Below the pieces are notes generated by a model. The model did no database searches and was not told the DNA's origin. It saw only the letters and a list, made by a program, of their open reading frames with translations. From Rhizobiales bacterium Ga0077537 (GTDB taxonomy: Bacteria; Pseudomonadota; Alphaproteobacteria; Rhizobiales; Hyphomicrobiaceae), in the NCBI GenBank assembly GCA_001464955.1, contig LNEM01000036.1, positions 62,001-126,000 on the forward strand: a DNA stretch of 64,000 nt, given 5' to 3'. Positions 1-64,000 of this stretch are shown here, piece after piece. The translations under genes were made by a program, and so were the position numbers. Each line of letters starts with the position of its first letter. Position 1 is the stretch's first letter.

Positions 1-1
1 T

Positions 2-1540
2 ATGGAGGTCGATCTCGTGACGACCGTGCTCGACACACGCGGCGGCACGTCCCCGACGGTTCCGGGAGACGTCGAAACTCATGACGTCGAGGCGGTCAAC
101 CAGGCCGAGCGGCGCAAGCTCTACGCCAGTCGCGAGAAGGTCTACCCGAAGCTCGCTCACGGCCAGTTCCGGACCGTGAAATGGGTCGTAATGGCCGTGA
201 CGCTCGGCATCTACTACGCGCTGCCGTGGCTGCGCTGGCATCGCGGCCCCGACCTGCCCGATCAGGCCGTACTGATCGACATGGCGAACAATCGCTACTT
301 TTTCTTCTTCCTCGAGATCTGGCCGCAGGAGTTCTACTACGTCACCGGCCTCCTGGTGCTGAGCGCGCTGGCGCTGTTCCTCGCGACCGCCGTGGCCGGC
401 CGCGTTTGGTGCGGCTACACGTGTCCCCAGACCGTCTGGACCGACCTGATGGTCACGGTCGAGCGCTTCTGGCAGGGCGATCGAAACGCCCGCATCCGGC
501 TCGACAAGGAGCGGTGGGGACCGGTCAAGATCTTCAAGAAGGCGATGACGCATCTCTCGTGGCTGCTGATCGGCGTACTGACCGGCGGCGCCCTCATCTT
601 CTATTTTCGCGACGCGCCGACACTCGCTGTGGAACTCGTCACGGGCACCGCGCCGCCGATCGCCTATCTGTTCCTCGGCATCTTCGCCTTCACGACCTAT
701 CTCCTCGGCGGCATCGCCCGCGAGCAGGTCTGCATCTACATGTGCCCCTGGCCCCGCATCCAGGGCGCCATGACGGATCGCTACACGCTGCTGGTCAGCT
801 ACAAACCGGAGCGCGGCGAACCGCGTGGTCCGGCGCGCAAGGCGAAGGACGGCACCGTCGACTGGTCGGCGCGCGGCGATTGCATCGATTGCAAGGCCTG
901 CGTCGCCGTCTGCCCCACGGGCATCGACATCCGCGACGGCTCGCAGCTCGAGTGCATCCAGTGCGCGCTGTGCATCGACGCCTGCAACGAGATCATGGAC
1001 AAGATCGGCCGCCCGAGGGACCTGATCGCCTACGACACCATCGCCAAGCAGGAGGCGAAGGCGAAGGGCGAACACGAGCCGCACCGGTTCGTGCGTCCGC
1101 GCACCATCCTCTACTCGGGAGTCCTGGCTCTGGTGGGTATCGTGATGCTGGCGGCTTGGTTCGCGCGCACGACGCTCGAGGTCAACGTCCAGCGCGACCG
1201 GAACCCGCCATTCGTGCGCCTCTCCGAGGGCGGCGTGCGCAATGGCTTCACGGTCAAGATCCTGAACAAGCTGCATGAGCCGCGCCGCTACGCCATCGCG
1301 GCCGAAGGACTGCCGGGCGCCAGCTTGCGCATCATCGGCTTCGAGGGCGCGGCCGATCCGCTGGTCGAGGTTGGAACCGACACCCTGCGCGAGCTGCGCC
1401 TCCTGATCTCGATCCCCGAACGTGACTTGTCCGCGCTCAAGTCGCCGAGCCAGGACTTCGACATAGTGGTTCGCGATACGGGCACGGGAGCCGTGACCCG
1501 CCGCAGGACTTCGTTCCAGATCGGTGGAGGCACTCAGTGA
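2..1540 (+). CDS. ccoG: cytochrome c oxidase accessory protein CcoG (FixG/RdxA family)
   Basis: Membrane iron-sulfur protein that takes part in copper handling during assembly of cbb3-type cytochrome c oxidase. Visible features are hydrophobic segments near residues 60-77, 113-132, 185-202 and 218-237, a CGYTCPQTVW motif at 137-146, CIYMCPW at 244-250, and a 2[4Fe-4S] ferredoxin-type region with cysteines 294, 297, 300, 304, 318, 321, 324 and 328. One more membrane segment (about 368-386) precedes a periplasmic C-terminal domain typical of FixG. The 512-residue length is slightly longer than usual. The ATG lies at base 2 of the window, so the true start may be further upstream. The stop overlaps the GTG start of the next gene by four bases, so it heads the ccoGHIS operon; ccoNOQP would be expected upstream, outside the window. 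Confidence 0.96.
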   Translation: MEVDLVTTVLDTRGGTSPTVPGDVETHDVEAVNQAERRKLYASREKVYPKLAHGQFRTVKWVVMAVTLGIYYALPWLRWHRGPDLPDQAVLIDMANNRYFFFFLEIWPQEFYYVTGLLVLSALALFLATAVAGRVWCGYTCPQTVWTDLMVTVERFWQGDRNARIRLDKERWGPVKIFKKAMTHLSWLLIGVLTGGALIFYFRDAPTLAVELVTGTAPPIAYLFLGIFAFTTYLLGGIAREQVCIYMCPWPRIQGAMTDRYTLLVSYKPERGEPRGPARKAKDGTVDWSARGDCIDCKACVAVCPTGIDIRDGSQLECIQCALCIDACNEIMDKIGRPRDLIAYDTIAKQEAKAKGEHEPHRFVRPRTILYSGVLALVGIVMLAAWFARTTLEVNVQRDRNPPFVRLSEGGVRNGFTVKILNKLHEPRRYAIAAEGLPGASLRIIGFEGAADPLVEVGTDTLRELRLLISIPERDLSALKSPSQDFDIVVRDTGTGAVTRRRTSFQIGGGTQ

Positions 1541-2052
1541 CATCGAAGGCTGCCCCCCGACCCGACGGCGCACCGAGGACACTGACGGGAAGACACGTGC
1601 TCCTGATGATGCTCGCCTTCTTCGGCGTCATCTTCACGGTCAACGGCATTTTCCTCACGAAGGCCATCGGCACCTACACCGGCGTCGTCTCCGTCGAGCC
1701 CTATGTGAAGGGGCTGAAGTACAACGACAGGATCGAGGCCGGCGAGCGGCAGGCGGCGCTCGGCTGGAGCGAGCGGCTCGACATCTCACGCGAAGGGCGC
1801 ATCGCTCTGGTGCTGGCGGATGCCGACGGTCGCCCGGTCCGGTCTCTTGTCGTCAAGGGCGGGATCGGCCGTCCGTCGACCAGCCGCCTCGACCGGGCCG
1901 TCGCGCTCACCGAGACCGCGCCCGGCACCTATTCCATGGACGCCGGCAAGCTCGACGAGGGCACGTGGCTGATCTTTCTCGAAGCCCGCCCCGACAAGGG
2001 CGAGGGCGAGGCCGTCTATCGCCTACGGAGGCGGGTATGGCTGAAGCCCTGA
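1537..2052 (+). CDS. ccoH: FixH/CcoH family protein
   Basis: Small membrane protein (171 aa) needed for assembly or stability of cbb3 oxidase and thought to work with the copper pump CcoI. One N-terminal membrane segment (about residues 21-42) is followed by a periplasmic domain with the family's typical aromatic and glycine positions. It starts with GTG inside a GTGA overlap with the ccoG stop, which indicates translational coupling. Its last 16 bases overlap the start of ccoI. The family call rests on position in the operon, length and topology as much as on motifs, but the context makes alternatives unlikely. Confidence 0.93.
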   Translation: MTSKAAPRPDGAPRTLTGRHVLLMMLAFFGVIFTVNGIFLTKAIGTYTGVVSVEPYVKGLKYNDRIEAGERQAALGWSERLDISREGRIALVLADADGRPVRSLVVKGGIGRPSTSRLDRAVALTETAPGTYSMDAGKLDEGTWLIFLEARPDKGEGEAVYRLRRRVWLKP

Positions 2053-4247
2053 CGCTCGGATCGGCACCGTCCGCGTCGACGAGGCCCGACGCTGCCACTC
2101 CGCGCCCACGACACATCACGACGCTCGCCGTCGAGAATATGCGATGCGGCGGCTGCATCCGCTCGGTCGAACGCGCGCTTTCAGCCGAGCCCGGTGTCCT
2201 CGCGGCTCGCGCCAATCTCTCGCAACGCCGCGTCAGCATCGAAACGCGCGAGGCGTCCGGCAACGAGGAACGCTTCGTCGCCGCGCTGGCCGCGGCAGGC
2301 TTCAAGGCGATGCCGCTCACCGAGGACCGGCTGAGCAAGGCGTCGAGCGAGGACATGGACCTGCTTCGCCGCCTCGGCGTCGCGGGCTTCGCGGCCGCCA
2401 ACATCATGCTGATCTCGGTCGCGGTGTGGTCGGGACAGGCGCAGGACATGCCGCCGTCTCTGATCACCCTGTTCCATTGGTTGACGGCGCTGATCGCCAT
2501 GCCAGCCATCGCCTACGCCGGCCGCCCCTTCTTCGCCTCCGCGCGCGGGGCTCTCGCCGCCGGCCGTCTCAACATGGACGTGCCCATCTCGCTCGGCGTT
2601 CTGCTGGCGAGCGCGATGAGCCTCTACCAGACGATCCGCGGCAATGATCACGTCTACTTCGACGCCGCGATCACGCTCCTGTTCTTCCTGCTCATCGGGC
2701 GCGCCCTGGATCAGCGCATGCGCTCGCGCGCCACGGCGGCGGCGGAGAACCTGCTCGGCGCCCGCGTCGCGGCAGCGACCGTGATCCATGCCGACGGCAC
2801 CGCCGAGAGGATCGCAGCGCGCGCAATCGAGCCCGGGATGCGCGTTCTGGTGGCCGCTGGCGAACGCATCCCGGTCGACGCCCGTCTGGTCAGCGGCGAG
2901 AGCGACATCGACGAAAGCCTCATCACGGGCGAGAGCCGCCCGCGCACCGTGCTGACCGGCGACACGCTCTACGCCGGCACGGTCAATCTCGCGGCCCCGA
3001 TCGAGGTCGAGGCGAGCGCCCGCGAGGAAACGTCGCTCCTCTCCGAGATCGCGCGCATGATGGCCGCGGCGGAGCAGGGGCGCGGGCGGTTCGTGCGTCT
3101 CGCCGATCGGGCCGCCGAGCTTTACGCGCCGGCCGTCCATGTTCTCGGCTTCCTGACGTTCGTCGCCTGGATGCTGCGCAGCAACGGCTGGGAAGCCTCG
3201 CTCGAAGCCGCCATCGCCGTGCTCATCATCACCTGCCCCTGCGCGCTCGCCCTTGCGGTACCCGTCACCCAGGTCGTCGCCACCGGACGCCTGTTCCGGC
3301 GTGGCGTGATCGTCAAGGCTGCTGACGGCCTCGAGCGCCTCGCGGCGGTTGACCACGTCGTCTTCGACAAGACCGGGACGCTGACACTCGGCGAGCCCCG
3401 TCTGGCGGCCCCGGATGCGATCGCCTCCGACAGCCTCTCCCTCGCGGCCGGCCTCGCGGTGGCGAGCCGTCACCCCTACGCCCGGGCCGTCGTCGCCGCG
3501 GCCCGAGAGCGCGGCCTGGCCGTCCGGCCGCTCGACGGCGTCACCGAAGCGCCCGGCGCCGGCCTCGCCGCCACGATCGCCGGACGCACCGTCCGCCTCG
3601 GCTCGGCGCGCCATTGCGGTCTCCCCGCCGCCGACGGAGATGGCGCCACGCTCTGGCTCGCCGACGGCGAGAAGCCGCCGGTCGCGTTCGCGACCACCGA
3701 TCCCGTCCGTGCCGATGCCGCGCGCACCGTGGCGGCGCTGAAGGCATCCGGGCTATCGATCGAGGTGCTCTCGGGTGACCGCGCCGAGGCGGTCGCAGGG
3801 ACAGCGGCCGATGTCGGCATTTCGGAGTGGCGGGCCGGCGAGAAGCCCGACGGCAAGATCCGCCGCATCGAGGCATTGAAGGCTGCAGGGCGGCACGTGC
3901 TGATGGTCGGTGACGGCCTGAACGATGCCCCGGCGCTGGCGGCAGGCCACGCCTCCATGTCGCCCTCGACTGCGGCCGACATCAGCCAGACGGCCGCCGA
4001 CGCGGTCTTCCAGGGCGAAGGTCTGTCGACGGTCGTCGAGACCTTGGCCGTCGCGCGATCGACCCGCCGCCGGGCGTTGGAGAATTTCGCCATCGCCATC
4101 GGCTACAATCTTGTGTTCGTTCCGCTGGCGATGCTCGGACACGTCACCCCGCTGATTGCGGCCATCGCCATGTCGGCCTCTTCGATCGCCGTGACCGCCA
4201 ACGCCCTCCGCGTCGGATGGACTGGGCGCAAGGAGCAAGCCCCATGA
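2037..4247 (+). CDS. ccoI: heavy-metal translocating P-type ATPase CcoI/FixI
   Basis: P1B-type copper-transporting ATPase that supplies copper for cbb3 oxidase maturation. The 736 residues carry an N-terminal metal-binding domain with MRCGGC (Cys37, Cys40), membrane helices, the actuator motif TGES (298-301), the transmembrane metal site CPC (400-402), the phosphorylation motif DKTGT (Asp444) and the nucleotide-domain motifs SRHP and GDGLNDAP. The ATG at 2037 is preceded by GGAG at 2027-2030. A longer in-frame reading back to 1524 would overlap ccoH completely and is rejected. The stop overlaps the ccoS start as ATGA. Confidence 0.97.
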   Translation: MAEALTLGSAPSASTRPDAATPRPRHITTLAVENMRCGGCIRSVERALSAEPGVLAARANLSQRRVSIETREASGNEERFVAALAAAGFKAMPLTEDRLSKASSEDMDLLRRLGVAGFAAANIMLISVAVWSGQAQDMPPSLITLFHWLTALIAMPAIAYAGRPFFASARGALAAGRLNMDVPISLGVLLASAMSLYQTIRGNDHVYFDAAITLLFFLLIGRALDQRMRSRATAAAENLLGARVAAATVIHADGTAERIAARAIEPGMRVLVAAGERIPVDARLVSGESDIDESLITGESRPRTVLTGDTLYAGTVNLAAPIEVEASAREETSLLSEIARMMAAAEQGRGRFVRLADRAAELYAPAVHVLGFLTFVAWMLRSNGWEASLEAAIAVLIITCPCALALAVPVTQVVATGRLFRRGVIVKAADGLERLAAVDHVVFDKTGTLTLGEPRLAAPDAIASDSLSLAAGLAVASRHPYARAVVAAARERGLAVRPLDGVTEAPGAGLAATIAGRTVRLGSARHCGLPAADGDGATLWLADGEKPPVAFATTDPVRADAARTVAALKASGLSIEVLSGDRAEAVAGTAADVGISEWRAGEKPDGKIRRIEALKAAGRHVLMVGDGLNDAPALAAGHASMSPSTAADISQTAADAVFQGEGLSTVVETLAVARSTRRRALENFAIAIGYNLVFVPLAMLGHVTPLIAAIAMSASSIAVTANALRVGWTGRKEQAP

Positions 4248-4426
4248 CGGCACTCGCCTGGCTGATCCCGTCCGCACTTGCGCTCGGCGCGTTGGGCTTA
4301 TTGGCCTTTCTCTGGTGTCTCAGGACTGGCCAGTACGACGACCTCGAAGGAGCTGCGTGGCGCGCGCTCGACGACGAGAGCGATCGTGGCCCGGCGCCGG
4401 CGAGGCCGACGGATGCGCGGGACTAG
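4244..4426 (+). CDS. ccoS: cbb3-type cytochrome oxidase assembly protein CcoS
   Basis: A 60-residue protein with one N-terminal membrane helix (about residues 4-25) followed by the motif TGQYDDLEGAAWR, which is the hallmark of CcoS (a Gln/Phe-Asp-Asp-Leu-Glu segment just after the helix). It is required for cofactor insertion into cbb3 oxidase. It begins inside the ccoI stop (ATGA) and is the last gene of the ccoGHIS block. The short charged, proline-rich tail is not conserved in the family. Confidence 0.94.
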   Translation: MTALAWLIPSALALGALGLLAFLWCLRTGQYDDLEGAAWRALDDESDRGPAPARPTDARD

Positions 4427-4465
4427 GGATCACGCAAGGGCACTGGAACGGGAAGGAAGTCGCTC

Positions 4466-5287
4466 ATGACGCGCGCACGCGGCCTCGAGGCGGACGACAA
4501 GCGGTTCTCGGCCTCGCCAGACGTACTGGCCGAACCGGCGCGCATTCCCTTCGACGCACCGTGGATCTGGCTGGCGTCCGGCTGGCGCGACCTCTGGCAC
4601 GCGCCCGTCGTGGGCATGACGTACGGAGCGATCTTTGCCGGTATGGCGCTGGCGATGGCAATCGGCCTCTTTGGCTTCGAGGCACACTCGCTGTTTCCGG
4701 CGTTGGCGGGCGGCTTCCTGCTGATCGCCCCGTTTCTGGCCATGGGTCTTTACGAAACCAGCCGTCGCATCGAAGCGGGCGAGCCCGTGTCCCTCGGCAG
4801 CGCGCTCTTGGCCGGCTTTCACGCCAAGGGGCAAATGGCCTTCTTCGGTGTCGTGCTGATGATCGTGTTCCTCATCTGGATGGAACTGGCCTTCGTGCTG
4901 CTCGTGCTCTTCATGGGCGGCGGCGGCCTGCCGCCGCCGAGCCAGTTCCTGCCGACATTGCTCTTCACCTGGCCCGGCTTGGGCCTTCTGATCGTCGGTT
5001 CGGTCGTCGGCGGTGCCCTTGCGGCATTGGTGTTCTCGATATCGGTCGTGGCGGTCCCGCTGCTCCTCGTACAGCGCGTGGACACGGTGACGGCGATGAG
5101 CGCGAGTTTTCGTGCCGTCGTCGCGAACCCGAAGCCGCTGGCGCTCTGGGCGGCCTTGATCGCGGTCATGATCGCAGCCGGCTTCGCGACCTTGCTGCTG
5201 GGGCTCGTGGTGGCGTTTCCCTTGATTGGCCACGCGACGTGGCATGCCTACCGCTCGCTCTACGGCGGCGTCGGCATCCACGGTTAG
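4466..5287 (+). CDS. DUF2189 domain-containing membrane protein
   Basis: A 273-residue integral membrane protein with about six hydrophobic segments (roughly residues 50-70, 75-95, 125-152, 165-205 and 230-258). The pattern of an initial aromatic W-x-W near a GWRDLW segment, a central glycine/proline-rich loop and a final YRSLY segment matches the DUF2189 family. Its function is unknown. It lies 39 bp after ccoS on the same strand, and genes of this family often sit near cbb3 or cytochrome assembly genes, so a respiratory role is possible but inferred. There is no clear Shine-Dalgarno sequence beyond GGAAGG about 10 bases upstream of the ATG. Confidence 0.82.
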   Translation: MTRARGLEADDKRFSASPDVLAEPARIPFDAPWIWLASGWRDLWHAPVVGMTYGAIFAGMALAMAIGLFGFEAHSLFPALAGGFLLIAPFLAMGLYETSRRIEAGEPVSLGSALLAGFHAKGQMAFFGVVLMIVFLIWMELAFVLLVLFMGGGGLPPPSQFLPTLLFTWPGLGLLIVGSVVGGALAALVFSISVVAVPLLLVQRVDTVTAMSASFRAVVANPKPLALWAALIAVMIAAGFATLLLGLVVAFPLIGHATWHAYRSLYGGVGIHG

Positions 5288-5309
5288 CGCCGCGCAGTGT
5301 CTGACATGT

Positions 5310-6029
5310 TCAGTGCCATGATCGCAGGGCCGGCCGCGCGGGCGGATCGAACAGTCCGAAGGCCAGGAGGCCGAAGGCAAAGCCCCCGAGATGCGCCTCC
5401 CACGCGATCCCACCGGCCGAGGTGAGCAGCGGCGCGAGCATCGCACTCACGAAATTGATGACGATCCAGAAGCCGATGGCGAGTTGCGCCCGTCGGTCAC
5501 GGAAGAGTTCCCCGAGCGACATCCTTCGGATCTGCCTCTGGTCGGCGTGAAAAGCGCCCGGACCACCGTCGTCGAACGCCGAGAACATGAAGCGGAAGGC
5601 ACCTCCCATCAGCCCTGCCAGCGCGCCTGAGGCGCCGACCATCACTGTCCGCTCGCCGTAGTGGAGCAGGATGAACGCGATGGCACCGGCGACGCCGGAA
5701 GCGACGGCGAACGCGAGGAAGCGCGCGGTTCCGATCCGGCTCGCGACGGCGCTGCCGAAGGCGAGCAGCCACGCCGAATTGAGGACCAGATGTGGCACGT
5801 CGCCGTGGACGGCCTGATGCGTGACGAGGGAGGTCAGCGCGAGCAGCGCATTGCCCGGCTGGTCGAGCGCGGCCGGCGTGTAGCGCACCGGAATGAGGGC
5901 GAGCGTCTCCACCGCGAGTGACCACGCATCATCGGGCAGCAGCCAGAGCACCCCATGCACGACGACCAGCAGACCCAGCAGCCAGACGACGACAGCCGGT
6001 CCGTTGAAGATCCGCTCACGATTCTGCAA
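5310..6029 (-). CDS. rhomboid family intramembrane serine protease
   Basis: Predicted polytopic protease that cleaves substrates within the membrane. The catalytic serine lies in GASGALAG, the catalytic histidine in WEAHLGG of a late helix, and an H-x-x-x-N-like HLVLNSAWLL segment forms the expected earlier motif. There are about six hydrophobic segments. I chose the TTG at 6029 (239 aa, beginning LQNRERIFN) because it has GGAG eight bases upstream and because rhomboids of this group start with a similar basic-IFN motif. An ATG at 6098 gives a longer form with a poor ribosome site. It converges on the DUF2189 gene with a 22-bp gap. Confidence 0.88.
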   Translation of the reverse strand: MQNRERIFNGPAVVVWLLGLLVVVHGVLWLLPDDAWSLAVETLALIPVRYTPAALDQPGNALLALTSLVTHQAVHGDVPHLVLNSAWLLAFGSAVASRIGTARFLAFAVASGVAGAIAFILLHYGERTVMVGASGALAGLMGGAFRFMFSAFDDGGPGAFHADQRQIRRMSLGELFRDRRAQLAIGFWIVINFVSAMLAPLLTSAGGIAWEAHLGGFAFGLLAFGLFDPPARPALRSWH

Positions 6030-6258
6030 AGGGCATGCTCCACGTCGACGCCCGAGGTTGGACCCAGTGGGCTTAACCCTGCGCGCGCCTTGCCACAACC
6101 ATCATCGCGCATGGCGTCGCGTTGGCATGGTTGCTGCTGAACCTGAAACGATTGCTCGGAGTTGGAGCACGCCTGTCCCTCGCTGGGACGGCAGCGGCTT
6201 CGGGCAGCGCGATGCAGCAGATGCGGCCGATTCCCGGATCGGTCCCAGAGGACCTGGC

Positions 6259-6876
6259 ATGAAGCAGCCAACCACCAGAATTCTCTACAACTATTGGAAC
6301 GACGTGCGATCCGGAAGGTTCGCCCCGACCCGTTTCGAGATCGAGCCGTCGCGCATCTCGTCGATCTTGTCCGAGACGTTCATTCTGGAGCGGACGGGAG
6401 CCGGCGAACTGGTGTTCAGGTTGGCGGGAACGCGCATCTGCGACCAGATTGGCCGCGAGCTGCGTGCGCTGTCGTTCAGTGCCTTGTTCGGCGACGACGC
6501 CCGCCTGATCTCGGGCGCGATGCGCTCCGTGACAGCCGAGGGGGGCGTGCTCCTGTTCGAAATCGAGGGCGAGAGCGTATCGGGACGGACCGTACAGTTC
6601 GAGGGCTTGGCGCTGCCGCTCGTCCATCCCGCGACGGACGTGACCCGCTATCTCGGCTGCCTCAGCGCGATTGATGCCCCCGCCTGGCTCGGCACGGAAC
6701 CGATCGCCGCAACCACGCTCACCGCGCACACGTTGATCTGGCCGGAAGGGCGCCCCTTCAAGACGCTGGCCCGCTTCGATCGCCAGCTTCCGTTCGCCCC
6801 CGAACTGGCTGCAGCCCGTATCGTGCGTTCAGATCGCCGCCAGTTCCGGATACTGGATGGTGGCCGGAAGGAATAG
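6259..6876 (+). CDS. PAS domain-containing protein (PAS_5 family)
   Basis: A 205-residue soluble protein. An initial segment with YNYWNDVRSGRFAPTR, a following PAS-like core (about residues 30-145) and LAGTRICDQIGREL match the PAS_5 family that is common in Hyphomicrobiales. No kinase, GGDEF or DNA-binding domain is attached, so it may act as a small-ligand or redox-sensing partner; its function is unknown. The ATG at 6259 follows AGAGGA and gives the usual family start (MKQ...YNYW). A longer reading from 5893 would overlap the opposite rhomboid gene and is rejected. Confidence 0.82.
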   Translation: MKQPTTRILYNYWNDVRSGRFAPTRFEIEPSRISSILSETFILERTGAGELVFRLAGTRICDQIGRELRALSFSALFGDDARLISGAMRSVTAEGGVLLFEIEGESVSGRTVQFEGLALPLVHPATDVTRYLGCLSAIDAPAWLGTEPIAATTLTAHTLIWPEGRPFKTLARFDRQLPFAPELAAARIVRSDRRQFRILDGGRKE

Positions 6877-7082
6877 GCCGATCGGCACTGGGTGCGGCAT
6901 GGAAATAATACAAATCCACAATCTAAGGTAGAAAAACCCTCGGGTCCGTGTCAAAAAGGACCGCCCGCTTAGAGGATCTTTAAGGGACCGTCGGCATAGT
7001 CGACACAACATCTCCCGTCGCTCGCGCGTTGCTGTGAGCCGGGGGCAGTTTGGTCGCTAGTCGTTCGTCGAGCAGGTAGTCC

Positions 7083-7715
7083 ATGGTCCAGTTAATGGCG
7101 CAGCAGTCCTATCCGCAGTCTGATCCGATTGCCTCCCGTGTCGAAGCCGACCGCCGCCGTCACCGCCGCGTGCCGTTGACCCTGCTGGGCCGCTTCATGC
7201 GCTCGAACAAGCAGGAATTCCCCTGCAAGCTCATTGATATCTCGGTCGGTGGCGCCGCGATGATGTCGCCCGTCGCTGTCGAGGACGGCGAGCAGATCGT
7301 GGTCTATCTCGACCAGATCGGCGGCCTCGAAGGCAAGGTCGTTCGTAATTTTCCCGGCGGCTTCGCGCTGGCGCTGACGGCCACCCAGCATCGCCGCGAG
7401 AAACTCGCCGCCCAGTTGACCTGGCTGATCAACCGCCACGAACTCGAGCCGGCCGAAGCGCGCCGCCACGAGCGCGTCGTGCCAAGGAACCCGTCATCCC
7501 AGTTGACCATCGGTGACGCCGATCCCGTCGCCTGCGATGTCATCGACGTCTCGATCTCCGGCGCCTCGATCGCGACGGAGCTGCGCCCGCCGCTCGATAC
7601 CGAAGTGTTCCTCGGCAAGCTGCGCAGCCGAGTCGTCCGCCACCACGACAGCGGCATTGCCGTCCGCTTCCTCGACATCCAGCAGCCGACCGCGCTTCGC
7701 CGTTATTTCGGCTGA
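7083..7715 (+). CDS. PilZ domain protein with two tandem PilZ domains
   Basis: A 210-residue protein that probably binds cyclic di-GMP. The first PilZ domain has the R-x-x-x-R arm RRHRRVP (about residues 21-30) and the D-x-S-x-x-G motif DISVGGA (about 53-59). The second has RRHERVVP (about 126-133) and DVSISGA (about 158-164). Both repeats keep the ligand-binding signature. The next gene, a LapG-like protease, is a family often controlled by c-di-GMP, so the pair may be functionally linked (inference). ATG at 7083; a second in-frame ATG at 7095 is an equally possible start. Confidence 0.88.
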   Translation: MVQLMAQQSYPQSDPIASRVEADRRRHRRVPLTLLGRFMRSNKQEFPCKLIDISVGGAAMMSPVAVEDGEQIVVYLDQIGGLEGKVVRNFPGGFALALTATQHRREKLAAQLTWLINRHELEPAEARRHERVVPRNPSSQLTIGDADPVACDVIDVSISGASIATELRPPLDTEVFLGKLRSRVVRHHDSGIAVRFLDIQQPTALRRYFG

Positions 7716-7799
7716 GTGTCGCCGTCACTGACGTGTTCGGCCGGTTCTGTGCGAAACCGGCCAGTTTCGTAGAATGTACCGAGTATTGGGGTAGGTACG

Positions 7800-8453
7800 A
7801 TGTTCAAGTTTGTCAGGCTCGTCGCGTTGTTGCTCGTGGCATTGGTGGTGGTGCCCCTTCGGACTGCAGCCGATCCAGCCCCCGTTGCGGGGCCCAAGGC
7901 GTCGCCGCCGGCCCCGTTCATGCGGGTCTACGGGCCGTCGCTTCCCCCCTTCGGATACGTTCGATTCTGCGCGGCTTTCCCCGCGGAGTGCCGGCGCGGA
8001 GACTTTGAAGAGAACCGCATGTCGGCGAGCGCTGAGCGGATGGCGGAACTCGATCGCATCAATCGCGAGATCAACAAGGCCATTGCGCCGGCAACCGACA
8101 TGGACATCTACGGCGAGATCGAACGCTGGACGCTGCCCGTTTCACGAGGCGACTGCGAGGATTACGCGCTCTTGAAGCGCAAGACGCTCATGCGCATGGG
8201 CTGGCCGTCGGGTGCGCTTCTGATCACCGTCGTCCGCGACGAGAAGGGCGAAGGTCACGCCATTCTGACGGCGAGAACGAGCAAGGGCGACTTCATCCTC
8301 GACAACAAGAACGACGAACTGAAGCTCTGGAGCGCCACGCCCTACAAGTACGTGATGCGCCAGTCCTACATCGATCCGAACGTGTGGCTGTCGCTCGATC
8401 CGGCAGCCGTGGTCCAGCCGGCGATGCTGGGCGGCACCCGCGAAGGTCCGTGA
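7800..8453 (+). CDS. transglutaminase-like cysteine peptidase (BTLCP, LapG-like)
   Basis: A 217-residue exported protein of the bacterial transglutaminase-like cysteine proteinase family (PF06035). A signal peptide covers about residues 1-24. The catalytic triad is visible as Cys in GDCEDYA (about residue 119), His in GEGHAIL (about 151) and Asp in FILDNKND (about 165). LapG, the best-known member, cleaves surface adhesins when c-di-GMP is low. No LapD or large adhesin is recognisable here, so the substrate is unknown. It follows the PilZ gene by 84 bp on the same strand. Confidence 0.9.
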   Translation: MFKFVRLVALLLVALVVVPLRTAADPAPVAGPKASPPAPFMRVYGPSLPPFGYVRFCAAFPAECRRGDFEENRMSASAERMAELDRINREINKAIAPATDMDIYGEIERWTLPVSRGDCEDYALLKRKTLMRMGWPSGALLITVVRDEKGEGHAILTARTSKGDFILDNKNDELKLWSATPYKYVMRQSYIDPNVWLSLDPAAVVQPAMLGGTREGP

Positions 8454-8495
8454 TCTGCCGCCCGGGCGCGGTCCATGGTCGTCCGCGACGGGTGT

Positions 8496-9029
8496 CTATT
8501 CGGCTTGGAGGGTGAGTCCGCTTCGGTAGAGCCGCCCCTTGCGCTCGTAGTCGAGCACACCCTCGACGACCCGCGCGCGGTCGGCCTCTGTCACGTCCCG
8601 CACCACCTTGCCGGGCGATCCGAGAACGACGACGTTCGGCGGGATGACCTTGCCTTCGGGAATGAGCGCGCCCGCCCCGATCATGGTGCCCTCGCCGATC
8701 CGCGCACCATTGAGAACGATGGCGCCGATGCCGATCAGCGCGCCGTTGCCGATCGTGCAGCCATGCAGCATGGCGAGATGGCCGATGGTACAATCCTCGC
8801 CGATATCCATCGGGAAGCCCGGGTCGACGTGCAGGACGGCGTTTTCCTGGATGCTGGTGCGCCGCCCGATCCGGATCGGCTCGTTGTCTCCCCGGATCGT
8901 GGCACCGAACCAGACCGTGACGGCCGACCCGAGACTGACGCGGCCGATCACCGTCGCGTTGGGCGCAACCCAGAAATCACCATCGGCCGGAGTCTCGACC
9001 TTGGCTCCGTTGTAGGCATAGAGGGGCAT
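8496..9029 (-). CDS. gamma carbonic anhydrase family protein
   Basis: A 177-residue left-handed beta-helix protein with hexapeptide repeats. The segment FWVAPNATVIGRV, the conserved Arg/Asp in TIRGDNEPI and metal-ligand histidines in VLHVD and IGHLAMLHGC fit the gamma carbonic anhydrase (PaaY/YrdA-like) family, which hydrates CO2 or acts as a related Zn/Fe enzyme. It is the last gene of a minus-strand run cysE - DUF3126 - this gene, with a 24-bp gap to the DUF3126 gene. Activity cannot be confirmed from sequence alone. Confidence 0.93.
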   Translation of the reverse strand: MPLYAYNGAKVETPADGDFWVAPNATVIGRVSLGSAVTVWFGATIRGDNEPIRIGRRTSIQENAVLHVDPGFPMDIGEDCTIGHLAMLHGCTIGNGALIGIGAIVLNGARIGEGTMIGAGALIPEGKVIPPNVVVLGSPGKVVRDVTEADRARVVEGVLDYERKGRLYRSGLTLQAE

Positions 9030-9053
9030 CAGGTGCGTCCGGGGGCTGGGAGA

Positions 9054-9287
9054 TCAATCCTGGTTGAGATCGATGTCGAGGATGGTCACCGACATCTGGT
9101 AGCACACCTCGCCGTCCTCGGTATCCTTCGAGAGCACGCCGACGAATTCCTCCCCGACGTACACTTCCGCCGCGTCTGCGGCCTTCTGCCGGCTCCGCAC
9201 CTCGATCGAACGGTTGCTGAGCAGCTTGCGCAGATAGGTCTCCACGCTCTTGGCTTCGGCAGCGGTGAGCGGCTTGGCTTTGGCCAC
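9054..9287 (-). CDS. DUF3126 family protein
   Basis: A 77-residue soluble protein starting at a GTG with a near-perfect AAGGAGA ribosome site. It has a basic N-terminal helix (KAKPLTAAEAKSVETYLRKL) and a C-terminal beta segment ending YQMSVTILDIDL, the typical layout of DUF3126, which is found almost only in alphaproteobacteria. Its function is unknown. It sits between cysE (98 bp upstream) and the gamma carbonic anhydrase, and the arrangement suggests cotranscription. Confidence 0.9.
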   Translation of the reverse strand: MAKAKPLTAAEAKSVETYLRKLLSNRSIEVRSRQKAADAAEVYVGEEFVGVLSKDTEDGEVCYQMSVTILDIDLNQD

Positions 9288-9385
9288 GGTATCTCTCCTT
9301 GCCCGCGCCGCCGCAATGGGTCGGAATCGGGTCGTTGTGGGACTGAGGTCTGAACAAGACCCCGGATCAGAGGCGACAGTTTGGC

Positions 9386-10219
9386 CTAGCAGCAGCCGCA
9401 GTCGTCGGGCAAGAGCCGTTGATCCATGGTGAGGGCGGGCTCGGGGCACGTCGAATCGCCGACGATCCGGGCCGGCACTCCGGCCACCGTCTTGTTGTCG
9501 GGGACGGCGTTGAGCACCACCGAGCCGGCCGCGACCTTCGAGCAGTTCCCCACCCGGATGTTGCCGAGCACCTTGCAGCCAGCTGCGAGCAGCACGTTGT
9601 TGCCGATCTTGGGATGCCGGTCGCCATCGCTCTTGCCGGTGCCGCCGAGCGTCACGCCATGCAGCATCGATACGTTGTCGCCGACGACCGCCGTCTCGCC
9701 GATTACGATGCCATGGCCATGATCGATGAAGATGCCGCGCCCGATGCGCGCCGCCGGGTGGATGTCGACTGCGAAGATCCGGCTCGACTGGCTCTGCAGA
9801 TAGAGCGCGAAATCGCGTCGGCCCTGCTGCCAGAGTGCGTGCGCGAAGCGATGCGTGACGAGGGCGTGGAAGCCCTTGAAGTAGAGCAACGGCTCGATGT
9901 AGCGGTGGCACGCCGGATCGCGCTCGTAGACGGCGGCGAGATCGGCCCGGAAGATCTGTCCGATGTCGGGCTGCGCCGTGAGCACGTCCTCGAACGTCTG
10001 GCCGATGAGGCCCGCGTCGACGTCCGAGTGGTTGAGCCGCTGGGCCAGCCGGTGGCACACGGCCTGCTCGAGCCGGTCGTGCGACAGGATCGTCGCGTAG
10101 ATGAAGCCGCCGAGCGCCCGCTCCGTCGTGAGCACGCCTTCGGCTTCGGCGCGCACCGCCGACCAGATCGGATCGAACGTCTCCACATGCTCGCTGAGGC
10201 GCGAGGTTTCGAATGCCAT
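9386..10219 (-). CDS. cysE: serine O-acetyltransferase
   Basis: Acetylates L-serine with acetyl-CoA as the first step of cysteine synthesis. The protein (277 aa) has the N-terminal helical SATase domain (DPIWSAVRAEAE) and a C-terminal hexapeptide beta-helix with the family motif DIHPAARIGRGIFIDHGHG, containing the catalytic Asp-His pair. The ATG at 10219 has AGGAGG eight bases upstream, so I prefer it over the ATG at 10288. The extreme C-terminus is cysteine-rich (DDCGCC). In many CysE proteins this tail docks into cysteine synthase and must end in Ile for that, so a typical synthase-binding tail is not obvious here. Confidence 0.95.
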   Translation of the reverse strand: MAFETSRLSEHVETFDPIWSAVRAEAEGVLTTERALGGFIYATILSHDRLEQAVCHRLAQRLNHSDVDAGLIGQTFEDVLTAQPDIGQIFRADLAAVYERDPACHRYIEPLLYFKGFHALVTHRFAHALWQQGRRDFALYLQSQSSRIFAVDIHPAARIGRGIFIDHGHGIVIGETAVVGDNVSMLHGVTLGGTGKSDGDRHPKIGNNVLLAAGCKVLGNIRVGNCSKVAAGSVVLNAVPDNKTVAGVPARIVGDSTCPEPALTMDQRLLPDDCGCC

Positions 10220-10386
10220 GTCGGCGTCCTCCTGGATCTCTGTCGCAGAGCCGGTAGCGGCGCGCGGCAAGTGAATACCCGGATACATGAGCGTCTATAG
10301 GGTACCAGTCAACAGCAAGCCCCGGCGGAGGGCAAATGAATCCTCTCAGCCCACACTTTAGATAATCTCAATCCTGAATCGCCGCG

Positions 10387-13221
10387 TCAGGTCGCCGGAC
10401 CCGCCCCCGCGGCGGCATACTGGATGTAGCCGTTGGTCGCCAGGGTATCGCCGCGCCCGAACCCCGACGTGATCCCGTCCTCCGGCCGCCACATGCCCGT
10501 GGAGAACACGCTGGCCGCCTCGGTCTCGTAGGTCACGCCATCGAGCACCACCTTGTCGACGATCAGGTTGCGGTCGATGCCGAGCTGCGGCTGCCAGAGA
10601 TCGTTGGTGAAGGTCAGCCGGATGTCCTCGATCGCGAGCTGCGTCGGACTGTTGTAGACGATCACCTGCCCGCCGGCACCCAGGTCGAGGTACGTCGCCA
10701 CCGTCTGGCCGTCGATGACGAGCTGCATGGTCTCTTCCCCGCGTTCGCCGCGGGCGAAGATGGCGAGCGTCGAGCCGTCCTCGACGGGCGTGTCCGCGTA
10801 CTGGAAGTAGCCGTTGGTAGCGAGCGTGTCGCCGCGGCCGAAACCGGCAACGATGCCATCCTCCGCCAGCCACGAGCCCGTCGAGTAGACGTTGGCGGCT
10901 TCCGTCTCGTAGCTCACGCCGTCGATCCGGATCTTGTCGACGATCAGATTGTAGTCGATGGCGGCGGCCGGCTCGTAGCGATCGTTGAGGAACGCGACGC
11001 GGACGTCACCGGGCGAAACCGGTCCCGAGGCCCGGAACGCATAGGTCGCGCCACCGACGGCGACGTTCTCGAACACCGCGGCCACGTTGCCGCCGATCGA
11101 CAATTGCATGATCTCGGCGCCGGTCTGGCCTCTCGCCAACACTTCGATCAGCGAGCCCGTGGCCGTGCCGGCCGCCACCGTGACGCTGTATGTCGCGGTA
11201 TCCTCCGCCCCATTCGCGTCTGCCACGGCATAGCTCACGCTCGTCGTGCGCGTCGTGCCGGGTGCGAGATCGCCGAAGTCACCGTCGGGTGTGAAGCTGG
11301 CGGCCCCGTCGGCACCGATCACGAAGCGCCCGCCCGCGCTGCCGTCGACCCCGACGCCGACCCGCGCCGGCACCCCGTTGACGGCGCTGACCCGCAGCGC
11401 CGACGCCGGTCCGTCCGGATCGCTGTCGTTGGCGAGCACATTGACCGATGTCGGCAGCAGTGGCGAGGTGGTGCCGCTGTCGTTGACGGCCTCCGGCGCC
11501 TGGTTGGCGGCGGCTCCGCCGGTGATCTCGAGCCGCCCGACATGATTGCGCACGAGATCGACGTAATAGACGTAACCGTCGTCGCCCTGCGTGAAATGCA
11601 CCGGCGCAAAGCGGTTCGGCGTCGTGTAGAGGTACGTCACCTCGCGCCGGTCGTTGAGGTCGACCGTGAAGACCTCGCCCTGCGACACGTCGGCGAAGAA
11701 ATAGTCGTTCTGCAGCGCCACCGGATAGCGGTTGCCGTCATAGACGACGTCGCCGCCGGTGATCGCCTGGAGCTGATAGCCGGGGTCGTTGTTGAGATGC
11801 GAGAAGCCCCTGTAGGCGCCGGTAACCTCGATGGTGCCGGCCGCCACCGCCGCATAGAACTGCGCGGCGCCGGCTTGCGTGTTGTAGCCCGGCGTCTGCC
11901 GGAGAACGCCGCCGTCGCCGCCCTCGTAGTAGGGCCAGCCGAAATTCGCACCCGGACCGCCGACGTTGATCTCCTCGTAGGAGTTCCAGCCCGTATCGCT
12001 GATGACGAGCTGTCCCGCCTGATCGAACGTCATCGAGAACGGATTCCTGAGCCCCGACTGATAGACGCGGGCCCGGTTCGACGACAGGCTGACGCCCGCC
12101 TCGACGAACGGATTGTCGGCGAGCCCGAGCCCCGTCGCCGGATCGATGCGCAGGATCTTGCCGGACAGGCTGTCGAGGTTCTGGACGCTGGCGCTGCGGG
12201 GATCGGCGAAGTTGAACGACGTGCCGTCGCCGATCGAGACGTAGAGCGCACCATCCGGGCCGAACGCTAGCGCCCCGCCGGCATGCGAGCGCGAATCCAC
12301 CTTGATGTAGTCGTCGACGTAGCCGCCGCCGGGAAGGCGTCCGGATTCCGCCTGCGACAGGTTCGAGGTGCTGTCCACCGACCCGCCACCGCTGATGTCG
12401 GCGAGTGTGCGGCCAGCGCCCCCGAGGATGATCGTCTCGCTGCCGGGCACCGCCGTGCGATACCCGGTGGCGACGTCCGCCGTGAACCGCACGACGTGCG
12501 CGAACCGGTTGCCGCCGCCGTCCGGCCCGGCATTGCCGCTGAGGCCCTGCGCTTGCGGCGGATCCACGACATAGAACGCGTAGATGTGGGGCTGGCTCGG
12601 GAAGTTCGGATCGAGCGCGATGTCTAGCAACCCGCGATCCTGGATGTTGTTGACCTTCGGCGCGATGTTGACGAACGTCGAGAGCGTGCTGCCCGTCGTC
12701 AGATCGACGAGCTTGATCGCGCCACCCTTCTCGGCCACGTACCCGAGCATCGCGCCGGCCGGCGTATTGGGCAGCCCCGACACCATCTCGAGGTCGATCG
12801 GCTGCGAGAGGCCGCTCGCCACCACGCGTTCCGTGACACTGTAGGGCGAGACGAGCGGCGGCGTGGCCGGATCGGTGACCGGGGTCTCGTTGTCGAGAAT
12901 GGCGACCCGCGTGGTCCTGGGGGCTTGCAGGACGGCGCCTTCCACATTGGTCAGCGACACCGTGAACGTCTCTGTCGCCTCGCCGGCCTGATCGTCGAGA
13001 ATGGTGACAGGGACGAGGATGCGATCCTGCCCGGCGGCGAAGGTCACTGTGCCGGTCCGGGCGACGAAGTCCTGTCCTGCGACGGCCTCGTTGCCGGTGA
13101 TGGAATAGTCGACGCTGGCCGGGGTGCTGAGGTCGCCCGTGCGCACGATGGGCACGAAGACCTGCCCTTGCGTTTCGGCGGCGCTGATCTCCGTCTCACC
13201 CAGAAAAACGGTCCCTGACAT
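10387..13221 (-). CDS. modular Calx-beta / PQQ-type sugar dehydrogenase-like / CBM60-like protein
   Basis: A 944-residue modular protein. In order: a Calx-beta-like domain (about residues 1-115, calcium-type acidic loops such as ILDDQAGEATETF); a six-bladed glucose/sorbosone dehydrogenase-like propeller (about 125-570, with HAGGALAFGPDGALYVSIGD and the following GLRNPF segment); a cadherin/Big_9-like domain (about 575-685, NDSDPDG motif); and two repeats of about 115 residues (about 690-800 and 815-930), each ending GRGDTLATNGY, that resemble Ca-dependent xylan-binding CBM60 modules. No N-terminal signal peptide is visible, so export would need a type I or other route. No secretion genes are nearby. 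It probably oxidises or binds sugars outside the cell; the substrate is unknown. Confidence 0.85.
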   Translation of the reverse strand: MSGTVFLGETEISAAETQGQVFVPIVRTGDLSTPASVDYSITGNEAVAGQDFVARTGTVTFAAGQDRILVPVTILDDQAGEATETFTVSLTNVEGAVLQAPRTTRVAILDNETPVTDPATPPLVSPYSVTERVVASGLSQPIDLEMVSGLPNTPAGAMLGYVAEKGGAIKLVDLTTGSTLSTFVNIAPKVNNIQDRGLLDIALDPNFPSQPHIYAFYVVDPPQAQGLSGNAGPDGGGNRFAHVVRFTADVATGYRTAVPGSETIILGGAGRTLADISGGGSVDSTSNLSQAESGRLPGGGYVDDYIKVDSRSHAGGALAFGPDGALYVSIGDGTSFNFADPRSASVQNLDSLSGKILRIDPATGLGLADNPFVEAGVSLSSNRARVYQSGLRNPFSMTFDQAGQLVISDTGWNSYEEINVGGPGANFGWPYYEGGDGGVLRQTPGYNTQAGAAQFYAAVAAGTIEVTGAYRGFSHLNNDPGYQLQAITGGDVVYDGNRYPVALQNDYFFADVSQGEVFTVDLNDRREVTYLYTTPNRFAPVHFTQGDDGYVYYVDLVRNHVGRLEITGGAAANQAPEAVNDSGTTSPLLPTSVNVLANDSDPDGPASALRVSAVNGVPARVGVGVDGSAGGRFVIGADGAASFTPDGDFGDLAPGTTRTTSVSYAVADANGAEDTATYSVTVAAGTATGSLIEVLARGQTGAEIMQLSIGGNVAAVFENVAVGGATYAFRASGPVSPGDVRVAFLNDRYEPAAAIDYNLIVDKIRIDGVSYETEAANVYSTGSWLAEDGIVAGFGRGDTLATNGYFQYADTPVEDGSTLAIFARGERGEETMQLVIDGQTVATYLDLGAGGQVIVYNSPTQLAIEDIRLTFTNDLWQPQLGIDRNLIVDKVVLDGVTYETEAASVFSTGMWRPEDGITSGFGRGDTLATNGYIQYAAAGAGPAT

Positions 13222-13457
13222 CGCCCCATCTCCACGCGTTCGGCACTCCGCGGTCGCTCATGCGCCGCCGGACGTCCACTGAGTATCAGTCTTAAAGAAA
13301 GCTTTCAATCGACAGAGAATGATGGAGATTTGCCGATTCGGAGAAGGTGCGAGCTGTCGTGGTTGACGTTGTCCGCCCCAGCGGACAGCATTGCATCCTC
13401 CGGCACGGCGGCCGATTTCGGCCGGAGCCGGCACCGTCGTTCCGAGGAGATCGTCTT

Positions 13458-14993
13458 ATGGATGAAGCGCGCATTCCGGTTCTCGTCGGCGCCGGGCAGG
13501 TGACGCAGCGTATCGCGGATCCGGCCAAGGCCCTCGCCGCGATGGATCTCACCGCGGAAGCTGTGCGCAAGGCAGCCGTCGACAGCGGCGTCGGTCGCAA
13601 GCTCCTCGAGGAACTCGATACGATTGTGGTGCTGCGGGCCTTCTCCGACACCAGCTGGCGGTTCCGGAGCCCCTTCGGTGGCCCGAAGAACCCGCCGAAA
13701 TCCATCGCCGATCGCATCGGTGCCAACCGCGCGCGTCGCCTGATCTACACGCACCCGGGCGGAAACATGCCCCAGTGGTGCATCAATCGCCTGTCGGAAA
13801 TGGTGACGCGCGGCGAGGTGGGCGCAGCGCTCGTCTGCGGTGGCGAGGCGCTGGCGACGCAGAAGGCCGCCGAACGCGCGAAGCTGCCGCTCGACTGGAA
13901 CGAGGATGCCGGCGGCACCTGCGAGGAGTGGGGCGTTGCGACCCGCGGCTGGAACGACATGGAAGAGCGGCACCGGATGGCCGGCGCCATCTTCGCCTAT
14001 CCGCTCTTCGAGAACGGCATTCGCGGACATCTGGGCCGCTCGATCCCCGAACACATGCAGGCCGTCGGCAAGCTCTTCGAGCACTTCGCCGCGGTCGCCG
14101 CGAAAAATCCGCTGGCCGATCGCCGGCAGGGTTTCAAGGCCGACCAGATCGCGACCGTGACGCCGGATAATCCCTATATCGGCTTTCCCTACACGAAGCT
14201 GATGAACTCGAACGCCTTCATCGATCAGGCAGCCGCCGTCATCCTGACTTCTGTCGCAACGGCGCGAAAGCTCGGGGTCCCCGAAAACCAGTGGGTCTTC
14301 CTGCACGGCACCGCCGACGCCTACGACCACTGGTACATCTCCGATCGCAAGAACTACCACTCCTCGCCGGCCATGCGCGTCGTTGCCCGCGAGACCTTCG
14401 AGATGGCCGGGCTCTCCATGTCGGACGTGGACTTCATCGACCTCTACAGCTGCTTCCCGTCCGCGGTCGAGATCGCGTGCGCCGAGAACGGCCTCGCCCT
14501 CGACGATCCGCGCGGCCTGACCGTGACCGGTGGCCTCCCCTACTTCGGCGGACCGGGGAACAACTACGTCACCCATTCGATTGCCGAGATGATCGCGAAG
14601 GTGCGCGGCAAGCCGGGTTCGAAGGGGCTCGTCACGGCCAACGGCAACTACGTGACGAAGCAATCGGCAGGCATCTACTCGACTGAGCGCCCCGCCAAAC
14701 CCTTCGCGCCCAGGGATCCGAAATCCTATCAGGCAGCGATCGACGCCGACAAAGGCCCGCCCGTCGTCGAGGCACCATCCGGCAAGGGCACGATCGAGAC
14801 CTACACCGTGATGCACGACCGCAAGGGGCCGAGCTACGCCATATTGTTTGCCCGTGACGCCGACGGCCGTCGCTTCATGGCCAACACGCCCGACGATGCC
14901 ACGCTTCTGCGCGACATGACCGAGCGCGACTATCTGGGCGCGACAGGAACGGTGACGTCGGGTGATGGCATCAACGTGTTCCGTCCGGCCTGA
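13458..14993 (+). CDS. acetyl-CoA acetyltransferase-like thiolase family protein
   Basis: A 511-residue member of the thiolase superfamily of the acetyl-CoA acetyltransferase-like, SCP2-type group. It has VLVGAGQVTQR at the start, a candidate active cysteine in MPQWCINRL, the segment IDLYSCFPSAVEIACAE and the conserved GGLPYFGGPGNNYVTHS with the catalytic-type histidine. An extra C-terminal OB-like domain (about 430-511) is usual for this subfamily. The ATG at 13458 follows GAGGAGA. It is transcribed away from the large modular gene. The physiological substrate is unknown; a role in acyl-CoA turnover with the nearby CoA transferase is possible. Confidence 0.9.
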   Translation: MDEARIPVLVGAGQVTQRIADPAKALAAMDLTAEAVRKAAVDSGVGRKLLEELDTIVVLRAFSDTSWRFRSPFGGPKNPPKSIADRIGANRARRLIYTHPGGNMPQWCINRLSEMVTRGEVGAALVCGGEALATQKAAERAKLPLDWNEDAGGTCEEWGVATRGWNDMEERHRMAGAIFAYPLFENGIRGHLGRSIPEHMQAVGKLFEHFAAVAAKNPLADRRQGFKADQIATVTPDNPYIGFPYTKLMNSNAFIDQAAAVILTSVATARKLGVPENQWVFLHGTADAYDHWYISDRKNYHSSPAMRVVARETFEMAGLSMSDVDFIDLYSCFPSAVEIACAENGLALDDPRGLTVTGGLPYFGGPGNNYVTHSIAEMIAKVRGKPGSKGLVTANGNYVTKQSAGIYSTERPAKPFAPRDPKSYQAAIDADKGPPVVEAPSGKGTIETYTVMHDRKGPSYAILFARDADGRRFMANTPDDATLLRDMTERDYLGATGTVTSGDGINVFRPA

Positions 14994-15020
14994 GCGGACG
15001 GGCGCCGGCTCGTACGGCCG

Positions 15021-15803
15021 TCAGGCGACGTTCGGCATGGCGCGCGGCGATTGCCGTGCGTCGGCATCGGCGCCCAGCAGCACGCGAGCCTGCTCCGCGG
15101 TGAAATAGACGCCGTTGATGAAATGGTCGCCGTCGTGGGCCTGCGCCGGCATGTCGACGAGTACGACGGGCCAGCCCTTGAGCGGCACCATCGTCTCGAG
15201 CAGCGCCGGCCGAAGCATCGTATCGCTGGCCATCAGCATGTAACGGTCGAGCGTGGCTCGCAGCGCGTCGAACTGGCCATCCCGCGGCTGCGGACACGTG
15301 ATCAGGTTCTCGATGAGCGCGGCAAAGAAGGCGCTGCGCACGATGATGGCATCGATGAATTCGGGCACGCTCGGTGACTGCAGCGCGACCCCGAGACAGC
15401 CGTCCTGATGCGCCCGCTGGCAATAGAGGTTGAACGACAGCGCATCGCCGAGGAATTGCTGCAGATGGAACTGGGCATTCGGGTCGATCGCGTCGCCGCC
15501 TTCCGGATAGCGGTAGGCGAAGTAGCGATGCCCGACCGAGCCATTCGGGCCCGGCACGATGAAGTGCTCGAAGAACGCCTTCAGCGGAAGCGGGCCTGCC
15601 TCGGGGTCGAGTTTCCCGGTGACGGCCGGCATCTCCACCCGGCTTTCCTCGCGCACCGAGGCCGCGATGCGACCGGCGCGAAGCAGGATGTCGCTGACGT
15701 GATCACGAAGCGTCTCGAGATTGCCAAGAGCACTCGGATCGGCTGCCTCCGGCTGCGGCGTTAGGCCCCCGGCGGTCAACGCTTTGCGAAGTCCAAAGAG
15801 CAT
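15021..15803 (-). CDS. hypothetical protein, unknown family
   Basis: A 260-residue soluble protein that I do not recognise. It begins MLFGLRKALTAGGL and has no signal peptide or membrane segment. A central region contains GPNGSVGHRYFAYRYPEGGD, followed by helices rich in aliphatic residues and a C-terminal stretch PLKGWPVVLVDMPAQAHDGD. Strong third-position GC and clean reading support it as a real gene. It ends 27 bp from the convergent thiolase stop. The ATG at 15803 is the first good start but has only a weak upstream purine run. Confidence 0.72.
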   Translation of the reverse strand: MLFGLRKALTAGGLTPQPEAADPSALGNLETLRDHVSDILLRAGRIAASVREESRVEMPAVTGKLDPEAGPLPLKAFFEHFIVPGPNGSVGHRYFAYRYPEGGDAIDPNAQFHLQQFLGDALSFNLYCQRAHQDGCLGVALQSPSVPEFIDAIIVRSAFFAALIENLITCPQPRDGQFDALRATLDRYMLMASDTMLRPALLETMVPLKGWPVVLVDMPAQAHDGDHFINGVYFTAEQARVLLGADADARQSPRAMPNVA

Positions 15804-15888
15804 GGCGCGTCCGACTTTCCCCGCGTTGCGACGTGCGCGTCTGTTGGACGAGCCATGCCATGCTAGGGGGAGGGGCTTAACGTGCCGT

Positions 15889-17292
15889 TTACGCGACGGC
15901 AGACTGCGGCCATTCCGCAGCATGCGAGCCGAGCGGCATCGACGGCCGCGTGAACCTGGGCGCTGTTTCCGACAGGAGTCCCGCGTGCCGGACAGCCGTC
16001 ATGGCGCCGAACCCCGATCCGCTGAGTTCGAGCAGGTCGCCGAGGTCGCCGGCCTTCGGCGCCGGCAGCGCCAGCGTCTCCGCGGGCAGCCTCCCGAGCT
16101 TCCACAGCCACTCGCCCGTCTGCGCCAGCGAGACCCGCACCAGCCACGAACCGCCTTCTTCCGCCTGGCGCTTCAGCGCCATCATCGCACCGGTCGCCAT
16201 CAGGAAACCCGAGCCGTGATCGAGGGCCTGGCACGGGAGCTCTTTTGGGCCCTGGACCCCGGCGGCGGCTGCCTCCGCGGCATTGAGGCCGTTCGCGTTC
16301 TGCACGAGGCTGTCGAAGCCGCGCCGACCCGCCCACGGGCCCGCATGGCTCCATGCCGAAAGAGAAACGACGACGATGCCCGGCGATATCTCGGCAATGG
16401 CCTCCGGAGAAAACCCCTTGGCCGCGAGCGCGCCCGGCCGATAGCCTTGGATGAAGATGTCGGCGCTCTTGGCTAGGGCCTTGAGCTTGGCGCGGCCATC
16501 CTCCGACGCGAGATCGAGTTCGGCGCGAAGCTTGCCCCGCCCGCCGTCCATGACGAGCGTGGGCATGTCAGGAATGCCGGGCCCCGTGATCGAGAGGACG
16601 TCGGCCCCGTGCGCCGCGAGCGTCCGCCCGCAGACCGGTCCGGCGATGACCCGGGTGAGATCGAGCGCGCGAATGCCCGAGAGCGGCCGCTCCGACGGAA
16701 GGCGTTGACGCGGCGGCGCATCACCGATGCGGATGATCTCGAACAACGGCAGAGTCGCGAGGGCCTGTCCCTGCGGATGCGCGCGCCATTCCTCCGGCGT
16801 CCGCATCATCGTGATGACCATGCCGTTCTCGGCGGCGGCGGTCTCGAGGGCTTCCCCCGTCCAGTCCTGCAGCTTGCGGGCGACGCTTTCGCGCTCGTAC
16901 TCGGCCTTGAGAAAGGCGAGCGTACGTGCCCGATGGTGGGGCATGTTGGCGTGGACGCGCACATAGCGGCCGTCGCCGGTCTGGTAGACGCCAGCGACCT
17001 TGTCCCAGATGCGGCGCTCGGGCTGGCCCTCGACGGACAGGAGTTGCTCGCTTCGGAACTCGGTCGCGGCATGACGCATGTCGACCGCCGCCAGTTGCCG
17101 GCCATTGCGCCGTGCGACGGCGAATTCGGCCGCTGCGAGCGCGCTGGCTGCGATGGTCGCCTGCGCCATCGTACCGACTGCGAATGTCGAGGGAAGCGCG
17201 GGCTCTTGGCCGCGCAGCGCAACGCTGTCGAGTGAAGACAGCGTCCCGCCGCCGAGTTGCCAGATGTAAGCCGTCGCCGCTGCAGGCGTCAT
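15889..17292 (-). CDS. CaiB/BaiF-type (class III) CoA transferase, permuted architecture
   Basis: A 467-residue family III CoA transferase-like protein. The canonical N-terminal motif of the family (GIRALDLTRVIAGPVCGRTL, with GADVL) lies near residue 207 instead of the start. The candidate catalytic Asp is in QALDHGSG and the VSLAQTGEW segment follows. The first 200 residues look like the C-terminal half of ordinary family members (YQTGDGRYVRVHANM, TPEEWRAHPQG, ending IGDAPP), so the halves are in reversed order. It would transfer CoA between carboxylic acids; the substrate is unknown. The start ATG is preceded by GGGGGA. Confidence 0.88.
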   Translation of the reverse strand: MTPAAATAYIWQLGGGTLSSLDSVALRGQEPALPSTFAVGTMAQATIAASALAAAEFAVARRNGRQLAAVDMRHAATEFRSEQLLSVEGQPERRIWDKVAGVYQTGDGRYVRVHANMPHHRARTLAFLKAEYERESVARKLQDWTGEALETAAAENGMVITMMRTPEEWRAHPQGQALATLPLFEIIRIGDAPPRQRLPSERPLSGIRALDLTRVIAGPVCGRTLAAHGADVLSITGPGIPDMPTLVMDGGRGKLRAELDLASEDGRAKLKALAKSADIFIQGYRPGALAAKGFSPEAIAEISPGIVVVSLSAWSHAGPWAGRRGFDSLVQNANGLNAAEAAAAGVQGPKELPCQALDHGSGFLMATGAMMALKRQAEEGGSWLVRVSLAQTGEWLWKLGRLPAETLALPAPKAGDLGDLLELSGSGFGAMTAVRHAGLLSETAPRFTRPSMPLGSHAAEWPQSAVA

Positions 17293-17466
17293 GGTTTCCC
17301 CCGGGATCGTTCACGCTGCGATCGTCTCCGCGCGGAGCCCGACGCGATGCTGTTTTCCAGCACCTACAACTGAACCCGGCCGAAAGCTAGAGTGTCGGTG
17401 GTCCGTCCACAGTTCGCCAGCGAGCTGTGTGGTTCCGGAGGCGCGCCGACGAGCGGCGCGCTGGAC

Positions 17467-19125
17467 TTAATCCGCCGTGATCTTGACCGGTCGCCTGAGA
17501 AAAGCCGGCATGTGATCGCCGAAGGCCGCCGGAGTGGCTTCCCGATCTCCGCGCCCCTGGGCCCCGCGTTGAGGCCGGTCGGCTCTGGGACCGGCCGGCG
17601 CACGGGCTGGACGCTCGCTCGGCCGCTCTTGCCGTTCGCGCGGCGGAGCCGACGCCTGGCGCTCCTGGCTGGCCACCGCTTCCCGCGCGACGGGGGCGTC
17701 TCCACCCCGCTCGCGACGTCGAACGGGCCGGCGCGGAAGGCCGATCGCATCGTCTGGCACGGACGGTTGCTCATCGCGTACCGGCGCATCGATGCCCGTC
17801 AGGCTGCGCGACGCTTCGCGCCGCTCCGGTCGTTCGTCGCGCCCCGGGCGCTCGTCACGTGCCGGACGGTCACGCCGGACAGGGCGATCGGAGCTGCGGC
17901 CCTCGCCCCGACCTTCGCTGCGGCCGCCGCGCGCCGGTGCGCCGCGGCCACGCCGCTTGCGGCTCCGGCCATCGGCCATCGTCTCCTCGTTGGGAGGATC
18001 CCCGATCCACTGCAGTTCGTCGGTCGTGAGTTTCAGGATCGAATCGATGGCCTTGATGTCGTCCGCCGTCACGATGGTGGCGGCAAACCCGTCGCGGCCG
18101 GCACGCCCGGTCCGGCCGATCCGGTGCACGTAGTCTTCCGGCTGCCACGGCACGTCGTAGTTGATGACGTGCGACACGTCGGGGATGTCGAGGCCGCGCG
18201 CCGCCACATCGGAGGCCGCGAGCAGTGCGATCTCGCCCGAACGGAACTTGTCGAGCGTCGCGGTTCGGCTCATCTGGTCCATGTCGCCGTGCAGCGCACC
18301 GGCATTGAAGCCGTGCTTCATGAGCGACTTCAGCAGAATGGCGACATCTTTCTTGCGGTTGCAGAAGATGATCGCGTTCTTGACGTCGAGCGTGCGCAGC
18401 AGTTCCCGCAGCACCTCGCGCTTCGCCCAGTCTTCGCCGCTGTCGCAGTAGCAGAACCGCTGCGTGATCGTCTTTGCCGTGGTCGACTGCTTGGCCACCT
18501 CGATGCGCACCGGATCGGTCAGGAACTGATCGACGAGGCGCGTGATCTCTGGCGGCATGGTCGCCGAGAAGAACAGCGTCTGGCGCTTGGGCGGCAGGAG
18601 TTTGCAGATCTTCTCGATGTCGGGAATGAAGCCCATGTCGAGCATGCGGTCGGCTTCGTCGATGACCAGGATCTCGACGCCCATCAGCATGATGCGGCCG
18701 CGCCCGAAATGGTCGAGCAGTCGGCCCGGCGTGGCGATCAGAACGTCAACGCCGCGATCGAGCTTGCGCACCTGATCGTCCATCGAAACGCCGCCGATGA
18801 GCAGCGCGACGTCCAGCTTGTGATTGACGCCGTACTTCTCGAAGCTCTGCGCGCACTGCGCGGCGAGTTCGCGGGTCGGTGCCAGGATCAGCGATCGCGG
18901 CATCCGCGCCCGTGCGCGACCCGTTTCGAGGCGGGTGATCATCGGAAGCACGAACGACGCCGTCTTGCCGGTGCCCGTCTGCGCAATGCCGAGGACGTCG
19001 CGGCCTGTCGTGGCGACGGGAATGGCCTGCGCCTGGATCGGGGTCGGCGCGGGATAGCCCGCGGCCTCGATGGCGGCGAGCACCTTTGCGCTGAGACCGA
19101 GCTCAGCGAACGTGGTGGTCTGCAA
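17467..19125 (-). CDS. DEAD-box ATP-dependent RNA helicase (RhlE-like)
   Basis: A 552-residue RNA helicase. The core (about residues 1-375) shows the Q motif (FAELGLS...PTPIQ), Walker A AQTGTGKT, PTRELAAQ, DEAD as VIDEADRMLDMGF, SAT, and the helicase C motifs SDVAARGLDIP and HRIGRTGRAGR. A disordered tail of about 150 residues rich in Arg, Glu, Asp, Gly and Pro follows, with DERPGRDERPERRE-type repeats, and may bind RNA. The start is TTG at 19125 with GGAG eight bases upstream; reading further back would run through a non-coding leader. Such helicases remodel RNA in ribosome assembly, mRNA decay or the cold response. Confidence 0.94.
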   Translation of the reverse strand: MQTTTFAELGLSAKVLAAIEAAGYPAPTPIQAQAIPVATTGRDVLGIAQTGTGKTASFVLPMITRLETGRARARMPRSLILAPTRELAAQCAQSFEKYGVNHKLDVALLIGGVSMDDQVRKLDRGVDVLIATPGRLLDHFGRGRIMLMGVEILVIDEADRMLDMGFIPDIEKICKLLPPKRQTLFFSATMPPEITRLVDQFLTDPVRIEVAKQSTTAKTITQRFCYCDSGEDWAKREVLRELLRTLDVKNAIIFCNRKKDVAILLKSLMKHGFNAGALHGDMDQMSRTATLDKFRSGEIALLAASDVAARGLDIPDVSHVINYDVPWQPEDYVHRIGRTGRAGRDGFAATIVTADDIKAIDSILKLTTDELQWIGDPPNEETMADGRSRKRRGRGAPARGGRSEGRGEGRSSDRPVRRDRPARDERPGRDERPERREASRSLTGIDAPVRDEQPSVPDDAIGLPRRPVRRRERGGDAPVAREAVASQERQASAPPRERQERPSERPARAPAGPRADRPQRGAQGRGDREATPAAFGDHMPAFLRRPVKITAD

Positions 19126-19487
19126 AAAACGGTCTCCGTAACTTGGTCGCGGGTGCCGGTCGACCGACGGTGGCCGACCAGGCCGTAACGAAGCGCAGGG
19201 GCAGGGTCGCTCGAGTGGGCGGGAAGTGGTCCCGCGCAAAGTCGGTCTTCGCGTATCGGAAAAGGGACAAACCAGTGGAGGTGTCCCCTGCGCACCGATG
19301 GCGGCTAGATGCCACATTCCACCCGATCCAACAAGGGTTTGATGCGACCTGCGGCAGGCTGGCACGGGAGAATGGGCGGCAGTCGGGGGCGGCGTCCCAT
19401 TGCCCTCTGCCGTCGAAGCGGAACGAGGAGGGGCCGGCACGCGATGTGCCGGCCCCCGAAATTCGCCGTCGGATGCCGTCCGAGCCG
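19126..19487. other. 362-bp intergenic region: helicase leader and dctP terminator
   Basis: There is no convincing gene. The right half carries the terminator hairpin of the TRAP operon. The left half is the 5' leader of the helicase, with an inverted repeat GGTCG/CGACC near 19160-19185. A TCCAACAAGG motif at 19327-19336 is shared with the region upstream of dctQ. Confidence 0.6.
19430..19456 (-). terminator. GC-rich terminator hairpin after TRAP operon 1
   Basis: A perfect 11-bp stem GGGGCCGGCAC/GTGCCGGCCCC with a 5-base loop lies about 31 bp beyond the dctP stop. There is no long T-run on the minus strand, so it is either a weak intrinsic terminator or a 3'-end stabiliser. Confidence 0.65.
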
Positions 19488-20474
19488 CTATTTCTTGTAG
19501 GCTTGGAGCACCTCGTCGCCCTTGGCGCCGGCGCGCTTCTTCCAGTCCTCGATCAGCTGTTGACCGATCTTCTCGAGCCCTGATTTCAGCTCGGGACTCG
19601 GCGGCACGACCTGCATGCCCTTGGCCGTGAGCTGATCGACATACCACTGGGCCTTTTCTTCGGCGATCTTCCAGCCCCTGACTTCGGCCGCTGCGGCCGT
19701 CTTGAGGACGGCGTCCTGCTGATCCTTCGGCAGGCCGTTGAATGCGGCCTTGTTCACCATCAGGATGTTCTTCGGGATCCAGCCCTGCACGTCGTACCAG
19801 TGGGTCATGGTCTCCCAGACCTTGCTGTCATAACCCGTCGAGCCGGAGGTCATGAAGGCATTGACGACGCCGGTGGCGAGCGCCTGCGGCAACTCGGCCG
19901 CCTGCACGGTGACGGCCTGAGCCCCCGCCAGTTCGGCGATCCGCGTCGTGCCGACGCTGTAGGCCCGCATCTTGAGGCCCTTCATGTCGTCGACGGTGTT
20001 GATCACCTTCTTGGCGTAGATGCCCTGCGGTCCCCAAGCCACGGCATAGAGGACCATGATCCCCTGCGCGTCGAGCTTCTGCGCCACGGCTGGCTTCTGC
20101 GCCTGCCACAGCTTGAGCGACTGTGCGTAGCTGGTGGCGAGGAACGGGATGGTGTCGAGGCCGAAGACGGGGTCCTCGTTCTCGTGGATCGAGAGCAACA
20201 CCTCACCCATCTGTGCCTGGCCCGTGGCGACCGCCCGCTTGATCTCCGGCGCCTTGAACAGCGACGCTCCCGGATGGACGGTGATCTCGAGCTTGCCATC
20301 GGTCGCCTTCTTCACCTCCTCGGCGAACCACGCGAGGTTCTCGGAGTGATAGTTGGTCGGCGGGTAGGCGGCCGGCAGGTTCCACTTGGTCTGGGCACTT
20401 GCCGGTAGGGCAAGCGCCGACACCGACACAGCGGCGGCTGTGAAAGCGGCAACGAGGGCAGAGTGCAGTGTCAT
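19488..20474 (-). CDS. dctP: TRAP transporter substrate-binding protein DctP
   Basis: Periplasmic solute-binding protein of a tripartite ATP-independent transporter (328 aa). A Sec signal peptide (about residues 1-26, ending ASA-QT) precedes the DctP-type fold, with GEVLLSIHENEDPVFGLDTI and the conserved DDMKGLKMR region near residue 165, where an Arg normally binds the substrate carboxylate. The ATG at 20474 follows GAAGGAGA. It is the last gene of a dctQ-dctM-dctP operon. The substrate is probably an organic acid, but its identity cannot be read from sequence. Confidence 0.94.
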   Translation of the reverse strand: MTLHSALVAAFTAAAVSVSALALPASAQTKWNLPAAYPPTNYHSENLAWFAEEVKKATDGKLEITVHPGASLFKAPEIKRAVATGQAQMGEVLLSIHENEDPVFGLDTIPFLATSYAQSLKLWQAQKPAVAQKLDAQGIMVLYAVAWGPQGIYAKKVINTVDDMKGLKMRAYSVGTTRIAELAGAQAVTVQAAELPQALATGVVNAFMTSGSTGYDSKVWETMTHWYDVQGWIPKNILMVNKAAFNGLPKDQQDAVLKTAAAAEVRGWKIAEEKAQWYVDQLTAKGMQVVPPSPELKSGLEKIGQQLIEDWKKRAGAKGDEVLQAYKK

Positions 20475-20494
20475 GGAGTGGTCTCCTTCAGTCC

Positions 20495-21802
20495 TCAGGC
20501 CGGGAACACGAGCCGAGGCAAGAACATCACGATACTCGGGAAAACGGTCACGATAGCGACGGCCAAAACCAGCAGAAAGAAAAACGGCAGTGCGGCCCAC
20601 GCGACCGTATTGCTGTCTTTCCCGCTCATGGTCTGCAGCACGAAGAGATTGAATCCAACCGGCGGTGAGATTTCGGCCATCTCAACGATGAGGATGAGGA
20701 AAATCCCGAACCACACGAGGTCGAAGCCGGCCTTCTGCACCATCGGCAGCACGACGACTGTCGTCAGCACGATCATCGAGATGCCGTCGAGCGCCGTACC
20801 GAGGATGATGTACATCACCGTCAGCGCCGCGATCAGCATGTAGGGCGACAGTTGCAGCGTGTCGACCCACGCGGCGAGCGCCACGGGGATGCCGGTGTAG
20901 CCCATCGAGGTCGACATGAACGACGCGCCAGCCAGGATCAGCATGATCATGGACGTGAGGCGGGCCGCTCCCATCACGCTGTCCCAGAACGATCTCGGGC
21001 TGAGGACGCCCGACCACCATGCGATGACGAGCGCACCGAGCACGCCCCATGCAGCACACTCCGTCGCGGTCGCCCAGCCCGAGATGAGCACGGCGAAAAC
21101 GAACACGATGAGAAGCGCGCAGGGGATGAGATTGGCCGATTCGCGGATCTTGTCGCGGAACGGCATGGCAGGCTCGCGCGGTGGCATCTTGCTCGGGTTG
21201 AGCAGCGACCAGATCGCGATGTAGCCGGAGTAGAGCGACATCACCAGCAGACCGGGCAGGAAGCCCGCGAGGAAGATCTGCAGGATCGAGACTTCCGCCG
21301 CCACGGCATAGACGATCATCGTGATGGAGGGCGGAATGAGGATGCCGAGCGTGCCGGCGCCGGCGAGCGAGCCGAGCGCGATCTGCTCGGGGTATCCGCG
21401 CTTCTTGAGTTCCGGCAGCGCGATCTTGGCGATCGTGGCGCAGGTCGCCGCCGACGAGCCCGAGACGGCGCCGAAGATGCCGCAACCGAGGACGTTGACG
21501 TGGAGCAGCCGTCCGGGAACCCAGCCGAGCCACGGTGAGAGCCCCCGGAACATTTCCTCGGACAGCCTTGTCCGGAACAGGATCTCGCCCATCCAGATGA
21601 AGAGCGGCAGCGCGGCCAGCTCCCACGAGGCGGCATTTCCCCAGATCTTCGTTGCCAGTACGGAGCCAGCAGGAATGGAGCCGGCGGCGAACTGCATGCC
21701 GACCCACCCGCATGCGAGCAGCGCAATCGCGATCCAGACGCCCGACGCGAGGAAGATGACCAGAAGGACGCTGATCAACAGCGCGATCATGCCGAGTTCC
21801 AT
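20495..21802 (-). CDS. dctM: TRAP transporter large permease DctM
   Basis: The 435-residue membrane subunit that carries out sodium-coupled uptake, with about 12 hydrophobic segments. Family signatures seen are LFIWMGEILFRTRL, the G/S-rich GAVSGSSAATCATIAKIALP loop and ATATECAAWGVLGAL, the TPTEAA-like loop of DctM proteins. It starts at ATG 21802, four bases after the small permease stop, and ends 20 bp before dctP, so all three are cotranscribed. A longer reading from 21898 overlaps dctQ and is rejected. Confidence 0.95.
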   Translation of the reverse strand: MELGMIALLISVLLVIFLASGVWIAIALLACGWVGMQFAAGSIPAGSVLATKIWGNAASWELAALPLFIWMGEILFRTRLSEEMFRGLSPWLGWVPGRLLHVNVLGCGIFGAVSGSSAATCATIAKIALPELKKRGYPEQIALGSLAGAGTLGILIPPSITMIVYAVAAEVSILQIFLAGFLPGLLVMSLYSGYIAIWSLLNPSKMPPREPAMPFRDKIRESANLIPCALLIVFVFAVLISGWATATECAAWGVLGALVIAWWSGVLSPRSFWDSVMGAARLTSMIMLILAGASFMSTSMGYTGIPVALAAWVDTLQLSPYMLIAALTVMYIILGTALDGISMIVLTTVVVLPMVQKAGFDLVWFGIFLILIVEMAEISPPVGFNLFVLQTMSGKDSNTVAWAALPFFFLLVLAVAIVTVFPSIVMFLPRLVFPA

Positions 21803-21806
21803 GCCG

Positions 21807-22352
21807 CTACACTCCCCCGGCCGCGGCGCGTTGGATGACTTCCTCGGCTGTCTTCGGGGGCTCTTTCTCGTAACGCGGCTTGTTGCCGGAGAGCACATGG
21901 ACGAGTTCGTCCATGACGGCGATGAAAAGAATGACGAGCCCGCTCGTAAATCCGAGCTGCGGGATCCACAGCGGCACCACGATCACGCCTGTGGACGTGT
22001 CGTTGATCAGCCATGACGTGTAGGTCATGAGCACGGCCTGCCACGCGAAAAAGCCGGTAAAGATCGCGGCCATCACGAGCGCGAAGATTTCGGCGATCCA
22101 TTTTGCTCTGCCGGTGAGGCGATCCGTGAGGAGGCCGACACGGACCATCTCGCCGGACTTGAAGGTGTGCGCAAGCCCCAGGAAGGCCAGCGATGCCATG
22201 CACCACGAGGCGAAATCGTCACCCGACTTGATGTTGATCCCGAACTCACGGCCGAGCGAGAGGGCCATCATCAGAAGGAACAGCATGATCAGGAAAGCGC
22301 CGGCGAGGTACCCCGCACCCAGATAAAGTCCATCGAGCAGTCTTCTGACCAT
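21807..22352 (-). CDS. dctQ: TRAP transporter small permease DctQ
   Basis: The 181-residue small membrane subunit, with four hydrophobic helices (about residues 10-32, 48-66, 86-108 and 125-148) and the family-typical FLGLAHTFKSGEMVRV segment between helices 2 and 3. It heads the dctQMP operon. Candidate starts are adjacent ATGs at 22355 and 22352 after GAGGGG; an upstream ATG at 22388 would add 12 residues. Its C-terminus is charged and ends four bases before dctM. Confidence 0.9.
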   Translation of the reverse strand: MVRRLLDGLYLGAGYLAGAFLIMLFLLMMALSLGREFGINIKSGDDFASWCMASLAFLGLAHTFKSGEMVRVGLLTDRLTGRAKWIAEIFALVMAAIFTGFFAWQAVLMTYTSWLINDTSTGVIVVPLWIPQLGFTSGLVILFIAVMDELVHVLSGNKPRYEKEPPKTAEEVIQRAAAGGV

Positions 22353-22577
22353 CATCCCCTCGCCTGCCCGTTTCCAAGGCAGTCCCATGCGACGCAGAGC
22401 CCAGGCCCGTACCGAGGCCCTGGACCGCTCACCCTCGGATTAAACGCGAAGTGTCCTAAATCTGCGTGCGTTCGATCGGCCAGATTCGCCCTGTTCCGTC
22501 CACACTCCAACAAGGTTTGGAGCGGCGGCGCGCAGTAGGGTTGCAGTCACTGCATGGCTGGTTGGCGAGGCGCCTGA
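22353..22577. other. intergenic region upstream of dctQ
   Basis: No gene is seen between the dctQ start and the dispersed repeat. The region presumably holds the dctQMP promoter on the minus strand. It contains the perfect inverted repeat at 22505-22522. Confidence 0.5.
22505..22522. promoter_or_regulatory. operator-like inverted repeat upstream of dctQ
   Basis: CTCCAA - six bases - TTGGAG is a perfect inverted repeat about 150 bp upstream of the TRAP operon start. A related 18-mer (ATCCAACAAGGGTTTGAT) lies at 19326-19343 beyond the other end of the operon. It could bind a regulator, but no regulator gene is adjacent. Confidence 0.3.
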
Positions 22578-22730
22578 TGTTCCGGCGCCGATATTTGCTT
22601 CCCTGCGCGACTTGGTCGAGAGCAATTGTCGGCGCCACAGGAACACGAGCAACTGATTGTTTCTAGTGTAGCTTTGCCTCTCACGTTTGGTGACGAGATT
22701 GACCGCAACCGGGTGCCGGACGTCAGAGGC
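22578..22730 (-). repeat. dispersed two-hairpin repeat, copy A
   Basis: This 153-bp element is 86% identical (132 of 153, no gaps) to 40208-40360 on the opposite strand. Read on the minus strand it has a first inverted repeat (22720-22730 with 22676-22686, one mismatch) and a second of 16 bp (22621-22636 with 22584-22599, two mismatches). It starts six bases after the stop of the MscS gene. Confidence 0.85.
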
Positions 22731-22736
22731 GTTACG

Positions 22737-25295
22737 CTAGGCGGTGCCGGTCCCGCCGGTGGAACGCCCGTCTGCAGACGCCTTGGCCTGTTGCTGCTCC
22801 ACCACCCGGGCCGCTGCCGCCTTGATCCAGTCGAGGTCGCGCAGATGCACGTCGACCTGATCGAACGTCTCGAGCAATCCCGCCTCACGAAACGCCTTCA
22901 GGGCGGCGATCCGGATTTCAGATGCAACCCGCCCGCTGGTATACACATCCGCAACGACGGCCCGGATGGTGAAATCGATGCCATTTGCCGAAAAGTCGTC
23001 GCAGGTGATGAACGGCGCCGGGGTCTTGAGAGCGTCCGGGTGAGCATCCGTGACAGCTCGCAGCATGGCGAGCACCGTGTCGGGGTCGGCTGTCGGTGAC
23101 ACGCGGACCTTGACCACGGCACGCCCCATCGGATTGCGATGCGTCCAGTTGAGGACGCGCCCGGTGATGAGTTCCGAGTTCGGTACGATGAGGCTGGCCC
23201 TGTCGAACGTCTCGATCTCGGTCGAGCGTACCGAGATCCGCCGCACATTGCCTTGCTCGTTGCCGACGACGATCCAGTCGCCGACCTTGATCGGGCGTTC
23301 GACGAGCAGGATCAGTCCCGACACGAAATTGTTGACGATCGATTGCAGGCCGAAGCCGATGCCGACCGACAGCGCGCCGGCGACGATCGCTAGGCTCGTG
23401 ATGTCGAGCCCGGCATAGGAAAGCGCGAGCAGAATGGCGAGACCGATGCCGGCATAGCCGATCGACGTGTCGATGGAATTCGCGATGCCGACGTCCATCC
23501 GGGCGCCGGTCAGCACGTTCTCGCGCAGCCATTTCTGGAGGATTCTCGTCAGGAACAGCAGTGTCGTGAACAGCGCGATCGCGATCAGGATGCGCGCCAG
23601 CGAAATGCGGAACTGACCGATTTCGAAGCCGAACAGAAGTGCCTTCCACCAGTCGCGGATGTCCGCGCCTGAAAACCCCCATTGCAACAACAGGACGGGG
23701 AGCGCCAGCACGCCGATCGCGAGTGTAGCGAAGACCTCCACCAGCATCGAGATCTGGCGCTTGCGCCGCGCATCGGTGAGCCCGACGGTGCGCTCGAGGA
23801 AGCCGCTGACGGCGTCGCTGTTGTCGGCCCGCCCGCGGGTCACTGCGCGCACCGCGAGATAGAAGAGCCCGCACGCCGCGAGCACTGTGCCGGAGAGCAC
23901 GACCTGATGAGCGACGAACCGTCCGAGAGCCACGTAGCCGAGCAGGGACGGCACGATGATCATCGCGGCTGTCGCGATCAGCGGCAGCTTGATCCAGAGC
24001 GGGCTCAGCAGAGTGACGGGTTTCGCCACGTAGGCGTGGCCGTTGACGGGCCGGTCAGGCCCGGTCAGCGGCACGAACGGTGTGAGCGCGAGCACAACCA
24101 GCAGCAACGCGAACGCCACGCTCGTCAGGAAGGCTTTCACCACCGTCACGGAGAGCGGCACGTAGAGGATACGGGCCAGTTCGACGAGCACCGAATCGAA
24201 GAGATAGATCGCGACGAACAGCTCGAGCAGGCGCAGGGTCCGCCGTGCAGTCTGATCATCGACGGGGATGAGGCGCCAGGCAGGCGCTCTCGGCGCCAGA
24301 CAGACCTTGAGCAGGGCGCGCGATGCGATGAACACCAGAAGTGCCGACAGCGTCGCATTGGCGAGCGCAATCCAGGGTGCGAACAGCAGATCGAGCCCGG
24401 CTAGCCCGAAGTAGATGACGAGAACCAGAACGACCGGTGCAACCATGCGCAGCGGCGCCATCCACGCGGCCTGCATGGCGCGACGGAAGAACGGAGCCGG
24501 CGGCTCGGGCCTGACGAGGTGCGGCGCGATGGTCCGCCGCGTGAACCAGGTCAGCGCCCCGAAGCTCGCGAGCGCGGCGCCGACGAGCGCCCACAGGCTG
24601 GCCTCTTTCCGGCTGGCCCACGTGAACCAGTCGTTACCATAGTATTTCAGGCGGCCGATGATTATCGGCCACTGGTTGGCGACATTCTGCCAGACGGAGG
24701 GAAGCAGCGGACTGTCGCGGCGTTCGAACAGATTGCGCGTGAACAGTTGGTACCGGATCACCGTGATCCGGTCGATGAGCTGCTTGGCGCGGACCCAGGC
24801 CAGCTCCGTCGTCTTGATTGCCCCGTCGAGCGCCGCCTTCTGTGCCGTCAGCCGTGTTCGCTCGGCTGCAACCGTCGCCGATTCGGCCGGCTGGTCCTTC
24901 GTCGGCGGCGGTCCGAGGCGCTCGATCTGCTTCTCGACTTCCTCGAGTTGCGGCCTGAGCGTCTCCGCCGTCGAGGTCGAATCGTAGATGATCCGCTCGA
25001 CTTCGGTGCGCAGCCGCGCGAGCTCGCTTTCGAGTTCCTTGAGCTGCTGGATCGATTTCTCGGCATTCTCGATGTTTCGCGCAAGCCGTTGTACGGGCTC
25101 GAGCGCTTCGGGCGGCAAGACGGGCGCCGCTGGTTCCGGAGCCGCCGTGGCGGTAGGCGCGGGCGTTGCTGCGGGAGCGGGTGGCGTCGCGGTTCCGCCG
25201 GCTTGTTGCGCCAGTGCGGTGTCGCGCCCGGTTGGGCAAGCCGACATGGCGAACAGGACGGCGAGGAAAACAACCAATATGCGCAGATGCCGCAC
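22737..25295 (-). CDS. DUF3772 / MscS family mechanosensitive ion channel protein
   Basis: An 852-residue inner membrane protein. A signal/lipoprotein-like N-terminus (FAMSAC) is followed by a Pro/Ala linker, a coiled-coil periplasmic domain (about residues 65-185, the DUF3772 region), many membrane helices (about 225-600) and the MscS pore and beta domain (about 610-810), including GIGFGLQSIVNNFVSGLILL and ERPIKVGDWI. It should act as an osmotic safety valve of the large MscK/YbiO-like class. The start is a GTG with GAGG eight bases upstream. The stop TAG lies at the edge of dispersed repeat copy A. Confidence 0.92.
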   Translation of the reverse strand: MRHLRILVVFLAVLFAMSACPTGRDTALAQQAGGTATPPAPAATPAPTATAAPEPAAPVLPPEALEPVQRLARNIENAEKSIQQLKELESELARLRTEVERIIYDSTSTAETLRPQLEEVEKQIERLGPPPTKDQPAESATVAAERTRLTAQKAALDGAIKTTELAWVRAKQLIDRITVIRYQLFTRNLFERRDSPLLPSVWQNVANQWPIIIGRLKYYGNDWFTWASRKEASLWALVGAALASFGALTWFTRRTIAPHLVRPEPPAPFFRRAMQAAWMAPLRMVAPVVLVLVIYFGLAGLDLLFAPWIALANATLSALLVFIASRALLKVCLAPRAPAWRLIPVDDQTARRTLRLLELFVAIYLFDSVLVELARILYVPLSVTVVKAFLTSVAFALLLVVLALTPFVPLTGPDRPVNGHAYVAKPVTLLSPLWIKLPLIATAAMIIVPSLLGYVALGRFVAHQVVLSGTVLAACGLFYLAVRAVTRGRADNSDAVSGFLERTVGLTDARRKRQISMLVEVFATLAIGVLALPVLLLQWGFSGADIRDWWKALLFGFEIGQFRISLARILIAIALFTTLLFLTRILQKWLRENVLTGARMDVGIANSIDTSIGYAGIGLAILLALSYAGLDITSLAIVAGALSVGIGFGLQSIVNNFVSGLILLVERPIKVGDWIVVGNEQGNVRRISVRSTEIETFDRASLIVPNSELITGRVLNWTHRNPMGRAVVKVRVSPTADPDTVLAMLRAVTDAHPDALKTPAPFITCDDFSANGIDFTIRAVVADVYTSGRVASEIRIAALKAFREAGLLETFDQVDVHLRDLDWIKAAAARVVEQQQAKASADGRSTGGTGTA

Positions 25296-25491
25296 GCGTG
25301 GAACCTCGTTGCTTGGTTGAGCGTGGAGCGCTGCGGGGCTTATGGAGGCAACCGCCCCCGCGTATCACTCCGGTCGCCGACCCGGTCGTTGGCGCGGCTT
25401 TGGGCCGCCGGAATGCGGCGATACTGTGTCCGCTGGCGCCGCGAGCGATGGGATCTGCCTGACGGTCCCGGCCTGCCTCGCGACCGCGACG

Positions 25492-25881
25492 CTACTCCGC
25501 GATGGGTTGCGCCGTCCGCCCGAGTGTCCGCGCGGGTCTGCTGAAGACAGGTGCCGACGTCGTCGCACTGGGATCCTCGTCGGCGGCCTCGGTGGCCGTG
25601 TCAGGCTGCCCCTTCCGCTCCCCGATTCCCGTCTCGATGACGACGTCCACCGGTCCGCCGGTCATGACGAGATGTTCGACGCCGTCGCGACGGATGAGCA
25701 GCAGCCTCCGGCGTCCGTCGACGTTGGCATACTCGACGACGGCGAGTCGCTTTTCCGCGCGCGGTCCGAAGAATCCCGCGCCCGGCGCCTTGCCGCCGGG
25801 GTTTCCGAAGTACCAGTAGGCACCGAGCGCACCCGCTGCGAGGAGTGCGAACACGAGCACGTAAGTCAGCAGATCGACCAT
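25492..25881 (-). CDS. FliO-like small membrane protein
   Basis: A 129-residue protein with one N-terminal helix (about 5-25) and a cytoplasmic segment RRRLLLIRRDGVEHLVMTGG-PVDVVIE that matches the FliO core ("l..lrr.nvehLvl.GGp.dvvvE"). A Ser/Thr/Pro-rich tail follows. FliO proteins assist flagellar export gate assembly, but no flagellar genes are nearby. In many Hyphomicrobiales a FliO-like gene sits divergently from cckA exactly as here, so it may have a separate role. The start ATG follows GCGAGG. Confidence 0.75.
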   Translation of the reverse strand: MVDLLTYVLVFALLAAGALGAYWYFGNPGGKAPGAGFFGPRAEKRLAVVEYANVDGRRRLLLIRRDGVEHLVMTGGPVDVVIETGIGERKGQPDTATEAADEDPSATTSAPVFSRPARTLGRTAQPIAE

Positions 25882-25965
25882 GAGGCCTCGCTTGTCCGTT
25901 CCTCGGGCCGGCGATCACGTGCCGTGCCGCCGCGTCCCATTGCGACGCACGTCGATAACAGAAGT

Positions 25966-25981
25966 TTAGGCGACTTTTAAC
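25966..25981. promoter_or_regulatory. CtrA-like binding site between FliO-like gene and cckA
   Basis: TTAG-N7-TTAAC fits the CtrA consensus TTAA-N7-TTAAC with one mismatch. It lies 70 bp before the cckA start and 84 bp before the FliO-like start, in a locally AT-rich patch. This is a short, degenerate motif, so the call is tentative. Confidence 0.4.
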
Positions 25982-26050
25982 TTTAATGATCGAGTTGTTG
26001 ACGGACTTGAGGCGTGTGCGCCTCGCGTGACTACACGGAGGAGTTTGCTG

Positions 26051-28693
26051 GTGTCGGTTCGCGTTGTCGTCTCTTCTGTGGTCGAGCTGGTACTTGAAAG
26101 CTTCCGTCCCCAGAATCGGTTTATGAGTTGGCGCATGATCGGGATCGACGTGCGCCGCCCCGAGGTTCCAGTTTCCGCCGGTACGGCAGAAGCGACATCG
26201 GGCGTAGGCTTGCTCTTCATCGTCTTGGCGGTGCTCACGGCCATCGGCCTGGGGGCGCTGGTGTTTGTCGCCGCGCGCGCCTCTGATCCGTTCCTGCTCG
26301 GCATCCTGGCCGTGCTCGGCATGATCGGCAGCTTCTTCCTCTTCGGCCTCGCCGCCGGACACATTCGCATCGGACCGGACGCGGAGCCCGAGGCCGGCAT
26401 CGCCGCCTCGGCAGCGGACCTGATCGCCGCCGGCGTCATGATCACGGCGCGCGACGGCCGCATCGCCTACGCCAACGCCGCCTATCGTGCGCTGGCCGGC
26501 GTCGACCAGGACGGCGAGCCGAGAAGCCTGGAGAGCGCATTTGCCGGCGAACCGCAGGCGGCCGAATGCCTGTTCCGCTTGATGCGCGCCTCCGAACTCG
26601 GCGAGGAACGCAGCGAGGAATTCCGCGTCCGCGACCTCGACAACCGCGAACGTTCCGCCCGCTGGCTCCGTCTGTCGGTCAGGCCGCTGAAGGCAATGCC
26701 GGGGCATGGATGGGGCTCGCGCGCCGCCGTCCTCTGGCAGATCGAGGATATTTCGAGCGAGCGCGCCCACGAGGCCGAGGCCGTGCGTGGCCTCGAAACC
26801 GAGATCAGCCGCTATGAGGCGATGCCGATCGGCTTGCTCGGCGCGTCGCTCGACGGCCGCATTTCGCACCTCAACTCGGCACTGGCGGGATGGCTCGGTC
26901 TCGAAAGCGACGCCGTCGGCAGCCGCGAGCTGACCTTGGCGGACGTGATCGCGGGTGACGGCGCGGCGTTGCTGCGGTCGGCGATCGCGAGTGCGCCCGG
27001 CGAGGTCGTCCGCCTGGACCTCGATCTCGTGCGCGAGGATGGCGTCGGCATTCCTGTGGAAATCGTGGCGCGTCTCGGGGCCACCAGCGAACGCGGTGCC
27101 GACCTGAGCGCTCTCGTTCTCACCCGGGCGCCGCGCGCTGTGCAGGACATGACCGGCTCGGGCGCCGCCGCGCGCTTCGAGCGTCTGTTCCATGCCGCGC
27201 CGTTCGGCATCGCCACGCTCGGCGAGGACGGAGCCATTCGCTCCTACAACGCAGCCTTCGCCCGCATGTTCTTCGATGCCGGCCTCCGCCAGTCGGCCTC
27301 GCTCCGGGCGTTGGCCGAGGCCGCAGCCGACGCGGACGCCGTCAAGGGCATCGACGCGGCCCTCGCCGAGGCGAAGGCGGGCCGGGCTGCGCTGACGCCG
27401 GTCGAGATCTCGTTCGGCGACGACCGGCAGTACACGCGGCGCATTTACCTGAGCCCGATGCGGGATGCCCTCCCCGGCGAGGCGGCGATGCTCTACGCCA
27501 TCGACGCCACCGAGCAGAAGGCGCTCGAACTCAAATATGCCCAGAGCACCAAGATGGAAGCGGTCGGCAAGCTCGCCGGCGGCATCGCGCACGACTTCAA
27601 CAACGTCCTGACGGCCATCCTCGGGTTCTCGGATCTGCTCCTGCAGACCCATCGGCCCTTCGATCCGGCCCACAAGGACATCATGAACATCAAGAAGGAG
27701 GCCAACCGGGCGGCGAACCTCGTGCGCCAGCTCTTGGCCTTCTCGCGTCGCCAGACGCTGACCCCCGAGGTGATGGAACTCGGTGAGGTCCTGACCGACC
27801 TGTCCGTCCTCATGAACCGCTTGATCGGCGAGAAGATCGACCTGAAGCTCGTGTCGGGCCGCGATCTCTGGCTCGTGAAGGCCGACCGGACGCAGTTCGA
27901 CCAGGTCGTCATCAATCTCGCGGTCAACGCCAAGGACGCCATGCCGGACGGCGGCCGGCTCACCGTTCGCACGCGCAACGTCTCGGAGCGCGAATCCCTG
28001 AAGCTCCGGTCTCTGGCCGTCGCGCCGGGCGAGTACGTGCTGGTCGAGGTCGAGGATACCGGCACCGGCATGACGCCGCAGGTGATGGCGAAGATCTTCG
28101 AGCCGTTCTTCTCGACCAAGGATGTCGGCAAGGGCACGGGCCTCGGTCTCTCGACGGTGTACGGCATCGTCAAGCAGACCGGCGGCTACATCTTCCCGGA
28201 AAGCACGCCGGGCAAGGGGACGATCTTCCGGGTCTATCTGCCCCGCCATATCCCCGAACCGGCCACGGCCGTCGAGCAGGCGGCCGCTCCCCAGAGCCGC
28301 AAGGAGCCCCCGCGCGATCTGACCGGAACCGGCCGCGTGCTGCTGGTCGAGGACGAGGATTCGGTGCGCAACTTCGCCGTCCGCGCCCTCAAGCGGCAGG
28401 GCTACGAGGTTCTGGAGGCGACGACGGGCCTCGAGGCGCTCGAACTCGTCGCCGCCGAGACCCTCCCGATCGACATCGTGGTCTCTGACGTCGTCATGCC
28501 GGAGATGGATGGCCCGACCATGATGACCGAGATGCGCAAGACGCGTCCCGAGCTGAAGGTCATCTTCGTTTCGGGTTATCCGGACGATCGCTTCAAGAAC
28601 GTGCTCGATCCGAACGCCCACTACGCGTTCCTGCCGAAGCCGTTCTCGCTGCCGCAGTTGGCCGCCAAGGTGAAAGAGGAACTGGCGCGCTGA
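26051..28693 (+). CDS. cckA: cell-cycle hybrid histidine kinase CckA
   Basis: An 880-residue hybrid kinase. Two membrane helices (about residues 55-80 and 84-108) are followed by PAS domains (about 120-500), a HisKA domain with the phosphoacceptor His near residue 514 (LAGGIAHDFNN), a HATPase domain with N, G1 and G2 boxes (NLAVNAKDAMPDGG, VEDTGTGMTP, GKGTGLGLSTVYG), and a receiver with Asp near 813 (VVSDVVMPEMDGP) and Lys in LPKPFSLP. In Caulobacter CckA feeds phosphate through ChpT to CtrA. I chose the GTG at 26051 because CGGAGGAG lies seven bases upstream; a GTG at 26027 is the longer alternative. Confidence 0.95.
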   Translation: MSVRVVVSSVVELVLESFRPQNRFMSWRMIGIDVRRPEVPVSAGTAEATSGVGLLFIVLAVLTAIGLGALVFVAARASDPFLLGILAVLGMIGSFFLFGLAAGHIRIGPDAEPEAGIAASAADLIAAGVMITARDGRIAYANAAYRALAGVDQDGEPRSLESAFAGEPQAAECLFRLMRASELGEERSEEFRVRDLDNRERSARWLRLSVRPLKAMPGHGWGSRAAVLWQIEDISSERAHEAEAVRGLETEISRYEAMPIGLLGASLDGRISHLNSALAGWLGLESDAVGSRELTLADVIAGDGAALLRSAIASAPGEVVRLDLDLVREDGVGIPVEIVARLGATSERGADLSALVLTRAPRAVQDMTGSGAAARFERLFHAAPFGIATLGEDGAIRSYNAAFARMFFDAGLRQSASLRALAEAAADADAVKGIDAALAEAKAGRAALTPVEISFGDDRQYTRRIYLSPMRDALPGEAAMLYAIDATEQKALELKYAQSTKMEAVGKLAGGIAHDFNNVLTAILGFSDLLLQTHRPFDPAHKDIMNIKKEANRAANLVRQLLAFSRRQTLTPEVMELGEVLTDLSVLMNRLIGEKIDLKLVSGRDLWLVKADRTQFDQVVINLAVNAKDAMPDGGRLTVRTRNVSERESLKLRSLAVAPGEYVLVEVEDTGTGMTPQVMAKIFEPFFSTKDVGKGTGLGLSTVYGIVKQTGGYIFPESTPGKGTIFRVYLPRHIPEPATAVEQAAAPQSRKEPPRDLTGTGRVLLVEDEDSVRNFAVRALKRQGYEVLEATTGLEALELVAAETLPIDIVVSDVVMPEMDGPTMMTEMRKTRPELKVIFVSGYPDDRFKNVLDPNAHYAFLPKPFSLPQLAAKVKEELAR

Positions 28694-28836
28694 GGCGCGT
28701 GTCGATAGAAGGCCGTGGGGCTGTCGATCACAAGGCGGGTGCAGGGCTGAATCCCGGTCCTGTCTCGTATTGACCAGCGGCCGGAACTGTCGTCGGTTGC
28801 ACCGGGCGACGTTGGATGCGCCGGTATCGGGCCCCC

Positions 28837-29388
28837 ATGAGCGCAACTGAAAACGATCTGGCCCAACTCGTCCGCCGGGCCGCCGCGCGGGACCCGGCCG
28901 CCTTTCGCGCCCTCTATGTGGCGACGTCGGCGAAACTTTATGGTGTGATCCTCCGTATCTTGAAGCGCCGGGATCTGTCGGACGAGGTGCTGCAGGAGGT
29001 CTACGTTCGGATTTGGCAGCGCGCCGGCGAGTTCGACGGCGCCAGAGCGTCGCCCATCACCTGGATGGTGGCCATCGCGCGCAATCGGGCGATCGACGAG
29101 ATCCGCCGCCGCCCGATCGTTGAGACGGCCGCGCCGATCGAGGATGCGGGCGACATCCGCGACCCGGCGGCGCTGGCCCTGGACGGCCTCGAGCAGCAGG
29201 AGGGCGCCCGTCGTCTGGCCGACTGCCTCGCCGGCCTCGAGACGGACCGCCGCGAGATGGTCCGGCTGGCCTATGTCGAGGGGTGGTCAAGGGAGGCCCT
29301 GTCGCAGCGGTTCGAGGCGCCCGTCGCGACGGTGAAGACGTGGTTGCACCGCAGCCTGCGCCAGTTGAAGGACTGTCTCGAGCGATGA
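28837..29388 (+). CDS. ECF-type RNA polymerase sigma factor
   Basis: A 183-residue sigma-70 family factor of the extracytoplasmic-function type. Region 2 (about 24-90) includes DEVLQEVYVRIW and ITWMVAIARNRAIDEIRRR. Region 4 (about 125-180) carries the HTH (YVEGWSREALSQRFEAPVATVKTWLHRSLRQL). It directs RNA polymerase to stress promoters. The ATG at 28837 is chosen over the one at 28816. Its stop overlaps the anti-sigma gene as ATGA, a typical sigma/anti-sigma pair. Confidence 0.95.
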   Translation: MSATENDLAQLVRRAAARDPAAFRALYVATSAKLYGVILRILKRRDLSDEVLQEVYVRIWQRAGEFDGARASPITWMVAIARNRAIDEIRRRPIVETAAPIEDAGDIRDPAALALDGLEQQEGARRLADCLAGLETDRREMVRLAYVEGWSREALSQRFEAPVATVKTWLHRSLRQLKDCLER

Positions 29389-30107
29389 CCGACCGGGAGG
29401 ACATCGACATGCTGGCGGCCGAGTACGTGCTCGGCACCCTCGATGCGTCCGAGCGGACCGCCGTGGCCGCCCGCCGCCAGCGCGAGCCGGCTCTCGAGGC
29501 AGCCATCAGGTCCTGGGAAGCTCGCCTCTCGGCTCTCGACACGGAAACGCCCGAGGTGAGCCCGCCGGCGATCCTGTGGGACCGGATCGAGCGCGAGATC
29601 GCCACAGCGCCGACGGCGCAGGCCACGGAACCGACCCTGATCCGCGATCTCCAGCGTCGCGTCGCCTTCTGGCGCGGCACCGCAATGGCGGCCGCCGCCA
29701 TGGCCGCCACGCTGGCGCTCGCCATTGGCTTTCGCACGACGCTGCTCCCGTCCGAGCCCCGCAATTTCGTGGCCGTCTTCCAGAAGGACGACCAGCAGCC
29801 GGCCTTTCTGCTGTCGATCGACCTTGCGACCCGCGAACTCACCATTCGCCCGGTGACCGCCGATGCGCGGAACGATCGCACCTATCAGCTCTGGATCGTC
29901 GATCCCGTCGAATCTCCGACGCCGCGTTCGCTGGGTCTCATCGATGCGGCTCTGAAGGAGCCGACCCGCAAGACCCTTGCCGCCCTTCAGCCTGCCGTCT
30001 TGATGCGCGCCACCTTCGGCATCAGCCTGGAGCCGCCCGGCGGCTCGCCCACAGGGCGTCCGACGGGACCGGCGCTGCACGGCCGCCTCTATCCGGCCAC
30101 GCCCTGA
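29385..30107 (+). CDS. anti-sigma factor, RskA family
   Basis: A 240-residue predicted inner membrane anti-sigma factor. The N-terminal cytoplasmic domain has MLAAEYVLGTLDASER, the typical start of RskA-like proteins, without a zinc-binding HxxxCxxC motif. A membrane helix lies at about residues 102-124. The C-terminal periplasmic domain contains ELTIRPVTADARNDRTYQLW and GSPTGRPTGP near the end, both typical of the RskA C-terminal domain. It is translationally coupled to the sigma gene through ATGA. It should hold the sigma factor inactive until a signal arrives; the signal is unknown. Confidence 0.92.
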   Translation: MTDREDIDMLAAEYVLGTLDASERTAVAARRQREPALEAAIRSWEARLSALDTETPEVSPPAILWDRIEREIATAPTAQATEPTLIRDLQRRVAFWRGTAMAAAAMAATLALAIGFRTTLLPSEPRNFVAVFQKDDQQPAFLLSIDLATRELTIRPVTADARNDRTYQLWIVDPVESPTPRSLGLIDAALKEPTRKTLAALQPAVLMRATFGISLEPPGGSPTGRPTGPALHGRLYPATP

Positions 30108-30143
30108 CGGCGGCGGCACCGTGTCCGGGCCTTTGAACGAACC

Positions 30144-30161
30144 GATCACGCGCACGTGATC
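30144..30161. promoter_or_regulatory. perfect inverted repeat and possible ECF promoter
   Basis: GATCACG-CGCA-CGTGATC is a perfect 7-bp inverted repeat, 36 bp after the anti-sigma stop. Just downstream, TGAAAC (30169) - 16 bp - CGTA (30191) resembles an ECF -35/-10 pair in front of the lipoprotein/DUF4394 unit. Inferred only from spacing. Confidence 0.35.
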
Positions 30162-30244
30162 TGGCAATTGAAACTTCCGTCTCCTGCTCCCGTAGCTCCA
30201 GTGTGCCCGCTCCGGGGCAGAACTCGAAACGGGAGATACCGCCG

Positions 30245-30454
30245 ATGTCGGTGACCCGATGGTGCCTCCACCTCGCGGCGGCCTTGCTGGCTGCGGGATG
30301 CCTGATGCTTCTCCTTGTCGACGACAGCCCGCGTGGCGGCTTGTCGTTGAGGTCGGTCGAAGCCGTCGGCACCACCGGATCAGCCCTCGGTCAGGTGTCG
30401 CCGCGACGTGTTCTCCCGGATGTCCGGCAAGCCTCGATGCATGGGAGACTGTGA
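30245..30454 (+). CDS. small putative lipoprotein
   Basis: A 69-residue reading frame with a lipobox-like signal (HLAAALLAAGC, Cys18) and a short Ser/Arg/Gly-rich tail. Its TGA overlaps the ATG of the following gene (TGATG), and GGGAGA lies a few bases before its own ATG, so translation coupling is plausible. I know no family for it. The small size and lack of homologues leave some doubt about whether it is real or only a leader ORF. Confidence 0.5.
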   Translation: MSVTRWCLHLAAALLAAGCLMLLLVDDSPRGGLSLRSVEAVGTTGSALGQVSPRRVLPDVRQASMHGRL

Positions 30455-31260
30455 TGACCGCACGTAACACGATCCGCCTCGCCGGATGGGCCGCCTTGGG
30501 CAGCCTGACCGTATCCCTGGCTGGGGCCGCACCAGCCGCCGCCGAAACCGCCGTCGTTCTTCTCGATGGCAAGTCGCTGGCGATGGTCGACACCGCCAAG
30601 CGCAAGGTCACTGGCACCGTGAAAGTCGATGGTGGCGCGAGCCTCGTTGGCATCGACGTTCGGCCCGCCGACGGCAAGCTCTATGGCCTGACGCCCTCGG
30701 GCACGATCGTCACCATCGACCCGAAGACCGGCAAGTGGGAAAAGGCCAGCGAACTGAGTGAGAAGCTGCCGGCCGGCGCCTCGGTGGTCGTCGACTTCAA
30801 TCCCGTCGCCGACCGCCTCCGCGTCATGGCGAGCGACGGCACCAACCTCCGCGTCAACGTCGCGGACGGCAAGGCGATCGTCGACGGACGCCTGAAGTAC
30901 GCCGAGACGGACGCCGCCAAGGGCACCACGCCGAAGGTTACGGCAGCCGCCTATACCGACAGCGTGGCCGGCACCAGGACGACGGCCCTCTACGACATCG
31001 AGGCGCTGAAGGCCGCCCTCGTGAAGCAGGCGCCGCCGAACGACGGCGTGCTGGTGACCGTCGGCCCGCTGGGTATGAAGCTTGGCAGCAGCATCGCGTT
31101 CGACATCCTCGCCGACGGCAAGGGCGGCAACGCCGCGTGGCTGTTGAGCGACGGCGTCATGCACCAGGTCGATCTCGCCACCGGCAAAGCCAGGTCGGTG
31201 GGTGCGATCGAAGGCCTGAAGGGCAAGGTCGTCGACCTCGCGATCCTGCCGCCGGCATAA
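30454..31260 (+). CDS. DUF4394 domain-containing exported protein
   Basis: A 268-residue secreted protein with a Sec signal peptide (about residues 1-31, ending AAAE). The body (about 35-265) shows the DUF4394 pattern of short beta-propeller-like repeats: LYGLTPSGTIVTIDPKTG, VVDFNPVADRLRV and GTNLRVNVADGK. Its function is unknown; such genes often sit next to ECF sigma/anti-sigma pairs and may be their targets. ATG at 30454, with GGGAGA upstream, overlapping the small lipoprotein stop. Confidence 0.9.
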   Translation: MTARNTIRLAGWAALGSLTVSLAGAAPAAAETAVVLLDGKSLAMVDTAKRKVTGTVKVDGGASLVGIDVRPADGKLYGLTPSGTIVTIDPKTGKWEKASELSEKLPAGASVVVDFNPVADRLRVMASDGTNLRVNVADGKAIVDGRLKYAETDAAKGTTPKVTAAAYTDSVAGTRTTALYDIEALKAALVKQAPPNDGVLVTVGPLGMKLGSSIAFDILADGKGGNAAWLLSDGVMHQVDLATGKARSVGAIEGLKGKVVDLAILPPA

Positions 31261-31281
31261 GCGGGACCGGACGGTGGGTGG

Positions 31282-31312
31282 GCCGTCGGAGCACTCCTGG
31301 CGCTCCGGCGGT
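31282..31312 (+). terminator. terminator-like hairpin after DUF4394 gene
   Basis: CCGTCGGAGC pairs with GCTCCGGCGG (one G-T pair) around a 9-base loop, 22 bp past the stop. A short T-rich run (tccgttcgt) follows. It probably ends the sigma/anti-sigma/DUF4394 transcript. Confidence 0.55.
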
Positions 31313-31383
31313 CCGTTCGTCAGGGAAGGCTTGCGAGGCGGCCGGCCCCCCCGCTATGCGGCTCTGAACCGGGAGCTTCACCA

Positions 31384-31914
31384 ATGACGAGAGCCATGCG
31401 GCGGTTATTGGTCGGATCAACGATCGCCATGTCCCTTCTGGGACTACCGGACGGCAGCGCGTCAGCCCAGGTCGAGCCGCCGCGCGTTCTGCCTCCGGCG
31501 ACGCCCACGCCGCCGGTCGCCGAGCCGACCTTCGAGGATCGCGTGGCCGGCTTCCTGACGGATTTCTATCTGTTCGGCGATGACAAGGCGAACGCCGAGC
31601 TGGAGAGCATCTACGCCCCGGTCGTCGACTACTTCGGCAAGCCCGGGTTCAACCGCGCACGCGTGCTGGCCGACAAACGCGCCTACTTTTCCCGCTGGCC
31701 GCGCCGGGCGTTTCGCTGGCGTCGCGAGACGTTGGAGGTCGTGAAGCGCGAGGATGCCGAACGGTCCTATGACGTCCGATTCGAGTACGACTTCGACGTG
31801 TCGTCCGCGTCGCGATCGTCACGGGGGCGCGGCATCGCCGAACTGACGCTGGATCTCGCTCTCGACGGCGGCCGGATCGTTCGCGAAGGTGGCCGCGTCC
31901 TCGCGCGCCGCTGA
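31384..31914 (+). CDS. hypothetical exported protein
   Basis: A 176-residue protein with a signal peptide (about residues 1-28, ending ASA-QV) and a Pro-rich spacer. A single domain (about 48-176) begins FEDRVAGFLTDFYLFGDD and contains YFGKPGFNRARVLADKRAYFSRWP followed by strands with YDVRFEYDFDV. The alternation of helix and long strands resembles an NTF2-like fold, but I cannot name a family. It stands alone, 123 bp after the DUF4394 gene and convergent with the DUF2155 gene. Confidence 0.75.
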   Translation: MTRAMRRLLVGSTIAMSLLGLPDGSASAQVEPPRVLPPATPTPPVAEPTFEDRVAGFLTDFYLFGDDKANAELESIYAPVVDYFGKPGFNRARVLADKRAYFSRWPRRAFRWRRETLEVVKREDAERSYDVRFEYDFDVSSASRSSRGRGIAELTLDLALDGGRIVREGGRVLARR

Positions 31915-31931
31915 TGGCACGGGATAGCAGC

Positions 31932-32492
31932 TCAGCGCCGCGGCCGGAACCGCCGCGGTTCGTCGCTCAGCGGGTCACTGGCCTCGCCTTCTGCGGTCCC
32001 ACGCCGTCGGCCGGGCGATTGCGCCACAGTGGCCGGCTGCGTCGGCTCGGCGCATTCGGTCAGCCAGACGTCGAACACCGGATGCTCGACGGCATTGAGC
32101 CCCGGGCTCTCGGCGAACATCCAGCCGGAGAAGATGCGCTTTTCCTTGCCGTCGAGGAGGATCTCGTCGATCTCGACGAACGTGCTGGTTTTCGGCGGCT
32201 CGATCGGGAGGCGCGAGTAACAGGCGCGCGGCGTCACCTTGAGTGCGCCGAAACGCACCGTCTCGCCGAGCTTGACTTCCAGCCGCGAGATCCGCGCCGT
32301 GACCTTGTCGAGCGCGGCGAAGACGGCTTTGCTGTTCTCGAGGCGCTGGGCCGACGCGGTGTCAGGCAGCGAAACGCCGGCCAGCGCAGCGGACACGGCC
32401 AGCGCACCGAAGCCGAAGAGGCGTCGGACGTCGCGCATCGGTCGGTTGGCGACCGGGCTCACGGAAGACGGAAACGGCCGCACATGCGCCAT
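31932..32492 (-). CDS. DUF2155 domain-containing exported protein
   Basis: A 186-residue exported protein. After a signal region (about residues 20-49) comes the DUF2155 core: ALDKVTARISRLEVKLGETV, the conserved cysteine in VTPRACYSRLP, and IFSGWMFAESPGLNAVEHPVFDVWLTEC. The family is alphaproteobacterial and commonly adjacent to the NDUFA12 gene, as here; its function is unknown. Either the first ATG (32492) or an internal ATG giving MRDVRRLFG could be the start. The C-terminus is Arg/Pro-rich and variable. Confidence 0.9.
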   Translation of the reverse strand: MAHVRPFPSSVSPVANRPMRDVRRLFGFGALAVSAALAGVSLPDTASAQRLENSKAVFAALDKVTARISRLEVKLGETVRFGALKVTPRACYSRLPIEPPKTSTFVEIDEILLDGKEKRIFSGWMFAESPGLNAVEHPVFDVWLTECAEPTQPATVAQSPGRRRGTAEGEASDPLSDEPRRFRPRR

Positions 32493-32627
32493 GTCTGGAC
32501 TTCTTGCTCCACCTTCGCCCGATACGCGACTGAGTGGCCGCGGGGACGGCCCGGTTGATCACGACCAGACCCGAACCTGTGTGCCGGTGAACTTGGGCAA
32601 CAGCATGTTAGGCCGTGCAGCCGGTCG

Positions 32628-33026
32628 TCAGTCGGGCTTCCAGGCGGCGTAGTCGCCCGTCGCCTTGGGCCGCGCTCCAGCGCCGAGAATCGAGCCTGCC
32701 GGACGATACGCGTCGGCTGTCCCCGTCATATTCGGCCGGTGCGGCTTTTGCCAAGGCTTTGCAGCGTAAGTCTCGGCCGTGGGCGGAGTATCCACCGTAT
32801 AGTGCATCCAGCCGTGCCAATCGGCGGTGATCTGCGACGCTTCGGCGCCGTTCGCATAGACGACCCATCGGCGCGGCACGCCGAGCGGGCCCACGCCACG
32901 GTTCTGCACATAGTAGCGGTTGCCGGCCTCGTCGGTGCCGACCAGCCGCCCGCGCCACATCGTAGTGAGCCTGAGCGACCAGGTGTTGCCGCCCCACCAG
33001 CTGAAGATCTCGCTGAAGATGCTCAT
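32628..33026 (-). CDS. NADH:ubiquinone oxidoreductase subunit NDUFA12 family
   Basis: A 132-residue soluble accessory subunit of respiratory complex I, found in alphaproteobacteria and mitochondria. The signature is visible as GRLVGTDEAGNRYYVQNRG, RRWVVYANGAEASQI and WHGWMHYTVD. The ATG at 33026 gives MSIFSEIFSWWGG, the usual family start; an earlier ATG (33065) is less likely. It lies 135 bp upstream of the DUF2155 gene on the same strand. Confidence 0.95.
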   Translation of the reverse strand: MSIFSEIFSWWGGNTWSLRLTTMWRGRLVGTDEAGNRYYVQNRGVGPLGVPRRWVVYANGAEASQITADWHGWMHYTVDTPPTAETYAAKPWQKPHRPNMTGTADAYRPAGSILGAGARPKATGDYAAWKPD

Positions 33027-33736
33027 GGCCCGTCCCGTCGATGCGGCTTGGCCGCAGGTCTGCATGTCTCTCTAGAGAGGGCTTATCGCACCGTGTCTCG
33101 CGATTTGTCCAGCGAGCCGGGGCGAGGGGTGCGCCAGACCGGTCAGCTCCTGCCAGCCCTCGGGACATGGAGCGATCTTGGTGCATTTCCGCCACGCTGC
33201 CTCACATTGGAATCGGACTACCTTCTCATGTGCGGTGGCGGGGTGTGTCTGCCCGCAGGTTTTGCACACCACCCCGTACGCACCGTCCCCCGTCCCCGGC
33301 GGCGCAATCCCGGGCTTTACCCCGCGGATCATCCACTGGTTATCCGCCGCGGATTTGGTGTCATCTACATTTAGTGGCTAGGCCAACTGTATAACCCCAA
33401 GACCTCGTGACGAGCCGCTCGAATCGTCCTAGTCTCTCCTCCTGTCGCCGCGCTTGTGTCACTTGTGCGGCACCATCAACACCCTCACGAAACGGCTGCG
33501 GTTCTGCGGCCATTTCAACCCGAGTATCGCCGGAAAGCATTGTTTTCCGGGCTGTATCCTTGCGTCCAGTGTAGCCGTGTGTGGCATGGGCAACCCCATG
33601 CTGTTGTATCCGTGCCTCGATGAGATCACGGGCGTTCATCCGACAGAGAGAAATTGGCGGTCGTGGACCGTCCGAGCCGCCGGCATACCCGGTGCAGCTG
33701 GACGCATGGCCGTGCGAATGCGAGAGCGGGGCACGA
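33027..33736. other. 710-bp region upstream of NDUFA12 and nrdJ
   Basis: This should contain the divergent promoters of the NDUFA12 gene and nrdJ. A short minus-strand frame (33072-33332) might be a small zinc-binding protein. I looked for a cobalamin riboswitch before the B12-dependent nrdJ and found no B12-box-like sequence. The region 33540-33600 has imperfect hairpin potential (cggaaagcattgttttccgg). Confidence 0.5.
33072..33332 (-). CDS. possible small cysteine-rich protein
   Basis: An 86-residue frame with CKTCGQTHPATAHEKVVRFQC, a zinc-ribbon-like spacing, and two further cysteines. It lacks a good ribosome site and uses AGA, ATA, GTA and CAA codons more than its neighbours, so it may be foreign, decayed or not a gene. 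Confidence 0.25.
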   Translation of the reverse strand: MIRGVKPGIAPPGTGDGAYGVVCKTCGQTHPATAHEKVVRFQCEAAWRKCTKIAPCPEGWQELTGLAHPSPRLAGQIARHGAISPL

Positions 33737-37468
<3,732 letters not shown>

Positions 37469-37500
37469 TCTCGCCAGAGGTCAGGTGATCGAGTGATCAC

Positions 37501-37540
37501 GGGCGATGCGCGATCCAATCGTGCATCGCCCGCTTCTGTT
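37501..37540 (+). terminator. intrinsic terminator of nrdJ
   Basis: GGGCGATGCGCGAT pairs with ATCGTGCATCGCCC (14 bp, one G-T pair) around a 3-base loop, followed by gcttctgtttt. It lies 32 bp after the nrdJ stop. Confidence 0.85.
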
Positions 37541-37563
37541 TTCACCACGCCTCGGGACGCGAA

Positions 37564-37712
37564 CCTCTCCTCTTGCGTTCCCGGGCGACGTGCGGGCCGA
37601 AGGCGCGTGCGGAGACCTGGGATCGCCTGGCTGGCGGTTTCGCGGATGTCGTCCGAAGCGACCCCGGCTCTCCGCGCTCGCGCGCTTCGGCCGGGGACGC
37701 AGGTGGGTGGGG
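37564..37712 (+). repeat. 149-bp direct repeat, copy 1
   Basis: It matches 37825-37973 at 139 of 149 positions with no gaps. It begins cctctcctcttgcgttcccg and ends in ggtgggtgggg. Confidence 0.85.
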
Positions 37713-37757
37713 TTGTCGGTTGCCCACCCGGTCTCCGCGCGTCTTTAGTACGCGCTT

Positions 37758-37810
37758 CGGATGCCCACTACGCATCCGCGCGGTGCGCTTCGGTTGCCCG
37801 ACAGCAGCCG
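37758..37810. repeat. two small hairpin units between the direct repeats
   Basis: CGGATGC-7 bases-GCATCCG (37758-37778) and CGGTTGC-6 bases-GCAGCCG (37791-37810, one G-T pair). A third unit, GTTGCC-5-GGCAAC, lies at 37985-38001, after the second direct repeat. Stem bases differ but still pair. Confidence 0.7.
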
Positions 37811-37824
37811 CGCGTCTGCTCCGG

Positions 37825-37973
37825 CCTCTCCTGTTGCGTTCCCGGGCGGCGCACGGGCCGAAGGCTCGTGCGGAGACCCGGGATCGCTTGGCTGGCGGTT
37901 TCGCGGATGTCGTCCGAAGCGACCCCGGCTCTGCGCGCTTGCGCGCTCCGGCCGGGGACGCAGGTGGGTGGGG
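37825..37973 (+). repeat. 149-bp direct repeat, copy 2
   Basis: Second copy of the element at 37564, offset 261 bp. Each copy is followed by a hairpin unit of the ttgccca type. Confidence 0.85.
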
Positions 37974-38007
37974 TGGGCGCTTCAGTTGCCCACTCGGCAA
38001 CCGCGCG

Positions 38008-38053
38008 CCCCCTCGACAAAAAAGAGGGGGTTTGGGGGACACGTCCCCCAAAC
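38008..38053 (-). terminator. double-hairpin terminator downstream of rlpA
   Basis: On the minus strand, a perfect 11-bp stem (GTTTGGGGGAC/GTCCCCCAAAC, 38030-38053) is followed by cccctcttttttgtcg, and a second stem, CCCCCTC/GAGGGGG-type, encloses the T-run. It lies about 124 bp beyond the rlpA stop. Confidence 0.7.
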
Positions 38054-38176
38054 GGGTACGGGCCCGTGGCCCGTTCGCGCCAGCGGCGCGACACTCACGA
38101 CACGCGACACCGCAAAAGACAGCGGCGAGACCCCGCGAGGCCTCGCCGCTCATCGTGTCAGTGATCGCGTATCCGC

Positions 38177-38761
38177 TCAGCGTCCGAGCACTTCCATGCG
38201 GACCCGGGCGACGCCCTGTCCCGTCATGTTGATGACTCCGGCGGCGCGCTTCGAGAGGTCGATGATGCGGCCGGCGATGAAGGGGCCGCGATCGTTGATG
38301 GTCACGTCGACCGAGCGGCCGTTGCCGAGGTGCGTAACGCGCACGCGGGTACCGAACGGCAGCGTCTTGTGGGCTGCGGTCAGCGCGTTCGGGTTGAACC
38401 AGCCGCCGGAGGCGACGCGCTGCGGCTGCCAGTAGAACGACGCCATTCCCGTGCTGCCACCGGACGATGCGACGGACCCGGCTGAGATGCCGCGCTGGGC
38501 TCGGGCGGCGCGGGTGCGGCGCTGCGGCCGATCCTCGTCGTCGGCGACGACGCGGGCCGTGCGCTGTCTGCGGGCTTCCCGGACGGCGCTTTCGGCGGTG
38601 TTCGAGGTGGCGGCACGGCGGCGGACATCCGGCGTGGCGCTGGCCCATCCGGTATTGCGGTAAGTGGTGTTGTCGCCCCAACCATCGGCGGACGCGGTGG
38701 TGACGCCGGCCAGGAGACACAGGGCTGCCGTGGCGGCGGTTCGCATCAGGAAACGCATCAT
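38177..38761 (-). CDS. rlpA: RlpA-like protein, septal ring lytic transglycosylase family
   Basis: A 194-residue exported protein. A signal peptide (about 1-25) precedes a basic, disordered middle and a C-terminal double-psi beta-barrel (about 105-194) with the RlpA signature GMASFYW, THLGNGRSVDVTINDRGPF and RIIDLSKRAAGVI. These proteins bind or cut denuded glycan strands of peptidoglycan. There is no SPOR domain and no clear lipobox Cys (LLAGVTTASA instead), so it is likely a soluble periplasmic form. Adjacent ATGs at 38761 and 38758 follow GGAGG. Confidence 0.9.
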   Translation of the reverse strand: MMRFLMRTAATAALCLLAGVTTASADGWGDNTTYRNTGWASATPDVRRRAATSNTAESAVREARRQRTARVVADDEDRPQRRTRAARAQRGISAGSVASSGGSTGMASFYWQPQRVASGGWFNPNALTAAHKTLPFGTRVRVTHLGNGRSVDVTINDRGPFIAGRIIDLSKRAAGVINMTGQGVARVRMEVLGR

Positions 38762-39223
38762 TGACCTCCAGTTTTGGACGCGCCCTGTGGGAGGGGCGCT
38801 TGTGTTCGGATCTCGGCGGAACTCTGGGAGCGCTTGCCGGTTCCTCGTCCTCTGTTGCCGCAGGGCTGGCCGTGGTCTTTCCCGCCGAGCCCTGCGTTGC
38901 ACGCGATCGGGCGCGCAGCTTGCGTTGGCAGACCCGGGTTCGGGTTGCCAAAACAGCCGGCAGTGGAAGCAGGCGGCGGGCGTGAGGTCAATAATGTTTT
39001 ATGAACCAAATTCATTAACTATATGGCAATCTGCGTTAATTTTCCCACTTGTCAGCCTTGTTCCGGCCACGGGCTCCGGGGCAACGCCGTGCGCGGCCAC
39101 GCGTTTCGTTCGTCATGTTGTCCCCAGCCGGTCGCCGCCTTTGCGTGGCCCCGCCTTTATCGCGACCCCGATATGCGCTATCCGGCCAACGAGCCTTGAG
39201 CCGCAACCGATGGGATTCCGCCT
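38762..39223. other. 462-bp intergenic region, AT-rich divergent promoter area
   Basis: Between rlpA (minus) and the alpha/beta hydrolase (plus). No gene is seen. An AT-rich island at about 38988-39046 contains TTAAC (39015) and TTAA (39036) motifs of the kind bound by CtrA half-sites and probably carries one or both promoters. Confidence 0.5.
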
Positions 39224-40195
39224 GTGACAGCTCCCGCTGCACTCGCTTCGCTGGCCCGCAATCCCGTGCCGAGCGGCGCTGTCGTCGGCATATTCGATAG
39301 CCGCGACGGCATTCCATTGAGGTTTGCGCGCTGGGACGCGACCCGCGGTCCGCGGCAGGGGACGGTGTGCGTGTTTCCCGGTCGAGGCGAACCCATAGAG
39401 AAGTATTTCGAGGCGATCGCGGACCTGCGCCGCCGCGGATTTGCCGTCGCGATCCATGACTGGCGGGGGCAGGGCGCATCGGGTCGCCTGCTGGACGATC
39501 CGCAGCGGGGCCATGTCGTGAGCTTTGCCGACTACGAGGCGGACGTGCACCGCTTCATGAAGGACATCGTGCTTCCGGACTGCCCGGCGCCGTTCGTCGC
39601 GCTCGGTCACTCGATGGGTGGCAACGTTCTGATCCGCATGGCGACGGTGCAGGGCCTGTGGTTCGACCGGATCGTCCTGTCGGCGCCGATGCTCGACATC
39701 GCCCCCGATCGTCTGCCGGTGCCACCCCGGCTCGCGCGGCTTTATGCGGCCACCGCCGGTATCGGACCGACGTCACGGCTCTACGTGCCGTTCGGAAACG
39801 GTACCCCGGCCGAACTCTGCCCCTTCGAGGGGAACCCCTTCACCTCAGACCGCGAACGCTTCGAGCGCAATCGCCAGTTGGTGGAGCAGCGCCCCGATCT
39901 GGCACTTGGCTCGCCGACCAACGGTTGGCTCCGGGCCGCCTATCGCTCGTGCGACGAGATCATGGCACCGGCCTTCGCGCAGCGCGTGCGCATTCCCATG
40001 CTGCTGGTCGCGGCTGGCATGGACCGGATCGTGTCGTCGCCGGCCATCGAGACGTTCGCGAGCCGCATCAAGATCGGCGCGCGTGTCGCTCTGGCGGGCT
40101 CGATGCACGAGATCCTGCATGAGCGCGACGAGATCCGGCAGCGCTTCTGGGCCGCGTTCGACGCCTATCTCGGCACCCGCTCGCTCGCCGCCTGA
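39224..40195 (+). CDS. alpha/beta hydrolase (serine aminopeptidase S33 / lysophospholipase type)
   Basis: A 323-residue hydrolase with the nucleophile elbow GHSMGGN (Ser near residue 128), an oxyanion-type FPGRGEP segment and GWRG-like DWRGQGASGR, which are typical of the lysophospholipase/monoacylglycerol lipase group. The catalytic Asp is probably in AAGMDRIV and the His in GSMHEIL. It has no signal peptide and probably acts on lipid esters in the cytoplasm or at the membrane. The start codon at 39224 is GTG, read from the base sequence. Its stop is followed at once by dispersed repeat copy B. Confidence 0.92.
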   Translation: MTAPAALASLARNPVPSGAVVGIFDSRDGIPLRFARWDATRGPRQGTVCVFPGRGEPIEKYFEAIADLRRRGFAVAIHDWRGQGASGRLLDDPQRGHVVSFADYEADVHRFMKDIVLPDCPAPFVALGHSMGGNVLIRMATVQGLWFDRIVLSAPMLDIAPDRLPVPPRLARLYAATAGIGPTSRLYVPFGNGTPAELCPFEGNPFTSDRERFERNRQLVEQRPDLALGSPTNGWLRAAYRSCDEIMAPAFAQRVRIPMLLVAAGMDRIVSSPAIETFASRIKIGARVALAGSMHEILHERDEIRQRFWAAFDAYLGTRSLAA

Positions 40196-40207
40196 CGCTT
40201 GTGTAGC

Positions 40208-40360
40208 GCCTCTGACGTCTGGTACCCGCCTGCGGCCAGGCACGTCACCAAACGTCAGAGGCAAAGCTACACTAGAAACAATGCGTTGCTCGTATTCCTT
40301 TGGCGCCGACATTTGCTCTCGACCAAGCGGCAGTGGGAAGCAAATGCCGGCGCCGGAACA
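40208..40360 (+). repeat. dispersed two-hairpin repeat, copy B
   Basis: A 153-bp copy of the element at 22578-22730. The first inverted repeat is 18 bp (40201-40218 with 40252-40262 and 40266-40272, interrupted by AAA). The second is 16 bp with one mismatch (40302-40317 with 40339-40354). It fills nearly the whole gap between two convergent genes. Confidence 0.88.
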
Positions 40361-41827
40361 CTAGCGGAACGGCGGTTCGTCGAACGAGCGCAGCTTGCGC
40401 GAGTGAAGGCCGTCGCGCCGCTGCTTCAGCAACTCGAGGGCCTCGATGCCGATCTGGAGATGCTGGGCGACGGCGGTCTCGTAGAAGGCGTTCGCGGCCC
40501 CCGGCAGCTTGATCTCACCGTGCAGTGGCTTGTCCGAAACGCAGAGCAGCGTGCCGTAGGGCACCCGCAGCCGGAACCCCTGTGCCGCGATGGTGCCGCT
40601 TTCCATGTCGACGGCGATCGCCCGCGAGAGGTTGATCCGCCGGCGCTCCTGGGTGAAGCGCAGTTCCCAGTTGCGGTCATCGTAGGTGACGACGGTTCCG
40701 GTTCGCAGCCGCTGCTTGAGGGCGTCCCCCGATTGTCCTGTCACAAGCTGCGCTGCGTCCTGGAGCGCCACCTGCACCTCGGCCAGCGCCGGGATCGGCA
40801 CGTCCGGCGGCACCAGCGCATCGAGAATGCGATCCTGGCGGAGATACGCGTGCGCCAGCGCATAGTCGCCGATGGCCTGGCTTTCGCGCAGTCCGCCACA
40901 ATGCCCGATCATCAGCCAGCAGTTCGGCCGGATGACGGCGAGATGATCGGTGATGTTCTTCGCGTTCGACGGCCCGACCCCGATGTTGACCAGCGTCACG
41001 CCACCGCCGTCGGGGCCGGTGAGGTGGTAGGCGGGCATCTGGTAGCGGTGCCACGCCGAGCTTGCGACGAGCCCCTCGACATCGCGATCCGATGCGCCCG
41101 CCGGGATCACCACGTTGCCGGGGAGGACGAGCGTCTGGCCCGAGGGCGCATGGCGAATGCGGTCGAGCCCCATGCGGATGAACTGGTCGACGTAGCGGTG
41201 ATAATTGGTGAGCAGGATCCAGCGCTGCACGTGGCGCCAGTCGCTGCCGGTGTAGTGGACGAGGCGCCGGAGCGAGAAGTCGACGCGCACCGCATCGAAG
41301 AGCGCCAGCGGGAGCGGGCCGCCGGGCGCCACCTCGTACTGGCCATCCGCGATCTCGTCGCCGACGACGGAGAGCTGCGGCGTCGCGAAATGCCGGGCAA
41401 GCTCGGCAGCCGTCACGCCCGCCCGTGACAGTTCCTCGATCCGCTCGAGGACATAAGGATAGGGGATTTCCTGATCGCTGACATCGACCTCGAGCACCGC
41501 GCCGTAGTCGGAGACGAGCGGCTCGAGCTGCTCGAGGAGATAACTGCGGAATTCTGCCGGATGCGTGACTGTGGTCTCGTAGACGCCCGGCCGCTGCAGT
41601 TTCGCGTAAGCGCGCCGTGTCGGTCGCGGCGGTACGGCCTCACCGGGATAGTGCACCCGGAGCACCGGGTAGCGGAACGCGCGACGCTCGTCCGGCGTCG
41701 GCGCGATCCGCTGCGCCAGATAGCGATCGAGCGCTGATGTGAGGCTGCGGGTGGCCGCGCCGTAGCTGGCCGTGAGGCGTGCAACGGCATCGGCGGGGGA
41801 AAGCAGTTTGTCGGCGCTTGTCGTCAT
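40361..41827 (-). CDS. amn: AMP nucleosidase
   Basis: Hydrolyses AMP to adenine and ribose 5-phosphate in purine salvage. The protein (488 aa) has the N-terminal AMP-nucleosidase domain (about 15-170, RFYPVLRVHYPG-type segment FRYPVLRVHYPGE) and a C-terminal purine nucleoside phosphorylase-like domain with NIGVGPSNAKNITDHLAVIRP, GHCGGLR and the catalytic motif AVDMESGTIA. The ATG at 41827 (MTTSADK) is preferred over a start at 42133, which would overlap the divergent promoter. The stop TAG abuts dispersed repeat copy B. Confidence 0.95.
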   Translation of the reverse strand: MTTSADKLLSPADAVARLTASYGAATRSLTSALDRYLAQRIAPTPDERRAFRYPVLRVHYPGEAVPPRPTRRAYAKLQRPGVYETTVTHPAEFRSYLLEQLEPLVSDYGAVLEVDVSDQEIPYPYVLERIEELSRAGVTAAELARHFATPQLSVVGDEIADGQYEVAPGGPLPLALFDAVRVDFSLRRLVHYTGSDWRHVQRWILLTNYHRYVDQFIRMGLDRIRHAPSGQTLVLPGNVVIPAGASDRDVEGLVASSAWHRYQMPAYHLTGPDGGGVTLVNIGVGPSNAKNITDHLAVIRPNCWLMIGHCGGLRESQAIGDYALAHAYLRQDRILDALVPPDVPIPALAEVQVALQDAAQLVTGQSGDALKQRLRTGTVVTYDDRNWELRFTQERRRINLSRAIAVDMESGTIAAQGFRLRVPYGTLLCVSDKPLHGEIKLPGAANAFYETAVAQHLQIGIEALELLKQRRDGLHSRKLRSFDEPPFR

Positions 41828-42029
41828 GAGGGCCCGTTCTCCCCGCAGTCGAGATTGCTCTTGCCGATCGCGAGTCTTCTGTAGCACGCTTGGACTTGGG
41901 TAGAAGCGATCGTCCATGAAAGTCAGCGACGCTCGCACACGCCCGATGTCCGGAACCGATCGACGGGATGAACCGTCGGCAACGAAGGTCCGGATGTTGG
42001 AGGAAGTTCGCCAGGGAGTTGATTGGGTC

Positions 42030-43130
42030 ATGACAAGACAGACAGCGTTCCGGTCCGCCGGAGCGGCAGCCATGCTCGCGGTGTGCGTCGGTGCCGTCGC
42101 GCCGGGCGACGCGCGAGCCGCCGAGAAGCTCATCTACGCCTCGTACATTTCCGAGGTCTACTCGGCGAGCAAGACCGACATCTGGCTCATGAACGAGATC
42201 GAGAAGCGGTCGAACGGCGAGATCAAGTTCGAGAAGTACTGGTCGAGTTCGCTGCTGAAGGCGGCTGACCTCTTTCCGAGCCTGCGCAGCGGCGCGGCCG
42301 ACGTGGTGCTGGGGGCGCCTGCGGCCTACAATGTCAAAGAGTACCCGCTCGCCAACATCGTCATGCCTTTCATGACGACCCGCGGCGACGCCATGACGCT
42401 CGCCTGGCGCGACCTCTACAAGAACAACGCCGCTTTCCGGAACGAGTTCGAGAGCAAGGGCGCGAAAGTCCTCTATTCGGTCGCCTGGGCCGAGAACACC
42501 GTCTGGTCCAAGAAGCCGATCGCCAAGGTCGACGATCTGAAGGGCCTCAAGATCCGCTCGGTGCCGACCATCTCCGACGCGGTCAGGAAGCTCGGCGCGA
42601 CGCCGGTCGCCCTCGCCTGGCCGGATGGCCTTGAAGGTCTGCAGCGGGGCGTCGTCGATGCCATGTCATCGGCCCCGTTCGACTCGGCCGTCCACGGCAG
42701 CGCGCAGGATGTGGCCAAGCACGGCACCGATCTCGGCGGCACGGGCATCTTCGCGATGGCCACCATCGCCATCAGCATGGACCGCTACAGGAAGCTGAGC
42801 GAGAAGCATCGCAAGATCATCGACGAAGTCGCGGCCGAGGCACCAGATCAGGGGATCAAGCTGCTCGAGGCGAGCGTCGACGCGGCCGTCGAGAAGCTCT
42901 GCGGCATGAAGGAGAAGCTGATCATCTCCAACTTCTCTGACGCCGACAAGGCGACGGTGCAGAAGGTTGCCGCTGCCGGCGTCCAGGAAGACTGGCTGAA
43001 GCGCGTCAAGGCCGAGACGAAGGCGGATGGCGCTGCCATGATGGCGGAGTTCCAGGGCTACCTGAAGGCCTACGAGGCGAAGAGCACTTACAAGCCGGGC
43101 TTCGAGCGTTACGCGGCGAAGTGCAAATGA
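42030..43130 (+). CDS. TRAP transporter substrate-binding protein DctP (second system)
   Basis: A 366-residue periplasmic binding protein. A signal peptide (about residues 1-31, ending DARA-AE) precedes a DctP fold with FEKYWSSSLLKAADLFPSLR, GAADVVLGAPAAYN and the conserved VDDLKGLKIRS region, with an Arg at the carboxylate-binding position. The ATG at 42030 (MTRQTAF) gives a normal signal peptide; an earlier ATG at 41916 is not supported. Followed by its two permease genes, so it heads the dctPQM unit. The substrate is unknown and differs in sequence from TRAP system 1. Confidence 0.93.
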   Translation: MTRQTAFRSAGAAAMLAVCVGAVAPGDARAAEKLIYASYISEVYSASKTDIWLMNEIEKRSNGEIKFEKYWSSSLLKAADLFPSLRSGAADVVLGAPAAYNVKEYPLANIVMPFMTTRGDAMTLAWRDLYKNNAAFRNEFESKGAKVLYSVAWAENTVWSKKPIAKVDDLKGLKIRSVPTISDAVRKLGATPVALAWPDGLEGLQRGVVDAMSSAPFDSAVHGSAQDVAKHGTDLGGTGIFAMATIAISMDRYRKLSEKHRKIIDEVAAEAPDQGIKLLEASVDAAVEKLCGMKEKLIISNFSDADKATVQKVAAAGVQEDWLKRVKAETKADGAAMMAEFQGYLKAYEAKSTYKPGFERYAAKCK

Positions 43131-43155
43131 CGCACTTCGGGCGCGGCCCGTCGTC

Positions 43156-43183
43156 GGCCACGGTCCAGAGCTGGGCCGTGGTC
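43156..43183 (+). promoter_or_regulatory. intra-operon hairpin between dctP and dctQ
   Basis: GGCCACGG pairs with CCGTGGTC (one G-T pair) across a 12-base loop, and a second small GGCGG/CCGCC stem follows. Hairpins here often lower permease expression relative to the binding protein. Confidence 0.5.
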
Positions 43184-43238
43184 TCGGCGGCCACCGCCTG
43201 AAGCCGCCGCCCTTCCTGTTCCGGAGCAGAGCTGCCCA

Positions 43239-43769
43239 ATGATTCGGCTGATCGATGCCGTCGAGGCGTTCCTCCTGCGCCTCGGCATATTCAGCGGCTT
43301 TGCCACGCTGCTGATTACACTGGTGGTGGTCTTCGATGTGACGGGGCGGGCGGCGTTCAACAGCCCGTTCCACAGCGGCGTCGAGATCAGCGAACTCCTG
43401 ATGATCACGCTCGTCTTCTTCGGTCTGGCGGCGGCCCAGCAACAGCGCCAGAACTACGCCATCGACGTCGTGAGCCGGCACTTGCCGTTGCCGGTACAGA
43501 GCACGCTCGAACTGCTCGGCTATCTTTTCTGCCTCGGCGTCGTGGTGATGCTCGCCTGGCCCGCCACCAAGCAGGCGCTGGTGTCGTTCGAGCGCGGCGA
43601 GTCGGGGTTCGGCATCGTGCCGTTTCCGCTCTGGCCCGCGCGCTCGATCCTCGCCATGGGCCTATGGCTCCTGGCCGTCCAGTTCGTGTGCGACATCCTC
43701 CGCCATGTCCTCGGTACGCCGCGCGTTTCCGCATCCGACGTCGACGTCAAGGCAGCGGGGCTCGAATGA
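43239..43769 (+). CDS. TRAP transporter small permease DctQ (second system)
   Basis: A 176-residue membrane protein with four helices (about 14-36, 49-67, 87-108 and 133-153) and the motif ISELLMITLVFFGLAAAQQQRQNY that marks DctQ proteins between helices 2 and 3. It starts 108 bp after dctP and its stop overlaps dctM as ATGA, so the two permeases are translationally coupled. Confidence 0.92.
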   Translation: MIRLIDAVEAFLLRLGIFSGFATLLITLVVVFDVTGRAAFNSPFHSGVEISELLMITLVFFGLAAAQQQRQNYAIDVVSRHLPLPVQSTLELLGYLFCLGVVVMLAWPATKQALVSFERGESGFGIVPFPLWPARSILAMGLWLLAVQFVCDILRHVLGTPRVSASDVDVKAAGLE

Positions 43770-45073
43770 TCCTTCAGGACCTATTGCCGGGATTGACGGT
43801 CGTCGGCCTCCTTCTCGCCCTTCTGATGTTGCGCATTCCGATTGCGTTCGCGCTGGCGGGCGCTGGCATCGCGGGGCTGGCCTGGGCGCGGCCGTGGCGC
43901 GCCGTCGAGTATCTGCTGTCGACTTTCGCCTACGGCGCGACCGCCAACTTCGCCTACATCGTGCTGCCGCTGTTCCTCTTCATGGGGCAGATGGCGTTCT
44001 CGGCCGGCCTCTCCCGCCATGCCTTCGAGGCAGGCCAGAAGTGGCTCGGCCGCTTTCCGGGCGGTCTTGCGGCAGCGACGGTCTTCGGCTGTGCGGCGTT
44101 CTCCACGATCTGCGGCTCGAGCGTCGCGACGGCCTCCACGATGGCGCGCGTCGCCCTGCCGGAGATGCTGCGTCACGGCTACATGCCGCGCCTCGCGGCC
44201 GGCTGCATCGCGGCAGGCGGAACGCTCGGCGTGCTCATTCCCCCGAGCGGCATTCTCGTCGTCTATTCGATCGTGACCGAGGTCTCGCTGGTCAAGTTGT
44301 TCCTGGCCGCTTTCGTTCCCGGTGTCCTGACGGCCATAGTCTACATTCTCGGCATCTACGTCTGGGTCAAGTTGCAGCCTGAGCTGGCCCCGACGCTGAA
44401 GGACATGCCCATTCCGACCTTCGGCGAGAAGCTCGCCGCCCTCGGCCGTACGTGGGAGCTGCTGGTCCTGTTCGCGGCCGTCATGGGCACCATCTACCTG
44501 GGGATCGCGACGCCCACCGAGGCGGCGGCCATGGGAGCGTTCTTCTCTCTCGTGGCGGTGCTTCGACGCCCCGACCGGGTGAAGAACGTCCTGACGGGAT
44601 TGCGCGAGACCGGCACCGCGACCTGTTCGATCTTCGCGCTGGTCATTGGCGCGGGCCTGTTCAGCCTGGGTCTCTCCACGACCCAGTTCCCGGCGAAGCT
44701 CGCGGCCCTCGTCAGCGATCTGCAATGGTCGCAGACGGCGACTATCGTTGTGGTGCTGATCCCGTACATGGTGCTCGGGTGCTTCGTCGACGGCCTGTCG
44801 ATGATCCTGATCACGATGCCGATCGTTTACCCGATCGTCACCCAGATCGGCTTCGACGGCGTTCTGTTCGGCCTTCTGGTGACCAAGATGGTCGAGATCG
44901 GCGCCATCACGCCGCCGGTGGGCCTCAACGCCTTCGTGGTCAAGAGCATGGCGCCCGAGATCCCGCTCTCCGAGATCTTCAAGGGCTGCATTCCGTTCGT
45001 GCTCATGGAACTCATGATCGTGGCGCTGATGCTGGCGTTTCCCGCGATCTCGCTCTTCCTGATCACCGACTGA
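43766..45073 (+). CDS. TRAP transporter large permease DctM (second system)
   Basis: A 435-residue permease with about 12 hydrophobic segments. It has LPLFLFMGQMAFSAGLS, the conserved loop STICGSSVATASTMARVALPEM, GTLGVLIPPSG and ATPTEAAAMGAFF, all DctM signatures. Coupled to dctQ by ATGA. It ends 15 bp from the convergent hypothetical gene. Its sequence differs clearly from the dctM at 20495, so the two systems are probably old paralogues rather than a recent duplication. Confidence 0.96.
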   Translation: MILQDLLPGLTVVGLLLALLMLRIPIAFALAGAGIAGLAWARPWRAVEYLLSTFAYGATANFAYIVLPLFLFMGQMAFSAGLSRHAFEAGQKWLGRFPGGLAAATVFGCAAFSTICGSSVATASTMARVALPEMLRHGYMPRLAAGCIAAGGTLGVLIPPSGILVVYSIVTEVSLVKLFLAAFVPGVLTAIVYILGIYVWVKLQPELAPTLKDMPIPTFGEKLAALGRTWELLVLFAAVMGTIYLGIATPTEAAAMGAFFSLVAVLRRPDRVKNVLTGLRETGTATCSIFALVIGAGLFSLGLSTTQFPAKLAALVSDLQWSQTATIVVVLIPYMVLGCFVDGLSMILITMPIVYPIVTQIGFDGVLFGLLVTKMVEIGAITPPVGLNAFVVKSMAPEIPLSEIFKGCIPFVLMELMIVALMLAFPAISLFLITD

Positions 45074-45088
45074 CGGCAGCGGTGATCG

Positions 45089-45511
45089 TCACCGCTGGTA
45101 GGGGTAGCAATCGACCCGCTCGAGCGGCAGCCCCAGATGCCGGGCGAGTGCCGCGATCGCCGCTGCGAATGCGGGATAGGGATCGCTGTTGCTCGGCCCG
45201 ACGATGATGGCTCGAAAGCCCGGCTGCGGTTTCCCGGACGGCGGCAGCATGCCGGTGACGTGGGCCTTTCCGTCGTTGTCCCGGAGCGTGACGAACATCG
45301 GCATCGTCTTGCGGATGTAGTCCTTGAGTCCGATGTTCTGCTCGATGAAGCGCCCGCCCGCCGGCGGCACATAGCTGCGCTGTGCTTTTTCGTAGGCTTC
45401 TCTGAAGTAGCGTTCGACGGCATGGTCCATGAGCTGCGATTCGCCTTGGGCCTCGGCCTCCGTCTCCAGCTGGAACCAGGTCATCGCCCCTGCATCGCAG
45501 ATGTACCGCAT
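45089..45511 (-). CDS. hypothetical protein
   Basis: A 140-residue soluble protein of unknown family. It starts MRYICDAGAMTWFQLET and has an acidic helix, then a region with MPMFVTLRDNDGKAHVTGMLPP and a final helix rich in alanine. Codon use is like its neighbours. The ATG at 45511 follows GCGAGGC. Longer readings back to 46069 run against the divergent gene and are rejected. It might be a small cytoplasmic enzyme or binding protein; nothing in its context says more. Confidence 0.72.
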   Translation of the reverse strand: MRYICDAGAMTWFQLETEAEAQGESQLMDHAVERYFREAYEKAQRSYVPPAGGRFIEQNIGLKDYIRKTMPMFVTLRDNDGKAHVTGMLPPSGKPQPGFRAIIVGPSNSDPYPAFAAAIAALARHLGLPLERVDCYPYQR

Positions 45512-45900
45512 GCTTGCCTCGCGAGGATGAGTGTGCCGTGTCCGATCGGAGTTCGGGCATGCGATCCGGAGCGCGCCCGTCGAGCACCCCGGCTCCCTCC
45601 GCCATTCAGGTGTCCACCGTCCGATTGCCATTGCCGAGGACTTTGACACGACTGCCGGGCTGGCGTCGAGCAGTGTGGCCCGCTCACCACCATCTCGAGG
45701 ATGCTGTCCGCGTCGGGCGCACGACGCCTTGACCTCGCCCAAGTTTTTGCCGATCTCGGAAGGCGTTCTGCACCAACGGCCGAGTCCGTCGCACGCGATG
45801 GGCCGCACTCCGTGGCCCCGATGCCGGCGCCGCTCGATCCGGGCCCATACGGGTTGCGATCTCGCGTGTTGCCGTTTCCTGAAATCTCGAGGGACGTTCT
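45512..45900. other. 389-bp divergent intergenic region
   Basis: Between the hypothetical gene and the GH114-like gene. A 67-codon frame (45701-45904) overlaps the TTG start of the next gene in a TTGA arrangement and could encode a leader peptide, but its ribosome site is poor and I do not call it. Confidence 0.45.
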
Positions 45901-47088
45901 TTGACCGCGCGCACCACGCCACCTCCTTTGCCGAAAGTATTTCCGCGGCCGGCTCCACCGCCCCCTGCGGCGGCGAGAACCGAGGCCGTTCAGCCGGCCG
46001 TGTCTGCGCCGCCGACGCCGATGAACGCTCCGCCACGATCGCATCGGCGCTCGGTCGTGCGACGTGCACTGGTGGGAATCGTCCTGATCGGGGTGATGGC
46101 CATGGGCGGCGCGTGGCTGCTTCACGCCTCCATCGATCCCGCCGAAAGTGTGAACGTGTCCGGCAAGGGGCGCGAGCGCCTTGCAGCGGTCACGAGCTGG
46201 GCGCTGCAACTGGGCTCATCCTCGACGGAGCGTCTCGCCGAAGCCCCCCACGATCTCCTTGTGATCGATCCCTGGGCGGACGCGTCGGGCGCGGGCAATC
46301 CCGCATCAGCCGCGGCGCTCAAGGTCAAGCCGGACGGCACGCGCCGCGTGGTCATGGCGCAGCTGACGCTGTCCTCGATCGATGAAAGCCGGCCTGACTG
46401 GAGTTCTGCGTGGGCCGTGCCAGCGGCTGCCCCGATGGCGACGGCCGCAGTCCCGGGCCAGGCCGCCCATGCCGCACGCCAGCCGGTCACCAGCGACCGC
46501 CCGCTCCTTGGCCCGTCCGCCGGTGCGCCGACCTGGCTCGGCGGCGAACGGGCTGATCATCGCGGCACGTTCGAGGTTCGATATTGGCAGTCGGCGTGGC
46601 GCCATCGTCTGTTCGGATCCGTGGTCGCGGAGGTCGACCGCGTCATCGCTGCCGGCTACGACGGCATGTATCTGACCGGCGTCGCGACGTCCGCCAGCTG
46701 GCGGCACGAGCGCCCCACGGCCGACACGGACATGACGGCCCTCGTCGGCGATATCGCGGGCTATGCACGCCGCCTGAAGCCGGACTTCATCGTCGTGGTT
46801 GAGGATGGTGAGCGCGTGCTCGACGGCGGTCCCGTCACGCAGGCCATCGACGGTATTGCAAAGCACAGCGTGTTCTTCACCGCCGACGGGAGCCCTCACC
46901 AGAAGTCCGTCGTCGACGGGAGCGTCGCGGCCTTGCGAAAGGCGGCGGAAGCAGGCCTGACGGTTCTGACCATCGAGCATTTGAGTTCGGGCGCGGCGAT
47001 AGACCGGGCCCGTGAACTCAATCGGGTCGAGAACTTCATTCCGTTCGTTCAGGCGCGTCAGATCGCTTCGATCGGCCGCCGCGGCTGA
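45901..47088 (+). CDS. endo alpha-1,4 polygalactosaminidase-like (GH114/TM1410-type) membrane-anchored protein
   Basis: A 395-residue protein. A Pro-rich cytoplasmic N-terminus (about 1-50) and one membrane helix (about 54-75) are followed by a periplasmic TIM-barrel-like domain resembling GH114/TM1410 proteins: LLVIDPWAD, EVRYWQSAWR and VDRVIAAGYDGMYLTGV. In typical members the last motif reads GFDGVYLD, with an acidic residue thought to be catalytic; here Thr replaces it, so activity is doubtful. The start is TTG at 45901, after GAGGGA six bases upstream. The substrate is unknown. Confidence 0.78.
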   Translation: MTARTTPPPLPKVFPRPAPPPPAAARTEAVQPAVSAPPTPMNAPPRSHRRSVVRRALVGIVLIGVMAMGGAWLLHASIDPAESVNVSGKGRERLAAVTSWALQLGSSSTERLAEAPHDLLVIDPWADASGAGNPASAAALKVKPDGTRRVVMAQLTLSSIDESRPDWSSAWAVPAAAPMATAAVPGQAAHAARQPVTSDRPLLGPSAGAPTWLGGERADHRGTFEVRYWQSAWRHRLFGSVVAEVDRVIAAGYDGMYLTGVATSASWRHERPTADTDMTALVGDIAGYARRLKPDFIVVVEDGERVLDGGPVTQAIDGIAKHSVFFTADGSPHQKSVVDGSVAALRKAAEAGLTVLTIEHLSSGAAIDRARELNRVENFIPFVQARQIASIGRRG

Positions 47089-47155
47089 AGCCGGGACGCT
47101 GGACTGTCGCGACAGCCCAGTCCGTCGCTATTGTCGCTCGGGGAACGTCGTCGTC

Positions 47156-47380
47156 TCAGCGGGCGTGTGCCATAGGACGCTCGATTCGCGTCATGATGCT
47201 GCGCCTCGGGGTGCCGAAATACCAATAGGCCAGACCGCTCGACACCATGTCTTCGGCCTCGTGATCGCTGAGGTGCGCGATTGTCGCGTACTCCAGATCG
47301 CGACCACCATTCCAGGACCGGCGCTGAAGCAGCCAGGGGCGGGGCGAGCCAGGGGCGGCGGGGCGCAAAATCGTGTCCAT
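47156..47380 (-). CDS. small hypothetical protein
   Basis: A 74-residue frame with high third-position GC and GGAGAG five bases before its ATG. It contains ATIAHLSDHEAEDMVSSGLAYW, a helix pattern seen in small phage- or toxin-type proteins. No family is recognised. It lies between the GH114-like gene and comM, opposite to both. Confidence 0.5.
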   Translation of the reverse strand: MDTILRPAAPGSPRPWLLQRRSWNGGRDLEYATIAHLSDHEAEDMVSSGLAYWYFGTPRRSIMTRIERPMAHAR

Positions 47381-47672
47381 TCGTGCTCTCCATGGGAGCT
47401 TGGAAGCTGTACGAACGCCACCGATGCGACTGTCTGTTCACGATCGACGAACCCGCAATGGCAGGCGTCGTGGACAAGTTACGCGTCGCTCTTGTCGAAT
47501 CAAAATATAGCACGATCGGTAAATCAAAGCTTAAACGGCGTCCGGGATCGGGGCATGCTCAGGGCCGGCAATGCCGCTCCCGGGCACGTTTCCAGCATCG
47601 AGTTCGCGTAATGTTCTTGACGGCGCCGACGCTGTTCTCCTAGTCTCCCAAAGCGAGGGGCCAGGGCGGGGG

Positions 47673-49217
47673 ATGGCGATGTACGGGCAGATCTCGACTT
47701 TGGCGTTCGTCGGTATCGAGGCGCGTCCGGTCGACGTCGAAGTTCGCATCACGGCCGGCAGGGCGCTGTTCTCCATCGTCGGTCTTCCAGACAAGGCCGT
47801 TGCCGAGAGCCGCGAGCGCGTTCGCAACGCGCTGCACGCGGTGGGGCTCGGTTTCCCGTTCAAGCACGTGACGGTCAATCTGGCGCCGGCTGATCTGCCG
47901 AAGGAGGGAAGCCACTTCGATCTTCCGATCGCGCTCGCCCTGATGTCGGCCATGGGGGCCATCGCGCCGGACGCGATCGCCGGCTATGCCGCCATCGGCG
48001 AACTGGCATTGGACGGCTCGATACGTCCTGTTCCGGGCGCTCTCCCCGCGGCCGTCGGCGCAAATGCGCTCGGCAAAGGTCTGATCTGTCCTGCGGCGAC
48101 CGGGTCGGAGGCCGCGTGGGCGGCCGAGGACATGCCAGTTCTCGCCGCGCCCCATTTGCTGGCGCTGGTCAATCACTTCAAGGGCATCCAGACGCTCCCC
48201 AACCCCGAACCCAACCTGTCGCCGCCGCAATCGGCGGGTATCGATCTCGCGGACGTCAAGGGCCAGGAGAGCGCCAAGCGGGCATTGGAGATCGCGGCCG
48301 CCGGCGGCCACAACCTGCTCATGGTCGGTCCGCCGGGCTCGGGCAAATCGATGCTCGCAGCCCGCCTCGCGACCATCCTTCCGGACCTCGAGCCGGCCGA
48401 GATGCTCGAGGTTTCGATGGTCAAGAGCCTCGCCGGCGAACTGGCAGATGGCCGGATCGCCCGGACGCGCCCGTTTCGCGCGCCGCACCATTCGGCGAGC
48501 ATGGCGGCTCTCGTGGGGGGCGGCACGCGCCCGCGTCCCGGAGAGGCATCGCTCGCCCACCTCGGTGTCCTGTTCCTCGACGAGTTGCCGGAATTCCACC
48601 CGAACGTGCTCGATTCGCTGCGCCAGCCGCTCGAGACGGGCGAGATCGTCATCGCGCGCGCCAACCATCGCATCGCCTATCCGTCACGGTTCCAGCTCGT
48701 CGCCGCGATGAACCCCTGCAAATGCGGCGGCAGCGCACCGGGGCAGGCCTGCCGTCGTGGTCCGCGCTGCGCGGCCGACTATCAGGCGCGGATCTCGGGG
48801 CCGTTCCTGGATCGCATCGACCTCATGATCGAGGTGGCTCAGGTCACGGCCGCCGATCTCGTGCTGCCGGCCCCGTCCGAAGGCAGCCGAGAGGTCCGTT
48901 CCCGCGTCGAGGCGGCGCGGCGGCTGCAGGTAGCGCGCCTCGCCGCCCACAAGGTGCGTGGCCGTCCTCTGCGCACCAACGCCGACATGGGCGGACGCCT
49001 CCTCGAGGACCTTGCGATGCCGGATGCCGAAGGCTTGGCCTTCATGCGGACGGCCGCCGACCGCCTCGGTCTCTCGGCCCGTGGCTTTCATCGAACGCTC
49101 AAGGTGGCCCGCACGATCGCGGACCTGGACGCGGCGGAAATCGTCGGTCGGCGGCACGTGGCGGAGGCGCTGTCCTACCGCGGTGAAGCGCTCGGCGCCG
49201 AGCGGGCAGCGGCCTGA
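47673..49217 (+). CDS. comM: YifB family Mg chelatase-like AAA ATPase (ComM)
   Basis: A 514-residue AAA+ protein; ComM is a helicase that helps branch migration during natural transformation. The N-terminal domain (about 1-180) has GIEARPVDVEVRITAG and GSHFDLPIALAL. The AAA module has Walker A GPPGSGKSMLA, Walker B VLFLDELPEF and the Cys-rich NPCKCG motif with further cysteines. The C-terminal domain contains LGLSARGFHRTLKVARTIADL. The ATG at 47673 is chosen on length and start motif; an ATG at 47679 fits the ribosome site equally well. It stands alone. Confidence 0.95.
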   Translation: MAMYGQISTLAFVGIEARPVDVEVRITAGRALFSIVGLPDKAVAESRERVRNALHAVGLGFPFKHVTVNLAPADLPKEGSHFDLPIALALMSAMGAIAPDAIAGYAAIGELALDGSIRPVPGALPAAVGANALGKGLICPAATGSEAAWAAEDMPVLAAPHLLALVNHFKGIQTLPNPEPNLSPPQSAGIDLADVKGQESAKRALEIAAAGGHNLLMVGPPGSGKSMLAARLATILPDLEPAEMLEVSMVKSLAGELADGRIARTRPFRAPHHSASMAALVGGGTRPRPGEASLAHLGVLFLDELPEFHPNVLDSLRQPLETGEIVIARANHRIAYPSRFQLVAAMNPCKCGGSAPGQACRRGPRCAADYQARISGPFLDRIDLMIEVAQVTAADLVLPAPSEGSREVRSRVEAARRLQVARLAAHKVRGRPLRTNADMGGRLLEDLAMPDAEGLAFMRTAADRLGLSARGFHRTLKVARTIADLDAAEIVGRRHVAEALSYRGEALGAERAAA

Positions 49218-49389
49218 CCGTGCCCTCCGGATGGCCGTTTCCGTCGTCGTCCTGCGCGCCGACCACGGTTGGGGGGAGCGCTGGCCGCCTGTGCAATGAG
49301 ACGCATATCACGATGGCGGTGTCATCGGTGTATAAGCGCACCCGGAGGCCGGGTACTCCTGATTCGGTCGCAGCACGTGGAGCGCGCTC

Positions 49390-50004
49390 ATGACGTCGAT
49401 GGTCATCTGGATGCTGGGCATCGGCGTCAGTACGGCCGCCCTGGTCGTGACGGCCTCGCTCAAGATGTTCTACGTGCATATGGCCATCGCGGCCCTCGTC
49501 AGCATCCTCCTGGCCCTGGCCTCCTTCGCCGAGATCCGTAGCGAGACGGCGCGCAGTGCTTCCCTCAGCGAGACGGTCGGCGTGTCGTTCCGGCACATGG
49601 GTATGGTCTGGGCCTGGGCGGCGTTGGGCCTTCTCGTGACCTACGGCTTCGACATTCTCACCTGGCGCGAGTGGTGGCAGTTCTTCATCGGCTTCTTCGT
49701 GCTGGCGGGTCTCTGTCTCTTCATGTCGGCGACGCTGCGCAAGGACGGCGAGAGCGGCGTCGTTGATCCGACGATGCTCAAGATCGCGCGCGGGTTCGCC
49801 ATTTTCATCATGGTCGCCATGGTGATCACGATGGCGGGCCTGCTCATCGACGGCAAGATGTGGCGCTTCACGAAACCCGCCGGATTGCGGGTCGGCTGGC
49901 AGGACTGGGCCGCCAACAATCTCTTCTTCTTCGGCGCCTTGGCCCTCTCGGCCATCAGCTGCTATGCCGTCGTCCTGACCGGCCGCGAGATGAAGAAGGC
50001 TTGA
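49390..50004 (+). CDS. hypothetical membrane protein
   Basis: A 204-residue integral membrane protein of unknown family. It has about five hydrophobic segments (about 5-22, 28-47, 70-88, 98-112 and 133-152, with a last one near 175-195). The ATG at 49390 has GGAG five bases upstream. It precedes a second membrane protein by 17 bp, so the two are probably one operon. No motif indicates transport or enzymatic activity. Confidence 0.78.
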   Translation: MTSMVIWMLGIGVSTAALVVTASLKMFYVHMAIAALVSILLALASFAEIRSETARSASLSETVGVSFRHMGMVWAWAALGLLVTYGFDILTWREWWQFFIGFFVLAGLCLFMSATLRKDGESGVVDPTMLKIARGFAIFIMVAMVITMAGLLIDGKMWRFTKPAGLRVGWQDWAANNLFFFGALALSAISCYAVVLTGREMKKA

Positions 50005-50021
50005 GCGGACCAGCGCAGACG

Positions 50022-50669
50022 ATGACGATCAGCGGGAGTAGGATGCGGGGCGCGGTCTTGGCCGCGGGGATCGCCTCGGCGATCGCCATGATCTGGGGTG
50101 CTGCCGCTGGTCGCTCGGACGTCGTCACCGCTGGTGCGACATTGTTCGCGGTCGTCGCCGTGCTGGCGGCGGTCGTGACGGGCCGACAGGCCTGGAACTG
50201 GTCCAGCGCCGCGAGCCGCGCGCCGCTGATGCCCGCATATGTCGCCCTCTTGCAGACGACCCGCCTCGCGACGATCGCCTACGCATGGGGCGCCGTGACG
50301 ATGCAAGGGCTCTACCTGACGCCGTTGACGGGGCTCCGCTGGCAGCACGGCTGGCAGTACGCCGCGGTCATGGCGCTCCTTGCGGTCGCGAGTGCCCTTT
50401 TCAGCCGCTCGATGAAGCAGCCGCTCCCCGGCGAGAACCCTGCCGGCTGGGAGCGCCATTTCAGGTGGGCGATGCCTCTCGCTGGCGCTCAGGGAGTGGT
50501 GGCGTTCATCGGCGCGGCGTCGCTCCTGGTCTCGGGCAAGATCGCGTCGGTGCGCGCCGACTGGGCCGCCAACCGTGTGTTTCTGGCACTGGCCGTTGCG
50601 ATCCTGGCGGTGTCGCTGGCGAGCCTTATCGTGCAGCGCCGGCTGCAGGTGGCGGGTCGCCCGCGGTGA
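50022..50669 (+). CDS. hypothetical membrane protein
   Basis: A 215-residue membrane protein with about six hydrophobic segments. Residues 95-130 contain TRLATIAYAWGAVTMQGLYLT, with an amphipathic helix. Candidate starts are ATG 50022 and ATG 50043; the second lies closer to a GGGAG ribosome site. Function unknown. It probably works with the preceding membrane protein, since both are short, multi-spanning and adjacent. Confidence 0.75.
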   Translation: MTISGSRMRGAVLAAGIASAIAMIWGAAAGRSDVVTAGATLFAVVAVLAAVVTGRQAWNWSSAASRAPLMPAYVALLQTTRLATIAYAWGAVTMQGLYLTPLTGLRWQHGWQYAAVMALLAVASALFSRSMKQPLPGENPAGWERHFRWAMPLAGAQGVVAFIGAASLLVSGKIASVRADWAANRVFLALAVAILAVSLASLIVQRRLQVAGRPR

Positions 50670-50768
50670 ACCGCCGCAACCGGCGCCGTTGAGCGGCCTG
50701 CCTTGCTCTCGCTCCGACCCCGGCCTATGACTTCGCGCGACGCTCTTCCGCATCGAGGGACGACCCAC

Positions 50769-51953
50769 ATGACCGTTGCCAATGGCCGAGAGTTCCTGTC
50801 CATCCCCGGCCCGACGAATGTTCCGGACGCGGTCTTGCAGGCCATGCACCGTCCGGCCGTCGACATCTACTCGGGCGGCATGCTGGGTCTCGGCGAGAGC
50901 TGCCACGAGGACCTGAAGCGCATCTTCGGCACGAAGGAGCGGGTCTACATCTACGCCGCCAACGGCCACGGCGGCTGGGAAGCGGCGTTCACCAATGTCC
51001 TTTCGCGGGGCGACAAGGTTCTGGTTCTCGAAAGCGGCCGCTTCGCCATCGGCTGGGGCGAGATGGCCGCCATGCTCGGCTGCGAGATCGAGGTGCTGCC
51101 CGGCTCGATGCGTCGCGCCGTCGATCCGGCCAGGGTCGAGGAGCGGCTCCGCGCCGACAAGGCGCACACGATCAAGGCCATCATGGTCGTCCAGATCGAC
51201 ACCGCATCGTCGTGCGTGAACGACATTCCGGCCATTCGCAACGCCATCGACAACGCCGACCATCCCGCCCTCCTGATGGTGGACGCGGTCGCGTCCCTCG
51301 GCTGCATGCCGTTCAAGATGGACGACTGGGGCATCGACGTGGCGATGGCCGGCTCGCAGAAGGGTCTCATGACGCCGCCGGGCCTCGCCTTCGTCGCCGC
51401 GAGCCCGAAAGCGAAGGAGATCCACAAGTCGGCCGGCCTGCGCACGATGTACTGGGACTGGACCTTCCGCGACGGTCCGATCAGCTACCAGAAGTATTGT
51501 GGCACCCCGCCCGAGCACCTGCTCTTCGCCCTCCGCAAGGCGATGGACATCCTCTTCGAGGAGGGCCAGGAGAACGCCTATCGGCGGCACGATCTGCTGG
51601 CCGAGGCGACGCGCCGTGCCGTCGCCCGCTGGGCCGAGGGGCAGGTCATCGCCTTCAATATCACAGAGCCGTGCGAGCGTTCGCCGTCGGTGACCAATGT
51701 CCTCGTCCAGGGCCAGAGCCCGCAACCGATCCTCGACTACGCCCGCGACAAATGCGGCGTCGTCCTCGGCGTCGGTCTCGGCGACCTGAGCGGCAAGGCG
51801 TTCCGCATCGCGCACATGGGCCACACCAACGCGCCGATGGTGATCGGAACGCTCGGCGCCGTCGAGATGGCGCTGAAGGCACTGCGCATTCCCCATGGCA
51901 ACGGTGGTGTGGAAGCGGCAATCGGCTTTTTGGCCTCCGAGGTCCCGGCCTGA
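50769..51953 (+). CDS. class V aminotransferase, serine-glyoxylate type
   Basis: A 394-residue PLP enzyme of the serine-glyoxylate/alanine-glyoxylate aminotransferase family. The segment [18 protein letters not shown] is the family start. The PLP-binding lysine is in [12 protein letters not shown], and MVDAVASLG holds the conserved Asp. It would convert serine and glyoxylate to hydroxypyruvate and glycine, a step of the serine cycle or photorespiration-like glycolate metabolism. Other serine-cycle genes are not in the window, so the pathway is inferred. The ATG at 50769 follows GAGGGA. Confidence 0.93.
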
Positions 51954-51981
51954 GGCTGAGCTGCGAGAGATGGAGACAACT

Positions 51982-53481
51982 ATGACAGCGAGTGCCGCGA
52001 CGGAGCCGCGCCGCAAATCCGCGAGCCTCATCAGCGGGGCGACCGGTGACTGGGAAGTGGTCATCGGTCTCGAGGTTCACGCGCAGGTCAATTCCCGGGC
52101 CAAGCTCTTCTCCGGCGCCTCGACCGAGTTCGGCTCCGCGCCGAATTCCAACGTCAGCCTCGTCGACGCGGCCATGCCCGGCATGCTGCCCGTCATCAAC
52201 CGCGAGTGTGTGGCGCAGGCCGTCCGCACCGGCCTCGGCCTCAAGGCCGGCATCAATCTCGTCTCCGTGTTCGATCGCAAGAACTACTTCTATCCGGACC
52301 TGCCGCAGGGCTACCAGATCAGCCAGTACAAGCAGCCGATCGTGGGCGAAGGCGAGGTCGAGATCGACGTCGACGGGGATGTCATCCGTGTCGGGATCGA
52401 GCGCCTCCACCTCGAGCAGGACGCCGGCAAGTCGATCCACGACCAGAGCCCCGAGCACTCGTTCGTCGATCTCAATCGCTCCGGCGTCGCGCTGATGGAG
52501 ATCGTGTCGCGACCGGATCTCCGCTCGGCGCGCGAGGCGCAGGCCTACGTGACGAAGCTGCGCACGATCCTGCGCTATCTCGGCACCTGCGACGGCGACA
52601 TGGAGAAGGGCAACCTCCGCGCCGACGTCAACGTCTCCGTGAGAAAGCCCGGAGCCCCGTTCGGCACGCGCTGCGAGATCAAGAACGTCAATTCGATCCG
52701 CTTCATCGGCCAGGCCGTGGAGACCGAGGCGCGCCGCCAGATCGCCATTATCGAGGACGGCGGCAGGATCGACCAGGAAACCCGCCTCTTCGATCCGCAG
52801 AAGGGCGAGACCCGCTCCATGCGCTCGAAGGAGGAAGCGCACGACTATCGCTACTTCCCCGACCCCGACCTCCTGCCGCTGGAGCTCGAGCAGTCCTGGG
52901 TCGATGAACTGGCGAAAGGCCTGCCCGAGCTGCCGGACGCCAAGCGCGCGCGCTTCATGGACGCCTATGGTTTGTCTCCCTACGACGCCGCCGTGCTCGT
53001 TGCCGAGCGCGAGAGCGCCGACTATTTCGAGGCCGTGGTCGCCGGTGGCAAGGCCGGTCCGGTCGACGGCAAGCTCGCCGCCAACTGGGTCATCAACGAG
53101 CTGTTCGGCCGCCTGAACAAGGAAGGCCTCGAGATCGGCAAGTCGCCCGTGTCGGCGGGCCAGATCGGCGCCATCGTAGGGCTGATCACGTCGGGCACCA
53201 TTTCGGGAAAGATCGCCAAGGACCTGTTCGAGATCGTCTGGGCGGAGGGCGGCGATCCCGTCACCATCGTCGAGACGCGCGGCATGAAGCAGGTGACCGA
53301 CACCGGCGCCCTCGAGAAAGCCGTCGACGACATCATCGCGAAGAACCCGGACAAGGTGGAGCAGGTCAAGGCCAAGCCGACCATGCTCGGCTGGTTCGTC
53401 GGCCAGGTGATGAAGGCGTCGGGCGGCAAGGCGAACCCTCAGGCGGTCAACGACATCCTGAAGGCAAAGCTCGGCATATGA
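51982..53481 (+). CDS. gatB: aspartyl/glutamyl-tRNA amidotransferase subunit B
   Basis: A 499-residue subunit of the GatCAB complex that converts Glu-tRNA(Gln) or Asp-tRNA(Asn) to the amide form. It has [54 protein letters not shown] and [19 protein letters not shown], all diagnostic of GatB. The C-terminal YqeY-like tail (about 360-499) is complete. The ATG at 51982 follows GGAGA; an upstream ATG (51970) is possible. Its stop overlaps the next gene (ATGA). GatA and GatC are not nearby. Confidence 0.97.
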
Positions 53482-54260
53482 ACGCTGCCGGCGAGCGCCT
53501 CGCGGACCTGTTGGCAGCGGCGCGCCGCGAGCGCCGCCAGCTCCGCGATCTGCCGCCCGAGCTGATCCCGGCCACGGCCGATGAGGCCTACGCAGTGAAC
53601 GCGCTCGTCGCGGCGCGGCTCGGCTGGCCACGGCTCGGCTGGAAGATCGCCGCGACGACGCCGGTCATGCAGCAACGCCTCAGGACCGGCGCGCCGATCT
53701 ATGGCCGCACGTACGCGACCATGGCGGAGACGTCTCCGGCTCGCTTCCGCCACGCCGAGTTGCTCGATCCCCTCGTCGAATGCGAGTTCTTCTTTCGGCT
53801 GGGCGCACCGTTGCCGGCCCGCGATGCGCCCTACACGCGGGATGAGGTGGCGGCCGCTGTCGCGTCTGTCCATGTCGGTGTCGAGGTGGCCGAATGCCGG
53901 TTTCCCCTCGATGCCCTTCCTCCCGTTCCCGCGATCCTGGCGGATGGCGCGGCGAGCGGCCGCTACGTCGTCGGCCGCGAAATCGCCGGCTGGCGCGACA
54001 TTGATCTTGCAGCCATGACGGTGACGCTCGTCGTTGATGGAACGGTCCGCCGGACCGGCACGGGCGCCGACGTCATGGGCCACCCGATCGAGCCCCTCGT
54101 CTGGCTCGCCAACGAGCGCGCGCGATGGGGTGACGGCCTCGCTGCCGGCGATCTCGTCTCGACGGGAACCGCAACGGGCATGCTGCTCGCGAAGCCCGGC
54201 GAGGTCATGGTCGCCCACTTCGGCGGCGAGGCGTCGGTCGAGCTGGCATTCGACTCCTGA
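53478..54260 (+). CDS. 2-keto-4-pentenoate hydratase / fumarylacetoacetate hydrolase family protein
   Basis: A 260-residue enzyme of the MhpD-like hydratase family. It has [10 protein letters not shown] near residue 54, a metal-binding-type ECEFFFRLG segment with the acidic pair, the [10 protein letters not shown] stretch and [12 protein letters not shown] near the end, as in 2-oxopent-4-enoate hydratases and 4-oxalocrotonate decarboxylases. It probably acts on an aromatic-degradation intermediate; no pathway genes flank it. It is translationally coupled to gatB, an odd pairing. Confidence 0.88.
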
Positions 54261-54275
54261 ACGTCGGGGCCCAGC

Positions 54276-54956
54276 TCAGGCGCGCGTGATCAGCGCCGGC
54301 AGCTCGTCGAGCGAGCGCATTTCCCGGTCGGGTTTGCCCGGCAGCCGCTCGTGACGCTGGCCGTAGCGGTTGCACCAGAGAACCCGCATGCCGAATGCCG
54401 ATGCGGCCCACGCGTCCCACGAATTCGACGACAGGAACGCGACCTCGCTGGCCCCGGCTCCGACGCGCTCGAGGGCGCGCGTATAGACCTTCGGACTAGG
54501 CTTGAAGACGCCGACCTCCTCGACCGAGATCACATGATCGATGAGCGAACCGAGCTTGGCGCCCTCCACCGCGCTGGCCAGCATGGCGGGAGAGCCGTTG
54601 GAGAGGATGGCCGTCGTAAAGCCCTGAGCCTTAAGCGTTGCGAGCACATCCGGCACCTCCGGGAAGGGCGACAGCGTGCGATAGAGCCCCATCAGCCGCT
54701 CGCGAAGTGCACTGTTCTCCAGCCCGAGCGTTTCGAGCGTGTAGTCGAGCGCATCGCCCGTCACCTGCCAGAAGTCGGCGTGCCGCCCCTGCGCAGCCCT
54801 GAGCCACGTGTACTGGATCTGCTTGTCGCGCCAGAGCGTCGTGACGGCGACGGTCTTGTCCCCGAGCACGTCCTTGCAGCCGGCCGCCGCCGAGCCGAAA
54901 TCGAAGAGCGTGCCGTAGGCGTCGAAGACGCAGGCTTTGACGGGAATGCGATCCAT
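54276..54956 (-). CDS. haloacid dehalogenase type II
   Basis: A 226-residue HAD-superfamily enzyme. The nucleophile Asp is in VFDAYGTLFD (residue 11 or so), motif II in LSNGSPAML, the Lys in GVFKPSPKVY and the acidic motif in FLSSNSWDAWAA. These match L-2-haloacid dehalogenases, which hydrolyse 2-haloalkanoates. It is convergent with the hydratase gene and is followed on the same strand by a peroxiredoxin-like gene, which could be a coincidence. Confidence 0.93.
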   Translation of the reverse strand: MDRIPVKACVFDAYGTLFDFGSAAAGCKDVLGDKTVAVTTLWRDKQIQYTWLRAAQGRHADFWQVTGDALDYTLETLGLENSALRERLMGLYRTLSPFPEVPDVLATLKAQGFTTAILSNGSPAMLASAVEGAKLGSLIDHVISVEEVGVFKPSPKVYTRALERVGAGASEVAFLSSNSWDAWAASAFGMRVLWCNRYGQRHERLPGKPDREMRSLDELPALITRA

Positions 54957-55016
54957 GGGCGGTCCTCTTTCGAAGTGGTTCGGCCCGGCGCGATCGGTTG
55001 CGCCGGGCCATGCTGA

Positions 55017-55538
55017 TCAGGCGAGCGTACCGCGGATCGGATAGCCCTTCTCGCGCGCGAACGTGATCCCGCGCAGCACCATGGCGAGGTCGGGCCTCGC
55101 GAACGGCGCGTTCGAGATGTCGACGATCTGCACGCGGCCCTCGGGCGTCACCACGAACAACCCGGGCTCGGCGAACGGCCGGTCGGTTTCCTGGGGCGAG
55201 CGCGGCTCCGAGATATAGAGCCCGAGCGACCGCATCTGCGGGATGCTGAGATCGTAGCCAACCGGAAACGTCCAGCCCTCGCCCGCCACGTCCGCCTCGG
55301 CCTTTTCTTGCGGATCGGCCGAGAGGGCCACGACGGACACGCCCTGCGCGGCAAAGTCACCGAGCATGCCGCCGAGCGTCTTGAAGTACTGCTTGCAGAG
55401 CGGGCAGTGCTTGCCCCGGTAGACGGCGACGAGCCGCCAGCCGGCGATCGCGGCAATATCGATCTCGCCACCCCCGACCTTCGGTACGGTGATGGCGGGG
55501 AACGCGTCCCCCGCGCCGAGCTTCGACGACTGTGCCAT
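55017..55538 (-). CDS. peroxiredoxin-like AhpC/TSA family protein
   Basis: A 173-residue thioredoxin-fold protein. The redox motif is CPLCKQYF (Cys near residues 45 and 48), a CxxC rather than the single peroxidatic Cys of classic AhpC. VSVVALSADPQEKAEADVAG and SLGLYISEPRSP are typical of the peroxiredoxin-like branch. It may reduce peroxides or act as a disulfide reductant. Its start is preceded by AGGAG. It lies 60 bp from the dehalogenase and 28 bp from the GST gene on the same strand. Confidence 0.87.
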   Translation of the reverse strand: MAQSSKLGAGDAFPAITVPKVGGGEIDIAAIAGWRLVAVYRGKHCPLCKQYFKTLGGMLGDFAAQGVSVVALSADPQEKAEADVAGEGWTFPVGYDLSIPQMRSLGLYISEPRSPQETDRPFAEPGLFVVTPEGRVQIVDISNAPFARPDLAMVLRGITFAREKGYPIRGTLA

Positions 55539-55565
55539 CTGGCGAACTCCTGTCTGGGGGGGGGC

Positions 55566-56249
55566 TTACGCCTGCGTCGCGAGATGACGGAACATGTTGC
55601 GGCGCGCCTCGTCGTCGAGGTCCGTCTTCCAGGTGAAGCGATCCTTGAGCTTCAGCGCGGTCTGCGCCGCCGGCCGCGCCTCGATCTCGTCGACGAGCCG
55701 CTTCAGGTGCGGCAGCTTGCCGAACGCTTCCTTGTCGAGCACGAACGGGATCATCCGCGCCCAGCCCCACACGTCCATGTCGACGATGGTGTAGGTGTCC
55801 GCGACCATGTACTTGCGCGTGGCCAGGTGATCGTTCAGCACCGAGTAGTGCCGCATCGCCTCGAACCGGTAGCGGTTGATCGCGTAGGGAACCTTCTCCG
55901 GCGCCATGTGCTGGAAGTGCACCGATTGCCCCGAGAACGGCCCGACGCCCGTGCCGACGAACATCATCCACGAGAGCAGTTCGCCGCGGTTCTTCGGCCC
56001 GGCAGGCGGCAGGAACTTGCCGGTCTTCTCCGCGAGATAGAGCAGGATCGCGTTGGAATCGAACACCGTCGCATCGCCGTCGACGATCACCGGCACCTTG
56101 GCGTTCGGATTGATCGCGATGAACTCGGGCTTGTGCTGGTCGCCCTTCCGCGTATCGACCGGGATCGGCTCGTAGGCGACGCCGGCCTCCTCGAAGAACA
56201 GCGCGATCTTCATCGGATTGGGCGCGCCGGAAAAATAGAACTTGATCAT
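55566..56249 (-). CDS. glutathione S-transferase family protein (YghU/YfcG-like)
   Basis: A 227-residue GST. The thioredoxin-like N-domain includes INPNAKVPVIVDGD and the glutathione-binding FDSNAILLYLAEKTGKFLP. The C-domain has SGQSVHFQHMAPEKVPYAIN, a stretch characteristic of YfcG/YghU disulfide-bond reductase-type GSTs. It probably uses glutathione as an electron donor for disulfides or peroxides. It lies 36 bp from the TetR gene upstream on the same strand. Confidence 0.92.
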   Translation of the reverse strand: MIKFYFSGAPNPMKIALFFEEAGVAYEPIPVDTRKGDQHKPEFIAINPNAKVPVIVDGDATVFDSNAILLYLAEKTGKFLPPAGPKNRGELLSWMMFVGTGVGPFSGQSVHFQHMAPEKVPYAINRYRFEAMRHYSVLNDHLATRKYMVADTYTIVDMDVWGWARMIPFVLDKEAFGKLPHLKRLVDEIEARPAAQTALKLKDRFTWKTDLDDEARRNMFRHLATQA

Positions 56250-56285
56250 GTGGTCTCTCCTGGATGCGGCCGGGGCAGGATTGCC

Positions 56286-56891
56286 TCAGCCGGTGTGGGT
56301 GTCGGTCGGTACAGAAAGAAGCGCCAGCGCTGGCCGCGCGAGGCTTTCGAGTGAGGCCCGCGACGCGCCCGTGCGCGAAAGGACCCGCACGGCGACGACG
56401 ACGCCGAGCAGCAGACGCGCGGTATCGCGCACGTCGATCGACGCCGCGATCTCGCCGCCTGCCTGTGCAGCGCGGAGGCGCCCCTTGAAGAAGCCCTCGA
56501 TCTCGCCGAAGTAGCCGCGCACCGCCGCCGCGATCTCGGCGTCGTGCGGTGCCGCATCGAGCGCCGTGTTGATGAGGAGGCATCCCCGCCGTTCCGGATC
56601 GCCGGCGGAGCGGCTGACGATCTCGCCGATGAACGCCTCGATGGCACGGCGCGCCGACGGCATCTGCTCGAGCCGGCCGATACGTTCGCGCAGTGTCGTC
56701 GCGGCATAGCGTTCGAGCGCTGCAACGAACAGAGCCCGCTTGTCGCCGAACGCATTGTAGACGCTCGGCACGTTGAGCCCCATGGCGTCGGCCACGTCCC
56801 GGATGCTGGTTGACGCGAGGCCGCGCTGCCAGAAACAGCCGACGGCGGCGTCGAGTGCGGTCTCGGGATCGAAGGTGCGAGGGCGTGCCAG
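56286..56891 (-). CDS. TetR/AcrR family regulator with likely CTG start
   Basis: A 201-residue regulator. The N-terminal HTH (ARPRTFDPETALDAAVGCFWQ and TSIRDVADAMGLNVPSVYNAFGDK) is complete only if translation begins at the CTG at 56891. An in-frame TGA lies just upstream, and CAGGAG lies six bases before that CTG. An ATG start at 56795 would lose most of the HTH, so annotation at 56795 truncates the gene. The C-terminal domain has ERRGCLLINTALDAAPHDAE. It probably controls the GST/peroxiredoxin genes. Confidence 0.85.
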   Translation of the reverse strand: MARPRTFDPETALDAAVGCFWQRGLASTSIRDVADAMGLNVPSVYNAFGDKRALFVAALERYAATTLRERIGRLEQMPSARRAIEAFIGEIVSRSAGDPERRGCLLINTALDAAPHDAEIAAAVRGYFGEIEGFFKGRLRAAQAGGEIAASIDVRDTARLLLGVVVAVRVLSRTGASRASLESLARPALALLSVPTDTHTG

Positions 56892-56975
56892 CGTCGGCTC
56901 CTGTCAGCGAGGAGCGCACCGTAGCCCAAGTTTTATACCGATCGCTACAAAAAGACGTGATCGCGCCCCAGCACT

Positions 56976-58250
56976 TCAAGAGTAGAGGAGATAGGGCTCC
57001 CGGCGCATCGTGAAAGCGGCGACGTCGCGGCGCCAGAGGGCGGTGATGTCGTCTCCGGTCATGCCTCGCGCGAGCCCATCGGCGAGTTTCTCTGTCCCGG
57101 CGAGCCGAATGAACGCCGAACGCTCCGCGACAAGTGCCTGTCCGCTACGAGAAAGCTCCGCCTGGAACGCCGCAAGGAGATGCACACCCGCCTCCACCGG
57201 CCGCACGGCGCGCGGCTGGTCGATTGCGATCGAGACGGCGCTGATCTCGCGATCCCGGAAGCGCGGTGTCGTCGCGACGCCGGGAATGACGCGCGGCCGG
57301 ACCCGAATAGGCGACAGCGACAGTCCCGGCAGACCGGATCCGAGCCGCGTGATCACACGACGGGCGTCCACGTCGGCGTGCCCGAGGGTGAGGAACGGCC
57401 GGTCCGTGCCGCGTCCCTCGCTCGCCGTGGTCGCCTCGAAGAGCCCCGTCCCGGCATAGGCGAGCGCCGTCTCGAAGGCGGGAATGTTCGGGCTGGTCGC
57501 GACCCAGCCGAGACCGGTGTCGGGCCACAGCATGTCGCGCCGCCAGCCGGTCATGGGAACGACCGCGAGATCGAGCGACGCGAGCCCCGGCAGCAGCCGC
57601 TCGCCCTTGATCATCCGCGCCAACTCGCCGACGGTCAGGCCGTGCGCGATGGGAATGGCGAACCGCCCGACGAACGAGGCGAACGCCGGCTCCAGCACGA
57701 ACCCCGAGACATGAGTGCCACCCAGCGGATTGGGCCGATCGAGCACCACGAACCTCAAACCGGCTTCGGCGGCGGCCTGCATGGCGAGGCCCATCGTGGA
57801 GATGTAGGTGTAGAACCGCGTGCCGATGTCCTGCATGTCGAAGACGAGCACATCGAGCCCGTCGAGCATCGCGCGCGTCGGTTTCAGCGTCCGGCCATAG
57901 AGGCTGTGCACGGGAATGCCTGTCGCCGGATCGCGGCCGCCGCCCACCTTGGCGCCCGCCTCGGCCGATCCCGTGAGCCCGTGCTCCGGCGTCAGGATGG
58001 CGGCGAGTGTGACCCCCGGCGCCTTGGCGAGCACGTCGACGAGCCGCCGGCCGCCGACGCGCCCCGTATGATTGGTGACGAGCCCGACGCGCTGGCCGCG
58101 AAGCATGTCGAAGCCTTGCGCCGCCGCGACATCGGCGCCAGTTGCCGCCCGGCCGCCAAAGCTCTGCTTCACGATCTGCGCGTCTGCCGGCATGATCTGC
58201 GCCCCGATGGCGGCGGCGAGTCCCGCGAGTGCGCCGCGTCGGCTCAGCAT
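56976..58250 (-). CDS. DUF1343 exo-beta-N-acetylmuramidase NamZ-like protein
   Basis: A 424-residue exported protein. The twin-arginine-like N-terminus (MLSRRGALAGL) ends near residue 25. The DUF1343 core has LRGQRVGLVTNHTGR, LAAILTPEHGLTGSAEAG, DMQDIGTRFYTYISTM, VVLDRPNPLGG and TASEGRGTDRPF. Bacillus NamZ releases terminal MurNAc from peptidoglycan fragments. It probably works in cell-wall recycling. The start ATG at 58250 is 33 bp from the divergent membrane gene. Confidence 0.93.
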   Translation of the reverse strand: MLSRRGALAGLAAAIGAQIMPADAQIVKQSFGGRAATGADVAAAQGFDMLRGQRVGLVTNHTGRVGGRRLVDVLAKAPGVTLAAILTPEHGLTGSAEAGAKVGGGRDPATGIPVHSLYGRTLKPTRAMLDGLDVLVFDMQDIGTRFYTYISTMGLAMQAAAEAGLRFVVLDRPNPLGGTHVSGFVLEPAFASFVGRFAIPIAHGLTVGELARMIKGERLLPGLASLDLAVVPMTGWRRDMLWPDTGLGWVATSPNIPAFETALAYAGTGLFEATTASEGRGTDRPFLTLGHADVDARRVITRLGSGLPGLSLSPIRVRPRVIPGVATTPRFRDREISAVSIAIDQPRAVRPVEAGVHLLAAFQAELSRSGQALVAERSAFIRLAGTEKLADGLARGMTGDDITALWRRDVAAFTMRREPYLLYS

Positions 58251-58283
58251 AGCCTCTCACCCCGCCCGATGTGGAGCGAGCCC

Positions 58284-58814
58284 GTGACCCAACCGAGCAC
58301 CGAAGCCTCCCGCCTGTCGATCTGGCCGCGCGTGGTGATCGTGCTGGTGTTTGCGGCGTTGGGACCGCTGATCGGCGGCCCGATCGCCTGCACGGGGTTT
58401 TTCACGGGCATCGGCATCGCGGCCGGCGGCGTCAAGGAAGCCGTGTCGATCCCCGCCGCCCTCGGCCTCTGCATGATCTACGGCCCGGTGTTTGGCTTCT
58501 TTTTCGGCCTCGTGCCCGCGGCGCTGACTGGCGTGCTCCTGGCGATCCTGTCGCCGCGGCCCCGTCGCGATGGCCTCCGCCGTGCCGTCATTGCGTCCGT
58601 TGCCGTTTCCACGGCCTACGCGATCGTCACGTTCCACGATCGCATTGCTGATCCGGGCGACGGCATTTCGTGGCCGAGCGCTGCTTTCGCGGGACTGGTC
58701 ATCGTGACGGGCGCCATCGCGGGCGCCCTCTGCTGGCTCATGCTGGCGGCCATTTTCGAGCGCCGGGGAGACGACTCGCCCAAGCCGTCCGGAGCGGACG
58801 CCCCCGCATCGTAA
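58284..58814 (+). CDS. hypothetical membrane protein
   Basis: A 176-residue protein with about four hydrophobic segments (about residues 15-35, 45-60, 65-85 and 125-145) and an acidic, Ser/Pro-rich tail. Function unknown. I prefer the GTG at 58284, which has GGAG seven bases upstream, over the ATG at 58269, which has no ribosome site. It is divergent from the NamZ-like gene and convergent with the cyclophilin gene. Confidence 0.72.
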   Translation: MTQPSTEASRLSIWPRVVIVLVFAALGPLIGGPIACTGFFTGIGIAAGGVKEAVSIPAALGLCMIYGPVFGFFFGLVPAALTGVLLAILSPRPRRDGLRRAVIASVAVSTAYAIVTFHDRIADPGDGISWPSAAFAGLVIVTGAIAGALCWLMLAAIFERRGDDSPKPSGADAPAS

Positions 58815-58833
58815 GACGCGGGAGCGCACGCGA

Positions 58834-59304
58834 TCAGGCGTCCGCCGCGACCTTCATCGAGACGATCTTGTCGGGGCCCTGCACCGGCTCGCCGCGCTTG
58901 AGCTTGTCGACGTTGTCCATGCCCTCGATGACCTTGCCCCAGACGGTGTACTGCTTGTCGAGGAAGCGGGCGTCGTCGAAGCAGATGAAGAACTGGCTGT
59001 TGGCCGAGTTCGGCATCGACGACCGTGCCATCGAGCAGACGCCGCGCACGTGCGGCTCGGAATTGAACTCGGCGTTGAGGTTCGGGTGCTTCGAGCCGCC
59101 GGTGCCGGTGCCGTGCGGGCAGCCGACCTGGGCCATGAAGCCGTCGATCACGCGATGGAACACGATGCCGTCGTAGAAGCCTTCACGGGCAAGCTGCTTG
59201 ATCCGCTCGACATGTCCGGGCGCGAGGTCGGGACGCAGTTCGATGACCACCTTCCCCTTGCTCGTCTCCATGATGATGGTGTTCTCGGGGTCTTTGTAGG
59301 CCAC
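58834..59304 (-). CDS. ppiB: peptidylprolyl isomerase, cyclophilin type (cytoplasmic)
   Basis: A 156-residue cyclophilin that isomerises Xaa-Pro bonds. It has VVIELRPDLAPGHVERIKQL, GFYDGIVFHRVIDGFMAQ with the catalytic Arg, ANSQFFICFDD and the Trp of YTVWGKVIEGMD. It has no signal peptide. The start is a GTG at 59304 with GAGG before it; an ATG at 59352 lies within a palindromic repeat. A second cyclophilin gene, exported, follows upstream on the same strand. Confidence 0.95.
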   Translation of the reverse strand: MAYKDPENTIIMETSKGKVVIELRPDLAPGHVERIKQLAREGFYDGIVFHRVIDGFMAQVGCPHGTGTGGSKHPNLNAEFNSEPHVRGVCSMARSSMPNSANSQFFICFDDARFLDKQYTVWGKVIEGMDNVDKLKRGEPVQGPDKIVSMKVAADA

Positions 59305-59323
59305 GGCGAAATCCTCTCGATTG

Positions 59324-59352
59324 TCATCCCGGGGCTTGTCCCCGGGACCCAT
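59324..59352. repeat. REP-like palindrome between the cyclophilin genes
   Basis: tcat-CCCGGGG-cttg(t)-CCCCGGG-accca, an imperfect palindrome of a form widespread between genes in alphaproteobacterial genomes. Only one copy is visible in this window. Confidence 0.55.
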
Positions 59353-59425
59353 GTCTCAACTTGCTCAGGCGAAGGTCAGGCGTGTCGGCAATTCAACGAC
59401 TGCCCACAGCCTGCCTGCCTCACCC

Positions 59426-59971
59426 TCACTTCTTCGGCCCGACCGCCTGCACGTAGACCTTCAGCATCTTGTCGGGATTGGGCGGTGGCTCGCCGAGCGC
59501 GATCTGGTCGACATGCTGCATCCCGTCCACCACCTTGCCCCACACGGTGTACTTGCCGTTGAGGAACGGTGTGTGCGTGAAGCAGATGAAGAACTGGCTG
59601 TTGGCGCTGTCGGGATCGTTGGTGCGGGCTGCACCGACCGTGCCCCGCTCGAACGGCGTCGGCGTGAATTCTGCCGGCAGCGTGCCGAGCTTCGAGCTGC
59701 CGCCACCGGTGCCGGTGGGATCGCCTGTCTGCGCCATGAAGCCCCGGATCACCCGATGGAAGACGAGGCCGTCGTAGAAGCCCTGGCCGGCGAGCGTCTT
59801 GACGCGCTCGACGTGCTTCGGCGCGAGGTCGGGGCGGAGCTGGATCGTCACCTTGCCCGACTTGAGCTCGATTATCAGCGTGTTGTTGGGATCGAGCTTG
59901 GGGGCCTGCGCCGCCGCAGGCGTGACAAGGGTCAGAAGGGCGAGAACGAGGCTCGCGAGAAAGGTCTTCAA
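59426..59971 (-). CDS. peptidylprolyl isomerase, cyclophilin type (exported)
   Basis: A 181-residue cyclophilin with a signal peptide (about 1-21, ending AAA-QA). The core has VTIQLRPDLAPKHVERVKTL, GFYDGLVFHRVIRGFMAQ, ANSQFFICFTHTPFLNG and YTVWGKVVDGMQ. It should act in the periplasm on extracytoplasmic proteins. It lies 121 bp from the cytoplasmic paralogue with the palindromic repeat between them. The tandem cytoplasmic/periplasmic pair is common in Hyphomicrobiales. Confidence 0.95.
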   Translation of the reverse strand: MKTFLASLVLALLTLVTPAAAQAPKLDPNNTLIIELKSGKVTIQLRPDLAPKHVERVKTLAGQGFYDGLVFHRVIRGFMAQTGDPTGTGGGSSKLGTLPAEFTPTPFERGTVGAARTNDPDSANSQFFICFTHTPFLNGKYTVWGKVVDGMQHVDQIALGEPPPNPDKMLKVYVQAVGPKK

Positions 59972-60086
59972 GCTGGTGCTCCGTCGATGGAGTTGGCGTT
60001 GCCGGAACGGCTTGGCGCGACCTTATGGCCGCAATCGGGCGAAGTCGCAATGTTCCGCTGGCCACGTGTCGCGCCGGAGGGGCTGG

Positions 60087-60593
60087 TCAGGCCTTGCGCT
60101 GCGCGGCCTTCGCCTTGAGCGCCGCCTCGACGGCGGGTGACACGAACGAACTGACGGTGCCTCCCATCATGGCGATCTGGCGGACGAGCGTCGCCGTGAT
60201 GTGGCGCACGTCCGGGCTCGCCGGCAGGAAGACGGTGTCGACGTCGGGCATCATGGCGCTGTTCATGCCGGACATCTGCATCTCGTAATCGAGGTCGGTG
60301 CCGTCGCGGAGCCCGCGGAAGATCATCGTCGCCCCGGCGTCCCGGGCGGCGTCCACGGTCAGTCCGGCGAAGGTCACGACCTTGATCTCGGTGCCGTAGC
60401 GGGCTGTGACCGGCTTCATCTCGGCTTCGATCAGGAGCGTCTTTTCTTCCGTCGAGAAGAGCGGTGTCTTCCCCGGATGAATGCCGATCCCGATCACGAG
60501 CCGGTCGACGAGCGCGGCCGACCGGCGCAGCACGTCGGTGTGGCCGTTGGTGATGGGATCGAACGAGCCCGAGTAGAAGCCGATGCGTTTCAT
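60087..60593 (-). CDS. coaD: phosphopantetheine adenylyltransferase
   Basis: Converts 4'-phosphopantetheine and ATP to dephospho-CoA. The 168-residue protein has the nucleotidyltransferase start [20 protein letters not shown] with the HxGH-like [33 protein letters not shown] and the terminal [13 protein letters not shown] (a variant of the usual ISSTxVR). It stands next to the exported cyclophilin gene, a common order in alphaproteobacteria. Confidence 0.97.
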
Positions 60594-60632
60594 GTCGTGT
60601 CCAGGTGGGTCGCGGTCGAAGGCGTCAGCGCA

Positions 60633-61277
60633 TTATGGGCGGCGCGCCGTCGCCAGCACAAGCCCGCCCGCCACCAGCAGGAACCCGGACGCCGCGTCGA
60701 GCACCCGCAGCCGCCGCATGTCGATCGTCGCCCGCGCCTTGGCCACGGCGAACGTGTAGGCGAGATCGACCGACGCGAGCACCAGGAGAAACAGCCCCGC
60801 GAGGATCGCGAGCTGCGGCCCCGGCGCCATCGCGGGATCGACGAACTGGGGGAAGAAGGCCCCGAGGAACAGCAGCACCTTCGGGTTGGAGAGCGAAACG
60901 CCGAGGCCCTGCAGGTAGCGGCTCGCGGCAGACGCCTGGCTGAGCGGCGGGACGACCGCGCCCGACGCCGTCGCGGCATGCTTGCGAAGCCGCCACCACG
61001 CCGCGAGCTGCCGCACGCCGAGCACGATGAGATAGATCGCGCCGATCCAGCGGATGACGTCGAACCATTCCGCCATCAGCACCATCACCGACGTCATGCC
61101 GATGGTGGCGATCGCGACCAGGATCGCAAGCCCCGTGAGACACCCGGCGAGCGTCACGAGCCCCCCGCCGAGCCCGCCACTCAGGGTCGACGCGATGATC
61201 AGCGCCATGTTGGGTCCGGGGGTGATCGCGAGCACCACGCAGGTGGCGGCGAAGGCGGCGAGAAGGGAGAGGCTCAT
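60633..61277 (-). CDS. LysE/RhtB family amino-acid exporter
   Basis: A 214-residue translocator with about six membrane helices. The start MSLSLLAAFAATCVVLAITPGPNM carries the family motif TPGPNM. LIVLGVRQLAAWW and SNPKVLLFLGAFFPQFVDP are typical of RhtB proteins. It would export an amino acid or similar metabolite; the substrate is unknown. It has no LysR regulator beside it. Confidence 0.93.
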   Translation of the reverse strand: MSLSLLAAFAATCVVLAITPGPNMALIIASTLSGGLGGGLVTLAGCLTGLAILVAIATIGMTSVMVLMAEWFDVIRWIGAIYLIVLGVRQLAAWWRLRKHAATASGAVVPPLSQASAASRYLQGLGVSLSNPKVLLFLGAFFPQFVDPAMAPGPQLAILAGLFLLVLASVDLAYTFAVAKARATIDMRRLRVLDAASGFLLVAGGLVLATARRP

Positions 61278-61443
61278 AGGTTGCTCGCGTGTTGAGGGCT
61301 GCGGACGCTACCGCATGGTGCGAAGCGTTGCGAGGCTTTGGTGGTGCGGCGCAGCAGAGCGGCCTGTGAGATTTCCGGTGCGCTCCGCGTGCCGCCGTCG
61401 CATGATGGCCGCCTCCCGTCCTCACTTCGTTCCGGAACAGGCA

Positions 61444-61782
61444 ATGGCAAAGAAACGCATGGTGCTCGAGATCGGCATGGGCACCGACATTCGCGGCACC
61501 GACCCGACCAAGGCGGCGGCGCGCGCGCTGCGTGACGCGCTCTGGCACAATTCGCTGTCGATCGCGACGGCGCTGGGCCAGCCGCTCGAGGCGATGCAGG
61601 TCGACGTCCACATCGGCGTCCCGAAACCCGAGCTCGTCGACAAGGCCGAGGTGTTGAAAGTGCTGCCCTACGGTCGCGGCACCGTCACGGTGGTCGAAGG
61701 CGGGCTCCAGATCATGAACGACGAGGGCACCGACGGCACCATGATCGCCAATTGCTGCGCCATCGTCAGTCTCGACATCTGA
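61444..61782 (+). CDS. Lin0512 family protein 1
   Basis: A 112-residue soluble protein with MAKKRMVLEIGMGTDIRG and DPTKAAARALRDALWHNS, the Lin0512 signature. It pairs with a second copy 11 bp downstream of identical length and similar sequence. The function of this family is not known to me. It may form a mixed oligomer with its neighbour. An upstream ATG in the same frame is not needed; the ATG at 61444 is chosen because both paralogues then share MAKKR. Confidence 0.88.
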   Translation: MAKKRMVLEIGMGTDIRGTDPTKAAARALRDALWHNSLSIATALGQPLEAMQVDVHIGVPKPELVDKAEVLKVLPYGRGTVTVVEGGLQIMNDEGTDGTMIANCCAIVSLDI

Positions 61783-61793
61783 GGGCACCAACC

Positions 61794-62132
61794 ATGGCCA
61801 AGAAACGCGTCATCCTGGAGCTCGGCTCCGGCAACGATCTCCACGGCTCCGACTACACCAAGGCGGCCTTGCGCGCCGTCCAGGACGCCCTGCATCACTC
61901 GTCTCTGGCGTTCATTCGCTCGTTGAAGATCGACAAGTCGAAGCTCGACGTCGAGGTGACCATCGGCGTGCAGCAGCCCGAGAAGGTCGACCTCGAGAAG
62001 GTGAAGGCCTCGCTGCCGGTCGGCAACGTGACCGTCAAGGCGGTCAAGGGCGGGCTCGACGTCGCCGATCCCGAGAACAACGACCCGGCCGTGATCGCGA
62101 GTGCGGCGATCGCGGTCCGCATCGACGTCTGA
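61794..62132 (+). CDS. Lin0512 family protein 2
   Basis: A 112-residue paralogue of the preceding gene: MAKKRVILELGSGNDLHG, DYTKAALRAVQDALHHSS and IGVQQPEKVD align with IGVPKPELVD in protein 1. It keeps the same length and ends IDV instead of LDI. Divergence in the middle suggests specialised partner subunits rather than a recent copy. Its GAGG ribosome site overlaps the end of the first gene. Confidence 0.88.
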   Translation: MAKKRVILELGSGNDLHGSDYTKAALRAVQDALHHSSLAFIRSLKIDKSKLDVEVTIGVQQPEKVDLEKVKASLPVGNVTVKAVKGGLDVADPENNDPAVIASAAIAVRIDV

Positions 62133-62147
62133 GCGGCGCGCGAAGGC

Positions 62148-63440
62148 TCACGGGGCGATTGCCGGGAGCGGGAGCGGGCCGAGCGTATAGGCGGCGGCGC
62201 CTGCGACGATGGCGACAGCCGAGACGAGAGCCATGGGGCGGCCGACGGCGGCTCCCCCCGCACCCCAGGCGAGGACGGACTTGGTCGCCGTGTTGGCGGC
62301 GACCGCGATCAGGATCGCACCGGTGGCGGTGTTGGCGGCGAGGTCCGGCCCCGCCAGCCGCGCCATCGAGAGCGTGAGTGCATCGACGTCGGCGAGGCCG
62401 GAGAACGCGGCGAGCAGAAACAGTCCGCCGGCGCCCGCCCACCGCGTCACGATCTGCGCCAGGACGCCGATGACGGCGAGGAGGGCGCTGAACTTGAGCA
62501 CCGCGCCGAGGTCGAGCGGGTTGCCGAGACTGAGCGACTCCGGCTCGCCCCGTCCGTCGTCCGCGAGCGTGAAGTAGAGCCCGCCTGCGCCGGATGTGAG
62601 TGCCGCCAGAAGGAGCGCCGGCGCGAGATGCCCGATCAGCGCGGCGTTCAACAGGCCCGCGACGGCAAGGACGCGCACCATCATGACGGCGCCTGCGATC
62701 AGCGCACCCCCGGCCAGCAGTCGCCCGCGTTCCGGATGCTCGCGCGCCAGCCGGGCGAGCGTGACGGTGGTCGCCGTCGAGGCGGCGAGGCCGCCGGCGA
62801 GCCCCGTGAGCGCGATGCCTTGCCGCGCGCCCGCGAGCTTCACGGCAATGTAGCCGGCGAACGAGATGGCGGCGATCAGCACCGCCATGAGCCAGATTTC
62901 GTAGGGGTTGATCGTACCGAGCGGATCGATCGCCCGCCGGGGCAGGATCGGGAGCAGCAGGAACGTCATCGCGAAGAGGACGAGCACCGATCGGAGCTCG
63001 ATCCACGTCATCCGCCTGAGCGCCGCGTGCAGTGTCGTCTTGAGGGCCAGCAGTCCGGCGACCGCTACCCCAGACGCCGCCGCGGCCGTCGTCTCGCCGA
63101 GCGCCGCCAGCGCGCCGAGTGCGAACGCGATCAGTCCCGCGATGGCCGTGGTGGCGCCGTGCGTGTCGTCGTGAATCGTTTCCCGGAACCGGAACAGGAC
63201 GAGGGTCGCCCCGACGACGGCGAACGCGATACCGAGTGCGATCCCGCCTGACGTACCGAGGCGGCCCGCGATGATGCCCCACACGCCGCCGCTGAGGCCG
63301 ATGAGAGCCAGCGTCCGCAGTCCTGCCGCCCGCTCGCCCTCCTCCTCGTTGCGCGCCGACCAACCCCGTTCGAGGCCGATCAGCAACCCGACGGCGAGCG
63401 CCACCGACAGGCGCTCGAAGATCTCGATAGTCTCGTTCAT
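62148..63440 (-). CDS. MgtC/SapB family membrane protein with DUF4010 domain
   Basis: A 430-residue protein with about twelve hydrophobic segments. The N-terminus (FERLSVALAVGLLIGLERGW and RAAGLRTLALIGLSGGVWG) is the MgtC/SapB signature, and the C-terminal half is DUF4010 (SISFAGYIAVKLAG-type, here AAISFAGYIAVKLAGARQG, and GLAASTATTVTLARLA). The role of this class in ion homeostasis is not settled. It converges on the Lin0512 gene with a 15-bp gap. Confidence 0.92.
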   Translation of the reverse strand: MNETIEIFERLSVALAVGLLIGLERGWSARNEEEGERAAGLRTLALIGLSGGVWGIIAGRLGTSGGIALGIAFAVVGATLVLFRFRETIHDDTHGATTAIAGLIAFALGALAALGETTAAAASGVAVAGLLALKTTLHAALRRMTWIELRSVLVLFAMTFLLLPILPRRAIDPLGTINPYEIWLMAVLIAAISFAGYIAVKLAGARQGIALTGLAGGLAASTATTVTLARLAREHPERGRLLAGGALIAGAVMMVRVLAVAGLLNAALIGHLAPALLLAALTSGAGGLYFTLADDGRGEPESLSLGNPLDLGAVLKFSALLAVIGVLAQIVTRWAGAGGLFLLAAFSGLADVDALTLSMARLAGPDLAANTATGAILIAVAANTATKSVLAWGAGGAAVGRPMALVSAVAIVAGAAAYTLGPLPLPAIAP

Positions 63441-63494
63441 GAGGGCAGTATGGCACGCCCTGCCACCGCGGCGTTGACCGGGCTCAGCCTCTCC

Positions 63495-64000
63495 TCATGT
63501 TTTCGGCAGCATGGCGAACGCCTGTCCCGCCGTTGAGACGTTCTCGGGCCAGCGGCCCTTCTCGACGGCGTGGATGAAGTCGCCGACCACCTGATTGAAG
63601 CCTGCCGGCTCCTCGAGATTGATCCCGTGCCCGGTCTTCGGAAACACCATCAGCCCGGACCGCGGGATCACGCGCTTCATGAATACCGAGACGTCGAGCG
63701 TCGCGTCGTCCTCGTCGCCACAGATGATGAGTACCGGCTCCTTGATCGCGCGAAGCTCGCCCTCCCGCTCGAAAAACGGAACGCGCGTCGCCTGCACCCC
63801 GCGCATGGTGAGCGCACGCCCCGTCGACGCGCCCTCGATGAACTGCCGCTTGAACTCGGCGTACCCGCGCGGGTCCTTGGCGAGGAGCTGACGTCGGGCC
63901 GGCCCCGCGAGATAGGCCTCCCCGAGCGCGGCGATCCCGTCGCGCTCGATGAGTTCGGCCATCTCGACGGCCTCGCGCCGGAAGCGCGCCAGCGTGGCGG
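63495..64000 (-). CDS. alpha/beta hydrolase, 5' end cut by window edge
   Basis: The C-terminal part of an alpha/beta hydrolase. Coding sense continues past the ATG at 63962 to the window edge (reading TLARFRREAVEMAELIERDG), so the gene starts outside. Visible features are EPVLIICGDEDD with the likely catalytic Asp and PKTGHGINLEEP with the catalytic His. The nucleophile is not in the window. Similar enzymes hydrolyse esters or 3-oxoadipate enol-lactone. Confidence 0.85.
   Translation of the reverse strand, partial: ATLARFRREAVEMAELIERDGIAALGEAYLAGPARRQLLAKDPRGYAEFKRQFIEGASTGRALTMRGVQATRVPFFEREGELRAIKEPVLIICGDEDDATLDVSVFMKRVIPRSGLMVFPKTGHGINLEEPAGFNQVVGDFIHAVEKGRWPENVSTAGQAFAMLPKT

Follow-up and report, generated by a model that had tools for sequence, protein, structure and literature searches.

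We found that a gene of Rhizobiales bacterium Ga0077537 encodes a 944-aa protein that is, in our moderately confident reading, an extracellular, calcium-dependent and glycan-tethered protein of the sugar-oxidoreductase type that is exported by a type I secretion system (T1SS). The protein is assembled from the modules listed below, has no signal peptide and no cysteine, and keeps the catalytic His, Arg and Asn of its propeller; its genome encodes T1SS-type exporters, and two of its orthologues carry T1SS tails. We infer its export route, the polysaccharide that it would bind, its reaction and its cofactor.

The gene lies in a 64-kb stretch of DNA that was analysed as a whole (the window). Its open reading frame starts with an ATG and is a genuine gene: a chance frame is ruled out because it is conserved in relatives, with 71% identity to the nearest relative (L026, over residues 1-940) and 56% to L027. 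An in-frame stop codon 12 codons 5' of the ATG closes the frame and excludes an overlooked signal peptide upstream. An earlier note on this DNA, made from the sequence alone, had described a large sugar-dehydrogenase-like protein with CBM60 repeats, and Pfam matches to Calx-beta, GSDH, Big_9 and two CBM60 copies, all above curated cut-offs, bear this description out. At the L026 locus 8 of the 9 queried flanking genes are kept, and none of these was found at the other 16 loci searched. The genes close to that of the 944-aa protein are ordinary (serine acetyltransferase, DUF3126, hexapeptide-repeat protein, thiolase-like, CoA-transferase). The same stretch holds a class II (B12-dependent) ribonucleotide reductase gene at 33581-37468 on the plus strand.

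Features of the 944-aa protein and its gene (positions are those of the window)
Feature	Residues	Position	Strand	Evidence
Whole gene, Calx-beta/GSDH/Big_9/CBM60 x2 protein		10387..13221	minus	ORF, Pfam, composition
Calx-beta	2-110	12892..13218	minus	PF03160 69.5 bits; Foldseek CALX-CBD1 (3ead_C) TMt 0.92
GSDH six-bladed beta-propeller	~125-567	11521..12849	minus	PF07995 125.7 bits; AlphaFold2 vs 3a9g
Equivalent of catalytic His144 of Acinetobacter sGDH	His313	12283..12285	minus	kept in 48/48 rows
Equivalents of sGDH Arg228/Asn229	Arg392-Asn393	12043..12048	minus	Arg 48/48, Asn 46/48
Big_9 / cadherin-like Ig spacer	572-680	11182..11508	minus	PF17963 49.7 bits
CBM60 copy 1	~688-811	10789..11160	minus	Pfam; phmmer to solved CBM60 2xhh, E 8.4e-6
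CBM60 copy 2	~815-938	10408..10779	minus	phmmer 2xfd, E 1.9e-8; tail model; Foldseek 2xhh E 1.3e-7
Tail of ~9 residues behind last CBM60 strand		10390..10416	minus	tail model; no RTX/T1SS target domain in protein

The Calx-beta module starts immediately behind the start codon. The GSDH match in Pfam is split into three stretches, and the AlphaFold2 model of the protein (48 aligned sequences) has a mean pLDDT of 80, values over 90 being reached in much of the propeller; against 3a9g it gave a Z of 42.4 and an rmsd of 2.1 over 323 residues. PQQ sugar dehydrogenases (3a9g) ranked first among the fold matches of the propeller, followed by HHIP (Z ~31) and fungal AA12 enzymes (Z 27-29). The GSDH fold is thus shared with HHIP, which is not known to be an enzyme. 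In an NCBIfam scan no model reached its cut-off, the PQQ subfamily TIGR03606 scoring 65.5 bits against 434.55. PF16841 (CBM60) scored 124.5 bits in two stretches, and a second model, of the C-terminal part (18 sequences, mean pLDDT 84), matched 2xhh and 2xfd, the last CBM60 strand being residues 247-251 of the model, or 931-935 of the protein. The module reading of the earlier note, which had proposed structure prediction as a check, is right. Calx-beta, GSDH, Big-like and CBM60 modules are all of an extracellular type.

Between the two CBM60 copies, 63 of 124 residues (51%) are identical. Both carry the ND...D.N residues, which vary little or not at all across an alignment of 18 rows, and both carry GxW, the W being invariant over these rows in copy 1 only. 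Given this identity and the motifs kept in both, the suggestion that the repeats are divergent enough to bind different ligands found no support.

A scan of GTDB species genomes yielded 67 loci, mainly from Alphaproteobacteria, Cyanobacteria, Planctomycetota and Larkinella. Fifty-eight of these were taken further (L079, L082, L084 and L086-L091 were left out); L072, L076 and L092 had no full GSDH match and were skipped. Of the 55 stretches that then remained, 47 went, together with the 944-aa protein, into the 48-row alignment used below. Pfam was run on 43 family proteins, including the 944-aa protein and an orthologue described below (L113), with near-duplicates left out. A Calx-beta match was obtained in all of them but one (42/43; the exception is L071), and a carbohydrate-binding-type module in 35, from several phyla. 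Two of the six seed peptides of the search lie in CBM60, which inflates the frequency of CBM60 among the relatives (13/43), and therefore only other module types give an unbiased sign of recurrence. Of the 30 proteins without CBM60, 22 have a legume-type lectin, C-type lectin, PA14 or LamG module, among them some with PA14 alone and L071 with LamG/H-lectin; PA14 binds sugars. The eight proteins without a carbohydrate-binding-type module are L029, L032, L036, L037, L038 (cut at its 5' end), L073, L077 and L113. The module combination, which had been called unusual, is instead a recurrent one.

Among the alphaproteobacterial orthologues, a common N-terminal Calx-beta/GSDH core is followed by a variable C-terminal side. 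CBM60 stands behind the core in the 944-aa protein, L026, L027, L028, L033, L035 and L030 (3' end cut), RTX repeats in L032, He_PIG plus the T1SS target domain TIGR03661 in L113, and a legume-type lectin in L039 and L031 (cut at 3'). L036, L037 and L077 have Calx-beta repeats and a C-terminus that, in our judgement and with no domain over cut-off, has a T1SS look. In a tree of the core, one CBM60-tailed group comprises the 944-aa protein with L026 (99/99) and L027 with L028 (100/100), the two pairs being joined at only 80/87; L030, L033 and L035 form a second such group (100/98), and support for pairing the RTX row with the TIGR03661 row is 100/100. In cyanobacterial and planctomycete members the core is mostly C-terminal, often with an N-terminal DUF4347. 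This domain was found on the N-terminal side of 16 of the 43 proteins (L045, L043, L063, L051, L062 and 11 others), mainly in Cyanobacteria and Planctomycetota, and because crude hydropathy reveals no clear signal peptide in many such members, DUF4347 may be a sorting module. In Mycolicibacterium chubuense, a 2579-aa frame with an open 5' end (L029:1-7737) has its own strong GSDH match and a second Calx-beta/GSDH unit that is 56% identical to that of the 944-aa protein; this second unit looks like a lateral transfer.

The lack of a signal peptide, likewise reported in the earlier note, was upheld by hydropathy and by the closed frame, which excludes the in-frame upstream signal peptide that the note had named as a refutation. 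With the best 10-residue Kyte-Doolittle mean near the N-terminus, a crude measure, the 944-aa protein scored 1.02. Of 13 alphaproteobacterial relatives whose N-terminus is open, 12 scored 0.69-1.73 and the remaining one, L039, 2.08 at its Calx-beta start; the value was 3.1-3.6 for Sec-type starts of Larkinella. That the protein is cytoplasmic, its modules working inside the cell, fits this N-terminus, but the extracellular type of the modules, the polysaccharide-binding module at the tail, the absence of cysteine and the RTX or T1SS tails of orthologues make this reading highly improbable.

A search for type I secretion signals and ABC exporters had been proposed in the earlier note, and it lends support from the genome, which has an exporter, and from two orthologues, which have tails. 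In the protein itself, Pfam and NCBIfam scans found neither an RTX repeat nor a T1SS target domain. RTX repeats are present in L032, an orthologue from Bauldia (46.5 bits against a cut-off of 23), and L113, from genome G055, is 50% identical over residues 1-617 and has a TIGR03661 domain (41.4 bits, cut-off 17.6). The L113 gene ends ~120 bp from convergent genes for HlyD (TIGR01843, 394 bits) and an LssB-type ABC exporter (TIGR03375, 731 bits, over cut-off). The genome of the 944-aa protein has a PrtD-type exporter (692 bits, cut-off 510), an HlyD (TIGR01843, 331 bits, over cut-off) that adjoins a second ABC scoring below the PrtD cut-off, and 49 RTX matches. PrtD was over cut-off in 9 of 14 genomes, including this one and those of L026, L027, L028, L030, L033 and L035, and was not found over cut-off in G055, G063, G068, G069 and G071. 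No T1SS gene was found within the window or in the flanks (up to 6 kb) of L026, L027, L028, L030 and L035, and the flank of L033 gave only an ABC match of 29-33%. A T1SS operon linked to the gene of the 944-aa protein or to its CBM60-tailed orthologues was thus not found, the sole linkage seen being that in G055.

Composition points in the same direction as the exporters. The 944-aa protein (pI 4.2), L113 (1462 aa) and 13 alphaproteobacterial relatives (14,965 aa; counting began at the first aligned residue, and three of the 13 lack their 3' end) together contain no Cys in 17,371 aa. Cys amounts to 0.09% in 17 cyanobacterial members and 0.26% in nine planctomycete members, and to 1.43% in 14 other window genes together. 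These 14 genes are an imperfect control: one of them is Cys-free and others are Cys-rich metal proteins, and 333 aa of an Asd-type paralogue segment from the same genome are likewise without Cys. The pI is 4.05-4.39 in the 944-aa protein and 11 relatives. A review describes acidity as a trait of RTX proteins, and the absence of Cys as one of RTX lipases and of S-layer RTX proteins (PMC3034196). We favour type I secretion because of the RTX repeats of L032, the TIGR03661 domain and adjoining exporter of L113, PrtD in the genomes, the Cys-free composition and the acidic pI; the reading is weakened because the 944-aa protein has neither a T1SS tail of its own nor a linked exporter.

These same gaps, with only ~9 residues beyond the last CBM60 strand, speak for another signal-less export route or release by lysis, the T1SS features of orthologues then not being transferable to the CBM60-tailed clade. 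However, a signal-less N-terminus and the absence of Cys are common to the RTX-, TIGR03661- and CBM60-tailed orthologues, and a PrtD-type exporter was over cut-off in 9/9 tested genomes with a CBM60-tailed protein that lacks a signal-like start (GSDH type in G000, G060, G061, G062, G064, G066 and G067; GH16 type in G110 and G216). We therefore consider such a route unlikely.

A PilZ-domain gene (7083-7715, plus strand) lies beside a gene for a transglutaminase-like cysteine protease (Peptidase_C93; 7800-8453, plus strand) in the window, and both are kept beside the L026 orthologue. Peptidase_C93 is the Pfam family that holds LapG. A LapG-like system was considered from these two genes and not adopted: the N-terminus is Calx-beta and no retention module, and the only [TAP]AAG motif of the 944-aa protein, at residue 936, is at the wrong end.

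CBM60 is rare in the surroundings of this genome, with 12 of 199 genomes of its order and 10 of 385 of its class (own genome counted in both). Among the non-GSDH CBM60 proteins inspected, eight combine the lack of a signal-like start with RTX motifs (L138, L139, L172, L173, L176, L177, L178 and L180; for L138 and L139 the motifs were judged by reading the sequence). Two GH16 proteins (L143:7022-8788 and L145:7608-9758) have no signal-like start, no RTX match and two or three CBM60 reaching to near the C-terminus; PrtD is over cut-off in both genomes, and Cys is 0 in L145 and two in L143. Other cases differ: CBM60 is N-terminal in L174 and L175 (the latter reaching a contig end), the start is strongly hydrophobic in L179 (2.29) and L181 (2.6), and visual inspection suggests membrane-bound or Sec-exported proteins for L140-L142, L146 and L147; L144 has 4124 aa. 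Judging from these sequences, CBM60 accompanies T1SS-type proteins in Alphaproteobacteria, though not exclusively.

The chemistry of the propeller is the second uncertain part of our reading. Residues of soluble PQQ glucose dehydrogenase (sGDH) named in PMC6881810 are His144, Arg228, Asn229, Gly247 and Pro248, and equivalences were counted by hand on a sequence alignment with sGDH. G411 corresponds to Gly247, the calcium-loop Gly, which is invariant or nearly so in the 48 rows. Where sGDH has Gln231, the 944-aa protein has Phe, and at the positions of Pro248, Lys377, Arg406 and Arg408 it has Trp, Ser, Ala and Val, respectively. By sequence alignment, with no superposition, the equivalents of Arg406 and Arg408 (Ala539 and Val541) are basic in 1/48 and 0/48 rows; that of Gln231 is Gln in 0/48, and the Pro248 position is mostly Trp. 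The equivalent of Lys377 (Ser513) is basic in 0/48 rows but does not discriminate, since L003, an Asd-type paralogue in the same genome, and 7cdy have Ala there. Arg406 of sGDH is a PQQ anchor. The RxR motif is kept in sGDH, E. coli Asd (2g8s), 7cdy, 3a9g and L003, which also retains Gln231 and Gly-Pro beside its R-I-R and is without Lys377. Among seven control GSDH proteins L003 keeps both Arg, neither is present in L015 or L021, only the first is apparently retained, as we read it, in L016 and L019, and for L022 and L023 the alignment stops short. Because several controls lack it too, loss of RxR may mark a broad GSDH branch and not this family specifically. An assignment of Arg196 as an anchor of the AA12 type (Arg273/Arg57) was unsupported by the residue offset of the fold alignment, itself an estimate.

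In the genome of the 944-aa protein, rated 100% complete, pqqC was not found and pqqE was not over cut-off; among 14 genomes pqqC was present in 4 and pqqE over cut-off in 5. The label "PQQ-dependent" is therefore doubtful for this protein, and sugar-oxidising activity stays putative. For the "PQQ-type propeller" of the earlier note, the GSDH fold and the His/Arg/Asn stand, but the case is weakened by the missing Arg406/Arg408 anchors and by pqqC and pqqE not being found. Arg408 and Lys377 of sGDH contact PQQ and AA12 has no Lys377 (PMC6881789), AA12 enzymes hold PQQ by a partly different anchor set (PMC6881789, PMC6881810), and PQQ is used by fungi and E. coli although they do not synthesise it, scavenging being discussed (PMC6881810). 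By analogy, the host of the 944-aa protein may scavenge PQQ.

The same losses, of the Arg406/Arg408 pair and Gln231 against an RxR kept in sGDH, both Asd proteins, 7cdy and 3a9g, together with the PQQ genes not found and the repeated, adhesin-like lectin fusions, would also suit an exported, glycan-bound non-dehydrogenase, an adhesin or matrix protein whose propeller has lost PQQ and is lectin-like or of hydrolase/lyase type. Such a protein is possible but somewhat unlikely: the His144/Arg228/Asn229 equivalents and the calcium-loop Gly are near-invariant in 48 rows from several phyla and needless for a scaffold, and the AA12, fungal and E. coli cases (PMC6881789, PMC6881810) show partly different anchors and the use of PQQ that is not made.

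In the favoured reading of a T1SS-exported sugar oxidoreductase, the protein would be synthesised with no Sec signal. A T1SS of its own genome would very probably export it unfolded and in one step, and it would fold outside the cell, where Ca2+ is high, its Calx-beta, GSDH calcium site and CBM60 all being of calcium type. The two CBM60 would grip a polysaccharide of the xylan or beta-glucan type, judged solely from solved CBM60, and the propeller with its kept His-Arg-Asn site would act on nearby sugar ends. More speculatively, and in our view rather unlikely, C-terminal CBM60 of Alphaproteobacteria may replace both RTX block and secretion signal: calcium-folding CBM60, unfolded inside and folded outside, would power type I export and then anchor to glycan a cargo from a GSDH branch that works without the Arg406/Arg408 anchors. 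If true, a type I secretion substrate can have calcium-binding carbohydrate modules in place of its RTX tail.

In the open-licence literature we found no report joining CBM60, DUF4347, or carbohydrate-binding modules plus RTX, with type I secretion, nor Calx-beta with sugar dehydrogenase; excerpts of a paper from that literature on sorbosone dehydrogenase with type I secretion gave no Calx-beta. By this literature, the widespread class of exoproteins in which a propeller of the sugar-oxidase type is coupled to varying lectin or CBM modules is apparently undescribed, and its GSDH branch calls for caution against automatic "PQQ-dependent" annotation.

With sGDH of Acinetobacter and aldose sugar dehydrogenases (Asd; 2g8s, 3a9g, 3das), the 944-aa protein shares the six-bladed propeller, the catalytic His/Arg/Asn and the calcium-loop Gly; it differs in the replaced Arg406/Arg408 and Gln231 equivalents, the mostly Trp position of Pro248, the lack of a Sec signal and the fusion to Calx-beta, Ig and CBM60. 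The AA12-AA8 pyranose dehydrogenase CcPDH (Coprinopsis) and TrAA12 (Trichoderma) have the same PQQ-type six-bladed propeller (fold Z 27-29); they are fungal and not known to have Calx-beta or CBM60, and CcPDH bears a haem b domain for electron transfer and also a CBM1. Both propellers act on sugars, and their hosts do not synthesise PQQ (PMC6881789, PMC6881810). Solved CBM60 (vCBM60, 2xfd/2xhh) show the same fold along both repeats, whereas the 944-aa protein joins it to a signal-less propeller. With alphaproteobacterial RTX/T1SS exoproteins it has in common the absence of signal peptide and Cys, acidity and calcium-type modules; unlike in these, CBM60 occupies the usual place of the RTX block and C-terminal signal.

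Follow-up and report, generated by a model that had tools for sequence, protein, structure and literature searches.

The question raised by this locus is why a non-coding repeat with two hairpins lies directly against the stop codon of an MscS-type channel gene in Rhizobiales bacterium Ga0077537. The window considered here is the whole 64,000-nt stretch that was analyzed, positions 62001-126000 of contig C36 in the 4.84-Mb host genome (G000:C36:62001-126000). In the initial annotation the repeat was taken to form the 3' end of the channel transcript. The dispersed, non-coding, two-hairpin repeat described there is retained here, but a general role as a transcript end is not, and mobility, a CTAG target and nested arrays had been overlooked. 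Altogether, the repeat is very probably a non-autonomous mobile DNA element of ~163 bp (a 159-bp core plus one CTAG), which inserts at CTAG and leaves a CTAG on each side. This view is built on its dispersal, a clean empty site, recent amplification in a relative, nested and tandem insertion, insertion at TAG stop codons, and paired, bulged hairpins.

The repeat unit and its paired hairpins

Positions 22578-22730 share 132 of 153 letters with the reverse complement of 40208-40360 (BLAST E 4e-48), as had been counted by hand. The annotated location was right, but the extent was slightly short: when host copies are aligned with their flanks, the unit begins CTAGTGTAGC and finishes GGAACACTAG, and comparison of copies gives 167 bp for each window copy (22574-22740 and 40198-40364), consisting of the 159-bp core and a terminal 4-mer at each end. 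Outside the CTAGTGTAGC..GGAACACTAG unit, the flanks do not match. The features are as follows.

22574..22740, minus strand: twin-hairpin copy 1; core 22578-22736, terminal 4-mers CTGA/TCAG and CTAG; aligned with ~10 other host copies and ~160 copies from relatives
22663..22740, minus strand: hairpin A of copy 1, CTAGCGTAAC...GCTACACTAG; outer stem, bulge of 3 nt (AAA) on the inner arm, inner stem and loop, from alignment, folding and covariation
22650..22662, minus strand: 13-nt spacer of copy 1, AAACAATCAGTTG; spacer length kept across families
22574..22649, minus strand: hairpin B of copy 1, CTCGTGTTCC...GGAACATCAG, from alignment, folding and covariation
22737..22740, no strand: terminal CTAG of copy 1, containing the TAG stop of the MscS-type gene (22737-22739, minus strand)
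22737..25295, minus strand: neighboring MscS-type mechanosensitive channel gene, 852 aa (PF00924, PF12607, PF21082)
40198..40364, plus strand: twin-hairpin copy 2; core 40202-40360, terminal CTTG and CTAG, from copy alignment
40198..40275, plus strand: hairpin A of copy 2, from alignment, folding and covariation
40276..40288, plus strand: 13-nt spacer of copy 2, AAACAATGCGTTG, from copy alignment
40289..40364, plus strand: hairpin B of copy 2, from alignment, folding and covariation
40361..40364, no strand: terminal CTAG of copy 2, containing the TAG stop of the AMP nucleosidase gene (40361-40363, minus strand)
40361..42133, minus strand: neighboring AMP nucleosidase gene, 590 aa (PF10423, PF01048)
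39224..40195, plus strand: neighboring alpha/beta hydrolase gene, 323 aa (PF12146), with its stop two bases before copy 2

The unit is laid out as CTAG–hairpin–CTAG–13-nt spacer–CTAG–hairpin–CTAG over ~167 bp, the CTAG bounding each hairpin being intact or decayed. Hairpin A spans ~78 nt and is followed by the 13-nt spacer and by hairpin B of 76 nt, and both hairpins, already recognized in the initial annotation, are borne out by copy alignment and folding. Each contains a 10-bp outer stem that includes CTAG, an inner stem of 15-16 bp and a loop, together with a bulge of 3-4 nt on the inner arm, that is, the arm facing the spacer. Moreover, hairpin A is homologous to the reverse complement of hairpin B, which a profile of A matches, and the element is bounded by terminal inverted repeats, CTAGTGT..ACACTAG. 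Pairing is kept in 93.6% of the cells among 54 diverse copies; double-change cells number 131, compared with 37 in shuffles, and the pairs holding them 22, compared with 10.5. Compensatory changes keep the stems, so that substitutions preserve the pairing. The window copies also fold better than shuffles, with z scores of -3.4 as RNA and -7.0 as DNA. The stems of the twin hairpins are conserved paired structures.

No credible coding frame is present in the element, in agreement with the earlier view that it encodes no convincing protein. It is matched by no curated Rfam model, and by nothing in the phage collection and viral contigs searched. Many copies have decaying ends, CTAG is found at both ends in 84 of 161 copies, GTAG is rare, and the two terminal 4-mers of one copy are often unequal. 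The decay of CTAG is lopsided, with right ends changing to CGAG and never to CTCG, and left ends to CTCG or CGAG.

Dispersal, insertion at CTAG and stop codons

The genome-wide search proposed with the initial annotation yields more copies both in the host, where the two window copies belong to a set of ~11, and in related genomes. Within the host's family, 23 of 103 genomes match, and none of 24 sampled genomes from other families of the same order does. Recent amplification is seen in Hyphomicrobium sp. FW.3.32 (G125), where the spacer of one subfamily is found 98 times within two mismatches (64 of them exact), copy identity reaches 98%, and copies often lie at contig ends, as near-identical repeats would. 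When a pattern of 21 specified bases was searched in named genomes, the matches listed were to Hyphomicrobium, Hyphomicrobiaceae and alphaproteobacterial MAGs; two of the MAGs among these listed matches are labeled Devosia, and one of the two matches a host-family genome. More distant relatives, having a like layout but other stem sequences, occur on replicons of Ochrobactrum, Martelella, Agrobacterium, Rhizobium, Aminobacter and Sphingobium (L391-L396). A generic structural scan likewise recovers several families with one layout (TGTAGC/TGTTCC, TGTGGC/TGTCCC, TGGGGC/TGGCCT and others), in which the spacer is nearly constant at 13 nt. By these comparisons, the element is part of a multi-family group found across alphaproteobacteria. 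It can tentatively be proposed that this group is an alphaproteobacteria-wide superfamily defined by architecture rather than sequence, in which one kind of enzyme would read the structure and home to CTAG, stop codons would be recurrent landing sites, and each insertion would recreate the next site.

Direct evidence for insertion is provided by the comparison of filled and empty loci. A filled site in G029 reads GTGGCCA-CTAG-[element]-CTAG-ATAGCGAC, and its empty counterpart contains a single CTAG, as GCC-CTAG-ATAGCGGC in G065 and GTGGCCA-CTAG-ATAGCGGC in G006. In this single clean case, one CTAG is present before and two after, which would fit duplication of TA or of CTAG as well as a CTAG brought in with the element. 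Two host loci (C30:1100441 and C30:1063198) are also without the element in both congeners; these empty sites are too diverged for the junction to be read, and the closer set of G029, G065 and G006 was used instead. A young copy with 98% identity (L263) inserted at the CTAA terminus of an older unit and has CTAA on both sides, which points to target duplication. The case for true duplication leans mainly on this copy, since the two terminal 4-mers of a copy are often unequal; most non-CTAG ends look like decay.

Copies also insert into the CTAGs of other copies and form arrays. A two-hairpin unit of another family (TGTGGCG../TGTCCC..) interrupts one host copy (L057, G000:C30:1187450-1187776) at its internal CTAG, a copy in Hyphomicrobium sp. 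FW.3.32 is split by a unit of a third family, and in tandem units a single CTAG is common to neighbors. Another family (TGGGGCGTCGCGCCTTAATTGAC../TGGCCT..GTCGCGCCTAAATCG..) is often seen beside or inside copies carrying hairpins A and B, in mixed arrays (L111, L164, L100; Hyphomicrobium sp. FW.3.32).

The CTAG target also accounts for the position at gene ends. In both window copies, the TAG stop of a neighbor, MscS or AMP nucleosidase, lies within the terminal CTAG. The MscS stop had been placed six bases from the end of the repeat; this distance is correct for the shorter limits, but the stop lies inside the element rather than beside it. In the element-free congeners G001 (TGA) and G002 (TAG), AMP nucleosidase has an unchanged last residue (..RSFDEPPFR*), and the MscS stop is at the same place in congeners, with TGA as its codon. 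Across copies, the stop coincides exactly with the TAG of the terminal 4-mer at 21 of the 88 element ends that an ORF runs up to, and other offsets inside the element are represented at most twice each. This count was made with ORFs of at least 250 codons, as 100-codon ORFs admitted spurious GC-rich frames. The peak is not the product of random truncation, because stops would then be spread among three frames. The same is seen in an independent annotation, as in Agrobacterium sp. T29 the annotated RraA CDS ends within the first CTAG of the element. CTAG is ~10-fold rarer than base composition predicts, with 20 occurrences in the window compared with 196 expected. As CTAG is rare and contains TAG, insertions often land at stop codons. 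GATC, counted in the same window, occurs 644 times for 196 expected. A gene flanking an insertion on its TAG stop would keep the stop, making such an insertion nearly harmless. Similarly, the TAG stop of an ORF next to a REP is often provided by the GTAG end of that REP (PMC3733652). Frame statistics, orthologues and the empty site together show that the presence of the element at stop codons is an effect of its insertion target, and the position of such repeats at gene ends is explained by insertions that spare the protein.

These observations bear on the view that the element is not a selfish repeat but a selected RNA or DNA structure, such as a transcript 3' end, an mRNA stabilizer or a regulatory site. 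A selected function was once proposed for CIR elements, and stems kept by covariation, strong folding (z -3.4 and -7.0) and many copies after stop codons would fit it. However, no terminator-like U-tract was found at the element, and among the 11 host copies, whose contexts were read with a simple gene caller as convergent, tandem, divergent or, for one, unclear, four lie between divergent genes. Orthologous sites without the element in congeners, many decaying ends, and arrays and nesting typical of mobile DNA also argue against selection, and the covariation could also reflect the needs of transposition. A general transcript-end role, along the lines of the initial annotation, is not supported; adjacency to stops follows from the insertion target, and selection for any such host function is improbable. 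As a by-product, a transcript extending into the element would carry a strong hairpin beyond its stop codon, which may affect some mRNAs, with no sign of selection for this effect.

Candidate mobilizing enzymes

If the element is non-autonomous, a transposase supplied in trans would recognize its terminal CTAG-TGT ends, borne by two inverted homologous hairpins, and would copy or move the unit. Among the loci examined, no longer element with the same ends was found. In the host genome, the Y1 (PF01797), IS630 and IS701 transposase families were not found. The absence of PF01797 from G000 rejects a RAYT/Y1 source within the host, the absence of PF13358 from G000, G003, G006, G024, G027 and G034 rejects mobilization of the IS630 type (as for RUP and Correia MITEs), and the absence of DDE_5 from the host and the high-copy genomes rejects the IS701 type. 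A B-like hairpin by an IS630 gene in G012 (L064) proved to be another family placed alongside.

One plausible account, still short of probable, makes the element a classical MITE whose movement depends on a DDE transposase of IS5 type or similar; this enzyme would have a YTAR-type target, and CTAG or the TA within it would be duplicated. It is short and non-coding with terminal inverted repeats (CTAGTGT..ACACTAG), its target variants include CTAA and TTAG, and a CTAA..CTAA direct repeat surrounds the 98% young copy; moreover, IS711 of Brucella uses YTAR and favors palindromic repeats (PMC2266754). However, no autonomous partner was found among the loci examined, the two DDE families searched for, IS630 (DDE_3) and IS701 (DDE_5), do not occur in the host or the high-copy genomes, and pairs of non-CTAG ends are inverted as often as direct. 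Mobilization by a single-strand HUH/Y1 transposase of IS200 or RAYT type, which would recognize CTAG and the bulged hairpins in the way that RAYTs act on REPINs, is a more doubtful alternative. The inverted pair of homologous hairpins and their conserved bulge recall bulged REPs (PMC8266576), and REP termini likewise supply TAG stops (PMC3733652). Six of the 103 family genomes carry IS200-type TnpA; four of these six bear the element (P=0.02), and those four had the highest first-look candidate counts; IS200 lies directly 3' of CTAG in all three copies with a readable left end. On the other side, the host and most element-bearing genomes have no Y1 gene, several tnpA copies are interrupted or truncated, the hairpins of IS200 look unrelated to those of the element, IS200 may merely use CTAGs supplied by the element, and the CTAA/CTAA copy fits duplication better than a Y1 right end. 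A DDE-type enzyme is tentatively placed slightly ahead of Y1 because of this copy and the inverted ends. The element is highly unlikely to be what is left of a known insertion sequence or gene, a view for which only the CTAG shared by IS200 copies speaks, as a full-length unit of constant length is conserved in many genomes, a coding frame is absent, and phages, viral contigs and Rfam gave no match.

The three IS200-type TnpA elements with a left end directly 3' of CTAG are L058 (G006:C23), L252 (G125:C62) and L257 (G068:C26), twice at the end of a twin-hairpin element, and IS200 of these genomes seems to target CTAG. The link between TnpA and copy number is weak, and because IS200 uses a CTAG target it may run in the other direction. 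The presence of IS200 at CTAG could hint at machinery in common, or else reflect hitch-hiking on CTAGs that the element supplies. Hyphomicrobium sp. FW.3.32 and Alphaproteobacteria bacterium BRH_c36, with high numbers of near-identical copies, are promising hunting grounds for the enzyme.

Comparison with known repeat systems

Several families of short palindromic repeats resemble the element in part. RIME1 of Rhizobium (Osteras 1995) is reportedly an intergenic repeat with two large palindromes; it is like the element in its palindromes but shorter, at ~106-109 bp. Bru-RS1/RS2 of Brucella are, by description, palindromic repeats attracting insertion sequences with a YTAR target (PMC2266754), and are 103-105 bp long (PMC2267715), compared with ~167 bp for the element. 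SMR-A and PATE of Haloquadratum are also short non-coding mobile repeats that enter other mobile repeats, and PATEs carry IS605-type palindromes; however, both are archaeal, SMRs insert without target duplication, and PATEs have no terminal inverted repeats, whereas the element has inverted ends (PMC3119063).

The closest likenesses are to CIR and REPIN. CIRs, or CcrM-associated intergenic repeats, are known from Caulobacter, Brucella and further alphaproteobacteria (Chen and Shapiro 2003, via PMC2229807). As described in PMC2229807, they resemble the element in being intergenic, alphaproteobacterial and non-coding, with two hairpin arms, a linker and TA termini, but are ~110 bp rather than ~167 bp and have a conserved GANTC in a loop. 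Neither window copy contains GANTC, and in the family it is present in 82 of 134 copies, mostly at the border of hairpin A and the spacer, outside the loop. A CTAG target and insertion at stop codons, both features of the element, are not mentioned for CIR in the passages considered, where the mechanism of CIR mobility is described as unknown. For such two-armed alphaproteobacterial repeats, the present data provide a defined CTAG target, exact boundaries and an empty site. REPINs and BIMEs share with the element an inverted pair of homologous hairpins with a spacer (PMC3116915), tandem clusters and, in some groups, bulged stems. However, REPIN ends are GTAG rather than CTAG, their hairpins measure 20-50 nt compared with 75-79 nt, they occur with a RAYT, which the host of the element does not have, and the constant 13-nt spacer is unlike that of REPIN/BIME. 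The two-arm architecture is thus shared, but the element departs from these kinds in length, hairpin size, GANTC content and the GTAG tag; with CIR, RIME1 and Bru-RS compared by description only, we therefore call the element a variant of the CIR/REPIN kind.
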